From the NCBI RefSeq assembly GCF_000374465.1, contig NZ_KB894528.1:1043127-1107126 (forward strand): a DNA stretch of 64,000 nt, read 5' to 3'. The stretch comes from Ahrensia kielensis DSM 5890. Lineage in GTDB: Bacteria; Pseudomonadota; Alphaproteobacteria; Rhizobiales; Rhizobiaceae. Both the position numbers and the translations under genes were made by a program. The notes beneath the pieces were generated by a model. That model saw nothing but the letters and a program-made list of their open reading frames with translations, made no database searches and was not told the DNA's origin. Positions within the stretch are counted from its first letter, which is position 1. Every line of letters starts with the position of its first letter. Shown here piece by piece: positions 1-64,000 of the stretch.

Positions 1-1
1 C

Positions 2-646
2 GCTGGCTTTCTTGCTCCGACAGGTGGTGTGATGACACTTAATGGCCATCAGATCAAAGGACCAGATGCTGAACGCGGCATGGTTTTCCAACAAGGCGCT
101 TTATTTGAATGGATGAGCGTGCGCGAAAATGTTGGGTTCGGCCCCTCCATGAAAAAGATGCCCAAAGCCGAAAAGAAACAAACAGTAGATCACCTGCTGA
201 ATGTTGTTGGCTTGGGTGATTTTAAAGAAAAGGCAGTTTACGAATTGTCCGGCGGCATGCAGCAACGTGTGGCTCTTGCGCGTTGTCTTGCCAATGATCC
301 CGATGTCATCTTGATGGATGAACCACTGGGTGCACTAGATGCTTTGACACGCGAAAAAATGCAGAGCCTTGTTCTCAAGCTCTGGAAAGAAACTGGCAAA
401 ACAATCATCCTCATCACGCATTCTGTTGAAGAGGCACTGCTCCTTGGTGAGCGCCTGATTGTCATGGCCCCGCGCCCCGGACGTATCCACAAAGAATATA
501 ATTTGCCTTTCGCTGAACTGGGCGTGGATGCTGATTTGCGCGAAGTAAAAAAGCACCCAGATTTTGGCCCTAAACGCGAAGAAATTCTCTCAATGATCTG
601 GGACATGGAAGAAGAGATTATGGGCCGTACGGAGGAAAGCGCATGA
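2..646 (+). CDS. Sulfonate/taurine-type ABC transporter ATPase (5' end outside window)
   Basis: The reading frame is open from the first bases of the window, so the start and the Walker A P-loop lie upstream. What remains shows the Q-loop (MVFQQGALFEWMSV), the ABC signature LSGGMQQRVALARCL, Walker B (VILMDEPLGALD) and the switch histidine (LITHSVEEA). This arrangement matches the SsuB/TauB/NrtD group of cytoplasmic ATPases that power uptake of sulfonates, taurine, nitrate or related small anions. Its stop overlaps the start of the permease gene by four bases (ATGA), so the two are translationally coupled. The substrate is not readable from the ATPase; the sulfite dehydrogenase genes downstream favour an organosulfonate such as taurine, which is inference. 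Confidence 0.9.
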   Translation, partial: AGFLAPTGGVMTLNGHQIKGPDAERGMVFQQGALFEWMSVRENVGFGPSMKKMPKAEKKQTVDHLLNVVGLGDFKEKAVYELSGGMQQRVALARCLANDPDVILMDEPLGALDALTREKMQSLVLKLWKETGKTIILITHSVEEALLLGERLIVMAPRPGRIHKEYNLPFAELGVDADLREVKKHPDFGPKREEILSMIWDMEEEIMGRTEESA

Positions 647-1914
647 GCGGATTGATAGTTCTTGCAATCTATGTCGGTATTTTTGTCGCCGCTTTTTTTA
701 TCATCACAAGGATCGCTTCACGAACAACACGTGATTACACCTCACTCAAAACCGTTACCTTTGGCGATGAGAGTGCCGTGCGCCCTAACCGCGCAGCCGG
801 CATCATATCCATTTTAACAATTTTCCTATTGTGGGGCATGTTTACCGGCTCGTCACTCTTGCCAAGTTTTTTACACGCCCCAGGGCCGTTTATCGGCGAA
901 ACGTCTTTTGACTATACAGCAGAGGCAAACGGTCAGAGCGATACAGCAACTGTAACTGTTATTGTTCACCCGCGCGAAGAAAATCCAACTTTGGACGAAC
1001 CTACAGGCGGTGACGGCTTTGCGAAAAATGATATTATTTCAGTTGCTCAATGGCGCAGCAAACTGGTGCCATGGGATAAAAATGATGACATCAGCAAATC
1101 TGACGGCTCGCAGGTTACGGCCATCAACGGCCAAAGTGTAAATCCGGGCGACACAGTCAATGTAACAGGCGGTTCGGTGACTATATCCGACAAAGGAACG
1201 CCTAATTTCAAACCCTATAACGGCTGGCAAATGGAACCGCTTTATCTGCCAGCACCAGAGACCGTGGTGGACAGAACCATCAAACTGGCAAGCGAAGGTT
1301 TTCGTGGCACATCTTTATACGGCCATTTAGGTTGGTCGCTATTCCGTGTGGTTGCAGGCTTTTTGCTTGGTGCAATTGTTGGCATTCCACTCGGCTATGC
1401 AATGGGCCTGTCAAACTGGTTCCGTGGTTGGTTTGATCCTATCGTGGAATTCATGCGACCAGTTCCACCGCTCGCACTAATCCCGCTTGTAATCATTTGG
1501 GCGGGCATTGGCGAGGTTGGCAAAATCATATTGCTGTTTTTGGCAGCGCTTTGGATTATGGCGATTGCAGCACGCGCAGGTGTTTCTGGCGTGAACATTT
1601 CAAAAGTCCATGCCGCCTATTCATTGGGCGCATCAAAATGGCAGATCATGCGCTATGTCATCATTCCAAACTCGCTACCGGAAATTTTCACTGGCGCACG
1701 CGTTGCTATGGGCGTTTGTTGGGGAACCGTTGTTGCTGCCGAATTGGTTGCGGCAGAAAAAGGTGCAGGCATGATGATCATGGTCGCATCTAAATTTCAA
1801 AACACCGACATTGTTTTACTCGGCATTATCTTAATTGGTATAATCGGCTTTGGTATCGATATGCTTATGCGTATGGCCGAAAAATATCTTGTGCCTTGGA
1901 AAGGTCGGGGTTGA
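643..1914 (+). CDS. TauC/SsuC-type ABC permease with periplasmic Ig-like insert
   Basis: 423 residues, far longer than the roughly 250-280 usual for TauC/SsuC permeases. Residues 3-22 and 52-68 are hydrophobic. The BPD_transp_1 core begins near residue 203 (LPAPETVVDRT) and contains the EAA-type loop near 'AAYSLGASKWQIMRYVIIP', which contacts the ATPase. Between the second helix and the core lie about 120 polar residues (about 80-200) including 'FDYTAEANGQSDTATVTVIV' and 'NPGDTVNVTGGSVTISDKG', which resemble cadherin/VCBS-type Ig-like repeats. The start ATG follows a strong GGAGG. The gene overlaps the ATPase gene and ends before a rho-independent terminator. The transport role is secure; the extra domain's role is unknown, possibly docking of the binding protein or of a periplasmic partner. 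Confidence 0.88.
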   Translation: MSGLIVLAIYVGIFVAAFFIITRIASRTTRDYTSLKTVTFGDESAVRPNRAAGIISILTIFLLWGMFTGSSLLPSFLHAPGPFIGETSFDYTAEANGQSDTATVTVIVHPREENPTLDEPTGGDGFAKNDIISVAQWRSKLVPWDKNDDISKSDGSQVTAINGQSVNPGDTVNVTGGSVTISDKGTPNFKPYNGWQMEPLYLPAPETVVDRTIKLASEGFRGTSLYGHLGWSLFRVVAGFLLGAIVGIPLGYAMGLSNWFRGWFDPIVEFMRPVPPLALIPLVIIWAGIGEVGKIILLFLAALWIMAIAARAGVSGVNISKVHAAYSLGASKWQIMRYVIIPNSLPEIFTGARVAMGVCWGTVVAAELVAAEKGAGMMIMVASKFQNTDIVLLGIILIGIIGFGIDMLMRMAEKYLVPWKGRG

Positions 1915-1928
1915 TAAATTGACAATTG

Positions 1929-1945
1929 TGAGACCTTCTGTCTCA
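1929..1945. repeat. Short perfect inverted repeat TGAGAC-N5-GTCTCA
   Basis: A 6-base perfect dyad with a 5-base spacer lies just after the permease stop and upstream of the soeA terminator/start region. A TTGACA hexamer sits immediately 5' at 1919-1924, but no convincing -10 element follows at normal spacing. It could be an operator for the soe genes or chance. Confidence 0.3.
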
Positions 1946-1978
1946 AGAACACAAAAAACTGGCACTATCATGCCTCAC

Positions 1979-2010
1979 ATGCCCGCCCTAAGAAGAGGGT
2001 GGGCATTTTT
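1979..2010 (+). terminator. Rho-independent terminator of the ABC transporter operon
   Basis: GCCCGCCCT (1981-1989) pairs with AGGGTGGGC (1996-2004), with one G-U pair, a six-base loop and a following T5 tract. It separates the transporter genes from the soe genes and overlaps the GTG at 1999, arguing against that codon as the soeA start. Confidence 0.85.
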
Positions 2011-2028
2011 ATCGGGAGGAACCTGTCT

Positions 2029-4884
2029 TTGACTACGGACAGCCAGCGCGTAAATACATCTCCGCATGTCTCTGACGAGATACGCAAAACAACCTGCTAT
2101 ATGTGTGCATGTCGCTGCGGCATTAACGTCCACTTGCGAAACGATGCAGATGGCAAACCAAAGATACGCTACATCGAAGGCAATCGTGACCACCCGATCA
2201 ATAAGGGTGTGCTTTGCGCGAAGGGCTCAGCGGGTATTATGCAGCATTATTCTCCTGCCCGCCTGAAATCACCGATGAAACGGATTGGCGAACGCGGCGA
2301 AGGAAAATTCGAAGAAATTTCTTGGGATGAAGCGCTGGAGCTCGCAACAAGTTGGCTAAAGCCTATTCGTGAAAAAAACCCGAAAAAGCTAGCGTTCTTT
2401 ACAGGACGCGATCAGAGCCAATCACTCACCGGCTGGTGGGCGCAAAATTTTGGCACACCTAATTTTGCAGCCCATGGCGGCTTTTGTTCGGTAAACATGG
2501 CCGCGGGCGGTATCTATACATTTGGCGGTGCATTTTGGGAATTTGGCGCACCAGACTGGGGAAAAACTGAACTCTTTATGATTTTTGGCGTTGCCGAAGA
2601 TCATGATTCCAACCCGATCAAACTTGGTCTTTCAAAGCTCAAATCACGCGGCAAAAAAATCATTGGCGTAAACCCGGTGCGCACTGGCTACAACGCCATT
2701 GCAGATGAATGGGTCGGCATAACACCAGGAACCGACGGCCTTTTCGTCTTATCAATTGTGCATGAATTGCTCAAAGCGGGCCGGATCGATGTGGATTATC
2801 TCATCCGCTACACCAATGCGCCGTGGCTGGTGATTGACGATCCAGATGCAAAAGATCACGGCCTGTTTTTACGCGATAAAGACGGCAATGCCCAAGTTCT
2901 TGACCGCAAAACGGGCAAAACGGTCGCCTATAATGCGAAAGGCGTAAAACCTGACCTTCAAGGTGAAGTGAACCTCAAAAATGGGCGCAAGGCTGTCCCG
3001 TCTTTCACACTTCTTGCCAATAAATATCTTGATGACCGCTATACACCTGAAAATGTTGCCGAAGAGACAGGTGTTCCGGCATCACAAACGCGGCGCATTG
3101 CAGCTGAAATTGCCCATGCCGCCTTTGAAAAAGAAGTCATCATCGACCAGCCTTGGACAGACATGAAAGGCGAAAGGCATGAAAAAATGATCGGCCGTCC
3201 GGTTGCTTTTCATGCCATGCGCGGCATTTCTGCACACTCCAATGGCTTTCAGACATGCCGCTCAATACATCTGCTACAAATCTTGATTGGTTCAATCGAT
3301 AGCCCGGGCGGATTCCGCTTCAAACCGCCTTATCCACGTCCAGTTTCAGCGCAGCCCGCTCCACATGGCGGCAATATTCCCAACACTCCGCTTAAAGGCC
3401 CGCAGCTTGGCTTTATGCGCGGACCAGAAGGTCTTTTGTTGGAAGAAGACGGCGTAACACCGCAGCGCATCGACAAAGCCTTTTCATGGGATGCACCAAT
3501 GTCGTCCCACGGCCTGATGCATATGGTAATTGCCAATGCCCATGCGCGTGATCCATACGGCATTGATGTTCTTTTTATGTATATGGCCAACATGTCATGG
3601 AACTCTTCCATGAACTCATCCGGTGTCATGAAGATGCTGACAGACAAGGATGAAAACGGCGAATACATCATCCCAAAACTGATTTACTCAGATGCTTACT
3701 CATCGGAAATGGTCGCCTTTGCAGACCTCATTTTGCCAGACACAACCTATCTTGAACGCCATGATGCGATCTCGGCGCTTGACCGTCCGATCTCAGAACC
3801 CGAAGCGCTCTGTGATGCTATCCGCTGGCCAGTGATCGAACCGGACCGCGATGTGCGCGGTTTCCAATCTGTACTGCTTGATCTTGGTGCACGCCTCGGC
3901 TTGCCAGCCATGACCAATGAGGACGGTACGCCAAAATTCAAAGACTACGCGGACTATATTCAAAACCATGAACGAAAACCCGGCGTTGGCCCTCTTCTTG
4001 GGTGGCGCGGCAAGGATGGTTCTAAAACCGGACGCGGCGAGCCGAACCCGAACCAGATTGATACTTATATCAAAAATGGTGGCTTTTCAGAAACGCATGT
4101 CCCTGCCGAAGCACTTTATTTCAAACATGCCAATGCCGCTTGGCAAAACTGGGCAATCGAAATGGGCTTGCAGGATGCGCCTGTCGAAAATGTGTTCCAA
4201 CTTTATCTCGAACCAATGCGCAAGTTTCAGTTGTGCGCAGAAGGCAAGGCCGAACCACAGCCGCCCGAAACGCACCGCGAGCGTATTCTAAACTGTTTTG
4301 ACCCGCTGCCTTCATGGTATCCGCCGTTCGAGGGCGCAAGCATTGATCTAAGCCAGTTCCCCTATCATGCACTCACGCAGCGCCCAGCCGCTATGTATCA
4401 TTCATGGGGCTCGCAAAATGCTTGGCTTCGCCAAATCCATGGGCACAACCCGATGTTCATTCCGGGCGAAATTTGCGATGAAGTGGGCCTGAAAGACGAT
4501 GATTGGGCCTATATCATTTCGCACCATGGCAAGATCAAAGTGCCAGTTAAGCGCATGAATGCAGTGAACGGAAAAACCCTGTGGACGTGGAACGCGATCG
4601 GCAAACGCAAAGGCGCTTGGGCGCTGTCTGCCAAAGCACCAGAAACTGAAAAAGGGTTCCTTTTGAACCACATCATAAATGAACTTTTGCCGCCAAAAGG
4701 TGACGGTCATCGCTGGTCAAACTCCGACCCAATCACAGGGCAAGCAGCGTGGTTTGATTTGCGGGTGCGCGTGGAAAAAGCACCCGCAGAAGACGAAGTC
4801 AGTCAGCCGCAAGTTGACGCACAAAACAATCCGGTTGGTACGCCCGACCAGACCGTGGAATATGGTAAGGAGTGGACGAAATGA
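2029..4884 (+). CDS. soeA: Sulfite dehydrogenase, molybdopterin catalytic subunit (SoeA)
   Basis: A 951-residue molybdopterin oxidoreductase that should oxidise sulfite to sulfate on the cytoplasmic side, passing electrons to SoeB and the quinone pool via SoeC. The N-terminus carries a [4Fe-4S] motif with Cys23, Cys26, Cys30 and Cys63 ('TCYMCACRCG' ... 'VLCAKG'). Cys153 in 'GGFCSVN' is the likely Mo ligand (inference from family position). There is no Tat signal, as in SoeA and unlike periplasmic relatives. The TTG at 2029 is preferred because GGGAGGA lies eight bases upstream; the in-frame GTG at 1999 is inside a terminator stem. Size, lack of signal peptide and gene order match SoeABC of Allochromatium and marine roseobacters. 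A polysulfide reductase or formate dehydrogenase-like role is the alternative. Its stop overlaps soeB. Confidence 0.85.
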   Translation: MTTDSQRVNTSPHVSDEIRKTTCYMCACRCGINVHLRNDADGKPKIRYIEGNRDHPINKGVLCAKGSAGIMQHYSPARLKSPMKRIGERGEGKFEEISWDEALELATSWLKPIREKNPKKLAFFTGRDQSQSLTGWWAQNFGTPNFAAHGGFCSVNMAAGGIYTFGGAFWEFGAPDWGKTELFMIFGVAEDHDSNPIKLGLSKLKSRGKKIIGVNPVRTGYNAIADEWVGITPGTDGLFVLSIVHELLKAGRIDVDYLIRYTNAPWLVIDDPDAKDHGLFLRDKDGNAQVLDRKTGKTVAYNAKGVKPDLQGEVNLKNGRKAVPSFTLLANKYLDDRYTPENVAEETGVPASQTRRIAAEIAHAAFEKEVIIDQPWTDMKGERHEKMIGRPVAFHAMRGISAHSNGFQTCRSIHLLQILIGSIDSPGGFRFKPPYPRPVSAQPAPHGGNIPNTPLKGPQLGFMRGPEGLLLEEDGVTPQRIDKAFSWDAPMSSHGLMHMVIANAHARDPYGIDVLFMYMANMSWNSSMNSSGVMKMLTDKDENGEYIIPKLIYSDAYSSEMVAFADLILPDTTYLERHDAISALDRPISEPEALCDAIRWPVIEPDRDVRGFQSVLLDLGARLGLPAMTNEDGTPKFKDYADYIQNHERKPGVGPLLGWRGKDGSKTGRGEPNPNQIDTYIKNGGFSETHVPAEALYFKHANAAWQNWAIEMGLQDAPVENVFQLYLEPMRKFQLCAEGKAEPQPPETHRERILNCFDPLPSWYPPFEGASIDLSQFPYHALTQRPAAMYHSWGSQNAWLRQIHGHNPMFIPGEICDEVGLKDDDWAYIISHHGKIKVPVKRMNAVNGKTLWTWNAIGKRKGAWALSAKAPETEKGFLLNHIINELLPPKGDGHRWSNSDPITGQAAWFDLRVRVEKAPAEDEVSQPQVDAQNNPVGTPDQTVEYGKEWTK

Positions 4885-5624
4885 CACTACTTCCCGCACA
4901 AACAAATAAAAAACTTGGCCTTGTGATCGACTTAGATGTTTGCGTTGGCTGCCATGCCTGCGTGGTCAATTGCAAAGAGTGGAACACGGGCGGCTATGGC
5001 GCGCCTTTAGGTGATGTTGATGCTTATGGCGACAATCCAAGCGGTGCTTGGCTCAACCGTATTCACACCTTTGAAGTCACGCCCGATGATGCGCCTGCGC
5101 AAATCGTTCATTTTCCAAAATCCTGCCTGCACTGCGAAGATGCGCCTTGCGTAACCGTATGCCCGACCGGCGCATCTTATAAACGCAGTGAAGACGGCAT
5201 TGTGCTAGTCGATGAAAGCATGTGCATTGGTTGCAGCCTTTGCGCTTGGGCATGTCCTTATGGCGCACGCGAAATGGACCCTGTCGAAAATGTCATGAAA
5301 AAATGCACGCTCTGCGTCGACAGAATTTACAATGACAATATCCCAGAAATCGACCGCACACCTGCTTGTGTTCGCACCTGCCCTGCAAATGCGCGCCATT
5401 TTGGTGATTTTGCCGACCCAAATTCCAACGTCTCAACAATGACACGAGAACGAGGCGGTTATGATCTAATGCCAGAAATGGGCACCAAACCGGTCAATCA
5501 ATATTTGCCGCCGCGCAAGAAGTCCCGCCCAGAAGAGACAACTGAAATCGCACCCGCATTCGTGCCAAAAGCTGGCGAAGGCTTGCTTGGCTGGCTTGAC
5601 CGTGCACTTGAAAAGCTCGGCTAA
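4881..5624 (+). CDS. soeB: Sulfite dehydrogenase iron-sulfur subunit (SoeB)
   Basis: A 247-residue ferredoxin-like electron-transfer subunit of the DmsB/NrfC group. It has sixteen cysteines in four [4Fe-4S] motifs: C21-x2-C24-x2-C27-x3-C31, then CLHCEDAPCVTVCP, CIGCSLCAWACP and CTLCVDRI with a final ACVRTCP. It should relay electrons from SoeA to SoeC. The ATG at 4881 is chosen because it overlaps the soeA stop (ATGA) and follows TAAGGAG; an upstream in-frame GTG at 4872 sits inside that Shine-Dalgarno sequence. There is no signal peptide, which fits a cytoplasm-facing complex. Confidence 0.9.
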   Translation: MTLLPAQTNKKLGLVIDLDVCVGCHACVVNCKEWNTGGYGAPLGDVDAYGDNPSGAWLNRIHTFEVTPDDAPAQIVHFPKSCLHCEDAPCVTVCPTGASYKRSEDGIVLVDESMCIGCSLCAWACPYGAREMDPVENVMKKCTLCVDRIYNDNIPEIDRTPACVRTCPANARHFGDFADPNSNVSTMTRERGGYDLMPEMGTKPVNQYLPPRKKSRPEETTEIAPAFVPKAGEGLLGWLDRALEKLG

Positions 5625-5635
5625 GGAGAAAACCA

Positions 5636-6550
5636 ATGCATCCGGCAATATCTGTTATTTTCTTTACCGTCACATCCGGTGCAGGCTTTGGCCTGATGAC
5701 CATGATTGGCCTTGGTTTTCCAATGCACAATGGCATAGTCGCGGCGTTTTTATCTTACCTACTCGGCGGCGGACTAGCCGTTGCAGGCTTGCTGTCCTCG
5801 ACATTTCACCTAGGACATCCAGAACGAGCGTGGCGTGCTCTTTCACAATGGCGCTCATCGTGGTTATCGCGCGAAGGTGTCATCGCAATTATTACCTTAT
5901 TGCTATTTGCGGTTTACGCATTGATCTGGATGTTTACAGGCCAGCGCATCGCGCCATTAGGCTGGGCTGTCGCGGCAGGCTCCCTGCTCACGGTTTATGC
6001 AACATCGATGATCTACGCGCAGCTTAAAACGGTGCCAAATTGGCATTCTAAACTTACGCCATTTTGCTATCTCGCCTTTTCCATTGCGTCCGGACTTTTA
6101 TTGGCTGGCATGATCGGCAAGGCAACTTTGATTCTTGGGCTGCCAACACCGACAATCATCGTGATCGCGCTCGGCATTGCGTGGATTATCAAGTCCGTCT
6201 GGTGGCGCCGTGCAGACACAATCGGATTTTCGCAGACAGGCTCCAACACTGGAACGGCGACCGGCCTTGGGCATCTCGGCAAGGTGCGCCTGCTCGAAAA
6301 ACCACATTCTGGCGAGAACTATCTTACCCATGAAATGGTGCACCAAATTGGGCGCAAACATGCGCTTAAACTACGCGCTATCGCTTATATTTTAGGCGGC
6401 ATAATACCAGTCATCATGTGCACATTTGCGCTATTTATAACGCCAGTGTTCTTTTTGCTCATCGCTGCCATCAGCATGATAATTGGCCTATTTGCTGAGC
6501 GCTGGTTGTTTTTTGCAGAAGCAAAACACGCCGTTAGCTTATATTACTAG
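5636..6550 (+). CDS. soeC: Sulfite dehydrogenase membrane anchor (SoeC, DmsC-like)
   Basis: A 304-residue protein with about eight hydrophobic helices, related to the DmsC anchor subunits that bind quinone and tether molybdoenzymes to the inner membrane. Motif-like stretches include 'TFHLGHPERAWRAL' near residue 57, conserved in this family. It starts 11 bases after soeB with AAGGAG in front. As third gene of the soeABC operon it would deliver electrons from sulfite to the quinone pool. A strong terminator follows. Function is assigned mainly from operon context and topology. Confidence 0.87.
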   Translation: MHPAISVIFFTVTSGAGFGLMTMIGLGFPMHNGIVAAFLSYLLGGGLAVAGLLSSTFHLGHPERAWRALSQWRSSWLSREGVIAIITLLLFAVYALIWMFTGQRIAPLGWAVAAGSLLTVYATSMIYAQLKTVPNWHSKLTPFCYLAFSIASGLLLAGMIGKATLILGLPTPTIIVIALGIAWIIKSVWWRRADTIGFSQTGSNTGTATGLGHLGKVRLLEKPHSGENYLTHEMVHQIGRKHALKLRAIAYILGGIIPVIMCTFALFITPVFFLLIAAISMIIGLFAERWLFFAEAKHAVSLYY

Positions 6551-6593
6551 AGCTTTTCCGTGACAAACGGCCCTGCAAAATGTTCTAGAACCT

Positions 6594-6621
6594 AAACGCC
6601 CAGCCTTTGGGCGTTTATTTT
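6594..6621 (+). terminator. Terminator after soeC
   Basis: AAACGCCCA (6594-6602) pairs perfectly with TGGGCGTTT (6608-6616) around a five-base loop, followed by ATTTT. It overlaps the stop codon of the convergent DUF1989 gene, so it lies within transcripts from both strands; the T-tract supports termination of the plus strand only. Confidence 0.85.
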
Positions 6622-7478
6622 AAACCATGCGTTCGGCTATAGGCAGATATATCAGGCGCAGTCCAATTGCCTAAACTGCCTTCAGCAGGCTTATAAATCT
6701 CCACTTTCAATGGCGCACAAACCGCTTCTTCGCTGGAATGTTTAGAGCCGCAATCACCGCCAGGGCACGCCGACAGCCCGCCTTTTAAATCAATTTGCGC
6801 GAACATTTCCAAATAGTCGCCTGTACGTACAGGGCTAGCTTTCATAAAATATTGCTTCGTATCGCGCGTAAAACCTGTGCACATAAAGACATTCAAAACG
6901 TCATGAACATAAGGCTCGGCTTCATCAAGCGACATGCCTGTATCAGCAGCCAACGCCCGCGTGAGATTTGAATGACAGCAATAATGATAGTCGCCGCCCG
7001 AAAGCAATCGGTTCGTGTAAGGATCGCAGCGTGTACCGATAACATCGTGAACACCGCCGCCAAATGCATCCCATCCATACCAATCAAGCGTATCCCAAGT
7101 AACGGTGGCGAGAGGGCGAAAATATGGAAGATTACTCCATAAATGATCGCCAGTAGAAACATGCGTTCCATGGAGCGCACGGGTTTTGCCTGAAAAGAAC
7201 CTTTCATTCAGGTTGTGCGCGTTCCAAAGGTTCAAATCACCGACTTGCGGTCCTTCTGGACAGACTATGCGCAAAAAATGGCCCGCTGGCACATCAAAAA
7301 CTTTTGCATCGCGCGGCGGAATAATCACTTCATCGATAAGCTGCATGCTCTCACGCGCAAGTGCAAACACACTTGCGTCATAGGCTGGCAAACTATTAAC
7401 CGGATAGCAGATTACTGGCTTTACGGCTTTACGCTCTGCTGCATCTGAGGGCGCAGGATTTTGAGGCGTATATTTCAT
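6615..7478 (-). CDS. DUF1989 (urea carboxylase-associated) family protein
   Basis: A 287-residue protein with the DUF1989 core, recognisable from 'IPPRDAKVFDVPAGHFLRI', 'GDLNLWNAHNLNERF', 'THVSTGDHLWSNLPYFRPL' and 'CDPYTNRLLSGGDYHYCCHSN'. Members are often linked to urea carboxylase or other nitrogen-release pathways. No catalytic activity is firmly established for this subgroup as far as I know. It overlaps the 3' end of puuD by four bases, so it belongs to the urate catabolic unit and probably acts on an intermediate or on released urea. The soluble, Cys/His-rich centre (including CCH) could bind metal; this is inference. Confidence 0.8.
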   Translation of the reverse strand: MKYTPQNPAPSDAAERKAVKPVICYPVNSLPAYDASVFALARESMQLIDEVIIPPRDAKVFDVPAGHFLRIVCPEGPQVGDLNLWNAHNLNERFFSGKTRALHGTHVSTGDHLWSNLPYFRPLATVTWDTLDWYGWDAFGGGVHDVIGTRCDPYTNRLLSGGDYHYCCHSNLTRALAADTGMSLDEAEPYVHDVLNVFMCTGFTRDTKQYFMKASPVRTGDYLEMFAQIDLKGGLSACPGGDCGSKHSSEEAVCAPLKVEIYKPAEGSLGNWTAPDISAYSRTHGLK

Positions 7479-8695
7479 CGGTTTTCACGATACCAAGCCA
7501 CCAATTGCGCACGTTCTTCATCCGTAATCTGCGAGACATTTGCCGGCGGCATAGCATGCGTTACACCTGATTGAATAAAGATTGCCTCGGCATGTTGCGC
7601 GATTTGCTGGTGCGTTTCCAACCGCACCCCTTTGGGTGGCCACGCAATCCCCTCCCAACTTGGATCATCGGCGTGACACATAGCGCAGCGCCCTTGCACA
7701 ATCGTCGCAACATTTTCAAAACCATCAGATTGAATAAGCGACTGCTGCACTGGTGTGATCGTTTCTGCTGAGCTTGTTTTTTCATTCATGTAAAGCGGAG
7801 CAGTCGAGAGCCAAGCCACAATCAAGAACAAGATTAACGTCGCAAGCCAAGTCCAAGTTGGGTTGCCGTTGCGTGCGTGCTTTGAGTTAAAATAATGGCG
7901 AATAGTAACGCCCATCAAAAACACCAAGCTTGCAATGATCCAATTATATTCGGTAGCAAAGGCAAGCGGATAATGGTTTGACAACATGAAGAAAATGACT
8001 GGCAAGGTCAGATAATTATTATGCGTCGAGCGTAACTTGGCGATCTTCCCATATTTTGCGTCAGGTGTGCGGCCCTCTTTTAAGTCTGCCACAACAATGC
8101 GCTGGTTCGGCATAATGATAAAGAACACATTCGCGCTCATAATGGTCGCGGTAAACGCACCCAAATGCAGCAGCGCCGCACGGCCAGAAAACACCTGCGT
8201 ATAGCCATAAGCCATGCATACGAGCAGCGCATAAAGCAGCAACATAAGCACCGTTGGGCTTTCGCCAAGCTTTGATTTGCACAAAAAATCATAGGCAATC
8301 CAGCCAAAGGCAATCGACGCCATTGAGATCGCTACCGCTGATAATGTGGAGATATCTGCGACACTCGGGTCAACCAAATAAAGATCAGCACCAAGATAAT
8401 AGACTAAGCAAAGCAGGAAGAAACCCGACAGCCACGTCATATAGCTTTCCCATTTAAACCACGTCAGGTGCTCCGGCATGGCTTCAGGTGCAATCAAATA
8501 TTTTTGAATGTGATAAAAACCACCGCCATGCACCTGCCATTCCTCACCATCGGCGGGGCCAGCTATATTGCGGTTCAGGCCAAGGTCCAATGCAATGAAA
8601 TAAAACGACGAGCCGATCCAAGCCATGGCCGTAATGACATGCGTCCAGCGCACAGCAAACTCCAGCCATTCCATAGCAACAGTTAGATCATACAT
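7475..8695 (-). CDS. puuD: Membrane urate hydroxylase with cytochrome c domain (PuuD)
   Basis: A 406-residue integral membrane protein matching PuuD, the cofactor-free alternative to uricase that oxidises urate to 5-hydroxyisourate using a cytochrome c tail. The first 330 or so residues are helical membrane sequence ('WTHVITAMAWIGSSFYFIAL', 'FIIMPNQRIVVADL'). The C-terminal domain has a CxxCH haem motif (CAMCHADDPS) about 70 residues from the end and a distal 'HAMPPAN' methionine. The ATG at 8695 is chosen because GGAGGGG lies five bases upstream; the frame stays open 34 codons further with no ribosome site. It is divergent from the LysR gene. It catalyses the first committed step of the adjoining pathway. 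Confidence 0.92.
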   Translation of the reverse strand: MYDLTVAMEWLEFAVRWTHVITAMAWIGSSFYFIALDLGLNRNIAGPADGEEWQVHGGGFYHIQKYLIAPEAMPEHLTWFKWESYMTWLSGFFLLCLVYYLGADLYLVDPSVADISTLSAVAISMASIAFGWIAYDFLCKSKLGESPTVLMLLLYALLVCMAYGYTQVFSGRAALLHLGAFTATIMSANVFFIIMPNQRIVVADLKEGRTPDAKYGKIAKLRSTHNNYLTLPVIFFMLSNHYPLAFATEYNWIIASLVFLMGVTIRHYFNSKHARNGNPTWTWLATLILFLIVAWLSTAPLYMNEKTSSAETITPVQQSLIQSDGFENVATIVQGRCAMCHADDPSWEGIAWPPKGVRLETHQQIAQHAEAIFIQSGVTHAMPPANVSQITDEERAQLVAWYRENR

Positions 8696-8714
8696 TCGAA
8701 TCCCCTCCAAAACT

Positions 8715-8728
8715 GCGCTAAGCTTAGC
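8715..8728. promoter_or_regulatory. 14-base perfect palindrome between puuD and the LysR gene
   Basis: CGCTAAGCTTAGCG is a perfect palindrome about 20 bases upstream of the puuD start in the divergent intergenic region. Its position suggests an operator, most simply for the neighbouring LysR regulator, though it is not a textbook T-N11-A box. No homologous copy was found near the other purine genes. Confidence 0.45.
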
Positions 8729-8803
8729 GTCATTAATTATCTTGCAAAAGCATTGGTATAAGCAAACACTTTCAAACAAAGCAAAACAATCATACAAGAC
8801 AAT

Positions 8804-9715
8804 ATGAGTTACGTTGAAAATATACGCATGTTTGTGCGCGTTTTTGAATTGGGGTCAATGTCGGCCGCAGCACGCGATCAGCGTGTGTCTCCGGCCGTTT
8901 CCTCCAGCCGTATTGCCGAATTGGAGCGCCATTTAAATGTGCGGCTTTTCAACAGGACAACGCGCCGACTGCAACCAACAGAACACGGCAAAGTATTTTA
9001 CGACGGTGCAACGCAAATTTTAGAAACAATAGAGCGTTCGGAAGCTGCGATTGCAGAAATCTCCAATAATCCGCGCGGTTCAATCTTTGTTGGTGCACCG
9101 CTTGGCGTTGGGCGCAGGTTCATTGCGCCGCATGTTCCTTATTTCAAAGAAAAATACCCCCTCATTGATGTGCGTCTTCGTTTGTCAGACCGCTTCATTG
9201 ATATTACAGCCGAGGGCATTGATGTCGCATTTTCCATGCACAAATTGCCAGATTCTAATCTAAAACGCCGTATTATTGCCGATTGCGAACGCGTTTTGTG
9301 TGGTTCTCCCGATTATTTGTCAATAATGGGCACACCGATGAATGGAAGCGAGCTCGTTAAAAACAAACATCATTGCTTGCTCTTGCGTTTTCCTGGAACC
9401 GCAGAATTCCGCTGGACGCTTAAAACCGACAATTCATTTAAAGAATATGATGTGAAAGGCCCGTTTGAATCCGACGATGGTGATGTGTTGACCCAATGGG
9501 CACTGGATGGGCGTGGCATTATCAACAAACCACGCTTCGAAGTTATTGAGCACTTAAAAAGCGGCGCTCTGGTTGAAGTGTGCACCGATACGCCGCCAAC
9601 GCCAGTGCAGCTTAGCTGCCTTTATCCGCATCGCCGTTATCAAGATCCAAAAATTAGGCTGTTCATCGACTACATGTCAGAAAGATGCAGCCAAGAGCTT
9701 AAAAAACGTAGCTAG
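8804..9715 (+). CDS. LysR-family transcriptional regulator of the urate genes
   Basis: 303 residues with an N-terminal winged helix-turn-helix ('FVRVFELGSMSAAARDQRVS', 'LNVRLFNRTTRRLQPTEHG') and a C-terminal substrate-binding domain from about residue 90. It is transcribed divergently from puuD and converges with hiuH, a layout typical of LysR activators that control an adjacent pathway and sense one of its intermediates. The ligand (urate or HIU, for example) is not predictable from sequence. The start ATG at 8804 has a weak ribosome site. Regulation of puuD is inference from position. Confidence 0.85.
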   Translation: MSYVENIRMFVRVFELGSMSAAARDQRVSPAVSSSRIAELERHLNVRLFNRTTRRLQPTEHGKVFYDGATQILETIERSEAAIAEISNNPRGSIFVGAPLGVGRRFIAPHVPYFKEKYPLIDVRLRLSDRFIDITAEGIDVAFSMHKLPDSNLKRRIIADCERVLCGSPDYLSIMGTPMNGSELVKNKHHCLLLRFPGTAEFRWTLKTDNSFKEYDVKGPFESDDGDVLTQWALDGRGIINKPRFEVIEHLKSGALVEVCTDTPPTPVQLSCLYPHRRYQDPKIRLFIDYMSERCSQELKKRS

Positions 9716-9716
9716 C

Positions 9717-10082
9717 TTAACTGCCGCGATAGGTCGAAAAACCATAGGGTGAGATCAGCAAAGGCACATGATAGTGCGATGTTTCATCATCGACACCAAA
9801 CCGGATCGGCACTTCATCCAGAAACAGATTTTCTGCGTCCCTGTCTACCAAACCATGCGCACGAAGATAATCACCGGCTTTAAAGACCAGCTCATATTGC
9901 CCCGTTTGGAATTTCTCTTTCGGCAAAATTGGCGAATCGGTACGACCATCATCATTTGTCACCATCGACACCAATTTGGTGCGGCTACCTTCCGACACAC
10001 GATAAAGCGTGATTTCAATTCCGGCCGCAGGCAGCCCCCGCGCTGTATCAAGAACATGTGTCGTCAAAAAACCGTCAGCCAT
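9717..10082 (-). CDS. hiuH: 5-hydroxyisourate hydrolase (transthyretin-like)
   Basis: A 121-residue HIU hydrolase that opens 5-hydroxyisourate to OHCU, the step after PuuD. Diagnostic features are '[14 protein letters not shown]' at the N-terminus, with the catalytic-type His, '[11 protein letters not shown]' and the C-terminal YRGS signature tetrapeptide of the family. No signal peptide is present, so it is cytoplasmic. The ATG at 10082 follows GGAGAG; an upstream in-frame ATG at 10109 has no ribosome site. It is divergent from the allantoinase fusion gene with about 145 bases between, and probably shares its regulation. Confidence 0.93.
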
Positions 10083-10134
10083 AAAACTCTCCACTTGGTC
10101 GATGCCCATATAGTGTTCTACTCAATAAATGAAA

Positions 10135-10204
10135 AACGCAATGCAGCACAAACGCAAATAGTCTTTATGGATTTATTTGATAATCCTATTGATTGTTTTG
10201 CGTT
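10135..10204. promoter_or_regulatory. Three AACGCAA/TTGCGTT motifs in the hiuH-puuE intergenic region
   Basis: AACGCAA occurs at 10135-10141 and 10151-10157 and its reverse complement TTGCGTT at 10198-10204, between two divergent genes of the same pathway. The spacing of the first two copies is 16 bases. They may be operator half-sites for a purine-responsive regulator; no factor is assigned. Confidence 0.3.
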
Positions 10205-10228
10205 ACAAAAAAGTATGGAGGCACAAGA

Positions 10229-11647
10229 ATGAACCGTTATCCACGCGATATGGGCGGATATGGCGCAAACCCACCGGACCCAAAATGGCCCGGCGGCGCT
10301 AAAATCGCTGTCCAGTTCGTAATTAATTACGAAGAAGGCGGCGAAAATAACATCCTTCATGGCGACAAAGCCTCCGAAGCATTCCTTTCCGAAATCGTTG
10401 GCGCATCAGCTTGGGAAGGCCAGCGCCACTGGAACATGGAATCGATCTATGAATATGGCGCGCGTGCAGGCTTTTGGCGTTTGCACCGTCTTTTCACTGA
10501 GATGGATATTCCAGTCACCGTTTACGGCGTGGCAACGGCTCTTGCGCGCGCACCTGAACAGGTTGCTGCAATGCAATCCGCAGGATGGGAAATCGCTTCC
10601 CACGGTCTCAAATGGATCGAGTATAAAGATTACACAATAGACGATGAGCGTGCAGATATGCACAAGGCCATCGCATTGCATGAGGAAGTTACCGGTGTGC
10701 GGCCAACAGGCTGGTATACGGGCCGTTGTTCGGTCAACACCGTGGACATCGTTGCGGAAGAAGGTGGATTTGCCTATGTTTCAGACAGCTATGCTGACGA
10801 CCTACCCTATTGGTATGAACATGATAGCGGCCACCAACTGATTATACCTTACACGCTTGATGCCAATGATATGCGCTTTGCAACACCGCAGGGTTTTAAT
10901 TCAGGCGATCAGTTCTTCAGCTATTTAAAAGACAGCTTTGACGCCCTTTATGCCGAAGGCGAATTAGGTCAGGCGAAAATGATGTCCATTGGCATACATT
11001 GCCGCTTGCTCGGACGTCCAGGCCGCATCCAAGCTCTGCGCCGCTTTATCGAATATGCTAAAAGCCATGCAGATGTTTGGTTTGCCAAACGTATCGAGAT
11101 TGCCGACCACTGGCACAATAATCATGCGCCTGAACATCACATGTCACGCCCAACACATATGTCCCGGCAAGAGTTCATAGATCATTATGGATCAATTTTT
11201 GAACACTCGCCTTGGATAGCAGAACGCGCCTTCGATGATGAACTTAGTCCTGCACATAATACAGCAATTGGACTACACAGCGCACTCACACGCAAATTCA
11301 GATCAGCAAGTGAAAACGAACGCTTGGACGTTTTAAAAGCGCACCCTGATCTTGCTGGAAAACTTGCCGCAGCAAAACGCCTAACGGCAGAGTCGAGCGC
11401 AGAACAAGCAAGCGCTGGGCTGGATGCTTTGACGCAAGAAGAGCACGCAACTTTCACACGGCTTAATGACAAATATACAGAGAAGTTTGGCTTCCCTTTC
11501 ATCATTGCGGTCAAAGGCCTCGACAAGAATCAAATTCTCAGCAGCTTCAAACAACGTGTTGAAAATAAACGCGATCGGGAATTCGAGACGGCCTGCAAAC
11601 AAGTCGAACGTATCGCGCTTCTACGCTTGAAGGATATATTACCATGA
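10229..11647 (+). CDS. puuE: Fused allantoinase (PuuE) and OHCU decarboxylase (UraD)
   Basis: 472 residues carrying two consecutive pathway activities. Residues 1 to about 305 are the PuuE-type allantoinase, a polysaccharide-deacetylase fold hydrolase ('INYEEGGENNILHGD', 'EIASHGLKWI', 'GWYTGRCSVNT', 'IGIHCRLLGRPGR'), converting allantoin to allantoate. From about residue 310, 'MSRQEFIDHYGSIFEHSPWI' opens the UraD domain, which continues through 'LKAHPDLAGKL' and 'KFGFPFIIAVKG' and decarboxylates OHCU to S-allantoin. The fusion therefore channels OHCU to allantoate. The ATG at 10229 follows TGGAGGCA. The stop overlaps the ureidoglycine aminohydrolase gene by four bases. Confidence 0.92.
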   Translation: MNRYPRDMGGYGANPPDPKWPGGAKIAVQFVINYEEGGENNILHGDKASEAFLSEIVGASAWEGQRHWNMESIYEYGARAGFWRLHRLFTEMDIPVTVYGVATALARAPEQVAAMQSAGWEIASHGLKWIEYKDYTIDDERADMHKAIALHEEVTGVRPTGWYTGRCSVNTVDIVAEEGGFAYVSDSYADDLPYWYEHDSGHQLIIPYTLDANDMRFATPQGFNSGDQFFSYLKDSFDALYAEGELGQAKMMSIGIHCRLLGRPGRIQALRRFIEYAKSHADVWFAKRIEIADHWHNNHAPEHHMSRPTHMSRQEFIDHYGSIFEHSPWIAERAFDDELSPAHNTAIGLHSALTRKFRSASENERLDVLKAHPDLAGKLAAAKRLTAESSAEQASAGLDALTQEEHATFTRLNDKYTEKFGFPFIIAVKGLDKNQILSSFKQRVENKRDREFETACKQVERIALLRLKDILP

Positions 11648-12462
11648 GCTTTGCAACTCCGATTGCAGGACTTCCTGCACAGTCAGAATTGATGACCGGC
11701 CGCGCAATCTTCACCGAAGCTTACGCGGTTATTCCCAAAGGCGTTATGCGCGATATTGTGACAAGTGCCCTGCCGCATTTCACTGGCACACGCGCATGGA
11801 TTATCGCGCGCCCAATGAGCGGATTTGCGGAAACATTTGCACAATATATCGTGGAAATTGAACCCAATGGCGGCAGTGATAAACCGGAACCAGACGTTAG
11901 TGCACAAGCCGTTTTGTTTGTTGTTAAAGGCAAATTGCAAGTAAGCATTGAGGGCGATGTTCACGATCTTGATGAAGGCGGCTATGCCTATATTCCTGCC
12001 CATACAAAATGGACATTAAGGAACGCGTCAGGCAGCCAAACGACATTTCATTGGGTCCGCAAAGCTTATGAGCCTGTTGAAGGCATTGAAGCCCCAGAAG
12101 CGTTCATCACCAATGAAAAAAACGTCGAACCTTCTGTCATGCCAGACACCAATGGTGCCTGGTCAACAACCCGTTTCGTTGAACCTGATGATTTGCGCCA
12201 TGACATGCATGTTAACATCGTCAACTTTGAACCAGGCGGCTTAATCCCGTTTGAAGAAACCCATATCATGGAGCACGGCCTTTATGTGCTTGAGGGCAAA
12301 GCGGTTTATAAACTCAATCGGGACTGGGTAGAGGTTGAAGCTGGCGACTTCATGTGGCTGCGCGCTTTTTGTCCGCAGGCTTGTTATGCAGGCGGTCCGG
12401 GACGGTTCCGCTATCTGCTCTATAAAGATGTTAACCGCCACCCTTCACTGAGGCTCAAATAA
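11644..12462 (+). CDS. allE: (S)-ureidoglycine aminohydrolase (bicupin)
   Basis: A 272-residue bicupin of the YlbA/AllE/UGlyAH family, which hydrolyses (S)-ureidoglycine to (S)-ureidoglycolate and ammonia. The first cupin covers about residues 60-140 ('VLFVVKGKLQVSIEGD', 'GGYAYIPAHTKWTLRN'). The second, with the Mn-binding motif, lies at about 190-265 ('GGLIPFEETHIMEHGLYVLE', 'RDWVEVEAGDFMWLRAFCPQ'). It overlaps the upstream fusion gene by ATGA and touches the next gene by one base (TAATG), so it is coupled on both sides. Its substrate comes from allantoate amidohydrolase, which is not encoded in this window. Confidence 0.9.
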   Translation: MSFATPIAGLPAQSELMTGRAIFTEAYAVIPKGVMRDIVTSALPHFTGTRAWIIARPMSGFAETFAQYIVEIEPNGGSDKPEPDVSAQAVLFVVKGKLQVSIEGDVHDLDEGGYAYIPAHTKWTLRNASGSQTTFHWVRKAYEPVEGIEAPEAFITNEKNVEPSVMPDTNGAWSTTRFVEPDDLRHDMHVNIVNFEPGGLIPFEETHIMEHGLYVLEGKAVYKLNRDWVEVEAGDFMWLRAFCPQACYAGGPGRFRYLLYKDVNRHPSLRLK

Positions 12463-12974
12463 TGAGCGAAGCGGTCCTCATACAAGACATTACACATGAT
12501 GCTTTTGCACCATTTGGCGACCTTGTGGACATATCGGGTGAGCCGGACAAAATTATCAATCAAGGTCTGTGTGGGCGCTATCATGATCGCGCCCATTTTG
12601 ATTTTGGTCCCAATTGTAAAGGCGGTTTGAGCCTGTTTAACGCGGAGCCGCGCTCACTGCCCTACGCGCTAGAGATGGTTGAACGACATCCTTTATGTAC
12701 GCAGGCCTTCATTCCGCTGCATCAAAACCCGTTTTTAGTAATCGTTGCAGAAGGTAACGACGATACACCCGGCAAGGTACATGCATTTATCACCAAGCCC
12801 GGACAAGCAATCAATTTTCACCGAAACACGTGGCATGGTGTGCTGACACCACTGTCAGCACCCGGCCAATTCGCCGTGATCGACCGTGTTTCAGCAGGTG
12901 ATAATTTACAAGAATACTGGTTCGATGAACCAAAAATAATTGCCAAGCAATTGGTAAGAGGGACTGAAATGTAA
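12462..12974 (+). CDS. allA: Ureidoglycolate lyase (AllA)
   Basis: 170 residues of the AllA cupin-like family, cleaving (S)-ureidoglycolate to glyoxylate and urea at the end of the pathway. Recognisable segments are 'FAPFGDLVDISGEPDKIINQ', 'VERHPLCTQAFIPL' and 'NFHRNTWHGVLTPL', the last two holding conserved histidines. The start overlaps the stop of allE by a single base. A purine permease gene follows after 20 bases. The urea product fits the presence of a urea-carboxylase-associated DUF1989 protein at the other end of the island. Confidence 0.92.
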   Translation: MSEAVLIQDITHDAFAPFGDLVDISGEPDKIINQGLCGRYHDRAHFDFGPNCKGGLSLFNAEPRSLPYALEMVERHPLCTQAFIPLHQNPFLVIVAEGNDDTPGKVHAFITKPGQAINFHRNTWHGVLTPLSAPGQFAVIDRVSAGDNLQEYWFDEPKIIAKQLVRGTEM

Positions 12975-12994
12975 ACTTATTGGGGAATAATGAC

Positions 12995-14413
12995 ATGACT
13001 GACCACTCGATTGGAACGCAGGAACAACTGCGAGATCCGAACTACACACCACCGCTTGCCAAAGCAATTCCGCTGGGTATCCAGCATGTTTTGGCCATGT
13101 TTGTTTCAAACGTTACGCCAGCGATCATTGTTTGCGGTGCGGCCGGTTTTGGCTTTGGCTCCAACTCGCCAGACTTTCCGCAAATGATCTACATGATCCA
13201 GATGTCGATGTTCTTTGCAGGGATTGCAACGCTCATCCAGACAATCGGAGTTGGTCCTGTCGGCGCAAAACTGCCTATCGTTCAAGGCACATCATTTGCA
13301 TTCATTCCAATCATGATCCCACTGGTTGCTGGCAAAGGCGTTGATGCCGTTGCCGTATTGATGGGCGGCATCGTAGTCGGTGGCCTCTTCCATGCTTGTC
13401 TGGGATTGTTCATTGGCAAAATTCGTTTTGCGCTACCGCCGCTCGTAACTGGTCTTGTTGTTACAATGATCGGTTTGGCACTTGTGCAAGTCGGCATTCA
13501 ATATGCAGCTGGCGGTGTGCCTGCCATCGGCACACCTGAATATGGCTCAGGCATCAACTGGTTTGTCGCAAGCGTCGTAATTCTCGTAACACTTGGTTTG
13601 AAATTCTTTACAAAGGGTATGCTGTCCATTTCAGCTGTTCTTTTGGGCCTTATTGCAGGTTATATCGTGGCATTTGCGCTCGGCATGGTGAACTTCAACA
13701 ATGTGGCAAGCGCTGCACCATTTGCACTGCCAAATCCGTTCCACTTCGGCATCGAATTCTCTGTGGCAGCAATTATCGGCTTCTGCCTCATGTCCTTTGT
13801 GTCAGCCGTTGAAACCGTAGGCGACGTATCAGGCATTACCAAAGGTGGCGCAGGGCGCGAAGCAACTGACAAGGAAATCCAAGGCGCGACATTTGCAGAT
13901 GGCTTGGGAACAGCCGTATCTGGTCTATTCGGCGCCCTACCCAACACATCGTTTTCTCAAAATGTTGGCTTGATCGCGATGACCGGCGTTATGAGCCGTC
14001 ATGTGGTGACCATTGGCGCGATCTTCTTGATCCTTTGCGGTCTTGTACCAAAAATCGGTGCAATTATTGCAACGGTGCCAATTGAAGTGCTGGGCGGCGG
14101 TGTGATTGTTATGTTCGGCATGGTTGTTGCTGCTGGTATGTCCATGCTTTCAGATGTGAACTGGAACCGCCGTAATATGGTGATTTTCGCGATTGCGATT
14201 TCACTGGGCCTCGGCCTGCAACTAGAGCCAGGCGCCCTACAATATCTGCCTTCAACACTCAAAGTATTGGCAACATCAGGCATCTTGCCTGCGGCCTTTA
14301 TTGCAATCGTTCTAAACCTTCTATTGCCGGAGGAATTAGCCGATGAATCAACAGAAGAGGTATCTGGCGGCATGTCAGGTAAAGGAGACGGGTCTTTCCC
14401 GAAAAAATCCTAA
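12995..14413 (+). CDS. NCS2-family urate/xanthine permease
   Basis: A 472-residue inner-membrane symporter with about 12-14 helices of the nucleobase:cation symporter-2 family. The family signature appears as 'QNVGLIAMTGVMSR', followed by 'IPIEVLGGG'-like sequence (VPIEVLGGGVIVMFGMV). The first half contains 'LPIVQGTSFAFIPIM'. Its place at the end of the urate operon suggests import of urate, xanthine or a related purine; uracil is less likely. The ATG at 12995 follows GGGGAA; the in-frame TTG at 12980 is part of that ribosome site. A strong terminator closes the operon. Confidence 0.9.
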   Translation: MTDHSIGTQEQLRDPNYTPPLAKAIPLGIQHVLAMFVSNVTPAIIVCGAAGFGFGSNSPDFPQMIYMIQMSMFFAGIATLIQTIGVGPVGAKLPIVQGTSFAFIPIMIPLVAGKGVDAVAVLMGGIVVGGLFHACLGLFIGKIRFALPPLVTGLVVTMIGLALVQVGIQYAAGGVPAIGTPEYGSGINWFVASVVILVTLGLKFFTKGMLSISAVLLGLIAGYIVAFALGMVNFNNVASAAPFALPNPFHFGIEFSVAAIIGFCLMSFVSAVETVGDVSGITKGGAGREATDKEIQGATFADGLGTAVSGLFGALPNTSFSQNVGLIAMTGVMSRHVVTIGAIFLILCGLVPKIGAIIATVPIEVLGGGVIVMFGMVVAAGMSMLSDVNWNRRNMVIFAIAISLGLGLQLEPGALQYLPSTLKVLATSGILPAAFIAIVLNLLLPEELADESTEEVSGGMSGKGDGSFPKKS

Positions 14414-14431
14414 ACACAAACTGTCTTTCAG

Positions 14432-14462
14432 AAACCCGCCTTTAACAGGCGGGTTTTTATTT
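14432..14462 (+). terminator. Terminator of the urate operon
   Basis: AAACCCGCCT (14432-14441) pairs perfectly with AGGCGGGTTT (14447-14456) around a five-base loop and runs into a T tract. It lies 18 bases after the permease stop. Confidence 0.92.
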
Positions 14463-14615
14463 GCCGTAATTTTGTGATTAGTTACGCCTAAAATAGGCGA
14501 TCATATCATTGATGTTCAAAATTATTTTTACCGCACGGTCAAAAAATCTAGTGTTGCAAATCAAAACCGATTAGCCTGAGATCAACAAATCAAAATGCAC
14601 GCGAAAAGGGACGCC

Positions 14616-16106
14616 ATGTACACCATCCAAAATGCAATCAACGGTGAGCTAATATCTTCAAATTCATCGCGCAGCCAAAACATATTTAACCCTGCGACGG
14701 GAGAAGCGATAGGAACCCTGCCCCTCTCCAGCCGCCAAGAGTTAGATAGCGCGGTTGCAGCGGCAAAAGCTGCCGCACCAGCATGGGGTAATTTACCGCC
14801 GCTTAAGCGCGCAAAATTCATGTTCAAGTTCAAACAGCTTTTAGACGAACACGCTGATGATATTGCGCGGGAGATTTCACGCGAACATGGCAAAACGCAT
14901 GATGATGCACTTGGCGAAGTTGCACGCGGTATCGAAGTTGTGGATTTTGCTTGCGGAATGCCGTCTATGTTGAAAGGCGAATTTTCACGCAATGTTGGCC
15001 CAAGCATCGACACGATTGCAGACCGTCAGCCGCTTGGTGTTGTCGCTGGCATCACACCGTTTAACTTTCCTGCTATGGTGCCATTGTGGATGTATCCGGT
15101 TGCCATCGCTTGCGGAAACACTTTCATTTTAAAGCCGTCCGAACGTGACCCATCTGCGGTTATGTTTATCTATGACCTGTTCAAAAAAGCTGGCTTTCCG
15201 GACGGTGTTTTAAATGTTGTCCACGGCGACAAAGAATGTGTCGACGCGATTCTAGAACATCCAGACATCAAGGCTGTTTCATTTGTCGGCTCAACCCCAA
15301 TTGCTGAATATGTTTATTCAACAGGCACAAAGCACGGCAAACGTGTTCAAGCGCTGGGCGGTGCAAAAAACCACATGGTTATCATGCCGGATGCGGACAT
15401 CAAGAAAGCCGCTGATGCGCTCATGGGCGCAGGTTACGGCTCAGCTGGTGAACGCTGCATGGCGATCTCCGTTGCCGTGCCTGTCGGTGATAAAACTGCG
15501 GACGCATTGGTTGCAGAACTAAAGCCACGCATTGAGAGCCTTAAAATCGGTCCGGCAACTGATGCCGACGCAGATATGGGACCGGTTGTTACCAAGGATG
15601 CTCAACAGCGCATCTTGGGCTATATGGATAAAGGCGTTGAAGAAGGTGCGGAACTCGTCGTCGATGGTCGCGGTTTCTCGCTGCAAGGCTATGAGGACGG
15701 CTACTTTGTCGGCGGCGCACTGTTCGATAAAGTGACAACCGATATGAGCATCTATAAGGACGAAATTTTCGGCCCTGTTCTGTCTGTTGTGCGCGCGCAA
15801 AGCTATCAAGAAGCCGTGGATATGATTAACGTCCATGAATACGGCAATGGCACTGCCATTTTCACACGCGATGGCGATACGGCACGTGATTTCTGCGACC
15901 GTATTGAAGTCGGCATGGTCGGCGTGAATGTGCCGATACCTGTGCCCGTTGCCTATCATTCCTTCGGCGGCTGGAAGCGTTCACTCTTTGGCGATCATGA
16001 TATTTATGGCGCAGAAGGCGTGCGGTTCTATACACGGCTTAAAACGATTACCCAGCGCTGGCCTGACGGCATTAAAGACGGTGCGGTCTTCACATTCCCG
16101 AGCTAG
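14616..16106 (+). CDS. mmsA: CoA-acylating methylmalonate-semialdehyde dehydrogenase
   Basis: 496 residues of the aldehyde dehydrogenase superfamily, MmsA branch, which oxidises (methyl)malonate semialdehyde to propionyl- or acetyl-CoA with NAD and CoA in valine, inositol or pyrimidine breakdown. Visible family marks are 'GVVAGITPFNFPAMVPLWMY', 'ALGGAKNHMVIMPD' and the catalytic cysteine in 'SAGERCMAIS', plus the C-terminal 'YTRLKTITQRWP'. MmsA lacks the general-base Glu of other ALDHs, and here the equivalent 'LGGAKNH' also has none. ATG at 14616 follows AAGGGA; 14595 is an alternative start. It is monocistronic, between two terminators. Confidence 0.92.
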   Translation: MYTIQNAINGELISSNSSRSQNIFNPATGEAIGTLPLSSRQELDSAVAAAKAAAPAWGNLPPLKRAKFMFKFKQLLDEHADDIAREISREHGKTHDDALGEVARGIEVVDFACGMPSMLKGEFSRNVGPSIDTIADRQPLGVVAGITPFNFPAMVPLWMYPVAIACGNTFILKPSERDPSAVMFIYDLFKKAGFPDGVLNVVHGDKECVDAILEHPDIKAVSFVGSTPIAEYVYSTGTKHGKRVQALGGAKNHMVIMPDADIKKAADALMGAGYGSAGERCMAISVAVPVGDKTADALVAELKPRIESLKIGPATDADADMGPVVTKDAQQRILGYMDKGVEEGAELVVDGRGFSLQGYEDGYFVGGALFDKVTTDMSIYKDEIFGPVLSVVRAQSYQEAVDMINVHEYGNGTAIFTRDGDTARDFCDRIEVGMVGVNVPIPVPVAYHSFGGWKRSLFGDHDIYGAEGVRFYTRLKTITQRWPDGIKDGAVFTFPS

Positions 16107-16133
16107 GTTAAATCTAGCACAGTTATAAAAATA

Positions 16134-16165
16134 AAAAACGCGCCAAAATATCGGCGCGTTTTTTT
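16134..16165. terminator. Bidirectional terminator between mmsA and cytochrome c gene
   Basis: AAAAACGCGCC (16134-16144) pairs perfectly with GGCGCGTTTTT (16153-16163). A-rich sequence precedes and T-rich sequence follows the stem, so it can terminate both convergent transcripts. Confidence 0.92.
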
Positions 16166-16181
16166 AATCATTGTTCGTGCT

Positions 16182-16571
16182 TTACTCGGCGGGAAATGTC
16201 TTCAAATAAGCAATAATATTGTCGAGATCTTCTTCTTTTTTCAAACCGACAAAAGCCATACGTGTTCCTTTTACGGCTGCACGCGGATTGGCCAAATATT
16301 CTCTCAGCATTGCTTCATCCCACGTCTTTTCGCCTTCACCAAATGCTGTCATCGCACTTGAATATTTATAGCCTTCAACAGAAGCTACGGTCCGGTCGAC
16401 AATGCCAACAAGATGAGGGCCGACTTTATTTTTAGCTTCATCAACTTTGTGACAAGCAGCACATTTTTTAAAAACCTTTGCACCTGCATCCGCATCGCCT
16501 TCTACGGCAAATGTTTGGCCTGCAACAAAACAAAGTGCGGCAGCTCCAATAAACTGTTTCAATCCATTCAT
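16182..16571 (-). CDS. Periplasmic class I cytochrome c (c2/c552-like)
   Basis: A 129-residue precursor. The first 22 residues form a signal peptide ending TFA, and the mature protein starts VEGDADAGAKVF. The haem site is CAACH, followed by the 'NKVGPHLVGIVDR' loop and the axial-ligand region 'KGTRMAFVGL' with its methionine. This is the family of soluble single-haem electron carriers between the bc1 complex and oxidases or dehydrogenases. The ATG at 16571 follows GGAG; an in-frame GTG at 16595 is the alternative. PuuD, soluble dehydrogenases or a terminal oxidase could be its partners, but nothing in the sequence decides. Confidence 0.88.
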   Translation of the reverse strand: MNGLKQFIGAAALCFVAGQTFAVEGDADAGAKVFKKCAACHKVDEAKNKVGPHLVGIVDRTVASVEGYKYSSAMTAFGEGEKTWDEAMLREYLANPRAAVKGTRMAFVGLKKEEDLDNIIAYLKTFPAE

Positions 16572-16700
16572 AGCTTTGGCTCCAAGGTTGGACACATCAA
16601 TAAGTAGGGACTAAACAATGTCACTCAATTGCACATCGTACAATCAGACCATTGGACGCAGCAAATATCCAGCGATTGACAAATTTTAAGGAGTAAGTTT

Positions 16701-17108
16701 GTGACTGGTGAAACCAATTTAAAGACATTGATCGCCTCCATGCAGCCGGTCTTGCGTGATGGCGAATTTGTATTTGCAACCACAAACGAGCCGATCGACT
16801 ATATGGAAACGGCGCCCCTTATGCTTTTCACAGAAGAGGAAGGCACAACGCTGATCTTAAAGCGCGAAGACGCAGAAGCGCAAAAATTCAAATTTGATTT
16901 CCCCTGCCGAATGATCACACTCAACATTCACTCATCGCTAGATGCGGTCGGTTTTTTAGCGAAAATCACACCCCGCCTCGCCGCGCTGAACATGGGTGTT
17001 AATCCTGTTTCAGCGTTTTATCATGACCATCTATTCGTACCCTCAAACCGCGCACAAGATGCAATGGCTGAGCTTAAAAAGATGGCTCTAGAGTCTTCAA
17101 CTCAATGA
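16701..17108 (+). CDS. Small ACT-domain protein (ACT_3/ACT_7 type)
   Basis: 135 residues starting at GTG 16701 behind AAGGAG. The N-terminal part ('VLRDGEFVFATTNEP') and C-terminal part ('CRMITLNIHSSLDAVGFLAK' through 'GVNPVSAFYHDHLFVP') match the two-part ACT-like proteins formerly grouped as DUF2241. Such stand-alone ACT proteins are thought to bind amino acids or small metabolites. The gene stands alone between the divergent cytochrome gene and the convergent pcaD, so context does not suggest a ligand. Confidence 0.82.
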   Translation: MTGETNLKTLIASMQPVLRDGEFVFATTNEPIDYMETAPLMLFTEEEGTTLILKREDAEAQKFKFDFPCRMITLNIHSSLDAVGFLAKITPRLAALNMGVNPVSAFYHDHLFVPSNRAQDAMAELKKMALESSTQ

Positions 17109-17112
17109 GCGA

Positions 17113-17946
17113 TCAGTGAACAGAAACACCATCAGGTGCTGAATCACTTGTCTCTTCTTTTAGCTCTTTCAAGAAATCCTTGAGGAGAATAGCAAAATCC
17201 TGCGGCTTCTCGATACATGGCAAGTGCCCTGCGCCTGAAATCTCTTCATAGCGGCTGCCATCAATATGCATTGACAATTCATAGACATGTTCTGGCGTTG
17301 TCACCACATCATTAAGCCCGACAATACACATCGTTGGCGCTGTTATGACCTTGGCATCCGCCGTATAATCGGCGTCACGAATGGCCATGCAGGTACCCAA
17401 ATAGCCGTCCTGCGGCTGACGCGCCAACATGTTGCGATAGCCGGCAACATCATCGCGGTTCTTTTGGCGGTATGCAGACGTAAACCAACGCAGCATTGTC
17501 GCCTCAGCCAGTTCTACCATACCTTTTTCTTCAATTGAATCGATACGTTCCTGCCACATTTCAGCGGTGCCAATTTTGGCTGCCGTATCACATAGCACTA
17601 GCGCCTCAACGAGGTCTGGACGCATTTTATAGACAGCTTGGGCAATCAAACCGCCAACCGATAAGCCGACCAGCACAACATCCTTTTTCCCAAGGTGATC
17701 AAGCAGTGCGATCAAATCTTCTGCATGATCTTCTATCGTATAAGGCGTATCGCCAATATTGCTTAGACCATGGCCACGCTTGTCATATGTCATGATAGAC
17801 ACTTCGCCGACAAAGCGCACAATCACATCGCGCCAGATACGAAAATCACTCCCCAGCGAATTGATAAACACCAATGTCGGTGTTCCAGTTGGTCCACCAA
17901 TCTCCTGATAATGAAGTGTCACATCGTTTACAGTGGCAAATTGCAT
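17113..17946 (-). CDS. pcaD: 3-oxoadipate enol-lactonase (PcaD), alpha/beta hydrolase
   Basis: 277 residues of the alpha/beta hydrolase fold. The nucleophile serine is in 'VLVGLSVGGLIAQ', the acid in 'IVGLNDVVTTPE' and the histidine in 'SGAGHLPCIEKP'; 'INSLGSDFRIW' and 'DKRGHGLS' form the oxyanion region. This pattern is characteristic of PcaD, which hydrolyses 3-oxoadipate enol-lactone in protocatechuate/catechol degradation. No other pca gene is nearby, so the assignment rests on sequence alone. The ATG at 17946 is preferred because AAGG sits six bases upstream; the ATG at 17952 would overlap that site. Confidence 0.8.
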   Translation of the reverse strand: MQFATVNDVTLHYQEIGGPTGTPTLVFINSLGSDFRIWRDVIVRFVGEVSIMTYDKRGHGLSNIGDTPYTIEDHAEDLIALLDHLGKKDVVLVGLSVGGLIAQAVYKMRPDLVEALVLCDTAAKIGTAEMWQERIDSIEEKGMVELAEATMLRWFTSAYRQKNRDDVAGYRNMLARQPQDGYLGTCMAIRDADYTADAKVITAPTMCIVGLNDVVTTPEHVYELSMHIDGSRYEEISGAGHLPCIEKPQDFAILLKDFLKELKEETSDSAPDGVSVH

Positions 17947-18021
17947 GATCATCCTTTCAGCGCGGATGCGCTATATTTTGTCTTCAATATAAAATTCAAA
18001 TTACGCATGGCAATTTTAAGC

Positions 18022-19023
18022 TTAGGGCTTGCCCATATCCAGCAATCCTGCCGTGCCATTTTCACGTATAAAACCAGCCATACGACCATCGGGTGAAAAG
18101 CGCACGTCAATCACCGGCGAACCATCGGCCTCCGCGATATAGCCATAGCTGTCGTCTTTACGGTCAAACAACGCGACGCCGCCAGCAGCATAACCAATCA
18201 AAACCTGCCGCGAACTTGGACGCGCGCGCACAGAACGAACAATACCGACACCGCCCTCAAACACCGCTGCATTCTGGCCAATAGGTCCATCGCTACCCGT
18301 GAACGGCCACGTGACCAAAACATCAGCGCCCGCAGTCAACATACTGCGTCCATCTGCCATCCAGTCAAATGAAACCGGCTTGGCAGGATAACCGCCCATA
18401 TTGCCATGCTTTTCAGGTGTCGCGATTTTCCAAATGTGAAGCGAATTTTCAAGCATCGCCGTTACGCAAAAACGGCCATCTGTGGAAAATCCAATAGCAA
18501 CGTGCGAACCCTTCCATTCCAAAAACTTGGTTGTTTCAGGCTTATTGGGTGAAATTAGCAATGCGCCGCCATAGACTGCCGCACCGAGCCATTTTCCATC
18601 TGGTGAAAAGGCCAATGCACTGACAGATGATGGGGCCGTAATTTCAACAGGCTCTTCACCTTCTTTGGCAAGATAAATGGTTTTGCCGCAAGACCATGCA
18701 ACATGGCCGCGTTGCGAACACGAAACACAATCCACCCATTTTCGGCCCGTATGGATATCGCTTATCGCACCGTCTGCACCCAAGCGCTTTAGGTTGCCAT
18801 CATCGCCAGCGGTGTAAAGCGCATCGCCTTTAGCATTGGACGCCATACTTAAAATTGCACCGTCGTGCAGGCTTATCTTCTTCGAACTGCCATCCACCGC
18901 ACAAAGCCGCACAGCGCCATCGCCGCCTGCAACAGCCAACACAGAACCAATAAAGGCACAAGCCGTTGCTTGCGCTTCAAATCTATAATGAAGAACAGCG
19001 CCTGCTGCGTCGAACGGATCCAT
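18022..19023 (-). CDS. Cytoplasmic WD40-repeat protein coupled to a CobW GTPase
   Basis: 333 residues, with no signal peptide, made of imperfect beta-propeller blades. Repeat-like units include 'ALAFSPDGKWLGAAVYGGAL', 'IGFSTDGRFCVTAMLENSL' and 'VRFSPDGRMAGFIREN', consistent with a six- or seven-bladed WD40 propeller. Its start overlaps the stop of the GTPase gene (TAATG), so the two are made together. WD40 propellers usually act as protein-interaction platforms; a role as adaptor or target for the metal chaperone is inference. No enzymatic motif is visible. Confidence 0.82.
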   Translation of the reverse strand: MDPFDAAGAVLHYRFEAQATACAFIGSVLAVAGGDGAVRLCAVDGSSKKISLHDGAILSMASNAKGDALYTAGDDGNLKRLGADGAISDIHTGRKWVDCVSCSQRGHVAWSCGKTIYLAKEGEEPVEITAPSSVSALAFSPDGKWLGAAVYGGALLISPNKPETTKFLEWKGSHVAIGFSTDGRFCVTAMLENSLHIWKIATPEKHGNMGGYPAKPVSFDWMADGRSMLTAGADVLVTWPFTGSDGPIGQNAAVFEGGVGIVRSVRARPSSRQVLIGYAAGGVALFDRKDDSYGYIAEADGSPVIDVRFSPDGRMAGFIRENGTAGLLDMGKP

Positions 19024-20093
19024 TACGCAGTCACTCTCGTCTTCATGAAGCCATCTTCAATGATATCGCGTGGCAAATTACGGCCAATAAAGACGATACG
19101 GCTATAGCGATCTTCGCCTTCGCGCCATTCACGTTGAAAATCACCCTCGAGCATCATGTGCACAGCTTGCGCAACATAGCGGCGATTATCGTCTTTGATA
19201 TCCAAAATACCCTTCATACGCAGCATATCAATACCGAATTCTTGCCCGATCATTTGTATCCAAGGGAAGAATTTTTCAGGATCAATTTTGTCGCGTGTCA
19301 TGAAAGAAAAACTAGAAACATGATCATCATGACGGCTTGCATCCAGATGACCGTGATCGTGATCCGCATGATCATGATCACATTTTCCGTGGTCATGGTC
19401 ACAATGTTCATGATCATGCCCATCGTGATCATCAAAGTCTTTTTGCAAGAAGTCTGCATCATCATCCAAGATGCGATCAAGCGCAAAAGCGTTCTGGCCG
19501 AGAAGATGGTCTATCGGCACGTTGCAACGCTCGGCACGCTCTATACGGCATGTTGGATTAATGCGCCGAATACGCGCTTCAACCGTCCGCAAATCATCAT
19601 CTGATACCGTATCGATTTTGTTGAGCACAACAATATCAGCAAAAGCAATCTGCTCCTGCGCTTCAGGTGCGCGGTCAATCTCTAAGAATAAATGTTTCGC
19701 ATCAACAACCGTGATAATCGCATCAAGTTTGGTTTTAGCCGCAATATCTTCGTCTACGAAAAACGTTTGCGCAACCGGCCCTGGGTCCGCCAAACCAGTT
19801 GTTTCAACAAGAATACCATCAAAATCGCGGGTGCGCTTCATAAGACCAGCAAGAATACGGATGAGATCGCCGCGCACAGTGCAGCAAATACAACCATTAT
19901 TCATTTCGAAAATTTCTTCATCCGCATCAACAACCAAATCATTGTCGATACCGATTTCGCCAAACTCATTGACGATAACAGCATATTTCTTGCCGTGATT
20001 TTCCGTCAAAATGCGATTAAGAAGAGTTGTTTTACCAGCACCTAAATAACCAGTAAGCACGGTGATCGGCGTTTTTTCGTTTGAAATCGTCAT
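19023..20093 (-). CDS. CobW/COG0523-family G3E GTPase, probable metal chaperone
   Basis: 356 residues. Walker A is 'GYLGAGKTTLLN' (residues 15-26), the metal-binding CxCC is Cys68-Cys70-Cys71 ('NNGCICCTVRGDL'), and the guanine-specificity motif is 'VLNKID'. A low-complexity His/Asp stretch of about 40 residues (about 215-260) precedes the C-terminal CobW_C domain. G3E GTPases of this type deliver zinc or another divalent metal to client proteins. The His-rich loop supports metal binding. It is cotranscribed with the WD40 gene and divergent from a creatininase-family gene. It should not be equated with a cobalamin enzyme merely because a cob cluster lies 25 kb away. Confidence 0.88.
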   Translation of the reverse strand: MTISNEKTPITVLTGYLGAGKTTLLNRILTENHGKKYAVIVNEFGEIGIDNDLVVDADEEIFEMNNGCICCTVRGDLIRILAGLMKRTRDFDGILVETTGLADPGPVAQTFFVDEDIAAKTKLDAIITVVDAKHLFLEIDRAPEAQEQIAFADIVVLNKIDTVSDDDLRTVEARIRRINPTCRIERAERCNVPIDHLLGQNAFALDRILDDDADFLQKDFDDHDGHDHEHCDHDHGKCDHDHADHDHGHLDASRHDDHVSSFSFMTRDKIDPEKFFPWIQMIGQEFGIDMLRMKGILDIKDDNRRYVAQAVHMMLEGDFQREWREGEDRYSRIVFIGRNLPRDIIEDGFMKTRVTA

Positions 20094-20210
20094 GAAAGCA
20101 TTCCATCCAGAATTTGAAAGTGTGATGTGCGCTTTCTCGCCTCAAAATTCAACCCTGCGACTTGGCTAATCGTTTCACCCGTGACACAAAGTACGCAAAC
20201 AGGATTTGTC

Positions 20211-21008
20211 ATGACACGCAAGATTTGGTGGAGCGATTTTTCGCCGGAAGACTTCTCAAGGATTGATGCGAGCAATGTTACCGCAATCCTGCCTCTTGGT
20301 GCCACTGAGCAGCATGGCCCTCACCTGCCAATCACCACGGATTCAGACATTATGGATGGCATGCTGAATCTCGTCGTCGAGCAGCTTACCCATGATCTGG
20401 ATGTGCGTATTTTTCCCGTTGAACGTGTTGGCGCATCAGACGAACATAGCCGCTTCACCGCCACACAATCTCTTTCATCCCAGCAAATGGTCGACATCAT
20501 CGTTAAGCGCGGAGAAGAAGCAAACAGCTACGGCATAAAAAAACTCGTACTTGTCAATTCGCACGGCGGCAATGAACCAGCCATGTCAATCGCCGCATTA
20601 GAGCTACGCAAACGCTACGACATGCTGGTTGTCAAAACATCATGGGGACGCTTTGGCGTGCCAGATGATCTGTTTACAGATGAAGAAATGAAACAGGGCA
20701 TTCATGGCGGCGATTATGAAACATCGCTCATGCTCGCCTTCCAGCCATCAATGGTTGATATGGCTAAGGCACAGAATTTCCAGTCCAACACAAAACTTGC
20801 TCGCGAAACATTCACGCATCTCGCGCCTCAAAGCCCACATGGTTTTGCTTGGTTGGCAGGCGATTTGAACGAACATGGCGTGGTGGGTAATGCCGCCGCA
20901 GCCACAGTACAAAAAGGCAGAGCAGCAGCAGCGCACCAGACATCAGGCTTTATTGAATTATTAAGGGATATTCGCAAAGCTGATTTAAACGACTGGATTA
21001 AGCTTTAG
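20211..21008 (+). CDS. Creatininase-family amidohydrolase
   Basis: 265 residues matching the creatininase/MftE fold. Metal-ligand motifs are 'LGATEQHGPHLP' near residue 30, 'DSDIMDG', 'VNSHGGNEPA' and 'GGDYETSLMLAF'. Family members hydrolyse cyclic amides such as creatinine or act on formamides and peptides; the substrate here is unknown. The ATG at 20211 was chosen because the family N-terminus (RKIWWSDFSPEDF) begins there, although the frame is open 28 codons upstream. It is divergent from the CobW gene, which could supply its metal (inference). Confidence 0.83.
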   Translation: MTRKIWWSDFSPEDFSRIDASNVTAILPLGATEQHGPHLPITTDSDIMDGMLNLVVEQLTHDLDVRIFPVERVGASDEHSRFTATQSLSSQQMVDIIVKRGEEANSYGIKKLVLVNSHGGNEPAMSIAALELRKRYDMLVVKTSWGRFGVPDDLFTDEEMKQGIHGGDYETSLMLAFQPSMVDMAKAQNFQSNTKLARETFTHLAPQSPHGFAWLAGDLNEHGVVGNAAAATVQKGRAAAAHQTSGFIELLRDIRKADLNDWIKL

Positions 21009-21044
21009 GCCACATATGGCTCGTCATTTAATGGAGTGGGAATT

Positions 21045-21458
21045 ATGATCCGAACTATCCTCACGGCAGCCCTATTGGCACTCATGAACACCATCACACC
21101 AGCATTAAGCCAAGATGTTGACTGCGATAACGCCGAGACGCAGTTCGACATGAACCATTGCTCTGGCTTGGAATTTAAAGAAGCGGACAATGCCCTCAAT
21201 GAAGCTTGGTCTACGGTACGCGCGGCTGTGAAATCCATTGATGAAAGCAATAAAGAATTCGCGCCGGATGAGCCAAGCGCAGCCGACAATTTGCTAAAAG
21301 CACAACGCGCTTGGATTGATTATCGCGACGGGCAATGTGCTGCAGAAGCAGCACAATATGCTGGCGGATCAATTCAACCGCTTATCCGAAACACTTGCCT
21401 CGCGGGCATGACAAAAAAACGTACAGGTGAATTACAACAAATGATCGTAGATCGGTAA
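21045..21458 (+). CDS. Secreted LprI/DUF1311-family protein
   Basis: 137 residues with a signal peptide (MIRTILTAALLALMNTITPALS, cleaved before QDVDC). The mature part has four cysteines and the family pattern 'DCDNAETQFDMNHCSGLEFK' plus 'LLKAQRAWIDYRDGQCAAEA'. It corresponds to the LprI N-terminal domain, for which a lysozyme-inhibitor role has been proposed in mycobacteria. The start follows GGAG. It is 36 bases downstream of the creatininase gene and could be cotranscribed, but the functions look unrelated. Confidence 0.8.
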   Translation: MIRTILTAALLALMNTITPALSQDVDCDNAETQFDMNHCSGLEFKEADNALNEAWSTVRAAVKSIDESNKEFAPDEPSAADNLLKAQRAWIDYRDGQCAAEAAQYAGGSIQPLIRNTCLAGMTKKRTGELQQMIVDR

Positions 21459-21459
21459 A

Positions 21460-21897
21460 TTACTCATCATGCGCCGCAAAAGCGTAAATTTCGATTTTCT
21501 TGTCGCCCGTAAACTTCGCACCAACAACCTGAGGAATGCCGATCTTTTGCGTGTCGAGAACGTCCATCAGGATTGCATTGATCTGAATTGCACTGCGTAA
21601 TTCCTCAATATTCTCACGTTCTTCGCGCATGGCTTCTTCGATTTTTTCATCGCCGACAACGCGCCGCTCACCAAGTTTCACAATTTGAACTTCCTGCGGC
21701 GCGGTAAGGACACGTATCTCATTGGCAGTATTTCTAGAATCTTTGGTGAAATCCGTGAACGCATCGGCTGCCACATTACTATCGACAGTTCTAACCGTCA
21801 TTTCCTTACCCACGACAGAGGTTTCAGAAATTCCCTGCGCGTGAACAAGAATCGGTGTGAACACAGTAAGAATTACAATGATTGCTCTTAAAGTCAT
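21460..21897 (-). CDS. Hypothetical secreted protein
   Basis: 145 residues with an N-terminal signal peptide (about 20 residues, ending VHA before QGISE). The mature part is polar. A charged helix at about residues 80-100 ('GDEKIEEAMREERENIEELR') may form a short coiled coil, and the end ('GAKFTGDKKIEIYAFAAHDE') is beta-like. I do not recognise the family. It ends one base from the convergent LprI-like gene with no terminator between. A periplasmic location is the only supported prediction. Confidence 0.6.
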   Translation of the reverse strand: MTLRAIIVILTVFTPILVHAQGISETSVVGKEMTVRTVDSNVAADAFTDFTKDSRNTANEIRVLTAPQEVQIVKLGERRVVGDEKIEEAMREERENIEELRSAIQINAILMDVLDTQKIGIPQVVGAKFTGDKKIEIYAFAAHDE

Positions 21898-22099
21898 TTC
21901 GGATCCCTTGCCTATTTCATTTTAAATAGAACTCACAAGTTCAAAGGACGTTCCTTCACGAAGTATAAACGCGCTGAAATGAAGACTTGTTTACAAATAC
22001 TGCCTGCAACCTATCCGTTATTGCATAGCTGATATCCCTAAAAAGCGATTGTGCGCCGCACAAAAGAGAGTATCTTCTACTCAACCCAAGGAGAAGAAA

Positions 22100-22267
22100 A
22101 TGTCTTCACAATCACGCTTTAAGAATATCGGTAATTACTTTCTCGGTGCAGCAGAAACATTCGGTCGCGCACGTTTAGCAAAAGAAATTGCGAGCATGCC
22201 TGAACAACATTTCGCAACTAAAGGCACAACGCGCGACAATGAACTGCGCAAAGTATTCGGCCTTTAA
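22100..22267 (+). CDS. Small basic protein, DUF1127-like
   Basis: A 55-residue protein with a good ribosome site (AAGGAGAAGAAA) before the ATG at 22100, and a terminator after it. The sequence 'GRARLAKEIASMPEQHF' recalls the small arginine-rich YjiS/DUF1127 proteins common in Rhizobiales, some of which affect RNA metabolism; the match is loose. About 200 noncoding bases lie upstream, enough for its own promoter. Confidence 0.6.
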   Translation: MSSQSRFKNIGNYFLGAAETFGRARLAKEIASMPEQHFATKGTTRDNELRKVFGL

Positions 22268-22293
22268 TCAAATTATTTAATCAAGACAGTTAC

Positions 22294-22333
22294 AAATCCG
22301 GTGTTGAATGAATAGTTCGATGCCGGATTTTTT
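22294..22333 (+). terminator. Terminator after the small 55-residue gene
   Basis: AAATCCGG (22294-22301) pairs with CCGGATTT (22323-22330) across a 21-base loop, followed by a T6 run. The loop is long but the stem and T-tract are clear. Confidence 0.7.
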
Positions 22334-22468
22334 GTTGCCATAAGAACATTTAATTCAGGCTTGCTGGCACAGCATAGCCCTTGCGGCACTTTATCTAAGA
22401 GACAACATGGTCCCAAAAACCTAAGTTAAGGTGATTACGAACGTAGCAGTGATTTCTGAAGAGCAATA

Positions 22469-22903
22469 ATGACCACAATTCTAGCCCTTTTCATCTTTGT
22501 CGTCTTAGCAATCACCGCGCTTATTCATATCTATTGGGCCTTGGGCGGCCTTTGGCCCGGTACAAACGAGAAAACCCTTCCCCAAACTGTTATTGGTTCA
22601 ACGGGCATATAAGTTATGCCCCCACGCTGGGTTACCGCTTTGGTGTCTGTTGGCATATGGGGTGCTGCGATCTGGCCTATGCTATGGCTGAACTGGATAC
22701 CACACCCAATACCCAACTGGATTGTAACCGCGGGGATGTTTGTTCTAACCGCAATTTTTATAATACGCGGTCTTGGCGGCCTACTACCAATCGCACGGCG
22801 CATAAATTCCGAAGAACCGTTCGCCGCTTTTAACTTGCGTTATTTCTCACCTCTCATCACCCTCTTAGGGGTGATGATGTTTTATCTGTTGTTTTCAAAC
22901 TAA
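22469..22903 (+). pseudogene. DUF3995 membrane protein interrupted by one in-frame stop
   Basis: ATG at 22469 opens a frame encoding a DUF3995-like N-terminus ('HIYWALGGLWPGTNEKTLPQ', then 'TVIGSTGI'). TAA at 22610-22612 (codon 48) stops it. The same frame resumes two codons later at ATG 22616 with 'MPPRWVTALVSVGIWG' and runs to 22903, giving the remaining hydrophobic helices and the end 'LLGVMMFYLLFSN'. DUF3995 proteins are about 140 residues with four helices, so the two parts together make one family member. One base change explains the break. Alternatives are two coupled half-proteins (restart six bases after the stop), stop readthrough, or an assembly error. Confidence 0.75.
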
Positions 22904-22915
22904 GCACCGGTTTAC

Positions 22916-24103
22916 TCAAACCGGCGTGACGGCAATATCGCTCTTATTGAGTACAAGACGTGTGAGAACGAAGGCCACTACGGCGCAAACCGTAATAGCA
23001 GCCACCATTGGCAATGCCGTATTGTCGAAGAACGGTGAAGCAAGCACGACCATGAGGCCGCCAGCAACCATCTGCAAGGTACCACCAAGCGACGATGCCA
23101 ACCCAGCCATATCGCCATGATCGTCCAGCGCCATTACCATTGTCGATGGCACCACAAGGCCAAGACAGGCATTGGCAAGAAACAATACGCCCACGATAAC
23201 TGGCAATGTACCAAATCCAGCAAGTACCAAGCCTAACAAGAGACCGGTAAATACCAAGAACCCGAACGTCGCCGTTGCAACAACTTTCTCCATGCCAAAC
23301 TTTTCGCCAAGATTAGCCGCAAGCTGAGAACTACTAAAAAAGCCAAGAGCGTTGACCGCAAAAGCAAGACTAAACTGAACAGGCGAAAGACCAAACTCAG
23401 ACGTATAAACGAATGCAGCATTGGCAAGAAAAACGAAAAAACTCGCCATGCCAAAGCCACCAATAAATGTCAGCCCCATAAACTTTTTATCGCGCAGAAG
23501 AATACCACAGCCGCGCATCAGTGAGGTAACATTTACAGGCACTTTATTGTCGTGAGCAAGCGTCTCGGGCAGCGCAAAAAGCGTCAGTGCAAGGCTTGCA
23601 AGGGTAAGCACAGCAAGCGCCCAGAAAATGCCGCGCCACGATGCGACCTCCATAAGGACACTACCAGCCAAGGGCGCAAGCATAGGCGATACGCTGATCA
23701 CCATCATGATCAATGCCATGAGGCGCGTTGCTTGGGTGCCTGTATATTGGTCGCGAATAATAGCGCGCGGCACAACCATAACAACAGCACCGCCAATACC
23801 TTGCACAAAGCGCCCAGCCAGCAGCCAGCCAATCGTTGGCGCAAGAGCGCAGCCGATTGATCCAATGGCAAAAATAGCCAGCCCAATGTAAAGAGGTTTC
23901 TTCCGGCCAACTTGGTCAGAATAAGGGCCGAAGAACAGTTGAGCCACACCAAAAGCGATAAAATAAACGGTTAGTGATGCCTGCACGGCCGTCACATCAG
24001 CGCCCAGCCCCGCTTCAATTAAAGGCAGCGCAGGCAGATACATATCAATTGCTAAAGGCCCAACAGCCGAAAGCAATCCCAAGATGACGGCAAAACGAAA
24101 CAT
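22916..24103 (-). CDS. Bcr/CflA-family multidrug efflux MFS transporter
   Basis: 395 residues with twelve predicted helices. Family motifs are 'PLAIDMYLPALPLIEAGLGA' near the N-terminus and the MFS motif A in 'FGPYSDQVGRKKPLYIG', and motif C-like 'RAIIRDQYTG' with 'SVSPMLAPLAG'. Members export drugs such as bicyclomycin or sulfonamides, or cysteine-type metabolites. The ATG at 24103 gives the usual family length; an in-frame ATG at 24139 would add 12 polar residues. No regulator is adjacent, so the substrate is open. Confidence 0.88.
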   Translation of the reverse strand: MFRFAVILGLLSAVGPLAIDMYLPALPLIEAGLGADVTAVQASLTVYFIAFGVAQLFFGPYSDQVGRKKPLYIGLAIFAIGSIGCALAPTIGWLLAGRFVQGIGGAVVMVVPRAIIRDQYTGTQATRLMALIMMVISVSPMLAPLAGSVLMEVASWRGIFWALAVLTLASLALTLFALPETLAHDNKVPVNVTSLMRGCGILLRDKKFMGLTFIGGFGMASFFVFLANAAFVYTSEFGLSPVQFSLAFAVNALGFFSSSQLAANLGEKFGMEKVVATATFGFLVFTGLLLGLVLAGFGTLPVIVGVLFLANACLGLVVPSTMVMALDDHGDMAGLASSLGGTLQMVAGGLMVVLASPFFDNTALPMVAAITVCAVVAFVLTRLVLNKSDIAVTPV

Positions 24104-24233
24104 ATTTATTATCCAGAAACAGTGCGACTCATGCCGCATATTTGAACTCTATGCGCACGCTTTATCAGAGCACCCAGCAGACCTCAACAAAATGAAACAG
24201 AGCTCATGACACGGTGTGGCAGGAGCTTATATT

Positions 24234-25088
24234 TCAAAAATCGATAACCAGTCCGTCTTGGCCAATGTGTAGATCACCGCCATAACCAGATGACCGCACA
24301 GCCTCTATCCATGTTTCATCCGTGATCAGAGCATCATCGACAGGCACAAGATGATTAAGTGCAAGCACTTGCACCTGACAATCTTTCGCAAGCTTGCCCA
24401 CATCGGATGCATCCGTGTGGCTGGCAAACAAGTGCTCTTTTAGGCGCGCACCATTGCCGACCCGCGCTGCAAGGCGCTCAACACCTTCGCTCATCATCGC
24501 TTCATGAACCAGCACATCAGCGCCATCAACAAAGGCATTAAATGCTTGAAATGGCGCCGTATCTCCTGACAAAACAATAGACTTACTGCCATCTGAAAAC
24601 CGCAAAGCGTAGCTCTCTTCAATCGGCGGATGACAGTTTAAAATGCTACGCATAGACAGATCACCAAGCACAATCTCGCCTTCAGCAAGCTCATGGATCG
24701 TGACCAAGGACGCCAAATCGACACGGCCCTCATCCTCAATGCGCAGATTAATATCAAAGGCCATCGACGTTAAAAACGCCTGCCAATAAGTATCAATGCC
24801 CTTTGGGCCCCAAATGGCTACAGGTGTCTGCAATCCTGCAGTCCAAGCCGTGTGAAGCAAAGGGCCAAGCTCAAGATAATGATCTGAGTGCAAATGCGTA
24901 ATTACAATTGTGCTAAGCGATTTCAGCGAGTGGCCTGCGTTAACAACGCCGCGTGTAACGCCGAGCCCACAATCAACAACAATCGCCTGCCCGCCCATTT
25001 CCAGCAAAGATGATGCAGGAAGGCGCAAATTTTCAGTGGGGTAAATCGCCGGACCGCCCTTTGTTCCCAAAAGTGTAACCCGCGCCAT
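24234..25088 (-). CDS. Metallo-beta-lactamase-fold hydrolase (RNase Z/arylsulfatase-like group)
   Basis: 284 residues with the metal-binding motif HLHSDH ('VITHLHSDHYLELGPLL'), the middle His region 'ILNCHPPIEESYALRF', Asp in 'VLSGDTAPF' and the distal His in 'LALNHLVP'. There is no signal peptide. The family ranges from tRNase Z to phosphodiesterases and arylsulfatases, and the sequence does not identify a substrate. Its start overlaps the glpK stop by one base (TAATG), so it is translated with glycerol kinase; whether it acts in glycerol phosphate or lipid metabolism is unknown. Confidence 0.8.
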   Translation of the reverse strand: MARVTLLGTKGGPAIYPTENLRLPASSLLEMGGQAIVVDCGLGVTRGVVNAGHSLKSLSTIVITHLHSDHYLELGPLLHTAWTAGLQTPVAIWGPKGIDTYWQAFLTSMAFDINLRIEDEGRVDLASLVTIHELAEGEIVLGDLSMRSILNCHPPIEESYALRFSDGSKSIVLSGDTAPFQAFNAFVDGADVLVHEAMMSEGVERLAARVGNGARLKEHLFASHTDASDVGKLAKDCQVQVLALNHLVPVDDALITDETWIEAVRSSGYGGDLHIGQDGLVIDF

Positions 25089-26584
25089 TATCGAACCGTC
25101 AAAGTGCGTGCGACCGCATCTTTCCAGCCTGCCAATTTGCGCGTGCGTTCGGCTTCTTTCATTTTTGGTTTAAAGCGTTGATCGCGTTTCCACGTTTTTG
25201 CAAAACCTTTTTGATTAGGCCAAATGCCTGCACGCGAACCGGCGAGCCAAGCAACACCGAGCGCCGTTGTTTCCAGCACCATCGGGCGATCAACAGGCGC
25301 ATTCAAAAGGTCTGACAAGCGCTGCATAGTCCAATCCGACATCGCCATTCCGCCATCAACACGCAACGTTGTCTTGGCAGCTTTAGCGCCCTTCCAGTCT
25401 TTCTGCATAGCGTTCAAAAGGTCAGCCGTTTGATAACAAACAGCTTCCAACGTCGCTTTGGAAATCTCTTTGGCCGTTGTCGCACGGGTCAGGCCAAACA
25501 TTGCACCGCGTGCATCAGCATCCCAATGCGGTGCGCCAAGGCCAACAAAGGCAGGTACAAGGTAAACTTCTTGTTCAGGATCAGCCTCGGCAGCCAGCTT
25601 GCCGCTGGCATTGGCCTCGTCAATAATTTGCAAACCGTCACGCAGCCACTGCACAGAGGCGCCTGCCATGAAGATCGAGCCTTCCAATGCATAGGTCGTT
25701 TTGCCATCCAAACGATAGGCGATGGTTGTCAACAAACGGTTCTTGGACGTTACTGCGTCTGTGCCTGTGTTAAGCAGTGCAAAGCAACCTGTTCCATAGG
25801 TAGATTTAAACATTCCCGGTTCAAAGCACGCTTGGCCAATGGTCGCGGCCTGTTGGTCACCAGCAACACCATAAATCGGAATATCAGCGCCTAAAATATC
25901 CGCATGCGCGGTGCCAAAATCTGCCTGGCAATCCAACACCTCAGGCAAAATAGCAGCAGGGATATTGAGAATTTCGAGCAGCTTAGTGTCCCATTTATGG
26001 GTGCGAATATTAAACATCATTGTGCGAGCAGCATTGGTTGCATCTGTCACATGGCGATCACCGCCTGTGAGCCGCCAAATCAGAAAACTATCAATTGTGC
26101 CGAATAAAACAGAACCATTTTCTGCTTTCTTGCGCAGTCCACGCACATGATCGAGCATCCAAGCCACTTTGGTGGCTGAGAAATAAGGATCAAGCAACAA
26201 GCCTGTTTTCTTTGTAAATGTTTGTTCGTGCCCTATTTTTTTCAGATCATCGCACATATCTGCGGTTCTGCGATCTTGCCAAACAATTGCTTTATGAACT
26301 GGCTTGCCGGTTTTCTTATCCCACATCGCAACGGTTTCGCGTTGGTTAGTGATACCGATTGCAGCGATGTCTGAAGCGTCAATTTTCGCGTTTTTCATCG
26401 CGGTGTGACACACCTCGACGACACCTTCCCAAATGTCTTCCAGATCGTGTTCAACCCATCCAGATTTTGGAAAATGCTGCGTGAATTCTTTTTGGCTTAC
26501 ACCGGCAATGCTTTGGTCTTTATTGAAAACAATCGCGCGTGACGATGTCGTACCCTGATCAATGGCTAGAATATACTCGCCCAT
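25088..26584 (-). CDS. glpK: Glycerol kinase
   Basis: 498 residues of the FGGY kinase family, phosphorylating glycerol to sn-glycerol 3-phosphate. Marks include '[18 protein letters not shown]' at the N-terminus, '[19 protein letters not shown]', '[19 protein letters not shown]' and '[20 protein letters not shown]'. The length is typical. The ATG at 26584 follows GGGAGA; an in-frame ATG eight codons upstream lacks a ribosome site. No glpF, glpD or glpR is adjacent; instead it is coupled to a metallo-beta-lactamase-fold gene. Confidence 0.96.
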
Positions 26585-26765
26585 ACTTTTCTCCCAAACT
26601 TCAAACAACGCAGCAAAGTACTTCCATGCTTAACGCGCGCATACGTTTTCTAACAACATCGGCACCCTAAATTTGCACGAACAATAATGCGTACATACAA
26701 AAGGTGCACAATGCTACAAGCTCTAAACATAAATCGTTTGAAATTTTATGAGCTAATCGTCAAGA

Positions 26766-27224
26766 CTATTGGCTTGCCTGTGGCTTTTCGTCCATCATCG
26801 CCAGCAATGTAATAACCGCAGCGCTTGGCTTGGCCAAATCATCGACCGAATACTTATCTAGAACCGCCATGAAGGCGTTCATTGCTTCACGCAAAGCAGA
26901 TGTTAAACGGCAATTATCAATGAGCGGACAATCTGTATCTTCGCGTTCAAAGCATTCAGCAATTGTGAAATTTTCTTCGGTAAGACGCGCAATTTCACCC
27001 AGTTTAATTTCAGAAGCAGGTCTTGCCAACCGAATACCGCCATTTCGCCCTCTGACTGTTTCGATGATTCCCGCTGAAACAAGCGGTTGTAAAATCTTAA
27101 ACAGAAATGGCTCAGACGCACCATAAACGCGGCTAATATCAGCGATACGGCTCAGCCGACCGCCACTCGATGCGCAAAACATCAATATGCGAAATGCGTA
27201 ATCAGTTTGTTTTGTAAGCTTCAT
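26766..27224 (-). CDS. rirA: Rrf2-family iron regulator RirA
   Basis: 152 residues beginning MKLTKQTDYAFRIL, with a winged helix ('YGASEPFLFKILQPLVSAG', 'VRGRNGGIRLARP') and three spaced cysteines in 'AECFEREDTDCPLIDNC' that hold the [Fe-S] cluster in RirA. RirA is the rhizobial repressor of iron uptake genes, binding iron-responsive operators when iron is sufficient. The ATG at 27224 gives the family N-terminus. It is divergent from a ferric-iron binding protein gene with a matching candidate operator, so local regulation is likely. IscR is the alternative Rrf2 member, but isc genes are absent and the cysteine spacing fits RirA. Confidence 0.9.
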   Translation of the reverse strand: MKLTKQTDYAFRILMFCASSGGRLSRIADISRVYGASEPFLFKILQPLVSAGIIETVRGRNGGIRLARPASEIKLGEIARLTEENFTIAECFEREDTDCPLIDNCRLTSALREAMNAFMAVLDKYSVDDLAKPSAAVITLLAMMDEKPQASQ

Positions 27225-27343
27225 TAAAATGGTCTCCACAACTTAAATAGCAACCCGAAGCATAAGTTTCCAGAAAAACTTACTTCTTTCGTCAAGTTTT
27301 ATTCTTGACCTTATTGACACGCAATTGGGTCGACAATAAAACA

Positions 27344-27358
27344 TGACAAAATAAATCA
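27344..27358. promoter_or_regulatory. Candidate iron-responsive operator (TGA-N9-TCA)
   Basis: TGACAAAATAAATCA fits the TGA-N9-TCA core reported for RirA operators and lies 17 bases before the start of the ferric-iron binding protein gene. A TTGACA at 27314-27319 may be the -35 element of that gene's promoter. The match is short, so chance is possible, but rirA next door makes it plausible. Confidence 0.5.
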
Positions 27359-27375
27359 AGTTAAAAGGAACAGTC

Positions 27376-28404
27376 ATGACTTTAGCTAAAGCCGCGCTCA
27401 TCGCACTCACTGCGGCAACCGCCCTTACAGGGACCGCCCAGATGGCATTCGCAGATGGCGAGTTAAATCTGTACTCGTCGCGCCATTACGACACTGACGA
27501 GAAGCTATATGGCGACTTCGAAGAGCAGACAGGCATTAAGATCAACCGTATTGAAGGCAATGCTGACGAGTTGATTGAACGCTTGAAAAGCGAAGGTGCA
27601 AATAGTCCTGCAGATGTTCTTTTGACTGTTGATGCAGGCCGTATCTGGCGCGCAGAATCAGCTGATCTTTTTGCAGCCGTTGAAAGCGAAGAGCTTGAAA
27701 AACGCATTCCAGCAGCACTTCAGCACCCTGAAAACCATTGGTTTGGCTTTTCAACACGTGCACGCATGATTTTCTATTCGAAAGATCGCGTTTCAGAACC
27801 ACCACAGACTTATGCTGACTTGGCTGACCCAAAATATAAAGGTCAAATTTGCACACGTTCATCGTCTAATATCTACATGTTGTCACTTTTGGCATCGCGC
27901 ATTGCCCATGATGGTGCAGAAGTAGCAACGCAGTTTGCTCAAGGTCTTAAAGACAATCTAGCGCGTGAGCCTCAAGGCGGTGACACAGATCAGCTTCGTG
28001 GTCTTGTTTCAGGTGAATGTGATATCGCTGTAGCTAACTCTTATTACTTCGCACGTGCTATGCGCACTGAAGTAAAAGACCTTTCTGCTGACATCGACCA
28101 GATCGGTTGGGTTTTCCCCGATCAAGACGGCAACGGCACACATGTGAATGTTTCTGCAGCTGGCCTTTTGAAGAATGCGCCGAACAAAGAAAATGCGGTG
28201 AAATTCTTGGAATATCTCGCATCTGATTCAGCACAGCATTATTTCGCTGCAGGCAATGATGAATTTCCAGTTGTCGATGGCGTTGAAAAATCAGCCTCTG
28301 TTATAAAACTAGGTGAGTTCAAAGCCGATGAGTTGAACCTGTCTGAGCTCGGCACGAACCAAGCCAAAGCACAAGAAATCTACAACACTGTCGGTTACAA
28401 ATAA
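27376..28404 (+). CDS. Ferric-iron ABC transporter periplasmic binding protein
   Basis: 342 residues with a signal peptide (about 26 residues, ending AFA before DGELNLYSSRHYD). The mature protein resembles FbpA/FutA/AfuA proteins: 'GIKINRIEGNADELIERLKS', 'ARMIFYSKDRV', 'GQICTRSSSNIYMLSLLAS' and the tyrosine pair in 'IAVANSYYFARAM', typical ferric ligands. It binds Fe(III) in the periplasm for import. A good ribosome site (AAAAGGAA) precedes it. The permease lies in convergent orientation immediately downstream, sharing a terminator region. RirA control is likely. Confidence 0.9.
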   Translation: MTLAKAALIALTAATALTGTAQMAFADGELNLYSSRHYDTDEKLYGDFEEQTGIKINRIEGNADELIERLKSEGANSPADVLLTVDAGRIWRAESADLFAAVESEELEKRIPAALQHPENHWFGFSTRARMIFYSKDRVSEPPQTYADLADPKYKGQICTRSSSNIYMLSLLASRIAHDGAEVATQFAQGLKDNLAREPQGGDTDQLRGLVSGECDIAVANSYYFARAMRTEVKDLSADIDQIGWVFPDQDGNGTHVNVSAAGLLKNAPNKENAVKFLEYLASDSAQHYFAAGNDEFPVVDGVEKSASVIKLGEFKADELNLSELGTNQAKAQEIYNTVGYK

Positions 28405-28446
28405 GCACGCCAAATTCGAAGGTGGCACCCTTCAATTAAGCTAGCT

Positions 28447-30141
28447 TTAGCCCGCGGCCTCGGTCGCGGGCTTTTTGTTTGCCTTGCCCACAATCGGCAG
28501 TGAAATTTCACTGTGGTGGCGTGGCCGAGAACCCGCAATTGTGAAACATAAAATGATAACGGGCAGCAGCCCAAACGCGACAATGATCAGCGATGGGACA
28601 GCGGCTTGCGCAAGACGCTCATCAGAAGCAAGTCGGTAGGCCTGCACAGCCAGTGTGTCAAAATTGAAAGGCCGCAAAATAAGCGTTGCGGGCAATTCCT
28701 TCATTGTATCAACAAAGACGATCAACAAACCGGTCAGAAGGCTGGCACGCATAAGCGGCAGATGCACCTTCAAGAACATGCGCATACTATTTGCGCCTAG
28801 TGAGCGCGCTACCGCATCAACATTCGGTTTAATCGCGCTCATGCCCGTATCAAAAGCAGAAAGCGCCGCCGCCATAAACCGCACGGCATAGGCGAAAATC
28901 AAAATGATGATTGAACCTGAGAGCAACAAGCCGCTGGAAATATCAAATTTCTCCCGCAAGAATGCATCAAGCGCATTGTCGAAAGCAGCCATCGGCACGA
29001 GCAAGCCAACCGCAATCACGCCGCCTGGAATGGCATAGCCAAGCCCTGCCAGCATTTTGGACCGCTCGGCCCAGCGGCTTGGATAAAGCCGCGACCAATA
29101 ACCAACCAAAACAGCACCAATGACTGTAAACACCGCTGCAATTGACGATACGGTGAGCGAATTGGCAATGAAATGCACATAGCGCGATGTGAATGGGTTT
29201 TGGCCTGACTCAATCGCCATTTGTGTCAAAACGATCAACGGAATGAGAAAACCAAAAAGAATCGGTGCCACACAGATGACAAAAGCAAAGAAAGACTGCC
29301 AGCCCTTCAAGTGATGCGGCGCCATGGCCTCAACACGTTTGCCTGCCTCATGATGTTTTGCAGCACCGCGTTGCGCTTTCTCCAGAAAGACCAAAAATAG
29401 AGCAACAATCAAAAGACAAAATGCCAGCTGAGCAGCAGCAGACCGATCACCAATCGAAAACCATGCTTGATAGATACCTGTCGCAAATGTTTGCACACCG
29501 AAATGCGCAACAGTGCCAAAATCAGCGACAGTTTCCATCAAAACCAGAATAACGCCGCCAGCGATGGCTGGGCGCGCAACAGGCAAACTAACACGTAAAA
29601 ACGCAGACCATGGTCTATGGCCAAGTGTTCGCGCGGCAAGATATGCCGTCGGCGATTGACGCAAAAATGCAGCGCGTGCGAGCAAATACACGTAAGGATA
29701 CAGCACAAACATCAACATAAGCGCTGCACCGCCCAAAGAGCGTACTTCAGGAAACCAATAATCGCGCGGCCCCCATCCGGTAATATCACGCAGCAAGGAC
29801 TGTACGGCACCGGGATGGTCCAATAAATCCGTATAGGCGTAAGCCAAAACATAAGCGGGAAACGCAAGCGGCAAAGCCAATAAAAACTCAAACAGTCTGC
29901 GGCCGGGGAATTGGCAGGTTGTAACAAGCCACGCCGTTGACGTGCCGATAACCGCAGAACCAAGGCCGACGAAAAAGATAAGCTGAACCGTTGCCCAAAT
30001 AAAGCGCGGCATGACGGTGGTTGCCAGCCCAGCCCATGTATCAAATGTACCCGTTAACGCTGAAATGGCGACAGCTACAATCGGTACTAAGCAAAGTCCG
30101 GCAAACAGGCCGACAGCGGCTTTAAATGAAAAACGACCCAA
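28447..30141 (-). CDS. Ferric-iron ABC transporter permease (FbpB-type, double core)
   Basis: 564 residues with about twelve helices and two BPD_transp_1 halves, each with an EAA-type loop ('RTLGHRPWSAFLRVSLPVAR' and 'ARSLGANSMRMFLKVHLPLM'), as in FbpB/SfuB iron permeases. It should carry Fe(III) delivered by the convergently encoded binding protein. No ATPase gene adjoins it, so the nucleotide-binding subunit must come from elsewhere. The C-terminal codons form the terminator of the facing gene. About 140 bases upstream hold no obvious TGA-N9-TCA site. Confidence 0.9.
   Translation of the reverse strand: MGRFSFKAAVGLFAGLCLVPIVAVAISALTGTFDTWAGLATTVMPRFIWATVQLIFFVGLGSAVIGTSTAWLVTTCQFPGRRLFEFLLALPLAFPAYVLAYAYTDLLDHPGAVQSLLRDITGWGPRDYWFPEVRSLGGAALMLMFVLYPYVYLLARAAFLRQSPTAYLAARTLGHRPWSAFLRVSLPVARPAIAGGVILVLMETVADFGTVAHFGVQTFATGIYQAWFSIGDRSAAAQLAFCLLIVALFLVFLEKAQRGAAKHHEAGKRVEAMAPHHLKGWQSFFAFVICVAPILFGFLIPLIVLTQMAIESGQNPFTSRYVHFIANSLTVSSIAAVFTVIGAVLVGYWSRLYPSRWAERSKMLAGLGYAIPGGVIAVGLLVPMAAFDNALDAFLREKFDISSGLLLSGSIIILIFAYAVRFMAAALSAFDTGMSAIKPNVDAVARSLGANSMRMFLKVHLPLMRASLLTGLLIVFVDTMKELPATLILRPFNFDTLAVQAYRLASDERLAQAAVPSLIIVAFGLLPVIILCFTIAGSRPRHHSEISLPIVGKANKKPATEAAG
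28449..28476 (+). terminator. Terminator of the iron-binding-protein gene, inside permease 3' end
   Basis: AGCCCGCG (28449-28456) pairs perfectly with CGCGGGCT (28465-28472), followed by T5. The hairpin encodes the last residues and stop region of the convergent permease gene, so the same bases serve as terminator on one strand and coding sequence on the other. Confidence 0.88.
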
Positions 30142-30282
30142 CTGAGTACCAACTTAAATTGAAGAACTATAATTTCTCGCTGGAAAGTGGAGTAAATGAA
30201 ACATATTTTATGGTCAACCGATCAACACCAGCGATGAAGTCGCACCAAGTTGAATAAACCAAGCCAGAATTGACTTCACTTC

Positions 30283-31299
30283 TTAGCTCACCTTAGAAAA
30301 CCTATATATTGTATGCTGAGTAAGCACCTCATTAGGCATCAACACAGATGTGGGAAAAGCAGCATTATTTATAGCGTCTGGCCAAATTTGTGTTTCAAGG
30401 CATATACCTGAGCCCAGCTTATAAGCACGGCCGTCCAAACCAGCATCTAAAACAGCTAAGCCCCCACTTGCATAAAAATGAACACCCGGCTCTGTTGTTA
30501 AAACATCCATTTCCACGCCGGAAGAAGGCGCAGACACGCGCGCAACTTCAGTCAGCGGGCGGCGCGTGTCGGCAAGACAATAATTATGATCATAATTTTT
30601 AAAGTCGCCAATCGGACGCAACACACGAAAATCATATAAAGTCTGGCTGACGTCAGCGATCTCACCTGTTGGCACGATTGTTTCGTCTGCCACAAGGTAG
30701 CGATCTGCATCCACCCTTAAACGGTGCAAACTAACATCATTACTGCCACCATCTTCCAGATTGAAATAGCTGTGATTAGTAAGATTGCAGAGCGTTGCTT
30801 TGTCGCTTTGCGCCTCAAGTTTAATACTCAGCGCATTGTCATCAGTTAAACGATAAGTGCACGTTGCAATAAGTTTTCCTGGGTAGCCCGCCTCTCCGTC
30901 TTCACTTACAAGCTGGAGTTTGACGGCACTTTCGCTGACCTCAACAATGTCCCAACATTTGCTATAAAAACCATTAGGACCGCCATGCAAATGATGTACG
31001 TCTCCTTCAGCGCGTTCCAGTTGATACTCAGTGCCCGCAATTGTGCACGTGCCATTTGACACTCGGTTTGCGCAGCGCCCTACAATTGCACCAAAATAAG
31101 CACGGTTATTTTCATAAGCCTCAAGCCTATCAAAACCAAGAACGAGCGGTGAATTGTGCCCTTGGAGCCGCAAATCCTGAACCACTGCGCCATAAGTGAT
31201 TATTGACGCGGTAAGAGCGCCATTATGCAATGCGATTTTTTTGACAGGAGAACCACTCTTTGTCATTCCCCAGTCTTCTATATTTGTTGTCTCAACCAT
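30283..31299 (-). CDS. galM: Aldose 1-epimerase (galactose mutarotase family)
   Basis: 338 residues of the GalM fold, interconverting alpha and beta anomers of aldoses. Family segments include 'ASIITYGAVVQDLRLQGHN', 'VGRCANRVSNGTC', 'HHLHGGPNGFYSKCW' with the catalytic-type His, 'NLTNHSYFNLEDGG' with the second His, and 'GICLETQIWPDAINN' with the catalytic Glu. The start overlaps the stop of the upstream semialdehyde dehydrogenase gene (TAATG). The pairing suggests a sugar or sugar-acid pathway rather than galactose alone. Confidence 0.9.
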   Translation of the reverse strand: MVETTNIEDWGMTKSGSPVKKIALHNGALTASIITYGAVVQDLRLQGHNSPLVLGFDRLEAYENNRAYFGAIVGRCANRVSNGTCTIAGTEYQLERAEGDVHHLHGGPNGFYSKCWDIVEVSESAVKLQLVSEDGEAGYPGKLIATCTYRLTDDNALSIKLEAQSDKATLCNLTNHSYFNLEDGGSNDVSLHRLRVDADRYLVADETIVPTGEIADVSQTLYDFRVLRPIGDFKNYDHNYCLADTRRPLTEVARVSAPSSGVEMDVLTTEPGVHFYASGGLAVLDAGLDGRAYKLGSGICLETQIWPDAINNAAFPTSVLMPNEVLTQHTIYRFSKVS

Positions 31300-32753
31300 T
31301 ACATTCCCAAACCGCCAACAGCGACATATTTAACATCAAGATAATCATCAATGCCCTGATGGCCGCCCTCTTTACCAAGGCCAGATTGTTTTAACCCACC
31401 AAATGGTGCTTCTGGCGTAGCAATTACACCTTCATTGATGCCAACGAGGCCGTATTTGAGTTCTTCCATCATGCGCCATGCACGCCCAAGATTTTGCGTA
31501 TAAACAAAGCTCGCAAGACCGAAAATAGTATCATTGGCCATTGCAACCGCTTCTTCTTCTTTCTCAAATTTGAATACGGGCGCTACAGGGCCAAAAATCT
31601 CTTCTTTTGAAAACCGCATATTTTGCGTTGCATTGGCAATCACGGTCGGCTGGAAGAATGTTTGGCCAAGTTCATGACGTTTACCGCCAACGGTGATGTC
31701 ACCACCCTTTTCAACGGCATCTCCAACCAGCTCTTCAACTTTAGCAAGTGCTGCATCATTGATGAGTGGTCCTTGAACCACACCATCCTCATTGCCTTCG
31801 CCAACTTTCATCGCACCAGCTGCCTCAGTCAACTTCTTGACGAAGCTGTCATATATGCCTGCCTGAACGTAAAAACGGTTGGTACAAACACATGTTTGCC
31901 CTGCATTTCTGAATTTTGCAGCAATCGCACCTGTGATCGCGGCATCAATGTCCGCATCATCAAACACGATAAAGGGCGCATTACCGCCAAGCTCCATCGA
32001 CACTTTTTTGACCGTATCTGCAGATTGAGAAAGCAATATTTTGCCAACGCGAGTCGAGCCCGTAAAGCTGATCTTACGCACGGCTTCGCTTGCACATAGT
32101 GCCTTGCCGATAGCGGCAGCATCGCCAGTCAGAATATTGACAACACCAGCAGGAACACCCGCCTGCTCTGCAATCAGCCCCCAAGCGATACCAGAATAGG
32201 GGGTAAATTCTGATGGTTTAATGATGATCGTGCAGCCAGCGGCCAATGCCGGTCCAAGCTTGCGCGGAATCATCGACGATGGAAAATTCCAAGGCGTAAT
32301 CGCGGCAACAACCCCCACAGGCTCCTTCATCACCATTAAACGGCGCGAAGCAATCGGGCTGGGCACAAGATCTCCATAAACACGGCGACCTTCTTCTGCA
32401 AACCAACGCAAATAAGCAGCAGAACCACCAACTTCAGCCCGTGCTTCTGCAATTGGCTTACCCTGCTCCATCGTCAATAATTGTGCCAATGCTTCTTGGT
32501 TTTCCAAAACCAGATCATGCATTTTCAGCAAAATATTGGCACGTTCTAGCGCAGTGGTTTTACGCCAAGTCTTAAAGGCTTCGGCGGCCGCATCAATCGC
32601 GCGCTCAGTCTCTGCCGTCGAACAATTCGGCACAGTTCCAATGGTCGCACCAGTTGCTGGATTATTCACAGCAATGGTTTGCCCACTATCAGCAGCAAGC
32701 CAAGCGCCATCGATGTAATTTTCTTCGCGAAGGAACTGATTACCGGTAGACAT
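31299..32753 (-). CDS. gabD: Succinate-semialdehyde (or related) dehydrogenase
   Basis: 484 residues of the aldehyde dehydrogenase superfamily in the GabD branch. Key segments are 'AAITPWNFPSSMIPRKLGPA', 'FTGSTRVGKILL', the general-base Glu in 'SMELGGNAPFIV' and the catalytic cysteine in 'NAGQTCVCTNRF'. It oxidises succinate semialdehyde to succinate with NAD(P). Because it is coupled to an aldose epimerase rather than gabT, 2-oxoglutarate semialdehyde from pentose or uronate breakdown is a reasonable alternative substrate. The ATG at 32753 follows GGGAGA; an upstream frame extension has no ribosome site. Confidence 0.85.
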   Translation of the reverse strand: MSTGNQFLREENYIDGAWLAADSGQTIAVNNPATGATIGTVPNCSTAETERAIDAAAEAFKTWRKTTALERANILLKMHDLVLENQEALAQLLTMEQGKPIAEARAEVGGSAAYLRWFAEEGRRVYGDLVPSPIASRRLMVMKEPVGVVAAITPWNFPSSMIPRKLGPALAAGCTIIIKPSEFTPYSGIAWGLIAEQAGVPAGVVNILTGDAAAIGKALCASEAVRKISFTGSTRVGKILLSQSADTVKKVSMELGGNAPFIVFDDADIDAAITGAIAAKFRNAGQTCVCTNRFYVQAGIYDSFVKKLTEAAGAMKVGEGNEDGVVQGPLINDAALAKVEELVGDAVEKGGDITVGGKRHELGQTFFQPTVIANATQNMRFSKEEIFGPVAPVFKFEKEEEAVAMANDTIFGLASFVYTQNLGRAWRMMEELKYGLVGINEGVIATPEAPFGGLKQSGLGKEGGHQGIDDYLDVKYVAVGGLGM

Positions 32754-32973
32754 AGCATTTTCTCCCGCCAGATAAGGCATTTTTGCAGATTATTTTAATT
32801 GCATCCTTGTAAGGCAATCATTAGATGCGTCAATGAACTTTGGATTGATCGACCAGAAAGTCGTCTTGAGTCTTTTACTTGCGCGCGAAACCGTTTAGAT
32901 ACGCGGCAACCAAAACAATAAGTAGGCGCGCGGGAATTATTCGCGGTGCATATGAAATCAGAAGGATAACACC

Positions 32974-33255
32974 GTGGCAGACACGTTTAACAAAGTGGCA
33001 GACATTATTGCGGATACAAGTGAAATTGACCGCGAGACAATTACAGAAGAAAGCCACACGATTGATGATCTTGGCATTGATAGCCTTGATTTCCTTGATA
33101 TCGTTTTTGCTATCGACAAAGAATTTGGCATTAAAATCCCGCTTGAAAAGTGGACGCAGGATGTCAACGACGGCAAAGTTCCAACCGAAGAATATTTCGT
33201 GTTGAAGAATCTTTGCGGTAAAATTGACGAACTCGTCGCGGCAAAATCTGCTTAA
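32974..33255 (+). CDS. acpXL: Acyl carrier protein for very-long-chain fatty acids (AcpXL)
   Basis: A 93-residue acyl carrier protein beginning with GTG behind AAGGA. Ser37 in 'GIDSLDFLD' is the phosphopantetheine site. The length and the C-terminal half ('[20 protein letters not shown]') match AcpXL, the dedicated carrier on which 27-hydroxyoctacosanoate is built for lipid A in rhizobia and brucellae, rather than housekeeping AcpP. It heads a five-gene cluster ending in the lipid A acyltransferase. In related genomes fabZXL follows directly; here it is missing. Confidence 0.94.
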
Positions 33256-33307
33256 TTGACAAAATTTATTTACTTGAAATGAAAATTCGATAGTCGGAGG
33301 GTCAACC

Positions 33308-34522
33308 ATGAACGAACAGAACATGGACGGTCGTGACGTTGTAATTACCGGTATCGGAATGGTTTCGGCACTGGGTGTAGGCGCTCAGCAAAACTGGGAC
33401 AATTTTTCATCGGGCGCTGCGCCTGTATTTGATAGTGAAAAATTTTCGCCCTACACCGTGCATCCTCTGCCCGAAATCGATTGGGCAGAGCAAATCTCTA
33501 GGCGCGATCAACGCCAGATGGAGGCGTGGCAACGTATCGGCACCTACACTGCCGGTTTGGCGCTTGATGATGCTGGCCTAAAGGACAGCCTCGAATTTAC
33601 GTCGACTATGGATATGATCGTTGCGGCCGCAGGCGGTGAGCGCGACGTTGATGTCGACACAATGATCCTTGCAGAAGCAAGCAAAGGTGAAACGGACACG
33701 TCGATCATCGTCAATGAAAAATTGACGACAGAGCTACGTCCAACATTGTTTCTAGCCCAGCTTTCCAATCTGTTAGCTGGCAACATTTCTATTGTGCATA
33801 AAGTAACAGGCTCCTCACGCACTTTCATGGGCGAGGAGGGCGCGGGCATTTCTGCCGTGCGCACTGCTGCGGCCCGTATTCGCTCAGGTCAGAGCACACA
33901 CGCGCTTGTTGGCGCTTCGTTCAACGCTGAACATCCAGATATGTTGCTTGGATATGAAATCGAGCATCATTTAAAGCGCGATGGCTGGACGTCTGTTTGG
34001 CAACGTGAAGACAGTGATGGCGGCGGCCTTATAACCGGTTCAGGCGGCACTTTTCTCGTTTTGGAATCACGTAGCCATGCCGAAGCGCGCGGCGCTCGTA
34101 TTTATGCGACACTTGAAAGCGTTGAGGCCGATCAAGGTAAATCGGATCAAACTGCAACCGCTGAACGCTTAAGCGGAATTAGCAGTGCGACAAAACTAGC
34201 AAATGCAAGCTACATCATTTCAGCAGCATCTGGCGCAAAGCAACGCACTGAAATTGAAAAAGAATTTCTAAATTCATCACTTAAAGCCGTGCCAGTACGC
34301 GGCGTTGCTTCAGCCGTTGGTCATATGCGCGAAGTGCAATTTCCCTTCGCCATCGCATTGGCCGCTTTGAGCCTGCATCACGAAAAACCAATTGAACAAA
34401 TGGATAGCCGCTTTGAGGTTGCCATCAGTCAAAAGCCAGAGCGTGTTGGCGTTCTAAGTCTTGGATATGAAGACGCAGAAGGCGCAGCTTTTCTAACACC
34501 TGCGAACGGAGGCAAAGCATAA
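33308..34522 (+). CDS. Cysteine-free ketosynthase-like subunit (FabF2XL-like)
   Basis: 404 residues with the thiolase/ketosynthase fold ('VVITGIGMVSALGVGAQQNW', 'SDGGGLITGSGGTFLVLES'). It contains no cysteine at all. The usual active-site STACAS segment is replaced by 'KVTGSSRTFMG' (about 165-174), and the NAHGTST His site reads 'YIISAASGAKQR'. The GH of the second His motif remains ('SAVGHMREV'). It therefore cannot condense acyl chains in the standard way and resembles a chain-length-factor (KS-beta) partner of the complete ketosynthase that follows with TAATG overlap. It follows acpXL in the very-long-chain lipid A cluster. Start ATG has GGAGGG upstream. Confidence 0.88.
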   Translation: MNEQNMDGRDVVITGIGMVSALGVGAQQNWDNFSSGAAPVFDSEKFSPYTVHPLPEIDWAEQISRRDQRQMEAWQRIGTYTAGLALDDAGLKDSLEFTSTMDMIVAAAGGERDVDVDTMILAEASKGETDTSIIVNEKLTTELRPTLFLAQLSNLLAGNISIVHKVTGSSRTFMGEEGAGISAVRTAAARIRSGQSTHALVGASFNAEHPDMLLGYEIEHHLKRDGWTSVWQREDSDGGGLITGSGGTFLVLESRSHAEARGARIYATLESVEADQGKSDQTATAERLSGISSATKLANASYIISAASGAKQRTEIEKEFLNSSLKAVPVRGVASAVGHMREVQFPFAIALAALSLHHEKPIEQMDSRFEVAISQKPERVGVLSLGYEDAEGAAFLTPANGGKA

Positions 34523-35805
34523 TGTCAAAGTTCACCGATAAAAATGGTCGCCCAATCATTGCTATAACTGGCGTTGGCGTTGTTTCCTCACTTGGACGCG
34601 GTAAAAAAGATAACTGGGACAAGCTTACAAGCGGCGTTTCAGGCATCCACAAAATTACCCGCTTCCCGCAAGATCACTTGCGAACAACTATCGCTGGTAC
34701 TGTCGATTTTATGACAGCACCCGAAGAAGGCTCTGCCGCCCTCACCTATACATTGGCGGAAGCTGCAGCCATTGAAGCCATAGACGAAGCGGGCATTTCG
34801 ACAAGCGATTTTGGCGGCCAACTTTTCCTTGCCGCACCGCCCGTTGAACTTGAATGGCAACATCGCTTTCAATTAAACGCTGAAGGCGCTGAGCTTACAC
34901 CGAGTGTTCAAAGCTATGATCGCCTGCTTCTCGCAGCAAAATCAAGTAAGCATCCTTCGTTCTCAGCATCGGTTAAATTTGCGGCAACAGCGCGCCGCCT
35001 GCAAGATCGTATTGGTTCACGCGGCCTTCCTGTCACATTGTCAACAGCATGCGCTTCGGGCGCGACGGCTATTCAAACAGGCGTTGAAGCCCTTCGCCGC
35101 GGCGAGACTGATCGCGCCATTGCCATTGGCACTGATGGTTCTGTGACAGCCGAAGCACTTATTCGTTTCTCGCTGCTTTCAGCGCTTTCAACGCAAAATG
35201 ACGAGCCAGAAAAAGCCTCCAAGCCCTTCTCGAAAGACCGCGATGGTTTCATCATGGCAGAAGGTGCAGGCGCACTGGTTCTTGAAACACTAGAAGCTGC
35301 CACAGCACGCGGCGCAAAAATTCTGGGCATTATGGAAGGTTGCGGCGAATGCGCCGACGATTTCCACCGCACGCGCTCAAAACCAGATGGATCACCAGCC
35401 ATTGCTGCCGTTCTTGCCGCCCTTGACGATGCAGGCGTAACGCCAGACGAAATTGACTATATCAATGCGCATGGCACATCCACGCCCGAAAATGACAAGA
35501 TGGAGTGCATGTCACTCACATCCATTTTTGGCCATAGACTTGGCGGGACACCAATATCCTCCAATAAATCGATGATTGGCCATACATTGACAGCCGCAGG
35601 CGCAATTGAAGCCGTATTTTCACTGCTCACAATTCGCAACGGCGTTCTTCCGCCAACCATAAACTATCTCAATCCAGATCCGGCTCTTGAGGTGGATGCG
35701 GTGCCAAATGAGAAGCGCGATGCTGATGTGAAACGCGTATTGTCCAACTCATTTGGGTTTGGTGGACAAAATGCCTGCCTTGTCATCGGGCGCGAACCCG
35801 CTTAG
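34522..35805 (+). CDS. Beta-ketoacyl-ACP synthase of the long-chain lipid A cluster (FabF1XL)
   Basis: 427 residues, a complete condensing enzyme. Cys177 in 'LSTACASGATAIQ' is the nucleophile, the first His is in 'YINAHGTSTPEND', and the Lys and second His are in 'SNKSMIGHTLTAAGA'. It should extend acyl-AcpXL intermediates toward C26-C28, probably as a heterodimer with the preceding cysteine-free homologue, whose stop it overlaps by one base. It would act in the cytoplasm with AcpXL and the dehydrogenase encoded next. Confidence 0.92.
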   Translation: MSKFTDKNGRPIIAITGVGVVSSLGRGKKDNWDKLTSGVSGIHKITRFPQDHLRTTIAGTVDFMTAPEEGSAALTYTLAEAAAIEAIDEAGISTSDFGGQLFLAAPPVELEWQHRFQLNAEGAELTPSVQSYDRLLLAAKSSKHPSFSASVKFAATARRLQDRIGSRGLPVTLSTACASGATAIQTGVEALRRGETDRAIAIGTDGSVTAEALIRFSLLSALSTQNDEPEKASKPFSKDRDGFIMAEGAGALVLETLEAATARGAKILGIMEGCGECADDFHRTRSKPDGSPAIAAVLAALDDAGVTPDEIDYINAHGTSTPENDKMECMSLTSIFGHRLGGTPISSNKSMIGHTLTAAGAIEAVFSLLTIRNGVLPPTINYLNPDPALEVDAVPNEKRDADVKRVLSNSFGFGGQNACLVIGREPA

Positions 35806-35843
35806 AGCCTTTCGTCAAACAGTTAAACAATAATAGGTGGCTA

Positions 35844-36872
35844 ATGCGCGCGCTACAGCTTGTCGAAGACCGTAAACTTGAACTTGTTGAAGTACCGGAA
35901 CCGGATGCACCGGGTCTGGGAGAAGTTCAACTACGTATTAAAGCGGTAGCACTAAACCATATTGATGTGTGGGGATGGCGCGGCATGGCTTTTGCAAAAC
36001 GCAAATTGCCCCTCACCGTTGGCGCAGAAGCCTCTGCCATTGTTGAATCTGTTGGCCCAGGCGTCTCTAACTTTTTGCCAGGCCAGCTTGTCTCCATCTT
36101 TGGTGCACGCACCTGCGGCCTTTGCCGCGCATGTAAAGAAGGCCGCGACAATCACTGCGAACATGTTGGCGGCGTGCATGGCTTCCACTTAGATGGCTTT
36201 GCGCAGGAATTGGTCAATATGCCAGCGCGCAATCTTGTCGCTGCCCCTCCCGGCGTTGATGAAATTGGCGCAGCTGTCTCACCCATTACTTTTGGCACCG
36301 TCGAGCACATGCTTTTTGACAATGCTAAACTTGAACCGGGTGAAACAGTTCTTGTCCATGCTGGCGGCTCTGGCATTGGCTCAGCAGCAATTCAGCTTGC
36401 CAAAAAGATGGGTTGCACAGTCATCACAACCGTTGGCTCTGACGCGAAAATAGAACCAGCAAAAACCCTCGGCGCTGATCACGTTATCAATTACCGCGAA
36501 GACCGGTTTGAAGGCGTTGTACGCAAGCTGACGAAGAAAAAAGGCGTCGATGTCGTGTTCGAACATGTGGGCGCAGACACTTGGGCAGGCTCAATGCTTT
36601 GCATGAAGCGCGGCGGCAGACTTGTCACTTGCGGCTCAACATCAGGCGTCTCCACATCCATGAACCTTATGATGCTTTTCCAGCAGCAATTGCGCCTTAT
36701 CGGGTCTTTCGGCTGTAATATGCGCAATATGGAAGATGCTATGCAGAAAATGGCACGCGGTATCGTGCATCCTGTTATCGACACTGAAGTTGATTTTGCA
36801 GGCATTGGCAAAGCACTTGAGCGTATGGAAACACGCGATGTGTTTGGCAAAATTATTCTACGCGTTTCCTGA
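35844..36872 (+). CDS. Zinc-type alcohol dehydrogenase/enoyl reductase of the lipid A cluster
   Basis: 342 residues of the medium-chain dehydrogenase family. The structural zinc site is intact ('CGLCRACKEGRDNHC'), and the Rossmann motif is 'VHAGGSGIGSAAIQLAKKMG'. The catalytic-zinc site looks degenerate: where alcohol dehydrogenases have C-x-T-D, this has 'NHIDVWGWRG', and the following GHE reads GAE. That pattern suits a quinone-oxidoreductase or enoyl-reductase-like enzyme using NADPH. In this cluster it may supply a reductive step in elongation, as proposed for the adh2XL position in rhizobia. Confidence 0.85.
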   Translation: MRALQLVEDRKLELVEVPEPDAPGLGEVQLRIKAVALNHIDVWGWRGMAFAKRKLPLTVGAEASAIVESVGPGVSNFLPGQLVSIFGARTCGLCRACKEGRDNHCEHVGGVHGFHLDGFAQELVNMPARNLVAAPPGVDEIGAAVSPITFGTVEHMLFDNAKLEPGETVLVHAGGSGIGSAAIQLAKKMGCTVITTVGSDAKIEPAKTLGADHVINYREDRFEGVVRKLTKKKGVDVVFEHVGADTWAGSMLCMKRGGRLVTCGSTSGVSTSMNLMMLFQQQLRLIGSFGCNMRNMEDAMQKMARGIVHPVIDTEVDFAGIGKALERMETRDVFGKIILRVS

Positions 36873-36881
36873 TAAGTACTC

Positions 36882-37826
36882 ATGAGCTGGAAAATCCAGA
36901 TATTCAAAGCCAAAACAAAGCTAAAGCATGTGCGCTATTGGCTTGAGGCAAAAGTGTCTTTTGCAATGCTTGGCGCGCTGCGTTTATTGCCAATGAAATC
37001 GGCAATGACACTCAACGCAAAGCTATTGCAGTTCATCGGGCCTTTCCTGCCACGTCATAAAATGGTGATCGAAAATCTCACTCAAGCCTTTCCTGAAAAG
37101 GACAATGCAGAAATAAAAAAAATCGCACGCGGTATGTGGCGCAATATTGGACGCCTAATTTCCGAATATATCTATCTAGATCAGCTTTTTGATTATGACC
37201 CTGACTCAGATAAAGTCGGTCTTGTCGAAGTTGAGGGCGAAGATATTTTTCGCCGCCTTCATGCCGAAGGCAAGCCGTGCATCTTCTTTACCGGTCATGT
37301 CGGCAATTTCGAACTTCTTCCAATTTGTGCCGCAACCTATGGTCTTGAAGTAACAGCCCTGTTTAGACCGCCGAACAATCCATATATTGCAGAACGTTTG
37401 CTCGCATCACGCACCACTGAAATGGGGCACCTTGTGCCATCAAAGGCCGGTGCTGCTTGGGGACTTGCGCGTGCGCTCGATAACGGCCAATCGGTTGGCG
37501 TTTTGGTTGATCAAAAATTCGCGCGCGGCATTGTCAGTGAGTTTTTCGGCCGCCCAGTGCGCACGAACCCATTGCTACCAAAACTTGCGCGCCAGTTTAA
37601 TGTGCCCGTATACCCTGCCCGCTGCATCCGGCTTCCCGGTGGCCGCTTCCGCTTGATCTTAGAAGAAGAACTGGTTTTGCCACGCGACGACAATAATGAA
37701 GTTGATGTTGCTCAATCAGCCCAAATGCTCAACGACGTTGTTGAGCGCTGGGTCCGCGAAACGCCGGAACAATGGATGTGGTTGCACCGGCGCTGGATTA
37801 GCAATTCTGAAAATCCAAGCAAATAA
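36882..37826 (+). CDS. lpxXL: Lipid A very-long-chain acyltransferase (LpxXL)
   Basis: 314 residues of the LpxL/HtrB family, inner membrane associated. The catalytic HX4E motif is in 'FTGHVGNFELL' and further conserved segments are 'GVLVDQKFARGIVSEFFGRP' and 'ETPEQWMWLHRRW'. As the last gene of the acpXL cluster it should transfer the 27-hydroxyoctacosanoyl chain from AcpXL to lipid A. The start is ten bases after the dehydrogenase gene. A dyad without a T tract lies after the stop. Confidence 0.92.
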   Translation: MSWKIQIFKAKTKLKHVRYWLEAKVSFAMLGALRLLPMKSAMTLNAKLLQFIGPFLPRHKMVIENLTQAFPEKDNAEIKKIARGMWRNIGRLISEYIYLDQLFDYDPDSDKVGLVEVEGEDIFRRLHAEGKPCIFFTGHVGNFELLPICAATYGLEVTALFRPPNNPYIAERLLASRTTEMGHLVPSKAGAAWGLARALDNGQSVGVLVDQKFARGIVSEFFGRPVRTNPLLPKLARQFNVPVYPARCIRLPGGRFRLILEEELVLPRDDNNEVDVAQSAQMLNDVVERWVRETPEQWMWLHRRWISNSENPSK

Positions 37827-37836
37827 TATAGGGCGA

Positions 37837-37859
37837 GCGGTCACTCAACATCAGACCGC
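37837..37859. terminator. Hairpin between lpxXL and the L,D-transpeptidase gene
   Basis: GCGGTC (37837-37842) pairs with GACCGC (37854-37859) across an 11-base loop in the 44-base gap between convergent genes. No T tract follows on either strand, so termination here is only suggested. Confidence 0.4.
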
Positions 37860-37870
37860 CACAACCAATA

Positions 37871-38302
37871 TTAATGCTTGATAACAACGCGCATATTACG
37901 AGCGCCAACTTGACGTGTCAGATCATAAAGCCGTTTTGCATTGGCGGTTTTTAGGCGAACACAGCCATGCGATGCCACGCGGCCCAATCGGCTCACATAA
38001 TTCGTGCCGTGAATTGCATACCCGCCGCGAAAAAAGATTGAATATGGCATCGGCGAGTTGTCATATTTTCGCGAGTACCACATTTTATGCATGCGCTTCG
38101 GACTATAAGTACCGTGCGGCGTTCTATAACCTTTCCTGCCCGTGGAGACCTTCCAGCGGTGCATGGTTTTGCCATTCTTTTTCACCGTCATCGTCTGACT
38201 TGAAATATCTACATAGGCAACCAACTTCGCAGCCAAGGATGTGCTGACACCCGATAAAACGATTGCAATCGACAATGTAATTGCGCCTAATAACTTCCCC
38301 AT
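37871..38302 (-). CDS. L,D-transpeptidase (YkuD) family periplasmic protein
   Basis: 143 residues with a signal peptide (about 24 residues ending LAA). The YkuD domain starts at 'KLVAYVDISSQTMTVKKNG' and has the catalytic motif 'GRVASHGCVRLKTANAKRLY' with the cysteine nucleophile and preceding His. Such enzymes make 3-3 cross-links in peptidoglycan or attach outer membrane proteins to it, the latter common in Hyphomicrobiales. It consists of little more than the catalytic domain. Its own promoter should lie in the AT-rich 150 bases upstream. Confidence 0.9.
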   Translation of the reverse strand: MGKLLGAITLSIAIVLSGVSTSLAAKLVAYVDISSQTMTVKKNGKTMHRWKVSTGRKGYRTPHGTYSPKRMHKMWYSRKYDNSPMPYSIFFRGGYAIHGTNYVSRLGRVASHGCVRLKTANAKRLYDLTRQVGARNMRVVIKH

Positions 38303-38450
38303 TTAACTCTCCTAAACGAACTTAACCTTCCCCAAAATTACGTTACGTCAGATTTTTAAAAAGGTCAAAAAAAGCTAATTAAATCGTTAACGCCATCTTT
38401 TCTTTCGCTTTTTTACTTGCACAATATTAAACATTAGGCAGTATATATTT

Positions 38451-39722
38451 ATGTTACAGCATCTTTCAAAATATATAAATGATTCACGCGATGACTTAGT
38501 CGCCCTAACTCAAGACTTGGTTCGTTTTCCGACGATCAATCCTCCCGGTGATGCTTATCGGCCGTGTGTCGAATATATTGCAAAGCGGATGAAACGATCC
38601 GGTTTTCATTGTGAGTTTTTCACAGCCGTCGATTATCCAGGCCATACCGATACATATCCCCGCATCAATGTGGTGTGTAGACGCGAAGGCAAACGTCCGG
38701 GAAAAACCGTTCACTTCAACTCCCATATCGATGTTGTTCCGCCAGGATTTGGCTGGACTTTTGATCCTTTCGGCGCAGCCGTTCATGATGGGAAAATCAT
38801 TGGGCGCGGCACTTGTGATATGAAGGGGGGCTTGGCGACCTCTATTATCGCTGCCGAAGCCTATATATGGTGCTTTCCTGATTTTTCAGGTGCAATCGAA
38901 ATTTCTGGCACGGTAGATGAAGAATCCGGCGGCTTTGGCGGTGTCGCCTATCTGGCTGAAAAAGGCATGTTTTCAAAGCCGCGCGTTGATCACGTCATCA
39001 TTCCTGAACCACTCAACAAAGACCGTATTTGCCTTGGACACCGCGGTGTATGGTGGGCAGAAATTGAGACGCACGGTCATATCGCACACGGGTCAATGCC
39101 GTTTCTGGGCGATTGCGCCGTGCGCCATATGGGCGCTGTAATGGAGCGTTTTGAGCAAGATCTCTTTCCAGCACTTGCACAAAAACAAACTGAAATGCCT
39201 GTGGTCCCTGAAGGTGCTCGTAAATCGACAATGAATATCAATGGTATTCAGGGCGGGCAGACGGATGGCTTTACTGGCTTACCCTCACCCAATGTTCCCG
39301 ACAGCTGTAAGATGACCATCGACCGCCGTTATCTATTGGAAGAAAACGTCGAAGACGTTCGCAATGAAGTTGTCAGCATACTTGATCAGCTAAAATTGAG
39401 CCGCCCTAAATTCGATTATTCATTGCGCGAACTCTGGTCTGTTGAACCAACAATGACAGACCGTGATGCGCCTGTTGTACGGGCTGTTGCAGACGCAATC
39501 CGCGATGAGTTTGGCAAAGAACCAGACTATGTCATCTCACCGGGCACATATGATCAAAAACACATTGCTCGCATTGGTCACTTGCATGACTGCATTGCTT
39601 ATGGGCCAGGTGTGATTGATCTAGCGCACCAGCCAGACGAATGGATTGGCATCGAGGACATGGTGCAATCCGCTAAAGTTATGGCGAATGCAGTCCACGT
39701 GCTTTTATCACATAAACTTTAA
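38451..39722 (+). CDS. M20-family metallopeptidase (ArgE/DapE-like deacylase)
   Basis: 423 residues. Metal-binding motifs are 'HFNSHIDVVPPG', 'GRGTCDMKGGLATSI' and 'TVDEESGGFGG', the last carrying the catalytic Glu, with a distal His in 'LAHQPDEWI'. This is the acetylornithine deacetylase/succinyl-diaminopimelate desuccinylase group, but the length and 'YPRINVVCRREGKRPG' segment suit an uncharacterised subgroup that cleaves N-acyl amino acids or dipeptides. No leader peptide is present. The next operon is a dipeptide-type importer, which would fit a peptidase role, though the genes are separated by a convergent small gene. Confidence 0.85.
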   Translation: MLQHLSKYINDSRDDLVALTQDLVRFPTINPPGDAYRPCVEYIAKRMKRSGFHCEFFTAVDYPGHTDTYPRINVVCRREGKRPGKTVHFNSHIDVVPPGFGWTFDPFGAAVHDGKIIGRGTCDMKGGLATSIIAAEAYIWCFPDFSGAIEISGTVDEESGGFGGVAYLAEKGMFSKPRVDHVIIPEPLNKDRICLGHRGVWWAEIETHGHIAHGSMPFLGDCAVRHMGAVMERFEQDLFPALAQKQTEMPVVPEGARKSTMNINGIQGGQTDGFTGLPSPNVPDSCKMTIDRRYLLEENVEDVRNEVVSILDQLKLSRPKFDYSLRELWSVEPTMTDRDAPVVRAVADAIRDEFGKEPDYVISPGTYDQKHIARIGHLHDCIAYGPGVIDLAHQPDEWIGIEDMVQSAKVMANAVHVLLSHKL

Positions 39723-40075
39723 AGAGTGCGGGATAGGAGCGCGTAGATAATCAATCCCGCAACAGCAAAACCGGCATGAAATGTACAAAGCGTTATAAAA
39801 GGAAGATCTTTTGGGCCAAAATATATTTTCGAAGCAATTGTAGGCGCTAAAACCAACCATAAGAATGCAATGATCCATCCGGCAGGCAAGCCTATTAACA
39901 ATGGTACAGGAACCATAAATATGATCGACCAAACATGTTTTGCCCAGTTTCCTGCAACCGCTTTAACCGGAACACCTTTAAGCGCATTAGCAACAAATGC
40001 GGTCGCTACGCAGCCGATAATGCCGCCAAGAATAATTGCCAGCCACACGGATGATATTGAATAAATTGAAAACAT
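39719..40075 (-). CDS. Small integral membrane protein of unknown function
   Basis: 118 residues with about four hydrophobic helices and short polar loops. Sequence such as 'FVANALKGVPVKAVAGNWAK' and 'FGPKDLPFITLCTFHAGF' does not match a family I can name. It overlaps the end of the M20 gene by four bases in convergent orientation. Start ATG is followed by a typical membrane segment; GGAGGG lies just upstream. Confidence 0.65.
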   Translation of the reverse strand: MFSIYSISSVWLAIILGGIIGCVATAFVANALKGVPVKAVAGNWAKHVWSIIFMVPVPLLIGLPAGWIIAFLWLVLAPTIASKIYFGPKDLPFITLCTFHAGFAVAGLIIYALLSRTL

Positions 40076-40229
40076 AATCCCCTCCTAGGTTTCTTAATCA
40101 GACTATATATAACAAAATAATCCATGATTAGTTGCATAAAGACGGGGCTTATTGGTTAAAATAAAAGACAAGCCTTTTCAAAGCTGGGCCTTCCTGCTTA
40201 GACTTTTTTTAATTAACGGGGGAATTTCA

Positions 40230-41708
40230 ATGACTTTACGTCCTATCTTACTCGGTGGATTAGCCGCCATCCTATTCTCATCTTCTGCACTTGCAGCCCG
40301 CATGGATTTGACCATTGGCATGGTGCTAGAGCCGCCAGGTCTTGATCCAACAGCAGAAGCCGCTGCAGCCATTGACGAAGTTGTCTATGCCAATGTTTTT
40401 GAAGGCCTGACCCGTATTGGTCCTGATGGTGCAATAACGGCAGGGCTCGCTAAAAAGTGGACAATTTCTGAAGATGGTTTGTCCTATGCATTTGAATTGC
40501 GTGAAGGTGCAACGTTCCACGACGGCACGACACTTGATGCCTCTGATGTGGTGTTCTCGCTTGATCGTGCACGCGCTGAAGATTCAACAAACGCTCAAAA
40601 GGCACTTTTTTCAGCAATCGAAAAAGTTGAAGCGACGGGCGAGACAACAGTTGTTGTAACATTATCAGAACCTTCTGGCGCATTTCTTTATAATATGGGC
40701 TGGGGCGACGCTGTAATTGTTGCGCCTGAAAGCGCAGATACCAATAAAGAAAACCCTGTAGGTACTGGCCCGTTTAAACTAGATAACTGGCAGCGCGGCT
40801 CAGCAATTACTCTTTCGCGTAACGAAAATTATTGGGGCGAGCAGGCAAAACTCGACAAAGTAACTTTCCGTTTTATTCCTGATCCTGCTGCTGCCACTGC
40901 AGCGCTTTTGGCCGGCGATGTTCAAGCATTTCCAAATTTGCCTGCGCCAGAAGCTATCGCGCAGTTTGAGGCAGATCCGCGCTTTATCGTTGCCATAGGC
41001 TCGACCGAAGGTGAAACGATCCTTTCGACCAACAATAAAAAACCACCATTTGATAATATAATGGTGCGCCGCGCGATGGCACATGCAATCGACCGCCAAG
41101 CGATTATTGATGGTGCAATGTTTGGTCTGGGCACGCCGATTGGCACGCATTTTGCGCCGCACAACCCTGCTTATGTAGAGTTGTCAGAGACCTATGAATA
41201 TAATCCAGAAAAAGCAAAAGCGATGCTTGCCGAGGCTGGATTTGCAGACGGTATAAAAGCAACGCTAAAATTGCCACCACCATCTTATGCACGTCGCGGC
41301 GGCGAAATCATTGCCTCTCAATTACGTGAAGTTGGCATTGATTTGGAAATCATTCCGCTGGAATGGGGTCAGTGGCTGGAGCAGGTTTTCAAAGGCAAGG
41401 ACTACGATCTGACTATCGTGTCACATACCGAACCCAATGACATCGATATCTATGCCCGCGATGACTATTATTTCCAATATGAAAACCCTGATTTCAAAGC
41501 ACTCATTGCTAAGCTGAACGTCACAGCTGAAGAAGAAGCACGTTTTGATTTATACCGTCAGGCTCAGCAGATCATCACCGATGATGCTGTAAATGTTTAT
41601 CTTTTCCAATTGGCTAAGAATGGCGTTTGGGACGCTAAATTGAACGGCCTATGGGAAAACTCACCGGTTCAAGCAAATGACGTGACAGGCGTTAGCTGGT
41701 CCGAATGA
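40230..41708 (+). CDS. Peptide-type ABC transporter solute-binding protein (family 5)
   Basis: 492 residues with a signal peptide (MTLRPILLGGLAAILFSSSA, then LAA before RMDLTIG). The SBP_bac_5 domain is clear from 'VVYANVFEGLTRIGPDG', 'ELREGATFHDGTTLDASDVV', 'NPVGTGPFKLDNW' and 'NTKKPPFDN'-like sequence (NNKKPPFDNIMVRRAMAHAI). It captures oligo- or dipeptides, nickel chelates, opines or glutathione-type ligands in the periplasm. ATG at 40230 follows GGGGGAA. It is first gene of a four-gene import operon and is followed by a hairpin that may raise its expression above that of the permeases. Confidence 0.92.
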   Translation: MTLRPILLGGLAAILFSSSALAARMDLTIGMVLEPPGLDPTAEAAAAIDEVVYANVFEGLTRIGPDGAITAGLAKKWTISEDGLSYAFELREGATFHDGTTLDASDVVFSLDRARAEDSTNAQKALFSAIEKVEATGETTVVVTLSEPSGAFLYNMGWGDAVIVAPESADTNKENPVGTGPFKLDNWQRGSAITLSRNENYWGEQAKLDKVTFRFIPDPAAATAALLAGDVQAFPNLPAPEAIAQFEADPRFIVAIGSTEGETILSTNNKKPPFDNIMVRRAMAHAIDRQAIIDGAMFGLGTPIGTHFAPHNPAYVELSETYEYNPEKAKAMLAEAGFADGIKATLKLPPPSYARRGGEIIASQLREVGIDLEIIPLEWGQWLEQVFKGKDYDLTIVSHTEPNDIDIYARDDYYFQYENPDFKALIAKLNVTAEEEARFDLYRQAQQIITDDAVNVYLFQLAKNGVWDAKLNGLWENSPVQANDVTGVSWSE

Positions 41709-41719
41709 TGTCCACTCAC

Positions 41720-41747
41720 TGGGAGGGTGCAGCAATGTATCCTCCCA
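41720..41747 (+). terminator. Intercistronic hairpin after the binding-protein gene
   Basis: TGGGAGG (41720-41726) pairs with CCTCCCA (41741-41747) across a 14-base loop. There is no T tract, so it more likely stabilises the binding-protein mRNA or tunes downstream translation than terminates. The 5' arm is also the ribosome site of a 14-codon ORF. Confidence 0.6.
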
Positions 41748-41779
41748 ATCATCGTGTGTTCCTTTCTGCATTGGATTGA
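41735..41779 (+). CDS. Possible 14-residue leader ORF before dppB
   Basis: ATG at 41735, eight bases after GGGAGG, opens MYPPNHRVFLSALD and stops at 41777-41779, two bases before the permease ATG. The permease has no convincing ribosome site of its own, so translation of this ORF could deliver ribosomes to it, and the hairpin covering GGGAGG could gate both. The ORF is short and may be chance. Confidence 0.3.
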   Translation: MYPPNHRVFLSALD

Positions 41780-41781
41780 CC

Positions 41782-42729
41782 ATGGCCTATTACATCGTGC
41801 GAAGATTGCTAATCGTCTTGCTCACACTTTGGGTGGCGAGTGTAATCATCTTTGCAATGCTGCAAGTTATTCCCGGTGATCCGGCACAATTAATGCTCGG
41901 CATTAATGCAACAGACGATTCAATAGCGGCGCTTCGCAGTCAGCTCGGTCTCGATGTTCCGCTTCTTCAACGGTACTTAAATTGGATGAGCGGTATGATG
42001 GTTGGTGATTTCGGCTACTCATATACTTATGGCGCTGCAGTCGGCAGCCTCATCGCTGAGCGTGTTGTTGTATCCCTTCCATTGGCTCTCATAGCGTTGA
42101 CACTTTCGACTGTGATCGCAATTCCGGTTGGCATTTTCACTGCGTCACGGCGCGGCACCGCAACAGATACAACCGCGATGGCAATCACCCAAGTGGGCAT
42201 TGCTATTCCCAATTTTTGGTTCGCGATTTTGCTGGTTTATATTTTTGCGATTTCATTCCGGCTTGTGCCCGCTGGTGGCTTTCCAGGATGGGACACAGGG
42301 CTTTGGCCAGCACTAAAATCATTGCTACTGCCCGCAATAGCCCTCGCCTTGCCGCAGGCGGCTATTCTATCAAGGGTAACGCGCTCTGCACTGCTAGACA
42401 CAATGGCAGAGGATTACATTAGGACAGCGCGTGCAAAAGGGCTGACAGCACAACACGTGCTATGGCACCATGCACTACGCAATGCACTTATTCCTGTTTT
42501 GACCATTTTGGGGTTACAATTTGCGTTCCTCCTCGCCGGAACGATCATTATTGAAAATGTATTCTATCTACCTGGATTGGGACGTCTTGTGTTTCAATCA
42601 ATTCAGCGCCTTGATTTGATGGTGGTGCAGTCCGTTGTTGTTCTGCTTGTTGCCTCCGTCATTCTCATCAATTTTCTTGTCGATCTTGCCTATGCTTGGG
42701 CAGATCCGCGCCTAAGACGGGAGGGATGA
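41782..42729 (+). CDS. Dipeptide-type ABC permease (DppB-like)
   Basis: 315 residues with six helices and the DppB family start 'MAYYIVRRLLIVLLTLWVAS' and 'QVIPGDPAQLML', then the EAA-type loop 'YIRTARAKGLTAQHVLWHHA'. It forms one half of the membrane channel with the next permease. ATG at 41782 lacks a clear Shine-Dalgarno; an in-frame TTG at 41776 is unlikely. It probably depends on coupling to upstream translation. It ends with GGGAGGGATGA, which provides the ribosome site for the next gene. Confidence 0.9.
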   Translation: MAYYIVRRLLIVLLTLWVASVIIFAMLQVIPGDPAQLMLGINATDDSIAALRSQLGLDVPLLQRYLNWMSGMMVGDFGYSYTYGAAVGSLIAERVVVSLPLALIALTLSTVIAIPVGIFTASRRGTATDTTAMAITQVGIAIPNFWFAILLVYIFAISFRLVPAGGFPGWDTGLWPALKSLLLPAIALALPQAAILSRVTRSALLDTMAEDYIRTARAKGLTAQHVLWHHALRNALIPVLTILGLQFAFLLAGTIIIENVFYLPGLGRLVFQSIQRLDLMVVQSVVVLLVASVILINFLVDLAYAWADPRLRREG

Positions 42730-42732
42730 TCG

Positions 42733-43604
42733 ATGAATGATCAAGTACACAACGCTGAAGCTGAAGGCTGGCGCACATTTTGAAAAACGCCCTGCGCAAT
42801 AAAAACTTTTTGGTCGGCATTTTCTTGACCGGATTTATTCTCGCAATCGCGCTAATATCCTTTGTCTGGACGCCGTTTGACACAACTAAGCTCATCATAG
42901 CTGACCGCCTTAAAGCGCCGAACCTCACTTACCTTCTCGGCACAGATCATTTTGGACGCGATATATTTTCTATGGTTATGGTGGGTGCGCGTAACTCCAT
43001 TGCTGTTGCCTTTTTTGCTGTCGGCATTGGCATATTAATCGGCGTTCCGTTGGGATGCTGGGCAGCTGCCAAGCGCGGTTTTGTTGATGAATTACTGATG
43101 CGCTCATCAGATATTATCTTTGCTTTTCCTGCGCTGTTGTCAGCCGTTATGATTACTGCGATTTTTGGCCCCAGTGCCACCAATGCCATCATCGCAATCG
43201 GTATATTTAATATTCCCGTCTTTGCCCGCGTAGCACGCGGTGCAGCGCTCTCCATCTGGTCACGTGAATATATTTTAGCAGCGCGCGCTTCTGGCAAAGG
43301 CGCTGTACGCATTACCCGCGAACATATCCTGCCAAACATTACAAATATTTTGGTTGTTCAGGGCACCATCCAATTCTCGCTTGGCATCTTGGCAGAAGCT
43401 GGCCTGTCTTATGTCGGATTGGGCACACAACCACCGGATGTGTCTTGGGGGCGTATGCTCAATGAAGCGCAAACGATGATGTCAATTGCCCCTCATATGG
43501 CGATTATTCCCGGCGTGGCTATCATTGTGACAGTCCTTGGATTGAACCTGCTTGGGGATGGTCTTCGCGACCTGCTTGATCCAAGATTACAGCGGGAGCG
43601 CTAA
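42733..43604 (+). CDS. Dipeptide-type ABC permease (DppC-like) with apparent frameshift near its start
   Basis: The best ribosome site (GGGAGGG) serves ATG 42733, which encodes MNDQVHNAEAEGWRTF and then TGA at 42781-42783. One frame over, from TTG 42780, the sequence continues 'LKNALRNKNFLVGIFLTGF' and runs as a normal DppC permease to 43604 ('REYILAARASGKGAVRITRE' is the EAA loop). Joining the two gives the standard DppC N-terminus, so the T4 run at 42778-42781 looks one base short. Possibilities are sequencing error, real mutation, slippage, or a TTG start at 42780 with no ribosome site. The six-helix core itself is intact. Confidence 0.85.
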
Positions 43605-43605
43605 C

Positions 43606-45231
43606 ATGGCTTCACCTCTTTTAAAAATCAAAGATCTAAGCCTAAAAGTCGCTGAAACTAAGATTTTGCACGACATTGATTTGCAGGTAGAGCGCAAACA
43701 AATTGTTGGCATTGTTGGTGAAAGTGGCTCTGGAAAATCACTCACCGCACTGTCAGTGATGCAGCTTTTACCTAAAGTCTGCAAACTCGGCGGGCTGATA
43801 GAGTTCGATGGCAAAGATCTCTTAAATATGAGCGAAAAGTCCATGTGCTCGTTGCGTGGAAACGAAATTGGCATGGTATTTCAAGAACCCATGACAGCGC
43901 TCAATCCGGTTAAAACGATCGGTGAACAAATCAGCGAAGGTATCCGCTGGCACACAAATGTATCGCGTGCCGAGGCCGAAGAACGTGCGCGTCATATGCT
44001 CGACCGCGTAGGATTACCTTCATCGAAATACCCGCTTGATCGATATCCGCACGAACTATCTGGCGGGCAGCGCCAGCGCGTTGTGATCGCCATCGCCACA
44101 GCGCTGAACCCTAAGCTGCTGATTGCGGATGAACCGACCACAGCCCTTGATGTTGTGCTGCAAGCACAGATATTGGACCTGCTTAAAGAGCTGGTTGCTG
44201 ATAATGATATGGCGCTCATTTTGATCAGTCATGATTTGGGTGTCGTTGCCGATGTTGCCGACGACATTACTGTTATGCGTAAAGGCGTGGTGGAAGAAAC
44301 TGGGCCAACCGTTCAAGTTCTCAAAGAGCAAAAACATCCCTACACTGCGCAGCTTGCAAAAGCCTCTGTCCATATTCCAGCTTGGCAAAACCGCGCACAA
44401 AAACCGGCCGCAGAGCCCCTGCTCCAAATCAACGAGCTCAACAAAACCTATAATGGGCGCAGAACAGGTTTCGTTTCACGCGCGCCAGATTTCACCGCCG
44501 TCAACAATGTTTCATTCTCCATTGCGAATGGACGTTCAGTTGGATTGGTCGGTCGTTCTGGTTGCGGCAAGTCTACGCTCGCGCGCATGATATTGGGCCT
44601 CAGCAAGCCAACAAACGGAGCGATACAATTTGATGGCAAGGTAACCACCGATCTTGATGACAACGCTATGCGCGCCAGCCGGCGTCATATGCAAGTTGTT
44701 TTCCAAGACCCTTACGGCTCGTTTAATCCCAGAAAAACCGTGGAATGGCTGGTTGCAGAACCATTGTTTCTTGAAGATGAGAATCTCACAAGAAATCAAA
44801 AACGTGAACGCATTGCAGGTGCGCTTACAGAAGTTGGCCTGCAGGCTGATGCGATGAAAAAATATCCGCATGAATTTTCCGGCGGCCAGCGCCAGCGCAT
44901 CGCTATTGCCCGTGCGCTCATCACACGGCCAAAACTCATAGTCGCAGATGAGCCCGTGTCAGCTCTTGATGTCTCAATCCGTGCGCAAGTGTTGGATTTG
45001 CTAGCAAAGCTCAATGACGATCTTGGCATCGCGTTTTTGTTCATCACCCATGATTTGAGTGTTGCTCGCGCTATTACTCATGAAGTTATGGTGATGGACG
45101 AAGGAAAAATTGTTGAACAAGGCCGCACAGCCGATATTCTCGACAATCCACAAACACAGGCAGCGCAGATGCTTGTTGATGCAACGCCCGATTTACAACA
45201 GGCAATAGAACGGCGCTCAGCCAACAATTAA
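43606..45231 (+). CDS. Fused dipeptide-type ABC ATPase (DppD-DppF)
   Basis: 541 residues with two complete ABC domains. The first has Walker A 'GESGSGKSLTALSVM', signature 'LSGGQRQRVVIAIA' and Walker B 'LLIADEPTTALD'. The second has 'GRSGCGKSTLARMIL', 'FSGGQRQRIAIARAL' and 'LIVADEPVSALD'. The single-chain arrangement is as in GsiA/YliA glutathione importers. It supplies ATP hydrolysis for the permease pair. The ATG at 43606 follows GGGAGCG and lies one base after the dppC stop. The 3' end overlaps the convergent cobD gene by 15 bases. Confidence 0.93.
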   Translation: MASPLLKIKDLSLKVAETKILHDIDLQVERKQIVGIVGESGSGKSLTALSVMQLLPKVCKLGGLIEFDGKDLLNMSEKSMCSLRGNEIGMVFQEPMTALNPVKTIGEQISEGIRWHTNVSRAEAEERARHMLDRVGLPSSKYPLDRYPHELSGGQRQRVVIAIATALNPKLLIADEPTTALDVVLQAQILDLLKELVADNDMALILISHDLGVVADVADDITVMRKGVVEETGPTVQVLKEQKHPYTAQLAKASVHIPAWQNRAQKPAAEPLLQINELNKTYNGRRTGFVSRAPDFTAVNNVSFSIANGRSVGLVGRSGCGKSTLARMILGLSKPTNGAIQFDGKVTTDLDDNAMRASRRHMQVVFQDPYGSFNPRKTVEWLVAEPLFLEDENLTRNQKRERIAGALTEVGLQADAMKKYPHEFSGGQRQRIAIARALITRPKLIVADEPVSALDVSIRAQVLDLLAKLNDDLGIAFLFITHDLSVARAITHEVMVMDEGKIVEQGRTADILDNPQTQAAQMLVDATPDLQQAIERRSANN

Positions 45232-46200
45232 GTGTTGAATGAGCACGAGCCCCGCCAATAAAATTGTCCCGATAAGCATCGCACGCCAATAAATAACAAT
45301 GGCGCGTTCAATGTCACCTGCTGAAGCGCTTTTGTTGCCGCTATCATTCATGAAGGGTTCGTCAGCAATGTCGCCTGCGTAAATACGTGGGCCACCGAGC
45401 GCTAAATCAGTCGCTGCTGCCATCGCACTTTCTGGCCAACCCGCATTCGGTGAACGGTGCAGCGATGCATCCCGAAGCATCGTTTTGAGGTTAAAAATCC
45501 AGCGCGGCGGTGTTGAAGCAAGGACGATCAACCCACCGGTTAATCGCGCAGGCACATAATTTGCCAGATCATCCAGTTTTGCCGATGCGCGGCCAAAATC
45601 GCGATATTGATCATTCAAATGGCCAATCATGGAATCTGCGGTGTTCAACATTTTGTAAGCAAGCAATCCTGGCAGGCCAAATATCGCGTACCAGAACGCA
45701 GGTGCAACAACACCGTCCGATGCATTTTCTGCCAAGCTCTCGATCGCAGCACGGCAAACGGCAGGCTCATCTAAGGTCTGAGGATCGCGCCCAACAATCA
45801 TAGAAACGGCCAAACGTCCGCCCGCTAATCCGTTTTTTCGAAGCCCTTTGGCAACCAAACCAACATGGTCTGACAAGCTCTTTTGCGCTAGAAAAATCGC
45901 CACGGTGATCGCCTCGAGAACCAGCCCCAAAGCACCCAAGCGAAGCAATAATTCAGACATGATCCACCCGCTTATGACAGATGCAATCATCAAAAAACCG
46001 ATAACAACAAAGCCACGCTTTTCTTTGTCTAGGGCAGAAAGCGTGAACCGATTATAGCGTTTATTCGCCCATGAAATCGCGGCGCCAAAAGCAACAACAG
46101 GATGGGTAAAACGCTGCCACAGCCAGTCAGGATCGCCGACAAAACGATCAATGATCAGCGCGATGAGCAAGATCAAAAATGTTGAAGTTCCCAATATCAT
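45217..46200 (-). CDS. cobD: Adenosylcobinamide-phosphate synthase (CobD/CbiB)
   Basis: 327 residues, integral membrane. Family segments are 'DRFVGDPDWLWQRFTHPVVAF', shortened here to DRFVGDPDW and HPVVAFG, plus 'RAAIESLAENASDGVVAPAF' and 'YKMLNTADSMIGHLNDQY'. It attaches aminopropanol (phosphate) to adenosylcobyrate in the last stages of B12 assembly. It is last in the cobA-cobB-cobC-cobD series on the minus strand, 17 bases after cobC, and its tail overlaps the ABC ATPase gene. Confidence 0.93.
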   Translation of the reverse strand: MILGTSTFLILLIALIIDRFVGDPDWLWQRFTHPVVAFGAAISWANKRYNRFTLSALDKEKRGFVVIGFLMIASVISGWIMSELLLRLGALGLVLEAITVAIFLAQKSLSDHVGLVAKGLRKNGLAGGRLAVSMIVGRDPQTLDEPAVCRAAIESLAENASDGVVAPAFWYAIFGLPGLLAYKMLNTADSMIGHLNDQYRDFGRASAKLDDLANYVPARLTGGLIVLASTPPRWIFNLKTMLRDASLHRSPNAGWPESAMAAATDLALGGPRIYAGDIADEPFMNDSGNKSASAGDIERAIVIYWRAMLIGTILLAGLVLIQHLIVG

Positions 46201-46217
46201 TTCGTGCTTCTGCTCTC

Positions 46218-47207
46218 TTAATCTGCTTGCGTAAGCGCTGCTTCCAAACGAGCAAAGTCATTATTATGAGGTGGAAATCCAAAACGTATCCATTCCGGCG
46301 CATAGTCAAACTCGCGCACCAGAATATGATTCTGCGCCAGCACCTTAGCAACATCACTTGAATCAGAACGTGAGGCCGTAACAAACAAATCTGTAGAGCC
46401 TTCGATTGCAAAATCATAGGCGCTTAGCATCGCCTCAAGCCGCTTGCGATTTGCACTTAAGGTCGAACGCGCTTCATTAATCCACACACTATCGCGCATG
46501 GCCTTTTCGCCTATAAAAAGCGCTGGGCCGGACACCGCCCACGGACCTAGCGACATACGCAAAGCATCAATTTTAGCTGTCTCACCAATCGCAAACCCAA
46601 GACGCAAACCAGCAAGCCCGAAAAACTTGCCGAATGATTTTAGCACGAGCAAACCGGAGCCGCCTGCCTCACCCACAAGCGAACAATCTGGAGCGACATC
46701 AGCAAAAGCTTCATCAACGATAATTTGTGCGCCCGAGAGAGCACCTTGCTTTACTTTATCTGCACCAACACTACGCCCGTCAGGATTATTAGGATTGCCG
46801 ACCACAACTACATTTGATGCTTTCAACGCCGCATCAAAATCAGCTGCCTTGTGCACTTGCGCGCCCGCATTAGTATAGCAGCGCTCATATTCGTTATAGG
46901 TTGGCGATACGATGGCAATATCTGGCGTAGGCAGCAATTCAGGCAGTCGTTGGATAATCGCTTGCGTACCGGGCGCCGCAACGATAGCTGCGTCTTCAGG
47001 CACTTTATAATAGCTGCGTGCAGCCATCAGGCATGCCTCTAAAAGGCTCTCGTCTGGCAAGCGGTGCCAAACATCATTCGGCATATCAGGAATGGGGTAA
47101 GGCGTAGGATTGATCCCTGTAGACAGATCAAGCCATTCAGATTTATGCCCGCCATAAAGCGCTATTGCACGATCAATGCCGCCGCCATGCTGAACTTTAG
47201 TCATCAA
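46218..47207 (-). CDS. cobC: Threonine-phosphate decarboxylase (CobC), PLP enzyme
   Basis: 329 residues of the class I/II aminotransferase fold. 'WLDLSTGINPTPYPIPD' is the typical CobC/CobD(Salmonella) start, and the PLP lysine is in 'LLVLKSFGKFFGLAGLRLGF'. It makes (R)-1-amino-2-propanol O-phosphate, the linker used by the next enzyme in the cluster. The start overlaps the cobB stop by four bases. Naming follows the Pseudomonas denitrificans scheme. Confidence 0.9.
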   Translation of the reverse strand: MMTKVQHGGGIDRAIALYGGHKSEWLDLSTGINPTPYPIPDMPNDVWHRLPDESLLEACLMAARSYYKVPEDAAIVAAPGTQAIIQRLPELLPTPDIAIVSPTYNEYERCYTNAGAQVHKAADFDAALKASNVVVVGNPNNPDGRSVGADKVKQGALSGAQIIVDEAFADVAPDCSLVGEAGGSGLLVLKSFGKFFGLAGLRLGFAIGETAKIDALRMSLGPWAVSGPALFIGEKAMRDSVWINEARSTLSANRKRLEAMLSAYDFAIEGSTDLFVTASRSDSSDVAKVLAQNHILVREFDYAPEWIRFGFPPHNNDFARLEAALTQAD

Positions 47208-48490
47208 GAAGCCCGATCAATCACGTGGCAGTAGGAGCCAGCAACAGAGCCAACCCGTAAACCCGCCTCGCCGAGATCATTGCCCAGCGCATCACGCATC
47301 GCAAAAAGCGGCTCACCAACACCGCGCTTAATTTCAGTGGAATAATGAAATTCATGGCCTTTAAGATCAAACTGCCAAGGTGATCCATCAAGCGGCTTGA
47401 GTTTGCGATATCCAAGGTGGCGCTTGCGTGTTTCAAAACTTGTTTTCAACGGCAACAGCCCCAGCATATCGTGGCTTTTGCCATCGGCATCTATAATCGC
47501 TTCTCCAAGCACCATATAGCCACCACATTCGCCATAGATCGGAATCTTACGGTCGGCAGCATTGCGCAATGCCCGTTTAAAATGCTTCGTCGCGGCAAGC
47601 TGCGCTGCGTATAGTTCAGGATATCCGCCGGGCAGAAAAATAGCATCGGCTTCACGTTCCGGCCCTTCATCGGCAAGTGGTGAAAAATAAGAAATCTCTG
47701 CACCAGCCGAACGCCACCCCTGCACCATATGCGGATAGCAAAAGGCAAAAGCATCATCGACAGCAATCGCAATATGTTGCCCAAGCGGCGGCAATAATTG
47801 CGGCCGCGCAATGGTGATGAGCTGTGCATCGAGCTTCGTCAAAGCATCAAGATCAAGGCTTTGGCCCATAATCTCACCGGCTTTATTCAAAAAACCTTCC
47901 AAGCTTTTATGCTCACGTGCTTGCACCAACCCCAAATGACGACTTGGCAGCGCCAAATCTGCATCCTGCATCACAACGCCGAGGATAGGAACATCAAGCG
48001 GTTCAAGTGCAGCGCGCAGCATCTGTTCGTGACGCGCACTGCCAACGCGGTTTAAAACAATTCCTGCAAACCGAAGTGAGGGCCGATAGTTCAAATAGCC
48101 CGATACAAGAGCAGAAATCGATTGCGCCATACGCGCACAATCAACCACAAACACAATCGGCAACCCAAGCTGTTCAGCAAGATCGGCAGCGCTTCCTGTT
48201 CCATCAGCCGCACCGTCAAAAAGCCCCATCATCGCCTCAACGATGAGCAGACGATTTTCACCATGCTTATGCGCAAGATCATCAATCAAATCATCGCGCA
48301 TCGCCCAAGGGTCAAGATTAAAACATAGCTCGCCGCTGGCAAAAGCGTGAAATGCCGGATCAATATAATCAGGACCAGCCTTGGCAGGTGCCACGGCAAC
48401 GCCTGCAGTGCGCAGCGCACGCAAAAGACCAAGCGTCACCGTTGTTTTTCCAGAACCGGAATGCGGCGCAGCGATCATAAAACCGTTCAT
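47204..48490 (-). CDS. cobB: Cobyrinate a,c-diamide synthase (CobB)
   Basis: 428 residues. The N-terminal half is a dethiobiotin-synthetase-like ATPase ('IAAPHSGSGKTTVTLGLLRA', 'KAGPDYIDPAFH'), and the C-terminal half a class I glutamine amidotransferase with its cysteine in 'PIYGECGGYMVLG' and His in 'KGHEFHYSTE'. It amidates the a and c carboxylates; in the aerobic route the substrate is hydrogenobyrinate. Overlaps of four bases at both ends couple it to cobA and cobC. Confidence 0.94.
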   Translation of the reverse strand: MNGFMIAAPHSGSGKTTVTLGLLRALRTAGVAVAPAKAGPDYIDPAFHAFASGELCFNLDPWAMRDDLIDDLAHKHGENRLLIVEAMMGLFDGAADGTGSAADLAEQLGLPIVFVVDCARMAQSISALVSGYLNYRPSLRFAGIVLNRVGSARHEQMLRAALEPLDVPILGVVMQDADLALPSRHLGLVQAREHKSLEGFLNKAGEIMGQSLDLDALTKLDAQLITIARPQLLPPLGQHIAIAVDDAFAFCYPHMVQGWRSAGAEISYFSPLADEGPEREADAIFLPGGYPELYAAQLAATKHFKRALRNAADRKIPIYGECGGYMVLGEAIIDADGKSHDMLGLLPLKTSFETRKRHLGYRKLKPLDGSPWQFDLKGHEFHYSTEIKRGVGEPLFAMRDALGNDLGEAGLRVGSVAGSYCHVIDRAS

Positions 48491-49350
48491 GCAGATTGAC
48501 CTTGAGCGCGAGTACCAAGCGGGTCAGGCACAAGCGTGCGCCCCTCTTCCAATGCCCCTTTCCAATCAAGCCCTTTACGAAGGCGAACAACCTCGCCAAC
48601 AACAACGATAGCCGGCGGCTTGAGACCAGATGCTTCCACATCTTTAGCAGCATTGCCAAGCGTTGATTCTAAAACACTTTGCTTGTCGGTTGAAGCATCG
48701 CAAACAAAGGCAATCGGCTCATCCGCTGACCGCCCTTCAGCAATTAAACGCTTTGCAATGACATCAATATGTTTCATCGCCATATACATCACGATGACCT
48801 TGGAGCCACGCGCAACGCCAGCCCAATCAATTGCATCTGGCATAATGCCTGTAGCATCGTGCCCCGTCAAAAATGTCACATTATGGTTGGTTTCACGGTG
48901 CGTGACCGGAATGCCTGCGTAAGCAAGCCCGCCAATGCCCGCCGTAATGCCCGGCACGATTCGAAATGGAATACCATGTTCAACAAGCGTCAACGCTTCT
49001 TCGCCGCCGCGCCCAAATACAAAAGGATCACCGCCTTTTAAACGCAGAACGCGTTTACCCGCTTGAGCATATTCAACAAGCTTGAGCGAAATATCGCGCT
49101 GCTTTGGCGAAGGTTTTCCGCCGCGTTTACCCGCATATTCCAATTGCGCATCGCTTGAGGCAAGTTTTAAACATTCCTCATTTACCAACGCATCATAGAT
49201 CACGACATCAGCTTGGCTAAGAGCATTTGCAGCATGAAGCGTCAACAACCCCGGATCGCCTGGCCCTGCGCCCACAAGCCAAACATGTCCCGCCTCAAAA
49301 TTAGGCAGACGATCACGCAGTGCATCGCTTATATTGGCTTGTAACGACAT
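48487..49350 (-). CDS. cobA: Uroporphyrinogen-III C-methyltransferase (CobA)
   Basis: 287 residues of the tetrapyrrole methylase family, SUMT branch. Marks are 'VWLVGAGPGDPGLLTLHAAN', 'VNEECLKLA', 'RLKGGDPFVFGRGGEEAL' and 'GVARGSKVIVMYMAMKHID'. It methylates uroporphyrinogen III at C2 and C7 to precorrin-2, the entry to cobalamin and sirohaem. No CysG oxidase/ferrochelatase domain is attached. It is divergent from cbiD with only 48 bases between, which must hold both promoters. Confidence 0.94.
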   Translation of the reverse strand: MSLQANISDALRDRLPNFEAGHVWLVGAGPGDPGLLTLHAANALSQADVVIYDALVNEECLKLASSDAQLEYAGKRGGKPSPKQRDISLKLVEYAQAGKRVLRLKGGDPFVFGRGGEEALTLVEHGIPFRIVPGITAGIGGLAYAGIPVTHRETNHNVTFLTGHDATGIMPDAIDWAGVARGSKVIVMYMAMKHIDVIAKRLIAEGRSADEPIAFVCDASTDKQSVLESTLGNAAKDVEASGLKPPAIVVVGEVVRLRKGLDWKGALEEGRTLVPDPLGTRAQGQSA

Positions 49351-49398
49351 TGTCTAAAACACCTTTCGGTAAGTCTCTCATCAGAGTATAAAACGCTT

Positions 49399-50538
49399 AT
49401 GAACAATATGCCACAAGCAGATGAACCGGATGCCGGTTTGCGAAAACCCGACGGTCCTTTGCGACGCGGCTGGACAACAGGCGCGTGCGCAACGGCTGCA
49501 ACAAAAGCTGCGTTGACCGCTTTGCTCACTGGCAAGTTTCCTGATCCAGTTTCAATCACATTGCCCAAGGGTGAACAACCTGCTTTTGCTCTCGCCACAG
49601 AGAAACTTGAGCGTAACTTTGCACAAGCCGCAATCATTAAAGACGCAGGCGATGATCCAGACATTACCCATGGCGCGATGATATGCGTTACAGTTGAGCC
49701 ATCAGAGATAGGCATCGTGTTTGCAGCAGGCGAAGGTGTGGGCACAATTACGCTTGAAGGCCTGCCTTTGCCTGTCGGGCAAGCAGCGATTAACCCCGTA
49801 CCACGCCAACTCATGACCAATATTGTGCACGAAATTTGCGCCGAGCAAAGCGTTGCGCCGAACTTCAAAATTACCGTTTCTATTCCGGGCGGCGAAGCAC
49901 TTGCGCAAAAAACGTGGAACCCGCGCCTTGGTATAAAGGGCGGTCTCTCCATTTTGGGAACTACGGGCATTGTGCACCCTTTTTCATGCTCTTCGTGGAT
50001 ACACTCCATCCACCGCGGTATCGACGTTGCACGGGCGGCAGGCATCAACCATGTGCTCGGCTCAACCGGCTCAACATCAGAAGATGCTGCCATCAAAGTC
50101 TATGGCTTTGAAGCAATTGCACAACTCGACATGGGAGATTTCGCAGGCGGTCTTTTAAAATATTTGCGTGAGCATCCAATCGATAAAATCACCATTGCAG
50201 GCGGCTTTGCTAAGATCGTCAAGCTCGCCCAAGGCGCTGTTGATCTCCACTCTGGTCGCAGCCAAGTCGACATGAATTTTCTAGCGGCGCTGACCGAAAA
50301 AACTGACGTTAAATCACCTTTGAATCAAAATCTTAAGGACCAGATTCTAAATGCAAACACAGCGGCACAAGCGCTTGATTTGACTCGCACAAACAATATC
50401 GACTTAACCGCTCCAATTGCTGATCTCGCGCGACAAACAGCACTGAACGTGCTGCGCGGCGCTCCCGTAGATGTGGAAATTATGATTGTGGACCGGAAAG
50501 GAAATGTGCTTCATCAAACCGGATTTAAGGGTTCATGA
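49399..50538 (+). CDS. cbiD: Cobalt-precorrin-5B C1-methyltransferase (CbiD)
   Basis: 379 residues. Recognisable CbiD features are 'RRGWTTGACATAATKAALTAL' (start trimmed to RGWTTGACATAATKAAL), 'VTVEPSEIGIVFAAGEGVGT', 'PRLGIKGGLSILGTTGIV' and 'KITIAGGFAKIVKLAQGAVD'. CbiD is the anaerobic-route C1 methylase, replacing aerobic CobF. Its presence beside aerobic-type genes, without cobF in the window, points to a mixed pathway. It overlaps cobK by four bases. Confidence 0.92.
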   Translation: MNNMPQADEPDAGLRKPDGPLRRGWTTGACATAATKAALTALLTGKFPDPVSITLPKGEQPAFALATEKLERNFAQAAIIKDAGDDPDITHGAMICVTVEPSEIGIVFAAGEGVGTITLEGLPLPVGQAAINPVPRQLMTNIVHEICAEQSVAPNFKITVSIPGGEALAQKTWNPRLGIKGGLSILGTTGIVHPFSCSSWIHSIHRGIDVARAAGINHVLGSTGSTSEDAAIKVYGFEAIAQLDMGDFAGGLLKYLREHPIDKITIAGGFAKIVKLAQGAVDLHSGRSQVDMNFLAALTEKTDVKSPLNQNLKDQILNANTAAQALDLTRTNNIDLTAPIADLARQTALNVLRGAPVDVEIMIVDRKGNVLHQTGFKGS

Positions 50539-51212
50539 GCCAAACCATTTTGATTTTAGGCGGAACAAAAGAAGCCGCTGAATTGGCAGAAAAACTTGTC
50601 TTGGAATTGCCGCAAGCACGCATCATTTCTTCGCTCGCTGGACGCACAAAAGAACCATCGCCCGTTGCAGGCGAAGTGCGCATTGGCGGGTTTGGCGGTG
50701 CAGTAGGTTTGGCTAGGTTCTTAACTCAAAACAATGTCACGCGCCTCATCGACGCCACGCATCCATTTGCAAAAAACATATCTAAAAACGCGAAAATCGC
50801 GGCAGCGAATACTGGCATTAAATTAGATATAAGAACGCGCCAACCTTGGCAAAAATCACAAGATGATCTTTGGATTGAAGTTGCCACATTGGAAGATGCG
50901 CGCAAAGCAATTCCAATAGGTACCCGCGTTCTTTTAGCGCTTGGCAGTCAGTATATTGATATTTTTAAAACGCGGAGCGATGTGCACTTCATTGTGCGCA
51001 TGGTCGATGAACCATCCACACAATTGTCGTTGCCGAACCATCAAATTATCATTGGAAAGCCGGGCGGTATAGAAGATGAAACTACGCTTTTAAAGCAGTT
51101 CTCCATCACACATATCGTTTGTCGCAATTCAGGTGGCCAAGGCGCATATGCCAAAATTGAAGCAGCACGCGCCTTGAAAATCCCTGTTATTATTGTTGGG
51201 CAAAGTGCTTAA
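50535..51212 (+). CDS. cobK: Precorrin-6A reductase (CobK/CbiJ)
   Basis: 225 residues starting 'ILILGGTKEAAELAEKLV' with a dinucleotide-binding loop; further family segments are 'RLIDATHPFAKNISKNAKIA' and 'THIVCRNSGGQGAYAKIEAA'. It reduces precorrin-6A (or its cobalt form) with NADPH. The start overlaps the cbiD stop, and the end overlaps the convergent MuiA-type gene by four bases. Sequence alone does not tell whether it works on cobalt-free or cobalt-bound substrate. Confidence 0.9.
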   Translation: MSQTILILGGTKEAAELAEKLVLELPQARIISSLAGRTKEPSPVAGEVRIGGFGGAVGLARFLTQNNVTRLIDATHPFAKNISKNAKIAAANTGIKLDIRTRQPWQKSQDDLWIEVATLEDARKAIPIGTRVLLALGSQYIDIFKTRSDVHFIVRMVDEPSTQLSLPNHQIIIGKPGGIEDETTLLKQFSITHIVCRNSGGQGAYAKIEAARALKIPVIIVGQSA

Positions 51213-52870
51213 TTTAGCGGGGAAACATCCATAGCCTTTGGCCATATGACCCGATAACCAAAATCAACTTTTGCCGCCGTACCGGCTTCCATATTCAAAT
51301 CCCAATGCAAAATGCCGCGTTTGCCATCAACATCTTCTTGCGTCGGCTTCGTTGTTCCGGCCAGCATGGCAACTTTAATATCCTCATGGTTGGCAACCGG
51401 CAATCGGTCCACAATCGTAACATCCATCGGAAATCCATGGAGGTTTTTGATCGTTGTCACGGCTCTACGCTCAATGGTCAATGACGCGGAAATGAGGCCC
51501 GTTTCACCTTCTTTTTTATCTGTCTCAACAAATTCAACAGTAACAAAATCGTCCTGACCAAAGCTCAAATCATGCGTATCATTGGGAGCAAGCATAGGCA
51601 TTTGCCCGCGCCCAATATAAGCGCCATCGCGTGACAGCAGCACTGGGCCCGGCAAATAGGTCGCCTCGCCCTTGAGTGTAAAACCAGCGATTAAATAGGC
51701 CGCCGCATCCAAACGCGGAACCGCATAGGCGCTCACATCAACATCAAAATTATCTTCGCCCATAACCACGGATTTGGTTTCACCTGTATTGGAAATCGTT
51801 ACTTTTCCCGCGATTGCATAAGTCGCTTGATAGCCGCCCGTTTCCATAATTGCTGTTTGCTGAACCATATTTCCCATTGGTGCGGCTACAGCCAACACCT
51901 CTGGTTCTGCGACATCAGCGTAGCTTAAACGCACACTATCTTCCAACGCTTGAACCTTCGATGCTGAACGCGCCATGGGCTTTATCTGGTTTATTTCAAA
52001 CGAAGATAGATCAGGTGCAGCAGTGCGTGTGGACGGGCGTGCCGTTGAAAGTGTGAGCGCAACATTGTCCCAGCTTTCAGCCGTCGATTGACGCACATTG
52101 GCACGGCGTACAATTTCCATTTTGGGATCTGTACCATCACCCAACGATAATTCAGCATCATAGACGGCCTGCCACCCCGCATCGCGGATGGCATATTTGA
52201 TCTTAAATGAAGCCTGCCCTGCATCTTTTGCATCAAGATTAATTGCCACGACAGAGCGTAATTCTTCATTTGGCGCAAACTGCGCGATCTGACCTTGTAA
52301 ATCCTGAATTTGGCGCTGAATATCGCGTTGGCTCGCGCGCGCATCAATCGTTCGCTTGGCGTAAGCATCAAGACGCTGCGCGGCTCCATCAAGCAGATCG
52401 GCGACCTCAAATGCGGAAAGAACATTGCTTGCATCACCCTGATTAGGCTTGCCCGCATTTGAAATCAGATTTTGCAACATTGAGCGCTGTAAATCCGTAT
52501 CCGAGATAGCTTGATCAAGCCTCATATGCTCATCATTGAGCGCTTCAATCTGTAATTCTATCTTAAGTCGATCTTCGGGGTTTTCATTGCGTGAAAGATA
52601 GACCTGCCGCACATCGACAGAACCGATCGAAATATCGCCATCGCTTACACCTTCCACCCGCACGCTATCGGCTGAAATATCCGCAGGTAGATTTTCAATC
52701 AGCACAACATGCGTGCCTTGCTTCATCTCACCTGTCGCGACACGCTCAACTTCTGCGCCGCGAGGAAAAACGGTTACAGCATCAACAGCAGATGAAAATT
52801 TAAACTCATCGGAAAAAGCCGAACCAAGCATCGTTGTCGAAAGCAAAATTGCCAATGATATTGTTTTCAT
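51209..52870 (-). CDS. MuiA-family protein (DUF4140/DUF4139)
   Basis: 553 residues with a signal peptide (about 20 residues, ending AFS before DEFKFSS). The N-terminal DUF4140 part ('AVTVFPRGAEVERVATGEMK') is followed by a helical, probably coiled-coil stretch at about 95-210 and the DUF4139 domain ('YAIRDAGWQAVYDAELSLGD' and 'LDAAAYLIAGFTLKGEATYL'). Such proteins are named for mucoidy inhibition in Azotobacter, but the biochemical role is unknown. It should be periplasmic or envelope-bound. It sits inside the cobalamin region without sharing an operon, and a hairpin upstream separates it from cobM. Confidence 0.83.
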   Translation of the reverse strand: MKTISLAILLSTTMLGSAFSDEFKFSSAVDAVTVFPRGAEVERVATGEMKQGTHVVLIENLPADISADSVRVEGVSDGDISIGSVDVRQVYLSRNENPEDRLKIELQIEALNDEHMRLDQAISDTDLQRSMLQNLISNAGKPNQGDASNVLSAFEVADLLDGAAQRLDAYAKRTIDARASQRDIQRQIQDLQGQIAQFAPNEELRSVVAINLDAKDAGQASFKIKYAIRDAGWQAVYDAELSLGDGTDPKMEIVRRANVRQSTAESWDNVALTLSTARPSTRTAAPDLSSFEINQIKPMARSASKVQALEDSVRLSYADVAEPEVLAVAAPMGNMVQQTAIMETGGYQATYAIAGKVTISNTGETKSVVMGEDNFDVDVSAYAVPRLDAAAYLIAGFTLKGEATYLPGPVLLSRDGAYIGRGQMPMLAPNDTHDLSFGQDDFVTVEFVETDKKEGETGLISASLTIERRAVTTIKNLHGFPMDVTIVDRLPVANHEDIKVAMLAGTTKPTQEDVDGKRGILHWDLNMEAGTAAKVDFGYRVIWPKAMDVSPLN

Positions 52871-52910
52871 GAAAACCCCTCCAGTTTTATAACTGTACGT
52901 TTCATTCCGT

Positions 52911-52940
52911 GAAAACTTGGTCTGAATTAGACCGGTTTGT
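52911..52940 (-). terminator. Candidate terminator downstream of cobM
   Basis: Read on the minus strand, GGTCT-AATTC-AGACC (52933 to 52919) forms a perfect five-base stem followed by AAGTTTT. It lies about 100 bases after the cobM stop and before the MuiA-type gene. The T tract is modest. Confidence 0.5.
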
Positions 52941-53032
52941 GACCATTACAGGGCCAACAAACAGTTTCAAGAAAAGTGATAGCGGTTTCCAGACTGGGAA
53001 AACGAAATTTTGCGAGACGCATACCCGCCAGG

Positions 53033-53806
53033 TTATTTCGCTTTCTTTTTCCCTTTATTTCGAAGCACATGGGCGTAATCAGCATTATAAAGATCACTAT
53101 CGCGGAACTCGACATCGCCAAAAACTTTACCAACCATAATCAGCGCTGTACGCGTAATTTTATGCTTGCGCACTTCTTCTTTCATCCCCGCCAGCGTTGT
53201 CTTGATATATAGCTCATCGGGCCATGTCGCGCGATAAGCAATCACCACGGGACAATCATCCCCATAATAAGGCTCTAGCGAACGGCGAATATAATCCAGA
53301 TTTCTGATCGACAAATGGATCGCAAGCGTTGCTTTAGATTGCCCAAGAATTTCAAGTTGTTCACCGTCGGGCATCGCAGAAGCTTTCATGCCTGTGCGGG
53401 TCACGATGATCGTTTGTGCAATTTCCGGCAATGTAAGCTCGGTCTTAAGCTTTGCAGCAACACCAGCAAAAGCTGGCACACCCGGCACAACATCATAATC
53501 AATACCAAGCACATCAAGACGGCGCATTTGTTCAGCTACAGCGCCATAAATCGCCGGATCACCGGAATGAACACGGGCAACATCTTGGCCAAGCGCATGC
53601 GCCTTTTTGATCTCTTCAATGATCTGATCAAGATGCATTGGCGCGGTATCCATAACCAACGCATCATCTGGCGCAGCTTCGACAATCTCTGTTGGCACCA
53701 ATGATCCTGCATAAAGGCAAACAGGGCAATTTTCGATCAACCGCAATCCGCGAACAGTGATGAGGTCAGGCGCGCCCGGTCCCGCGCCAATAAAATAGAC
53801 GGTCAT
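53033..53806 (-). CDS. cobM: Precorrin-4 C11-methyltransferase (CobM/CbiF)
   Basis: 257 residues of the tetrapyrrole methylase fold: 'YFIGAGPGAPDLITVRGLRL' start, 'VARVHSGDPAIYGAVAEQM', 'VPGVPAFAGVAAKLKTELTL' and 'ATWPDELYIKTTLAGM'. It adds the C11 methyl group. The start overlaps the cbiG-cobJ stop by four bases, making it the last gene of the long minus-strand cob operon. The C-terminus ends in a Lys-rich tail. Confidence 0.92.
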   Translation of the reverse strand: MTVYFIGAGPGAPDLITVRGLRLIENCPVCLYAGSLVPTEIVEAAPDDALVMDTAPMHLDQIIEEIKKAHALGQDVARVHSGDPAIYGAVAEQMRRLDVLGIDYDVVPGVPAFAGVAAKLKTELTLPEIAQTIIVTRTGMKASAMPDGEQLEILGQSKATLAIHLSIRNLDYIRRSLEPYYGDDCPVVIAYRATWPDELYIKTTLAGMKEEVRKHKITRTALIMVGKVFGDVEFRDSDLYNADYAHVLRNKGKKKAK

Positions 53807-55620
53807 CGTGTGCTCTCCATTTGTGTTGTGTCTTTGCCGCTATAACCGCGCGGTGTGTAAACCCATGATTTGCCATCGCCGGTCGTAACAACACGGCTAT
53901 CTGATGAACCAACAATAACGACCGTCAACATGTCGACATCATCAACATTCAATTCGCCGAGCGGCACAATGCGCACCTTTTCGCCTTCACGGCCAAGATT
54001 GGTTGCTAGAATAACAGGCGAAGTGGCAGGGCGATGATTGAGTAATTCATCACGCGCCCAAGCAAGCTGCGTTCGGCGCTTTTTTGAGACTGGATTGTAA
54101 AAGGCAATCACAAAATCACCTTCACCAGCAGCGCGAACGCGCCTTTGAATATCGGCCCAAGGCGTCAAGAGATCAGACAATGAAATCGTGCAAAAATCAT
54201 GGCCAAGCGGTGCACCAGAACGTGCCGCTGCCCCCTGCAATGCAGAAATACCGGGCGAGCAAATAACTTCAATGCGCTGCGCAGCATCCGTAATACCGCC
54301 CTTATCGAAAAGCTCATAGATCAAAGTCGCCATCGCATAAATGCCTGCATCACCGGAACATACGAGCGCAACATCTTTGCCCTCGCCTGCAAGCTCCATC
54401 GCATGGCGCACACGGTCTTCTTCCTTGCCAAGATCAAAATCGTGTCTCTGTTTGCCATTGGCCAATGGTCCAAGCAGATCAAGATAAAGCGAATAGCCCA
54501 CAAGGTCTGTGGACTTCAAAACCATGCGGCTGACTTCTGGCGAACGCCATGCTTCTGATCCAGGCCCAATGCCGACAACATACACAGTGCCCCGCGCCCG
54601 GCCTGCAAGCGCCGTCATTGGTTTTGCGGCACGCGCTATCGCACATGTCGACTTTTTAGTTTTAGCTTTCGGGGCAATCAAATCACCATCGTCGCCAACA
54701 GATGCCAATGCTGCACCTTCCGATACACCGTGGCAGCCAACTTCGGCAAAAACCACATCGGACGGGTTTTGCAATCGCGCTGTCTCCGCTTCCAATGTAG
54801 CTGCATCGAAGAACCGTGCAGGAACATTGAAATGGTTTGCCAAGGCATGAACAGCTGCTTCATCTGACTTAACATCAATCGAAGCGATGCACGCAATGGA
54901 ATGCTGCGAAAGATTAGCCTTGCTCAACTGCGCTAAAACTAACTCTTGCAAGTCTTCGGCAGGGCAACCACGTTCACAGCCAACACCAATAACGATGTTT
55001 TTAAGGTGATAAACCAATTGGTTTGCGCTTGGCGCATAGGTTTGATCCGTAACCACAATTGATACAGCGCCATCATCAGAAAATGACAATGTGCTTGCCG
55101 TCAGCCATTCAGCTTGGCCTTCCAGCTTAACCGTTGCGCCAGCGACAAGGGAAGCCATAACTTCTTTTGCAGCTTCAGGATTGGCCAGAACAAAACCATC
55201 GGGCGGATTATCAAGTGCAACACCAAACTTCACATCGCCTGCCGTGGTCACAGCTGCAAAACCATTCAATGCGTCTGCGATCTCACGCGCTAAATCATTG
55301 GCACCATGATGCCCACCCAAAAGCGGCACAATGCTTGCCCCATTTTCAGAAACAGCAAGCACAGCTGGCTCGTTCATTTTGTCGCTAAGCACAGGCGCAA
55401 GCAACCGTATCAATGCGCCCGAAGCCATCACGGCAATAATGGGCGTGCCATCTAAAAACAGCGCTTGAACATGTGCACGCAGATCGTCGATTGGCGTCAA
55501 TTCAGCGCCAGATACACGTTTTTTCTGCGCGTGAATAACGCCGTTTGTTGCTTCTGCGATTTTTCGCGCAACCGGTAGCGCAGATTCGCTCAGCACAATA
55601 ATGGCAGTTTGCTTAGTCAT
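53803..55620 (-). CDS. cobJ: CbiG-CobJ fusion: cobalamin hydrolase and precorrin-3B C17-methyltransferase
   Basis: 605 residues. Residues 1 to about 335 are CbiG-like ('GTPIIAVMASGALIRLLAPV', 'GHHGANDLAREIADALNGFA' and 'GVGCERGCPAEDLQELVLAQ'), the enzyme that opens the delta-lactone in the anaerobic route. From about 343, 'GTVYVVGIGPGSEAWRSPEV' starts a complete CobJ/CbiH methylase ('VALVCSGDAGIYAMATL', 'VICSPGISALQGAAARSGAP'), which performs ring contraction with C17 methylation. The fusion suggests coupled ring contraction and lactone opening. It overlaps its neighbours by 4 and 8 bases. CobG, the aerobic partner of CobJ, is not in the window. Confidence 0.92.
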   Translation of the reverse strand: MTKQTAIIVLSESALPVARKIAEATNGVIHAQKKRVSGAELTPIDDLRAHVQALFLDGTPIIAVMASGALIRLLAPVLSDKMNEPAVLAVSENGASIVPLLGGHHGANDLAREIADALNGFAAVTTAGDVKFGVALDNPPDGFVLANPEAAKEVMASLVAGATVKLEGQAEWLTASTLSFSDDGAVSIVVTDQTYAPSANQLVYHLKNIVIGVGCERGCPAEDLQELVLAQLSKANLSQHSIACIASIDVKSDEAAVHALANHFNVPARFFDAATLEAETARLQNPSDVVFAEVGCHGVSEGAALASVGDDGDLIAPKAKTKKSTCAIARAAKPMTALAGRARGTVYVVGIGPGSEAWRSPEVSRMVLKSTDLVGYSLYLDLLGPLANGKQRHDFDLGKEEDRVRHAMELAGEGKDVALVCSGDAGIYAMATLIYELFDKGGITDAAQRIEVICSPGISALQGAAARSGAPLGHDFCTISLSDLLTPWADIQRRVRAAGEGDFVIAFYNPVSKKRRTQLAWARDELLNHRPATSPVILATNLGREGEKVRIVPLGELNVDDVDMLTVVIVGSSDSRVVTTGDGKSWVYTPRGYSGKDTTQMESTR

Positions 55621-56350
55621 ATTTGGTCACATTCATATTAACGGTGTCGATCCAAGGCTCTGCGCCTTTGTAAATCGTGATCATAGAAAAATAGGGAGCG
55701 GTTTCGTCCGTCATATCTGCAAGGCGCATGGTGCGTTGTTCGGCAAGGCTCACGCGCTCAAGGTAAACGGCCTTATCAAGCAGGTTCATTTCGCCCATCA
55801 ATGTGCGAATACGCGCAAGATGGCGGCCAACTTTCATAATGACGAGTGCATCAGCCGCATTAATACGTGCACGCAATTCATCATCCGGCAATGGTCCAGG
55901 TAGGATTGTCAGAACATCATTGCGCGCAGCAAGCGGAATGCCGCTCATCGCAGCACCCGTCATAATAGATGAGACACCCGGCACGACTTCGCAGTCATAG
56001 CGCTCAGCCAAGCGCTCATAAACATACATGAAGGACCCATAAAAGAACGGATCACCTTCACAAAGAACCACCACATCACGGCCAGCATCAAGATGCGCCG
56101 CAATATTTTTAGATGCTTCATCATACACTTGGGCGGCAGGAAACCGCTCAACACGCATCGGCACAATGATGGGAAGTTCAATTTGTTCAGCACTTAGATA
56201 TTCGGCAACGATAGACCGAGCAAAGCTTTGCCCGCTATCAGGTGCCGGATAAGCAACAACCGGACAGGATTGCAAAATACGGTGCGCTTTGATCGTAATA
56301 AGTTCCGGATCACCCGGCCCAACGCCCACGCCATAAAGTTTACCGCTCAT
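55613..56350 (-). CDS. cobI: Precorrin-2 C20-methyltransferase (CobI/CbiL)
   Basis: 245 residues: 'LYGVGVGPGDPELITIKAHR' start, 'VVLCEGDPFFYGSFMYVYER' and 'VVPGVSSIMTGAAMSGIPLA' are the SAM-binding tetrapyrrole methylase motifs. It methylates C20 of precorrin-2 (CobI) or cobalt-sirohydrochlorin (CbiL); the two activities are not separable by eye, which matters because cbiX is in the same operon. It is coupled to cobL upstream and cbiG-cobJ downstream. Confidence 0.92.
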   Translation of the reverse strand: MSGKLYGVGVGPGDPELITIKAHRILQSCPVVAYPAPDSGQSFARSIVAEYLSAEQIELPIIVPMRVERFPAAQVYDEASKNIAAHLDAGRDVVVLCEGDPFFYGSFMYVYERLAERYDCEVVPGVSSIMTGAAMSGIPLAARNDVLTILPGPLPDDELRARINAADALVIMKVGRHLARIRTLMGEMNLLDKAVYLERVSLAEQRTMRLADMTDETAPYFSMITIYKGAEPWIDTVNMNVTKYD

Positions 56351-57552
56351 AGGTCTTTACTCCATGACCACTGCGTCACTGACATAGAAGGTTTCCAACC
56401 GTGAAAAGAACCAACATCAATGACACTTTCCACGGAAATACGTTGCAACTCGCCGCCATGTTTTGCAAAAACTTCCAGCAGCACAGCTTCGCTTTCAAGC
56501 GTTACAGCATGGGCAACAAGACGGCCATGAGGTTTCAAAGCATCAATTGAAACCGCGACAGTCTCCATTGATAAGCCGCCGCCGATAAACACAGCATCTG
56601 GCGCAGGCAGCCCACCCAAAGAGTGAGGCACTTGCCCGTCCACTAATTTAAGCTTGGGCGTGCCGAGCTGGGCAGCATTTTGCTGCGCCATCGCACGGCG
56701 ATCTTCGCGCGGCTCCAAACCAATAGCCTGCGCTTCTGGTGCACCGCGCATCCATTCGATTGCAATAGAGCCACACCCACAGCCAATATCCCACAGCAAT
56801 GCGCCGCGTGTTGGGGCGAGCTTAGACAGTGCTAACGCCCGAACAGCACGCTTGGTCATTTTGCCATCATGAACAAAGGCATCATCGGGCAAACCAGTGC
56901 GCGGCAATATCTGCGCCCCTGCCCCAGCAACACATTCAACGGCCAAAGTGTGGAAATCTGGAACATCATGCTTCCAGCTTTCTGCAACACCTTCAAACCG
57001 CGCCTCGTTTGGGCCGCCAAGTGCGGCAAGTACAGTCATTTTAGATGCGCCATAGCCGCGATCAACAAGCAGTTCTGCGACCGTTTCAGGCGATGTTTTG
57101 TCTTTTGTCAAAATGAGCAAACGCACATCAGGCGCAAAATATGGAACGATCTGTTCAGCCGCACGGCCATGCACGGTCAGCGTTTCAACATCTGCCAAGG
57201 ACCAGCCAAGCCGAGCCGCCGCCCATTGGAAGGCAGACAATTGTGGGTGATAAGAAATTTCAGCTACTGGAATAGCGCGGCCAATACGTGCCCCAACCGA
57301 ATACCAAAGTGGATCACCCGTCACCAAAACAACGACAGACTTTCCCTTATAGCTTTTAATCGTATCAATCATCGCATCAAAAGGTGACGGCCATTTAATG
57401 CGCGTCGCGTTCGGCGCATCTGCCAATTTATGATGGCGATCACCGCCAATGATTATTTCCGCAGCGCTAATCAGCGCACGCGCCTCTTGCGATAGACCGT
57501 CAATACCATCTTCGCCGATGCCAATAATATTAAGCCAAGCTGTGCTCATCAA
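56347..57552 (-). CDS. cobL: Precorrin-6Y C5,15-methyltransferase, decarboxylating (CobL)
   Basis: 401 residues, the usual two-domain CobL. The N-terminal CbiE-like methylase (about 1-200) shows 'LNIIGIGEDGIDGLSQEARA' and 'VVVLVTGDPLWYSVGARIGR'. The C-terminal CbiT-like Rossmann methylase starts with 'GALLWDIGCGCGSIAIEWMR' and continues 'AIGLEPREDRRAMAQQNAAQ'. It methylates C5 and C15 and decarboxylates the C12 acetate. Four-base overlaps connect it to cobI and the cobH fusion. Confidence 0.94.
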   Translation of the reverse strand: MMSTAWLNIIGIGEDGIDGLSQEARALISAAEIIIGGDRHHKLADAPNATRIKWPSPFDAMIDTIKSYKGKSVVVLVTGDPLWYSVGARIGRAIPVAEISYHPQLSAFQWAAARLGWSLADVETLTVHGRAAEQIVPYFAPDVRLLILTKDKTSPETVAELLVDRGYGASKMTVLAALGGPNEARFEGVAESWKHDVPDFHTLAVECVAGAGAQILPRTGLPDDAFVHDGKMTKRAVRALALSKLAPTRGALLWDIGCGCGSIAIEWMRGAPEAQAIGLEPREDRRAMAQQNAAQLGTPKLKLVDGQVPHSLGGLPAPDAVFIGGGLSMETVAVSIDALKPHGRLVAHAVTLESEAVLLEVFAKHGGELQRISVESVIDVGSFHGWKPSMSVTQWSWSKDL

Positions 57553-59075
57553 AGACCACCTTTCAAGCCGCCAGCAAGCGCATTAAGCGTAGCCGATGCC
57601 ATTGCGCTGCCACCGCGGCGACCACGCACAGCGATATAAGGCACTCCGCGACTATCTGCGATCAACGCTTCCTTACTTTCAAGCGCACCAACAAATCCGA
57701 CAGGCATACCAATGATCAGCGCTGGCTTCTCCGCGCCATCATCAATCAATTCAAGCAACCGGAAAAGGGCCGTTGGCGCATTACCAATCACCACCACTGC
57801 ACCGCCCAAATGATCTTTCAAAATATCCATAGCCGCTGCGCTGCGCGTATTTTGCATGTCGCCAGCGAGGGTGCGTGTTGCCTCATCAGCAATCGCGCAA
57901 AGCAACTTATTGTCATGCATTAAATGGCGTTTGATGATGCCGTGACGCACCATTTCAACATCACAAATAATCGGCGCACCATTTTTAAGCGCAGCCGTTC
58001 CAGCCTTCACCGCACCAGTCGAAAAAGCGATATCATCAACGACATCGATCATCCCGCAAGAATGAATCAATCTGACAGCAACTTCGCGCATATCACTGGG
58101 AAGACTCGACAAATTCGCCTCGCGCATCACCGTCGCAAAGGACTGCTTATAAATTTCTGCAGGATCACGAATGTAATCCAATCCGGTGGTCTGAACTTTT
58201 GGCGCACGCACAATCCAGCCTTCTTCGCGCTCAACCACCGCACGGTCAGCACCGTTCAAATCTTCAGGACATGACAGACAATAGGCAAAGCCATCCTGCG
58301 CATCGGCTTGTGAAAACACCTGTGCCACCGTGCGCACTTGCGCCGCATCTTTGACCTCGTCGTCGCCCTGTTCAATCGGAAAAATTGACGGATAAATTTC
58401 TGCGATCACAACCGACTTTGAAAGATCATCATTAAATTTTGTTTCAAAAGGCCAAACAGCAATATGATCTTTCAGCGCCATATCTTCGCGCAAAGATTGC
58501 AGATGTTTTATACCTGTCATCGACTGCGCAGCGACGACGCCAGCACCTGCCATTTGCCATAGTGATTTTGCGCTTTTGTAAACCCGCTCCACGCGCCTAA
58601 ACTCGCGGATCATGCCAAAAGCATGGCTTGGTTTTGTTGGCGCAAGACCGGGATAACGCTCCCCATGCTGGTGTGGATGTCCCCAAAACGGACCATCAAC
58701 CACGCCGTCAAAAGCCGTTTGGTTGAGGATTCCAGCTGTTTCATATGTGTTTGACTGATTGTCAGCATTGTCTGAAACAAGTGCCGAAAACCGTTCCCAA
58801 ACACTTTGCCAATCTGCAGCACCGCTAATACGCTCGGCAACACCTTGCGGATAACCAAAGGCAAAATCAAAGCCAGCAAAAAGGCGTTTACGGGTAGCCA
58901 AACTGTCGGCAATAACCTCCCGAACAAGCGCCATAGCTTCAAACCGCGTTGCCAGATTACGCACCCATTGCAACTCAGTGCCATCGCACAACGCAACCCA
59001 AATTGAGTCTTTACCCATTTTGGGTGCGTTCGCTGCAGACCAATCCACAATCAAATATCTGTCAAACAGCGCCAC
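57549..59075 (-). CDS. cobH: Precorrin-8X methylmutase (CobH) fused to an N-terminal DUF429-like domain
   Basis: 508 residues, more than twice the roughly 210 of CobH. The C-terminal 215 residues are CobH/CbiC ('DPAEIYKQSFATVMREANLS', 'VRLIHSCGMIDVVDDIAFST', 'GAPIICDVEMVRHGI', 'GNAPTALFRLLELI'), with the catalytic His in RLIHSCGM, moving the C11 methyl to C12. Residues 1 to about 290 form a separate domain starting 'YLIVDWSAANAPKMGKDSIW' with 'FAGFDFAFGYPQGVAERISG'. The acidic DWSA and DFAFGYP motifs suggest an RNase H-like DUF429-type fold; the function is unknown. It lies ten bases after cbiX and overlaps cobL. Confidence 0.88.
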   Translation of the reverse strand: MALFDRYLIVDWSAANAPKMGKDSIWVALCDGTELQWVRNLATRFEAMALVREVIADSLATRKRLFAGFDFAFGYPQGVAERISGAADWQSVWERFSALVSDNADNQSNTYETAGILNQTAFDGVVDGPFWGHPHQHGERYPGLAPTKPSHAFGMIREFRRVERVYKSAKSLWQMAGAGVVAAQSMTGIKHLQSLREDMALKDHIAVWPFETKFNDDLSKSVVIAEIYPSIFPIEQGDDEVKDAAQVRTVAQVFSQADAQDGFAYCLSCPEDLNGADRAVVEREEGWIVRAPKVQTTGLDYIRDPAEIYKQSFATVMREANLSSLPSDMREVAVRLIHSCGMIDVVDDIAFSTGAVKAGTAALKNGAPIICDVEMVRHGIIKRHLMHDNKLLCAIADEATRTLAGDMQNTRSAAAMDILKDHLGGAVVVIGNAPTALFRLLELIDDGAEKPALIIGMPVGFVGALESKEALIADSRGVPYIAVRGRRGGSAMASATLNALAGGLKGGL

Positions 59076-59085
59076 GGCAGTGTGC

Positions 59086-60219
59086 TCAGTTCTTTTTCAA
59101 TGTGCGCGGACCAAGCGGGTGGTCTGCCTGCGGATATGGGTGATGGTGATGATCATCATGGCTATGAGCGTGGTCATGGTGATGGTCGTGGTCGTGTGCG
59201 TGATCATGGTCATGGTCGTGCGAATGAACCGGCGTCCACTCAAGGCCGTGCTTGGCACAAAATGCCTCATCACGACATGACGCATCACAGTCACCATCGC
59301 ATGGACAATTGACGGGCGCGCCGCCAACTCCTTCCACATGGTGATGGTGGCTTTCTTGCGCCAAACCAACTTCAGCTTCAAACCCTAGAACCTGCTCACG
59401 ATATTTACACATCTGGCAGTTCATATTGTTGCTGCCCTCAATGATTTCGCGAACGCGCTCAACCATCGTGTCGATCACCAAATCATGGTCGTTTAAATAA
59501 CCAGCCTTGATAAACTCAATATCGGGATGTTTTGCAGCAACACTATCGGTTTGCGTGTAAATACGTTTGACCAATACGCCGGTAAAAAGAAAATATGGGA
59601 AAACAACGATACGTTTGTACCCAAGTTTAGAAACATGTTCGAGCGCTGGCTCAACCAGCGGAAACGTAACGCCAGAATAGGCTGTCTCGCCCCATGCGAA
59701 CCCCAAGCCTTCCCAAAGCATACGCATAACTTTGGCAACATTGGAGTTGGCATCAGGATCAGAAGCACCGCGTCCGACAACAACCAGCATGGAATCATGC
59801 AGGCTTTCGCCCTCTTTCCAGCCAGAAGCGACAAGCGCTTCTTTAATTCGTGCGCCTGCAGCGCGGATCATCCGCATATCAATGCCCAGTTCGCGGCCAT
59901 AATCGACAGTGATGTCGCGGTTTTGCGCTTGGTATGTATTCAGCACTGACGGAATATCATTTTTCGCATGACCAGCAGCAAACAACATGCCCGGCACAGC
60001 CAACACATGGTTCACACCTTTGGCTTTAAGCGCATCAATGCTTTGGTGAATAACAGGGTTGGCAAATTCCAAATAGCCATAGTCAACGGGCACATCGGGA
60101 AACCGCTCACGCATACGTTCGGCAAGCTTTGCAAACTCACCAACCGCATTCTGGTTACGGCTGCCATGACCGCAGATCATGACACCGTATTTTTTGCCGT
60201 CAGGCGCGTTCTCAAACAT
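59086..60219 (-). CDS. cbiX: Long-form sirohydrochlorin cobaltochelatase (CbiX)
   Basis: 377 residues from ATG 60219. Two chelatase half-domains ('GVMICGHGSRNQNAVGEFAK' with its metal His, 'MLFAAGHAKNDIPS', and 'RIVVFPYFLFTGVLVKRIYT') are followed by an Fe-S type MxCxxC motif (MNCQMCKYR), a second Cys-rich patch ('CPCDGDCDASCRDEAFCAKH') and a C-terminal His/Asp-rich tail of about 40 residues. This is the long CbiX known from Bacillus, inserting cobalt into sirohydrochlorin early in the anaerobic route. ATG 60219 overlaps the preceding small gene's stop by eight bases; a TTG at 60234 is the alternative. Confidence 0.92.
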   Translation of the reverse strand: MFENAPDGKKYGVMICGHGSRNQNAVGEFAKLAERMRERFPDVPVDYGYLEFANPVIHQSIDALKAKGVNHVLAVPGMLFAAGHAKNDIPSVLNTYQAQNRDITVDYGRELGIDMRMIRAAGARIKEALVASGWKEGESLHDSMLVVVGRGASDPDANSNVAKVMRMLWEGLGFAWGETAYSGVTFPLVEPALEHVSKLGYKRIVVFPYFLFTGVLVKRIYTQTDSVAAKHPDIEFIKAGYLNDHDLVIDTMVERVREIIEGSNNMNCQMCKYREQVLGFEAEVGLAQESHHHHVEGVGGAPVNCPCDGDCDASCRDEAFCAKHGLEWTPVHSHDHDHDHAHDHDHHHDHAHSHDDHHHHPYPQADHPLGPRTLKKN

Positions 60220-60394
60220 TGTTTGATTTGCCAAACTTTACATAAAGAGCAGCAAGAATTGCAACAGCAATGATAGCACCGGCATAGAGCAGATGATGCC
60301 CATGGCCATCTTTAAATTCAACATGGCCAGCATGCGCAAATGCGTTCGTTGCAAGAATGGAAGAAAGAAGTGTAACGAAAATTCTAAGCATCAT
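60212..60394 (-). CDS. Small membrane protein preceding cbiX (DUF6732-like)
   Basis: 60 residues: a signal-like first segment (MMLRIFVTLLSSILATNAFA), a short His-rich part ('HAGHVEFKDGHGHH'), one transmembrane helix and a basic end. Similar tiny His-containing membrane proteins sit next to cbiX or cobalt genes in alphaproteobacteria; the family name is recalled, not checked. Placement before a cobalt chelatase and the exposed histidines suggest cobalt handling (inference). GAGGGACTT precedes two adjacent ATGs at 60394 and 60391. It overlaps cbiX by eight bases. Confidence 0.72.
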   Translation of the reverse strand: MMLRIFVTLLSSILATNAFAHAGHVEFKDGHGHHLLYAGAIIAVAILAALYVKFGKSNNV

Positions 60395-60429
60395 AAGTCC
60401 CTCAATTGCTATTGGCATTACCAAGGGCA

Positions 60430-60547
60430 CTCGAGTTCAATTAAGAACCAAGATCTTCAGTTCGGCAGCGTTTGTTCAAGGTCCCCGAGCTGGGTCAACC
60501 AATTAACAAACCCCGTTCTGGCCATCATAAATAGCACCACCGGTAAT
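60430..60547 (-). ncRNA. Structured 5' leader or small RNA upstream of the cbiX operon
   Basis: Starting just after the promoter at 60554-60582, about 150 untranslated bases precede the small membrane gene. AACAAAC (60505-60511) and GTTTGTT (60470-60476) can form a seven-base stem enclosing a G/C-rich inner dyad (GGTCCCC ... GGGTCAACC region, 60480-60500). The position is where a cobalamin riboswitch would be expected, but I do not find the B12-box or the conserved core of that class. It may be an unlisted leader, a free small RNA, or unstructured spacer. Confidence 0.4.
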
Positions 60548-60553
60548 CGGTCG

Positions 60554-60582
60554 AACCTAGGCATTAAAAACCTATGGGTCAA
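60554..60582 (-). promoter_or_regulatory. Candidate sigma-70 promoter for the cbiX operon
   Basis: On the minus strand, TTGACC (60582-60577) and TAGGTT (60559-60554) are separated by exactly 17 bases. Transcription would start near 60547, leaving a leader of about 150 bases before the small membrane gene and cbiX. Confidence 0.5.
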
Positions 60583-60609
60583 TCATAGAAACTCAGGATG
60601 CAAAAGTTT

Positions 60610-61053
60610 TTAATCGGCAATTGGCCCATGCGATTTTAAATCGAATCCAAGCAGTGTCGCGGTTCGCTCGATAAGCTTAACTTCTGACGTTACTAGCTCA
60701 CCATCGGCCTCAGCAATTGCAATCATATGATCAAGCAATTTTTGGCGGCGTTCGAGGCTGAGCTCTTTAAACATTTCAGCTGATTGTGTTGCGGACGTCT
60801 CATAGGCCATATCGGCAAGATATTTATATATGGCATCAAGCGCACTGGGCGTGACGTCAAATTCTTCTGCGCATATGCGTTTGAGCATATCAATCTCGAC
60901 TTCACGTACTGTGCCATCAGCCAAAATCATTCGAAAAAGCAATAAGAGCTCCGCACTCAGCGTCGGATCGCCCGCAACCAAACGGACATTTTTATCCGTT
61001 TCAATCATTGATTTAACTTTAGCAAAAAGACTTTGCGGTTTTTCGTCGCCCAT
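60610..61053 (-). CDS. TerB-family protein
   Basis: 147 residues with the helical TerB fold: 'RLVAGDPTLSAELLLLFRMI' followed by 'LADGTVREVEIDMLKRICAE' and the second, acidic repeat 'IAEADGELVTSEVKLIERTA'. TerB-like domains bind metals through such acidic helices and occur in tellurite-resistance and membrane-stress contexts. No other ter gene is close, so a tellurite role is not supported. ATG 61053 follows GGGGGA; an upstream TTG would overlap that site. Confidence 0.82.
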   Translation of the reverse strand: MGDEKPQSLFAKVKSMIETDKNVRLVAGDPTLSAELLLLFRMILADGTVREVEIDMLKRICAEEFDVTPSALDAIYKYLADMAYETSATQSAEMFKELSLERRQKLLDHMIAIAEADGELVTSEVKLIERTATLLGFDLKSHGPIAD

Positions 61054-61122
61054 TAGATCCCCCAATCCGTGTTCGGCAGTTTAGCACTTGCCAATACAAG
61101 CTTACTATGATCATGGAATGAT

Positions 61123-61881
61123 ATGTCAGCAAGCAATGAAATCATCATCCTGTTAGTATTCGCAGCCTTTTTTGCTGGTTTCATTGATTCAATTGCAGGC
61201 GGTGGCGGTCTTGTCACATTGCCGGTGCTACTCATTGCAGGTTTGCCGCCGCTTCAAGCCTTGGCCACCAATAAACTACAGGGGCTTTTCGGCTCTGGCT
61301 CCGCTGCTTACACCTATGCATCTAAAGGCCATGTGGACCTAAAAAAGCAAATCGTTCCTGCTATCATATCAGGGTTAGCGGCCTGCATTGGGGCGATATT
61401 AATTACACAGCTTCCATCGGAAAACATTCGCCTCATATTACCTGCGCTACTGATCGCCATAGCACTCTTCTTTTGGTTCAAACCTGGCCTTGACGATGTT
61501 GACCGCGCCCAAAGACTAACGCCATTTGTATTCATGGCAACATTAGTGCCGCTTATCGGCTTTTATGATGGTTTTTTCGGCCCAGGAACTGGCTCCTTCT
61601 TCATGCTTGCTTTTGTAACTCTTTCTGGCTTTGGCATTTTAAAAGCAACCGCGCACACAAAGCTTCTCAATTTTGCTTCAAATATTGGCGGCTTCGTCGT
61701 GTTGGCAATCGCTGGCGCAGTGGTTTGGAAGCTTGGAATTTTGATGGGTATTGCACAATTTGCAGGCGCTCAAGTCGGCGCAAGACTAGCGATGAAGCAA
61801 GGCTCCCGCATTATTAAACCGCTGCTCACATTGACCTGTATAGCCTTGGCAGCAAAACTACTCTTCGATCAATATTACTAG
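61123..61881 (+). CDS. TSUP-family (TauE/SafE) membrane permease
   Basis: 252 residues with about seven to eight helices and the family motif pairs 'AGFIDSIAGGGGLVTLPVLL' and 'GFYDGFFGPGTGSFFMLAFV'. TSUP members move sulfite, sulfonates or other organic anions; substrate is not predictable from sequence. It overlaps the convergent gene at 61878 by four bases. The sulfite dehydrogenase at the other end of the window makes sulfite export conceivable, but the distance gives no support. Confidence 0.88.
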   Translation: MSASNEIIILLVFAAFFAGFIDSIAGGGGLVTLPVLLIAGLPPLQALATNKLQGLFGSGSAAYTYASKGHVDLKKQIVPAIISGLAACIGAILITQLPSENIRLILPALLIAIALFFWFKPGLDDVDRAQRLTPFVFMATLVPLIGFYDGFFGPGTGSFFMLAFVTLSGFGILKATAHTKLLNFASNIGGFVVLAIAGAVVWKLGILMGIAQFAGAQVGARLAMKQGSRIIKPLLTLTCIALAAKLLFDQYY

Positions 61882-62993
61882 CGCTTGCCGAACGTTTTGC
61901 GCTTTCCAAATGTAGCGGCCCCATGGGTTTCACGCGGTCCCATGCGGCGATCTTGAACCCGTGGAAGTACAGTTGGTTCTTGCGCTTCCTGCATTCGTTC
62001 ACGCAGTGCATTTAAGATCGCCAGATCAATCGGATCATCTTTATTCAACTCGCCAAGAGCGCGCTCTTCTATATCATTTTCAAGCACATCCTCTTTCAAG
62101 ATGGAGTGCAAACCACCCTTGATGCCATATTTAGGCACATTGCGCGGCACCAACATGAAAGCGCCCATCGGGTTTGCAGGTTCCGGCGGCTGATGAAACA
62201 CTTCGATAATTTCACCTTCTGCAACACCAAAAGGAGCACCATTTGCAGGAACCGCATCCGCTTTGATAGCCATATCGATAAACTGAATGGAACGCTTGAT
62301 CATCCACTCATATGAAACATTGGCTTCTTTGAAAATAACCGGCTTTGGCAGCAAATATTGCGAACCATTCGCCACCATTCCAACCGGCCCTTGATCATTA
62401 ATATAGCCGTCGCTTGAATAAAGATAAGGGCGGATGAAAAAGCTAGTCAGGGAAGCCTCACTGCCTGCCTGTTCAAAAGCTTGCGGCGAAACCAGATAAT
62501 CGCTTGGCAGCCAGTGGAAAGCCGCCGCCTGATTGTTGCGATGCATGACATCTGCAATCCGGTAGGCAAGCGTCATAGCGCGCAATGAATCTTGTGTTGA
62601 AACAAAATTCTCAGACGTCTCATCGTCAAGATTTGGCACAATATCATAATCATGCAAAGCAAGGTTACGCGCAATCTTCACAAAGCTATGAGCGCTGTGG
62701 TTAGCGACACGCTGCTCCGCATCCGGCATCATCATTTTTGTAATAGGTTGCGGAAGACACCCACCGAAGCCTTCAATCGGCAACGGCTTATTCTCTTGAA
62801 TAATCGTAATCCGGTAATCACCAACAGTAAAAACGGGCGGCTGGCCCAATTCGGAAATCATATGGCAATCGCCGCGACAACCAAGTAACGCCGCTAAATT
62901 CGCGATATGTGCTGTGATTTTTTCAGACGCCAATGGCGAGAAGCGGGTGTGCAACAACACACATTCGATCGAACTAATAGGTTGGATTTCCAT
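61878..62993 (-). CDS. Unrecognised 371-residue protein in the cob region
   Basis: A soluble protein with no signal peptide or membrane segment. Features include a Cys pair in 'LLGCRGDCHMI', 'GDYRITIIQENKPLP', 'NHSAHSFVKIARNLALHDYD' and 'AAAFHWLPSDYLVSPQAFEQ', and a basic C-terminus (KRKTFGKR). The beta-rich N-terminal half and 'NHSAH' recall DUF4261-like proteins, but I cannot confirm this. It lies downstream of cobO with a roughly 100-base AT-rich gap on the same strand, and converges with the TSUP gene. A link to B12 metabolism is only positional. Confidence 0.65.
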   Translation of the reverse strand: MEIQPISSIECVLLHTRFSPLASEKITAHIANLAALLGCRGDCHMISELGQPPVFTVGDYRITIIQENKPLPIEGFGGCLPQPITKMMMPDAEQRVANHSAHSFVKIARNLALHDYDIVPNLDDETSENFVSTQDSLRAMTLAYRIADVMHRNNQAAAFHWLPSDYLVSPQAFEQAGSEASLTSFFIRPYLYSSDGYINDQGPVGMVANGSQYLLPKPVIFKEANVSYEWMIKRSIQFIDMAIKADAVPANGAPFGVAEGEIIEVFHQPPEPANPMGAFMLVPRNVPKYGIKGGLHSILKEDVLENDIEERALGELNKDDPIDLAILNALRERMQEAQEPTVLPRVQDRRMGPRETHGAATFGKRKTFGKR

Positions 62994-63091
62994 TTACTTC
63001 CCCCGCGTTCTGCAGAGGAAGTTTAAAATGGGAATATTAAGAATTACAAAATTTAAACAGTAATATTAAAACTGATCACCATAGATTTTGC

Positions 63092-63721
63092 TTACCATTC
63101 CACGCCGATTTGCGCTTTAATACCACTGCGGAAAGGATGCTTGATCAGCTCCATTTCCGTTACAAGATCGGCCGCTTCAATCAATTCTTCTTTTGCATTA
63201 CGGCCAGTTAGAACCACATGCGTCATATGAGGTTTGTGCTCATTCAAGAAACTAACGACTTCATTGATGTCGATGTAATCATAGCGAATAGCAATGTTGA
63301 TTTCATCGAGCAAAACCATGTGATTGCTCTCGTCTAAAATCTCTTCTTTGGCCTTTGCCCACGCTGCTTGGGCCATTTCGATATCGCGTGATTTGTCCTG
63401 TGTTTCCCAAGTAAAGCCTTCGCCCATCGTATGAAAACCACAAACATCTCCAAACTTGGCCAGAATGAGATCGCGCTCGCCGGTGGACATGCCGCCCTTG
63501 ATAAACTGAACAACGCAGCATTTTCGCCCATGCGCAATATTGCGGAAAATCATACCAAATGCCGCTGTGGATTTGCCTTTTCCTTTGCCCGTATGAACAA
63601 TGACAAGGCCTTTTTCATCGGTCTTGGTTGCCATGATTTTATCGCGCGCAGCTTTTTTCTTCGCCATTTTCGCGTTGTGTTTTGCAACATCGTCAACCAC
63701 AGGCTTTTGTTCTTCACTCAT
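63092..63721 (-). CDS. cobO: Cob(I)yrinic acid a,c-diamide adenosyltransferase (CobO)
   Basis: 209 residues of the CobA/CobO/BtuR family. The ATP-binding P-loop is 'VIVHTGKGKGKSTAAFGMIF', with 'VQFIKGGMSTGERDLI', 'EGFTWETQDKSRDIEMAQAA' and 'LLDEINIAIRYDYI' as further family segments. It adds the adenosyl group to corrinoid Co(I). ATG 63721 follows GGAG and overlaps the region of the cobN stop, so it is coupled to cobN. Confidence 0.95.
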   Translation of the reverse strand: MSEEQKPVVDDVAKHNAKMAKKKAARDKIMATKTDEKGLVIVHTGKGKGKSTAAFGMIFRNIAHGRKCCVVQFIKGGMSTGERDLILAKFGDVCGFHTMGEGFTWETQDKSRDIEMAQAAWAKAKEEILDESNHMVLLDEINIAIRYDYIDINEVVSFLNEHKPHMTHVVLTGRNAKEELIEAADLVTEMELIKHPFRSGIKAQIGVEW

Positions 63722-63722
63722 A

Positions 63723-64000
63723 TCAAGCTCCAACTATCTCATCTAAATCAAATTTGGCTGAATTGCTGCGCGGCGTCCATAGACCGCGCTCTATTGCTTC
63801 ATTCAGCCGGTCGGCCATTTCACGCAGCGCATCAGGGTTTTTTGCTTCCATAAATTCACGAACAGCATCATCTACCAGAAACGCATTGTAAACAGCATCA
63901 AAATGGTGGTCTTTCACCGCGCCCGTTGTCGCAGCAAAAGCAAACATGTAATCCACTGTTGCCGCCATCTCGAATGCGCCCTTATAACCATGACGCATCA
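63723..64000 (-). CDS. cobN: Cobaltochelatase subunit CobN, C-terminal end (start outside window)
   Basis: The last 92 or so codons of a large gene that runs off the right edge. The sequence 'RHGYKGAFEMAATVDYMFAF' followed by 'NPDALREMADRLNEAIERGL' and 'LWTPRS' is the conserved C-terminus of CobN, the magnesium-chelatase-H-like subunit of the ATP-dependent late cobalt chelatase CobNST. It marks the oxygen-dependent route, in which cobalt is added to hydrogenobyrinate diamide. cobS and cobT are not in the window. Confidence 0.9.
   Translation of the reverse strand, partial: MRHGYKGAFEMAATVDYMFAFAATTGAVKDHHFDAVYNAFLVDDAVREFMEAKNPDALREMADRLNEAIERGLWTPRSNSAKFDLDEIVGA

Follow-up and report, generated by a model that had tools for sequence, protein, structure and literature searches.

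The very-long-chain fatty acid (VLCFA) of lipid A matters for symbiosis and for outer-membrane strength in many Alphaproteobacteria, and we know of no answer to the question of how its length is set. An insertion in fabF2XL of the acpXL-lpxXL cluster of A. fabrum yields lipid A without VLCFA, and a plasmid carrying fabF2XL alone partially rescues the defect (PMC11901934). This insertion may be polar on fabF1XL. As the VLCFA vanish rather than shorten, the phenotype shows a need for fabF2XL and not a role in measuring length. Attempts to disrupt fabF1XL and fabF2XL in Bradyrhizobium ORS278 were unsuccessful (PMC5613085), and transposon insertions in either gene of S. meliloti incurred a growth cost in MOPS medium (PMC5539429). 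The two gene names also occur in PMC7663294. Both proteins are labelled 3-oxoacyl-ACP synthase in PMC11901934, the accessible part of which mentions neither a missing nucleophile nor a split docking surface. In the open-access literature searched, we found no description of FabF2XL as a non-catalytic partner or as part of a heterodimer.

Two types of ketosynthase dimer provide the framework for comparison. The first is the homodimer of FabF (KAS II), in which residue 133 is part of the floor of the partner's pocket. The second is the KS-alpha/KS-beta (KS-CLF) pair of type II polyketide synthases, in which one subunit is catalytic and the other dead. In FabF, the carrier-protein contacts described in PMC7138838 comprise region 1 (K65, R68 and K69), region 2 (R127, K128 and R206) and a patch of I129-F132, A205 and R206; the acyl gate is I108. 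In the FabF and FabB complexes, it is the monomer with the non-crosslinked Cys that makes most of the contacts to the carrier protein (PMC7138838, Fig. 3 legend). Among the heterodimers treated in PMC8358021, polyketide CLFs control chain length through pocket depth, the carrier protein touches the CLF in the ishigamide KS-CLF complex, and the aryl polyene pair ApeO-ApeC is a heterodimeric ketosynthase from Gram-negative bacteria.

The acpXL-lpxXL operon

The window, the whole stretch of 64,000 nt that was analysed and to which all positions refer, carries one operon in the order acpXL-fabF2XL-fabF1XL-adh-lpxXL, with every feature described here on the + strand. The special acyl carrier protein AcpXL (93 aa) is encoded at 32974..33255 (NF005079, 180 bits, cut-off 83). 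The two ketosynthase genes follow: fabF2XL at 33308..34522 (404 aa; NF005084 (PRK06519), 551 bits, cut-off 320) and fabF1XL at 34522..35805 (427 aa; NF005076 (PRK06501), 720 bits, cut-off 629). The stop codon of the former and the start codon of the latter overlap by one base in TAATG (34520..34524). Downstream lie a zinc-binding dehydrogenase of the AdhA2XL type (35844..36872; PF00107 and PF08240) and the acyltransferase LpxXL (36882..37826; NF005120, 447 bits, cut-off 273; PF03279), which is expected to transfer the very long chain to lipid A.

The operon resembles the rhizobial acpXL-lpxXL cluster: the same families score above cut-off, and the gene order and neighbours are the same. No fabZXL was found in this acpXL-lpxXL cluster. 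Judged from the operon alone, the product in this organism would be of the C28 type. The closest named genome found was that of Ahrensia marina, whose FabF2XL is 90% identical.

Active sites of FabF1XL and FabF2XL

The active sites were compared across 331 distinct FabF2XL/FabF1XL pairs, taken from 395 loci with 381 copies of FabF2XL, a set in which some places occur twice. An earlier note on this DNA had held that the first ketosynthase lacks Cys altogether and has lost the first catalytic His, and that the second keeps a full Cys-His-His set; all three observations were borne out.

FabF1XL contains the motifs STACASG, INAHGTST and NKSMIGHT. Both the sequence and the family alignment place its nucleophile at Cys177 (35050..35052), its catalytic His residues at His317 (35470..35472) and His354 (35581..35583), and its conserved Lys at Lys349 (35566..35568). 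The corresponding columns are occupied by Cys in 328 of the 331 rows (2 gaps, 1 X), by the first His (His1) in 327 (4 gaps), by Lys in 327 (4 gaps) and by the second His (His2) in 326 (5 gaps).

Of these residues, the nucleophile, His1 and the Lys are missing from FabF2XL, and the open reading frame (33308-34522) encodes 404 residues with no Cys among them. The nucleophile position is taken by E177 of the motif MGEE (residues 174-177, 33827..33838), and the column holds Glu in 326 rows, Asp in 4 and a gap in 1. The former Cys is thus replaced by a near-fixed carboxylate within R-T-F-M-G-E-E. MGEE also occurs in two named Agrobacterium relatives, in which a possible start codon gives a gene of 1197 bp, the fabF2XL length implied in the A. 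fabrum study (PMC11901934). Cys was altogether absent from 51/331 rows, counting window columns only; the trait of the family is the Cys-to-Glu change, and the total absence of Cys is incidental. His1 is expected at approximately columns 306-308, a placement good to 1-2 positions either way, and none of the 331 rows has His at columns 303-309. At column 311, 3-5 positions beyond the His1 site, His occurs in 139/331 rows and is not fixed; a shifted His1 role for this residue is conceivable. His2 is retained in 288/331. The Cys-His-His set of an active KAS II was accordingly not found in the 331 rows of FabF2XL.

Other parts of FabF2XL are very strongly conserved across the 331 distinct pairs, specifically MGEE, RPTLFL and AGNISI, and this conservation makes a chance loss of the active site unlikely. 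A further motif, GGERD (residues 109-113, 33632..33646), is specific to the family, with R112 in 331/331 and D113 in 329/331.

Carrier-protein docking segments

Two segments of FabF2XL align with the docking regions of FabF. Residues 63-76, ISRRDQRQMEAWQR (33494..33535), are the counterpart of docking region 1 (K65/R68/K69), with R69 in 327/331 and M71 in 329/331; a residue-by-residue match to the E. coli FabF numbering is presumed from the alignment. Residues 143-164, LRPTLFLAQLSNLLAGNISIVH (33734..33799), are the counterpart of SPFFVPS..N...G..SI of FabF, which covers docking regions 2/3 and the dimer side. In this segment, P145 and G158 are each present in 330/331, I162 in 327/331 and N154 in 326/331. 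FabF1XL has lost it.

The conservation profiles, in which each family was evaluated on its own columns, differ in a reciprocal manner. In FabF1XL, the loops of the nucleophile, His1, Lys/His2 and GFGG are well conserved, and conservation is lowest at residues 61-168, where it is 0.15 to 0.20 below the protein's own mean. In FabF2XL, it is above the mean by 0.16 at residues 61-99 and by 0.28 at 136-168, and the former catalytic loops are approximately average.

For a comparison at equal depth, 16 FabF sequences were set against draws of 16 from 60 sequences of each XL family, with values expressed as deviations from the protein mean. The deviations for FabF, FabF1XL and FabF2XL, respectively, were as follows: docking region 1, -0.05, -0.36 and +0.15; docking regions 2/3, +0.08, -0.19 and +0.29; nucleophile, +0.09, +0.17 and +0.18; His1, +0.16, +0.17 and 0.00; Lys/His2, +0.22, +0.19 and -0.01; and GFGG, +0.17, +0.20 and +0.07. 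The FabF1XL values include a gap share of 20% in docking region 1 and 1% in docking regions 2/3. The acyl-gate stretch, with gaps in 60% of the FabF1XL and 53% of the FabF cells, was excluded.

Among 142 signature columns derived from 16 FabFs of the class, FabF1XL alone kept 42 and FabF2XL alone 10; a further 21 were common to the two families, 29 were kept by neither and 40 were intermediate. Within residues 57-168, an interval picked after the conservation profiles, the one-sided columns comprised none of the FabF1XL-only and 7 of the FabF2XL-only kind (Fisher P 9e-7): G110, P145, N154, L155, G158, S161 and I162. Docking region 1 has just 3 signature columns, for which retention was 0.08 in FabF2XL and 0.03 in FabF1XL; by these columns the region is weak, and the argument for it comes from the charged motif.

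Homodimeric FabB (the organism's own FabB, by alignment) likewise departs from the FabF docking motif, so loss of the motif does not by itself constitute proof. Since the contacts in FabF come mostly from the non-crosslinked monomer, a catalytic subunit can spare its own docking surface and needs that of its partner. That FabF1XL is without the FabF-type docking segment and FabF2XL has it therefore points to a heterodimer.

Co-occurrence and adjacency

In 297 genomes of the order, NF005084 scored above cut-off in 78 and NF005076 in 79, and all 78 were common to both. In the only odd genome, FabF2XL is divided between different contigs, as two sub-cut-off pieces that score 314.6 and 209.4 bits. 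FabF2XL was above cut-off in 270/297 sampled genomes of the window's family and in 15/289 of a class sample that included two genomes of the order.

In 376/381 copies, a count that includes some re-fetched places, fabF1XL is the immediate downstream neighbour of fabF2XL. Three of the exceptions are at contig ends. In the other two, FabF1XL is found elsewhere in the genome, with 62% and 59% identity.

Structure prediction and phylogeny

AF2 monomer models were of good quality, with a pLDDT of 86.1 and a pTM of 0.90 for FabF1XL, and a pLDDT of 89.0 and a pTM of 0.90 for FabF2XL, with the lowest certainty at residues 1-4 and 160-167 of the latter. The best 50 Foldseek rows for the FabF2XL model had E values from 1.1e-23 to 4.0e-21, with FabF, KS and CLF chains mixed; 1tqy_B, from the actinorhodin KS/CLF entry, was among the matches listed (E 2.8e-22). 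The 50 rows from VIA showed the KS fold with Z from 42.0 to 40.7. For the modelled FabF2XL, fold comparison does not separate FabF, KS and CLF.

In the tree, all FabF2XL sequences grouped in a single clade (100/100), whose branch is very long. The tree firmly joined this clade with neither the CLFs nor FabF1XL. FabF2XL and the CLFs fell on the same side of a branch with support of 53/94, a placement in which long-branch attraction is possible. Topology tests rejected neither a grouping of FabF1XL with FabF2XL (p-AU 0.49) nor one of FabF1XL with KS (p-AU 0.23).

Comparison with KS-CLF pairs

Like a type II KS-CLF, FabF1XL and FabF2XL are one catalytic and one dead subunit encoded by adjacent, overlapping genes. 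FabF2XL shares several traits with CLFs: it is a ketosynthase homologue without the nucleophilic Cys; it has an obligate adjacent ketosynthase partner, FabF1XL being present in 78/78 genomes with FabF2XL above cut-off; and it keeps the G..SI of the partner-serving segment that its ketosynthase partner has lost. Four Streptomyces CLFs likewise kept G, S and I of this segment, and their four KS partners, the pairs being close relatives of one another, had none of N, L, G, S and I but kept the Pro that FabF1XL has lost.

The two systems differ at the dead site. The nucleophile position holds Glu or Asp in 330/331 FabF2XL sequences (1 gap) versus Gln in 4/4 Streptomyces CLFs; the Gln expected of a CLF was not found at this position in FabF2XL. 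Moreover, FabF2XL mostly keeps His2 and has lost the Lys, whereas the CLFs keep the Lys and have lost both His residues. Unlike in KS-CLF systems, the gene of the dead subunit comes first and the expected product is a reduced acyl chain.

In the annotated E. coli aryl polyene CLF, the segment still has its P, N, G and I. In contrast to FabF2XL, which is full length and adjacent to its partner, this CLF has 240 aa, and approximately 9 kb separate its gene from the closest KS gene in the cluster. Both KSs of the aryl polyene cluster, either of which may pair with the CLF, lack most of the segment.

The earlier note had taken the two proteins for a KS-alpha/KS-beta-like pair whose beta subunit could be what measures C28 chains. 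The pairing itself is well supported by the near-perfect co-occurrence, the 376/381 adjacent copies and the complementary decay. For membership of the aromatic-polyketide CLF family the evidence falls short, given Glu versus Gln and a tree placement that is not firm.

An insertion that appeared common to FabF1XL and KS-alpha in one alignment was not common to them in a second and was dropped.

A probable heterodimeric ketosynthase and its alternatives

FabF2XL has a dead site with a fixed Glu, co-occurs with and adjoins FabF1XL, and the two proteins have reciprocally retained docking and catalytic segments. We consider it likely that they constitute an obligate heterodimeric elongating ketosynthase that has a single active site and works like a KS-CLF; the physical FabF1XL:FabF2XL complex is deduced from these patterns. 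The complementary decay is the strongest of the new evidence, and the partly parallel split in the Streptomyces KS-CLF pairs and the VLCFA-free A. fabrum mutant (PMC11901934) add to the case. In such an enzyme, FabF1XL would provide the Cys-His-His chemistry and FabF2XL would be the non-catalytic partner. Across the dimer, FabF2XL would offer the docking surface for acyl-AcpXL and the malonyl carrier protein, and it would probably form one wall of the acyl tunnel, an arrangement that could suit chains of C26-C30.

As to origin, both proteins resemble FabF in fold and sequence, and catalysis and docking, which the FabF homodimer has on each monomer, would here lie on separate proteins. We lean modestly towards a FabF homodimer that came apart in Alphaproteobacteria into two proteins dependent on each other, perhaps in an event separate from the origin of the polyketide CLFs. 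FabF1XL would have kept the chemistry only and FabF2XL, with its fixed Glu, the dock only, such that AcpXL docks on one protein and reacts in the other; FabF2XL would also shape the tunnel for C26-C30. That the two are halves of one machine would explain why the gene of the dead half is needed. If true, a KS-CLF-like heterodimer operates in lipid A biosynthesis, and the joint retention of two "FabF" genes is explained. The heterodimer would also make chain-length control testable through subunit swaps and point mutants, and would be a case in which complementary loss has divided a homodimeric enzyme between two proteins.

A full equivalent of KS-CLF, that is, a heterodimer in which FabF2XL also sets the C26-C30 length through tunnel depth, is possible though somewhat doubtful. 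All of the evidence for the heterodimer fits it as well, and polyketide CLFs set length through pocket depth (PMC8358021). FabF1XL also has Pro106-Pro107 (34837..34842), of which Pro107 (330/331) aligned in one alignment with the FabF acyl gate, Ile108, and GGERD of FabF2XL falls near this gate; the alignment is uncertain, the stretch being gap-rich in a second one. A tunnel reshaped via Pro107 is only a guess. However, the part of PMC11901934 consulted reports an absence of VLCFA upon fabF2XL loss and no length-shifted product, and the selectivity of LpxXL could set the length instead.

It is unlikely that FabF1XL and FabF2XL are each homodimeric, with FabF2XL serving on its own as a scaffold or as a factor that binds the carrier protein. 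The coevolution analysis would fit such an arrangement and lends the heterodimer no support, though it says little either way. Interprotein couplings were calculated by mean-field and pseudolikelihood methods from 325 of the 331 pairs, for which Neff came to 123 at 80% identity and to 171 at 85%, and no robust excess was found within the presumed interface (residues 95-200 of both proteins): 3 of the top 50 averaged couplings fell there versus 2.6 expected (P 0.50). Mean-field alone placed 6 of the top 50 there versus 2.6 expected (P 0.047) and 7 of the top 100 versus 5.3, and pseudolikelihood alone placed 2 of the top 50 (P 0.75). Against separate homodimers, a FabF1XL homodimer would have no FabF-type docking segment on either side, and the two proteins co-occur near-perfectly.

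The couplings of transposed pairs were uncorrelated (r 0.007). The best averaged couplings include those of FabF1XL 162 and 158 with FabF2XL 276, and of 116 with 131.

Very improbable is a KSQ-type role, in which a FabF2XL homodimer would be a decarboxylase that primes the pathway. KSQ enzymes have Gln as the nucleophile residue and keep both His residues. FabF2XL shares with them a polar side chain in place of the nucleophile, but this is Glu in 326/331 sequences, and 0/331 have His at columns 303-309.

Finally, that FabF2XL is a decaying, dispensable duplicate, as the missing catalytic Cys, first His and Lys might suggest, is scarcely credible in view of its conserved motifs, the VLCFA-free A. 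fabrum mutant (PMC11901934), the failed disruption in Bradyrhizobium ORS278 (PMC5613085) and the cost of the S. meliloti insertions (PMC5539429).

Conserved motifs and column 311

Two near-invariant motifs, GGERD in FabF2XL (window 33632-33646) and PP in FabF1XL (window 34837-34842), appear from sequence comparison to lie close to the acyl-gate position of FabF. Three to five residues past the position of the lost first catalytic His, column 311 of FabF2XL is occupied by His in 139 of the 331 relatives and by Lys (K311) in the window protein.

Organization of the gene cluster

The gap between acpXL and fabF2XL (window 33256-33307) does not contain fabZXL. When a relative's FabZXL was compared with the window's own genome, the top match, at G000:C1:582339, was 38% identical. 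Mesorhizobium loti also lacks fabZXL, its housekeeping FabZ serving instead, according to a published account (PMC7663294).

FabF2XL is not adjoined by FabF1XL at loci L065 and L337 (genomes G046 and G889, respectively), and FabF1XL is encoded elsewhere in each genome. Four other loci, L046, L047, L052, and L056, each carry two FabF2XL-FabF1XL pairs. In the first three, one of the FabF2XL copies is truncated or divergent, and the FabF1XL partnering it has NKGQ(M/L)GH in place of NKSMIGH. Finally, the cluster of a relative carries a short-chain dehydrogenase gene (L068:2550-3317), FabG-like in appearance as judged by eye from its sequence, between fabF1XL and the dehydrogenase gene.
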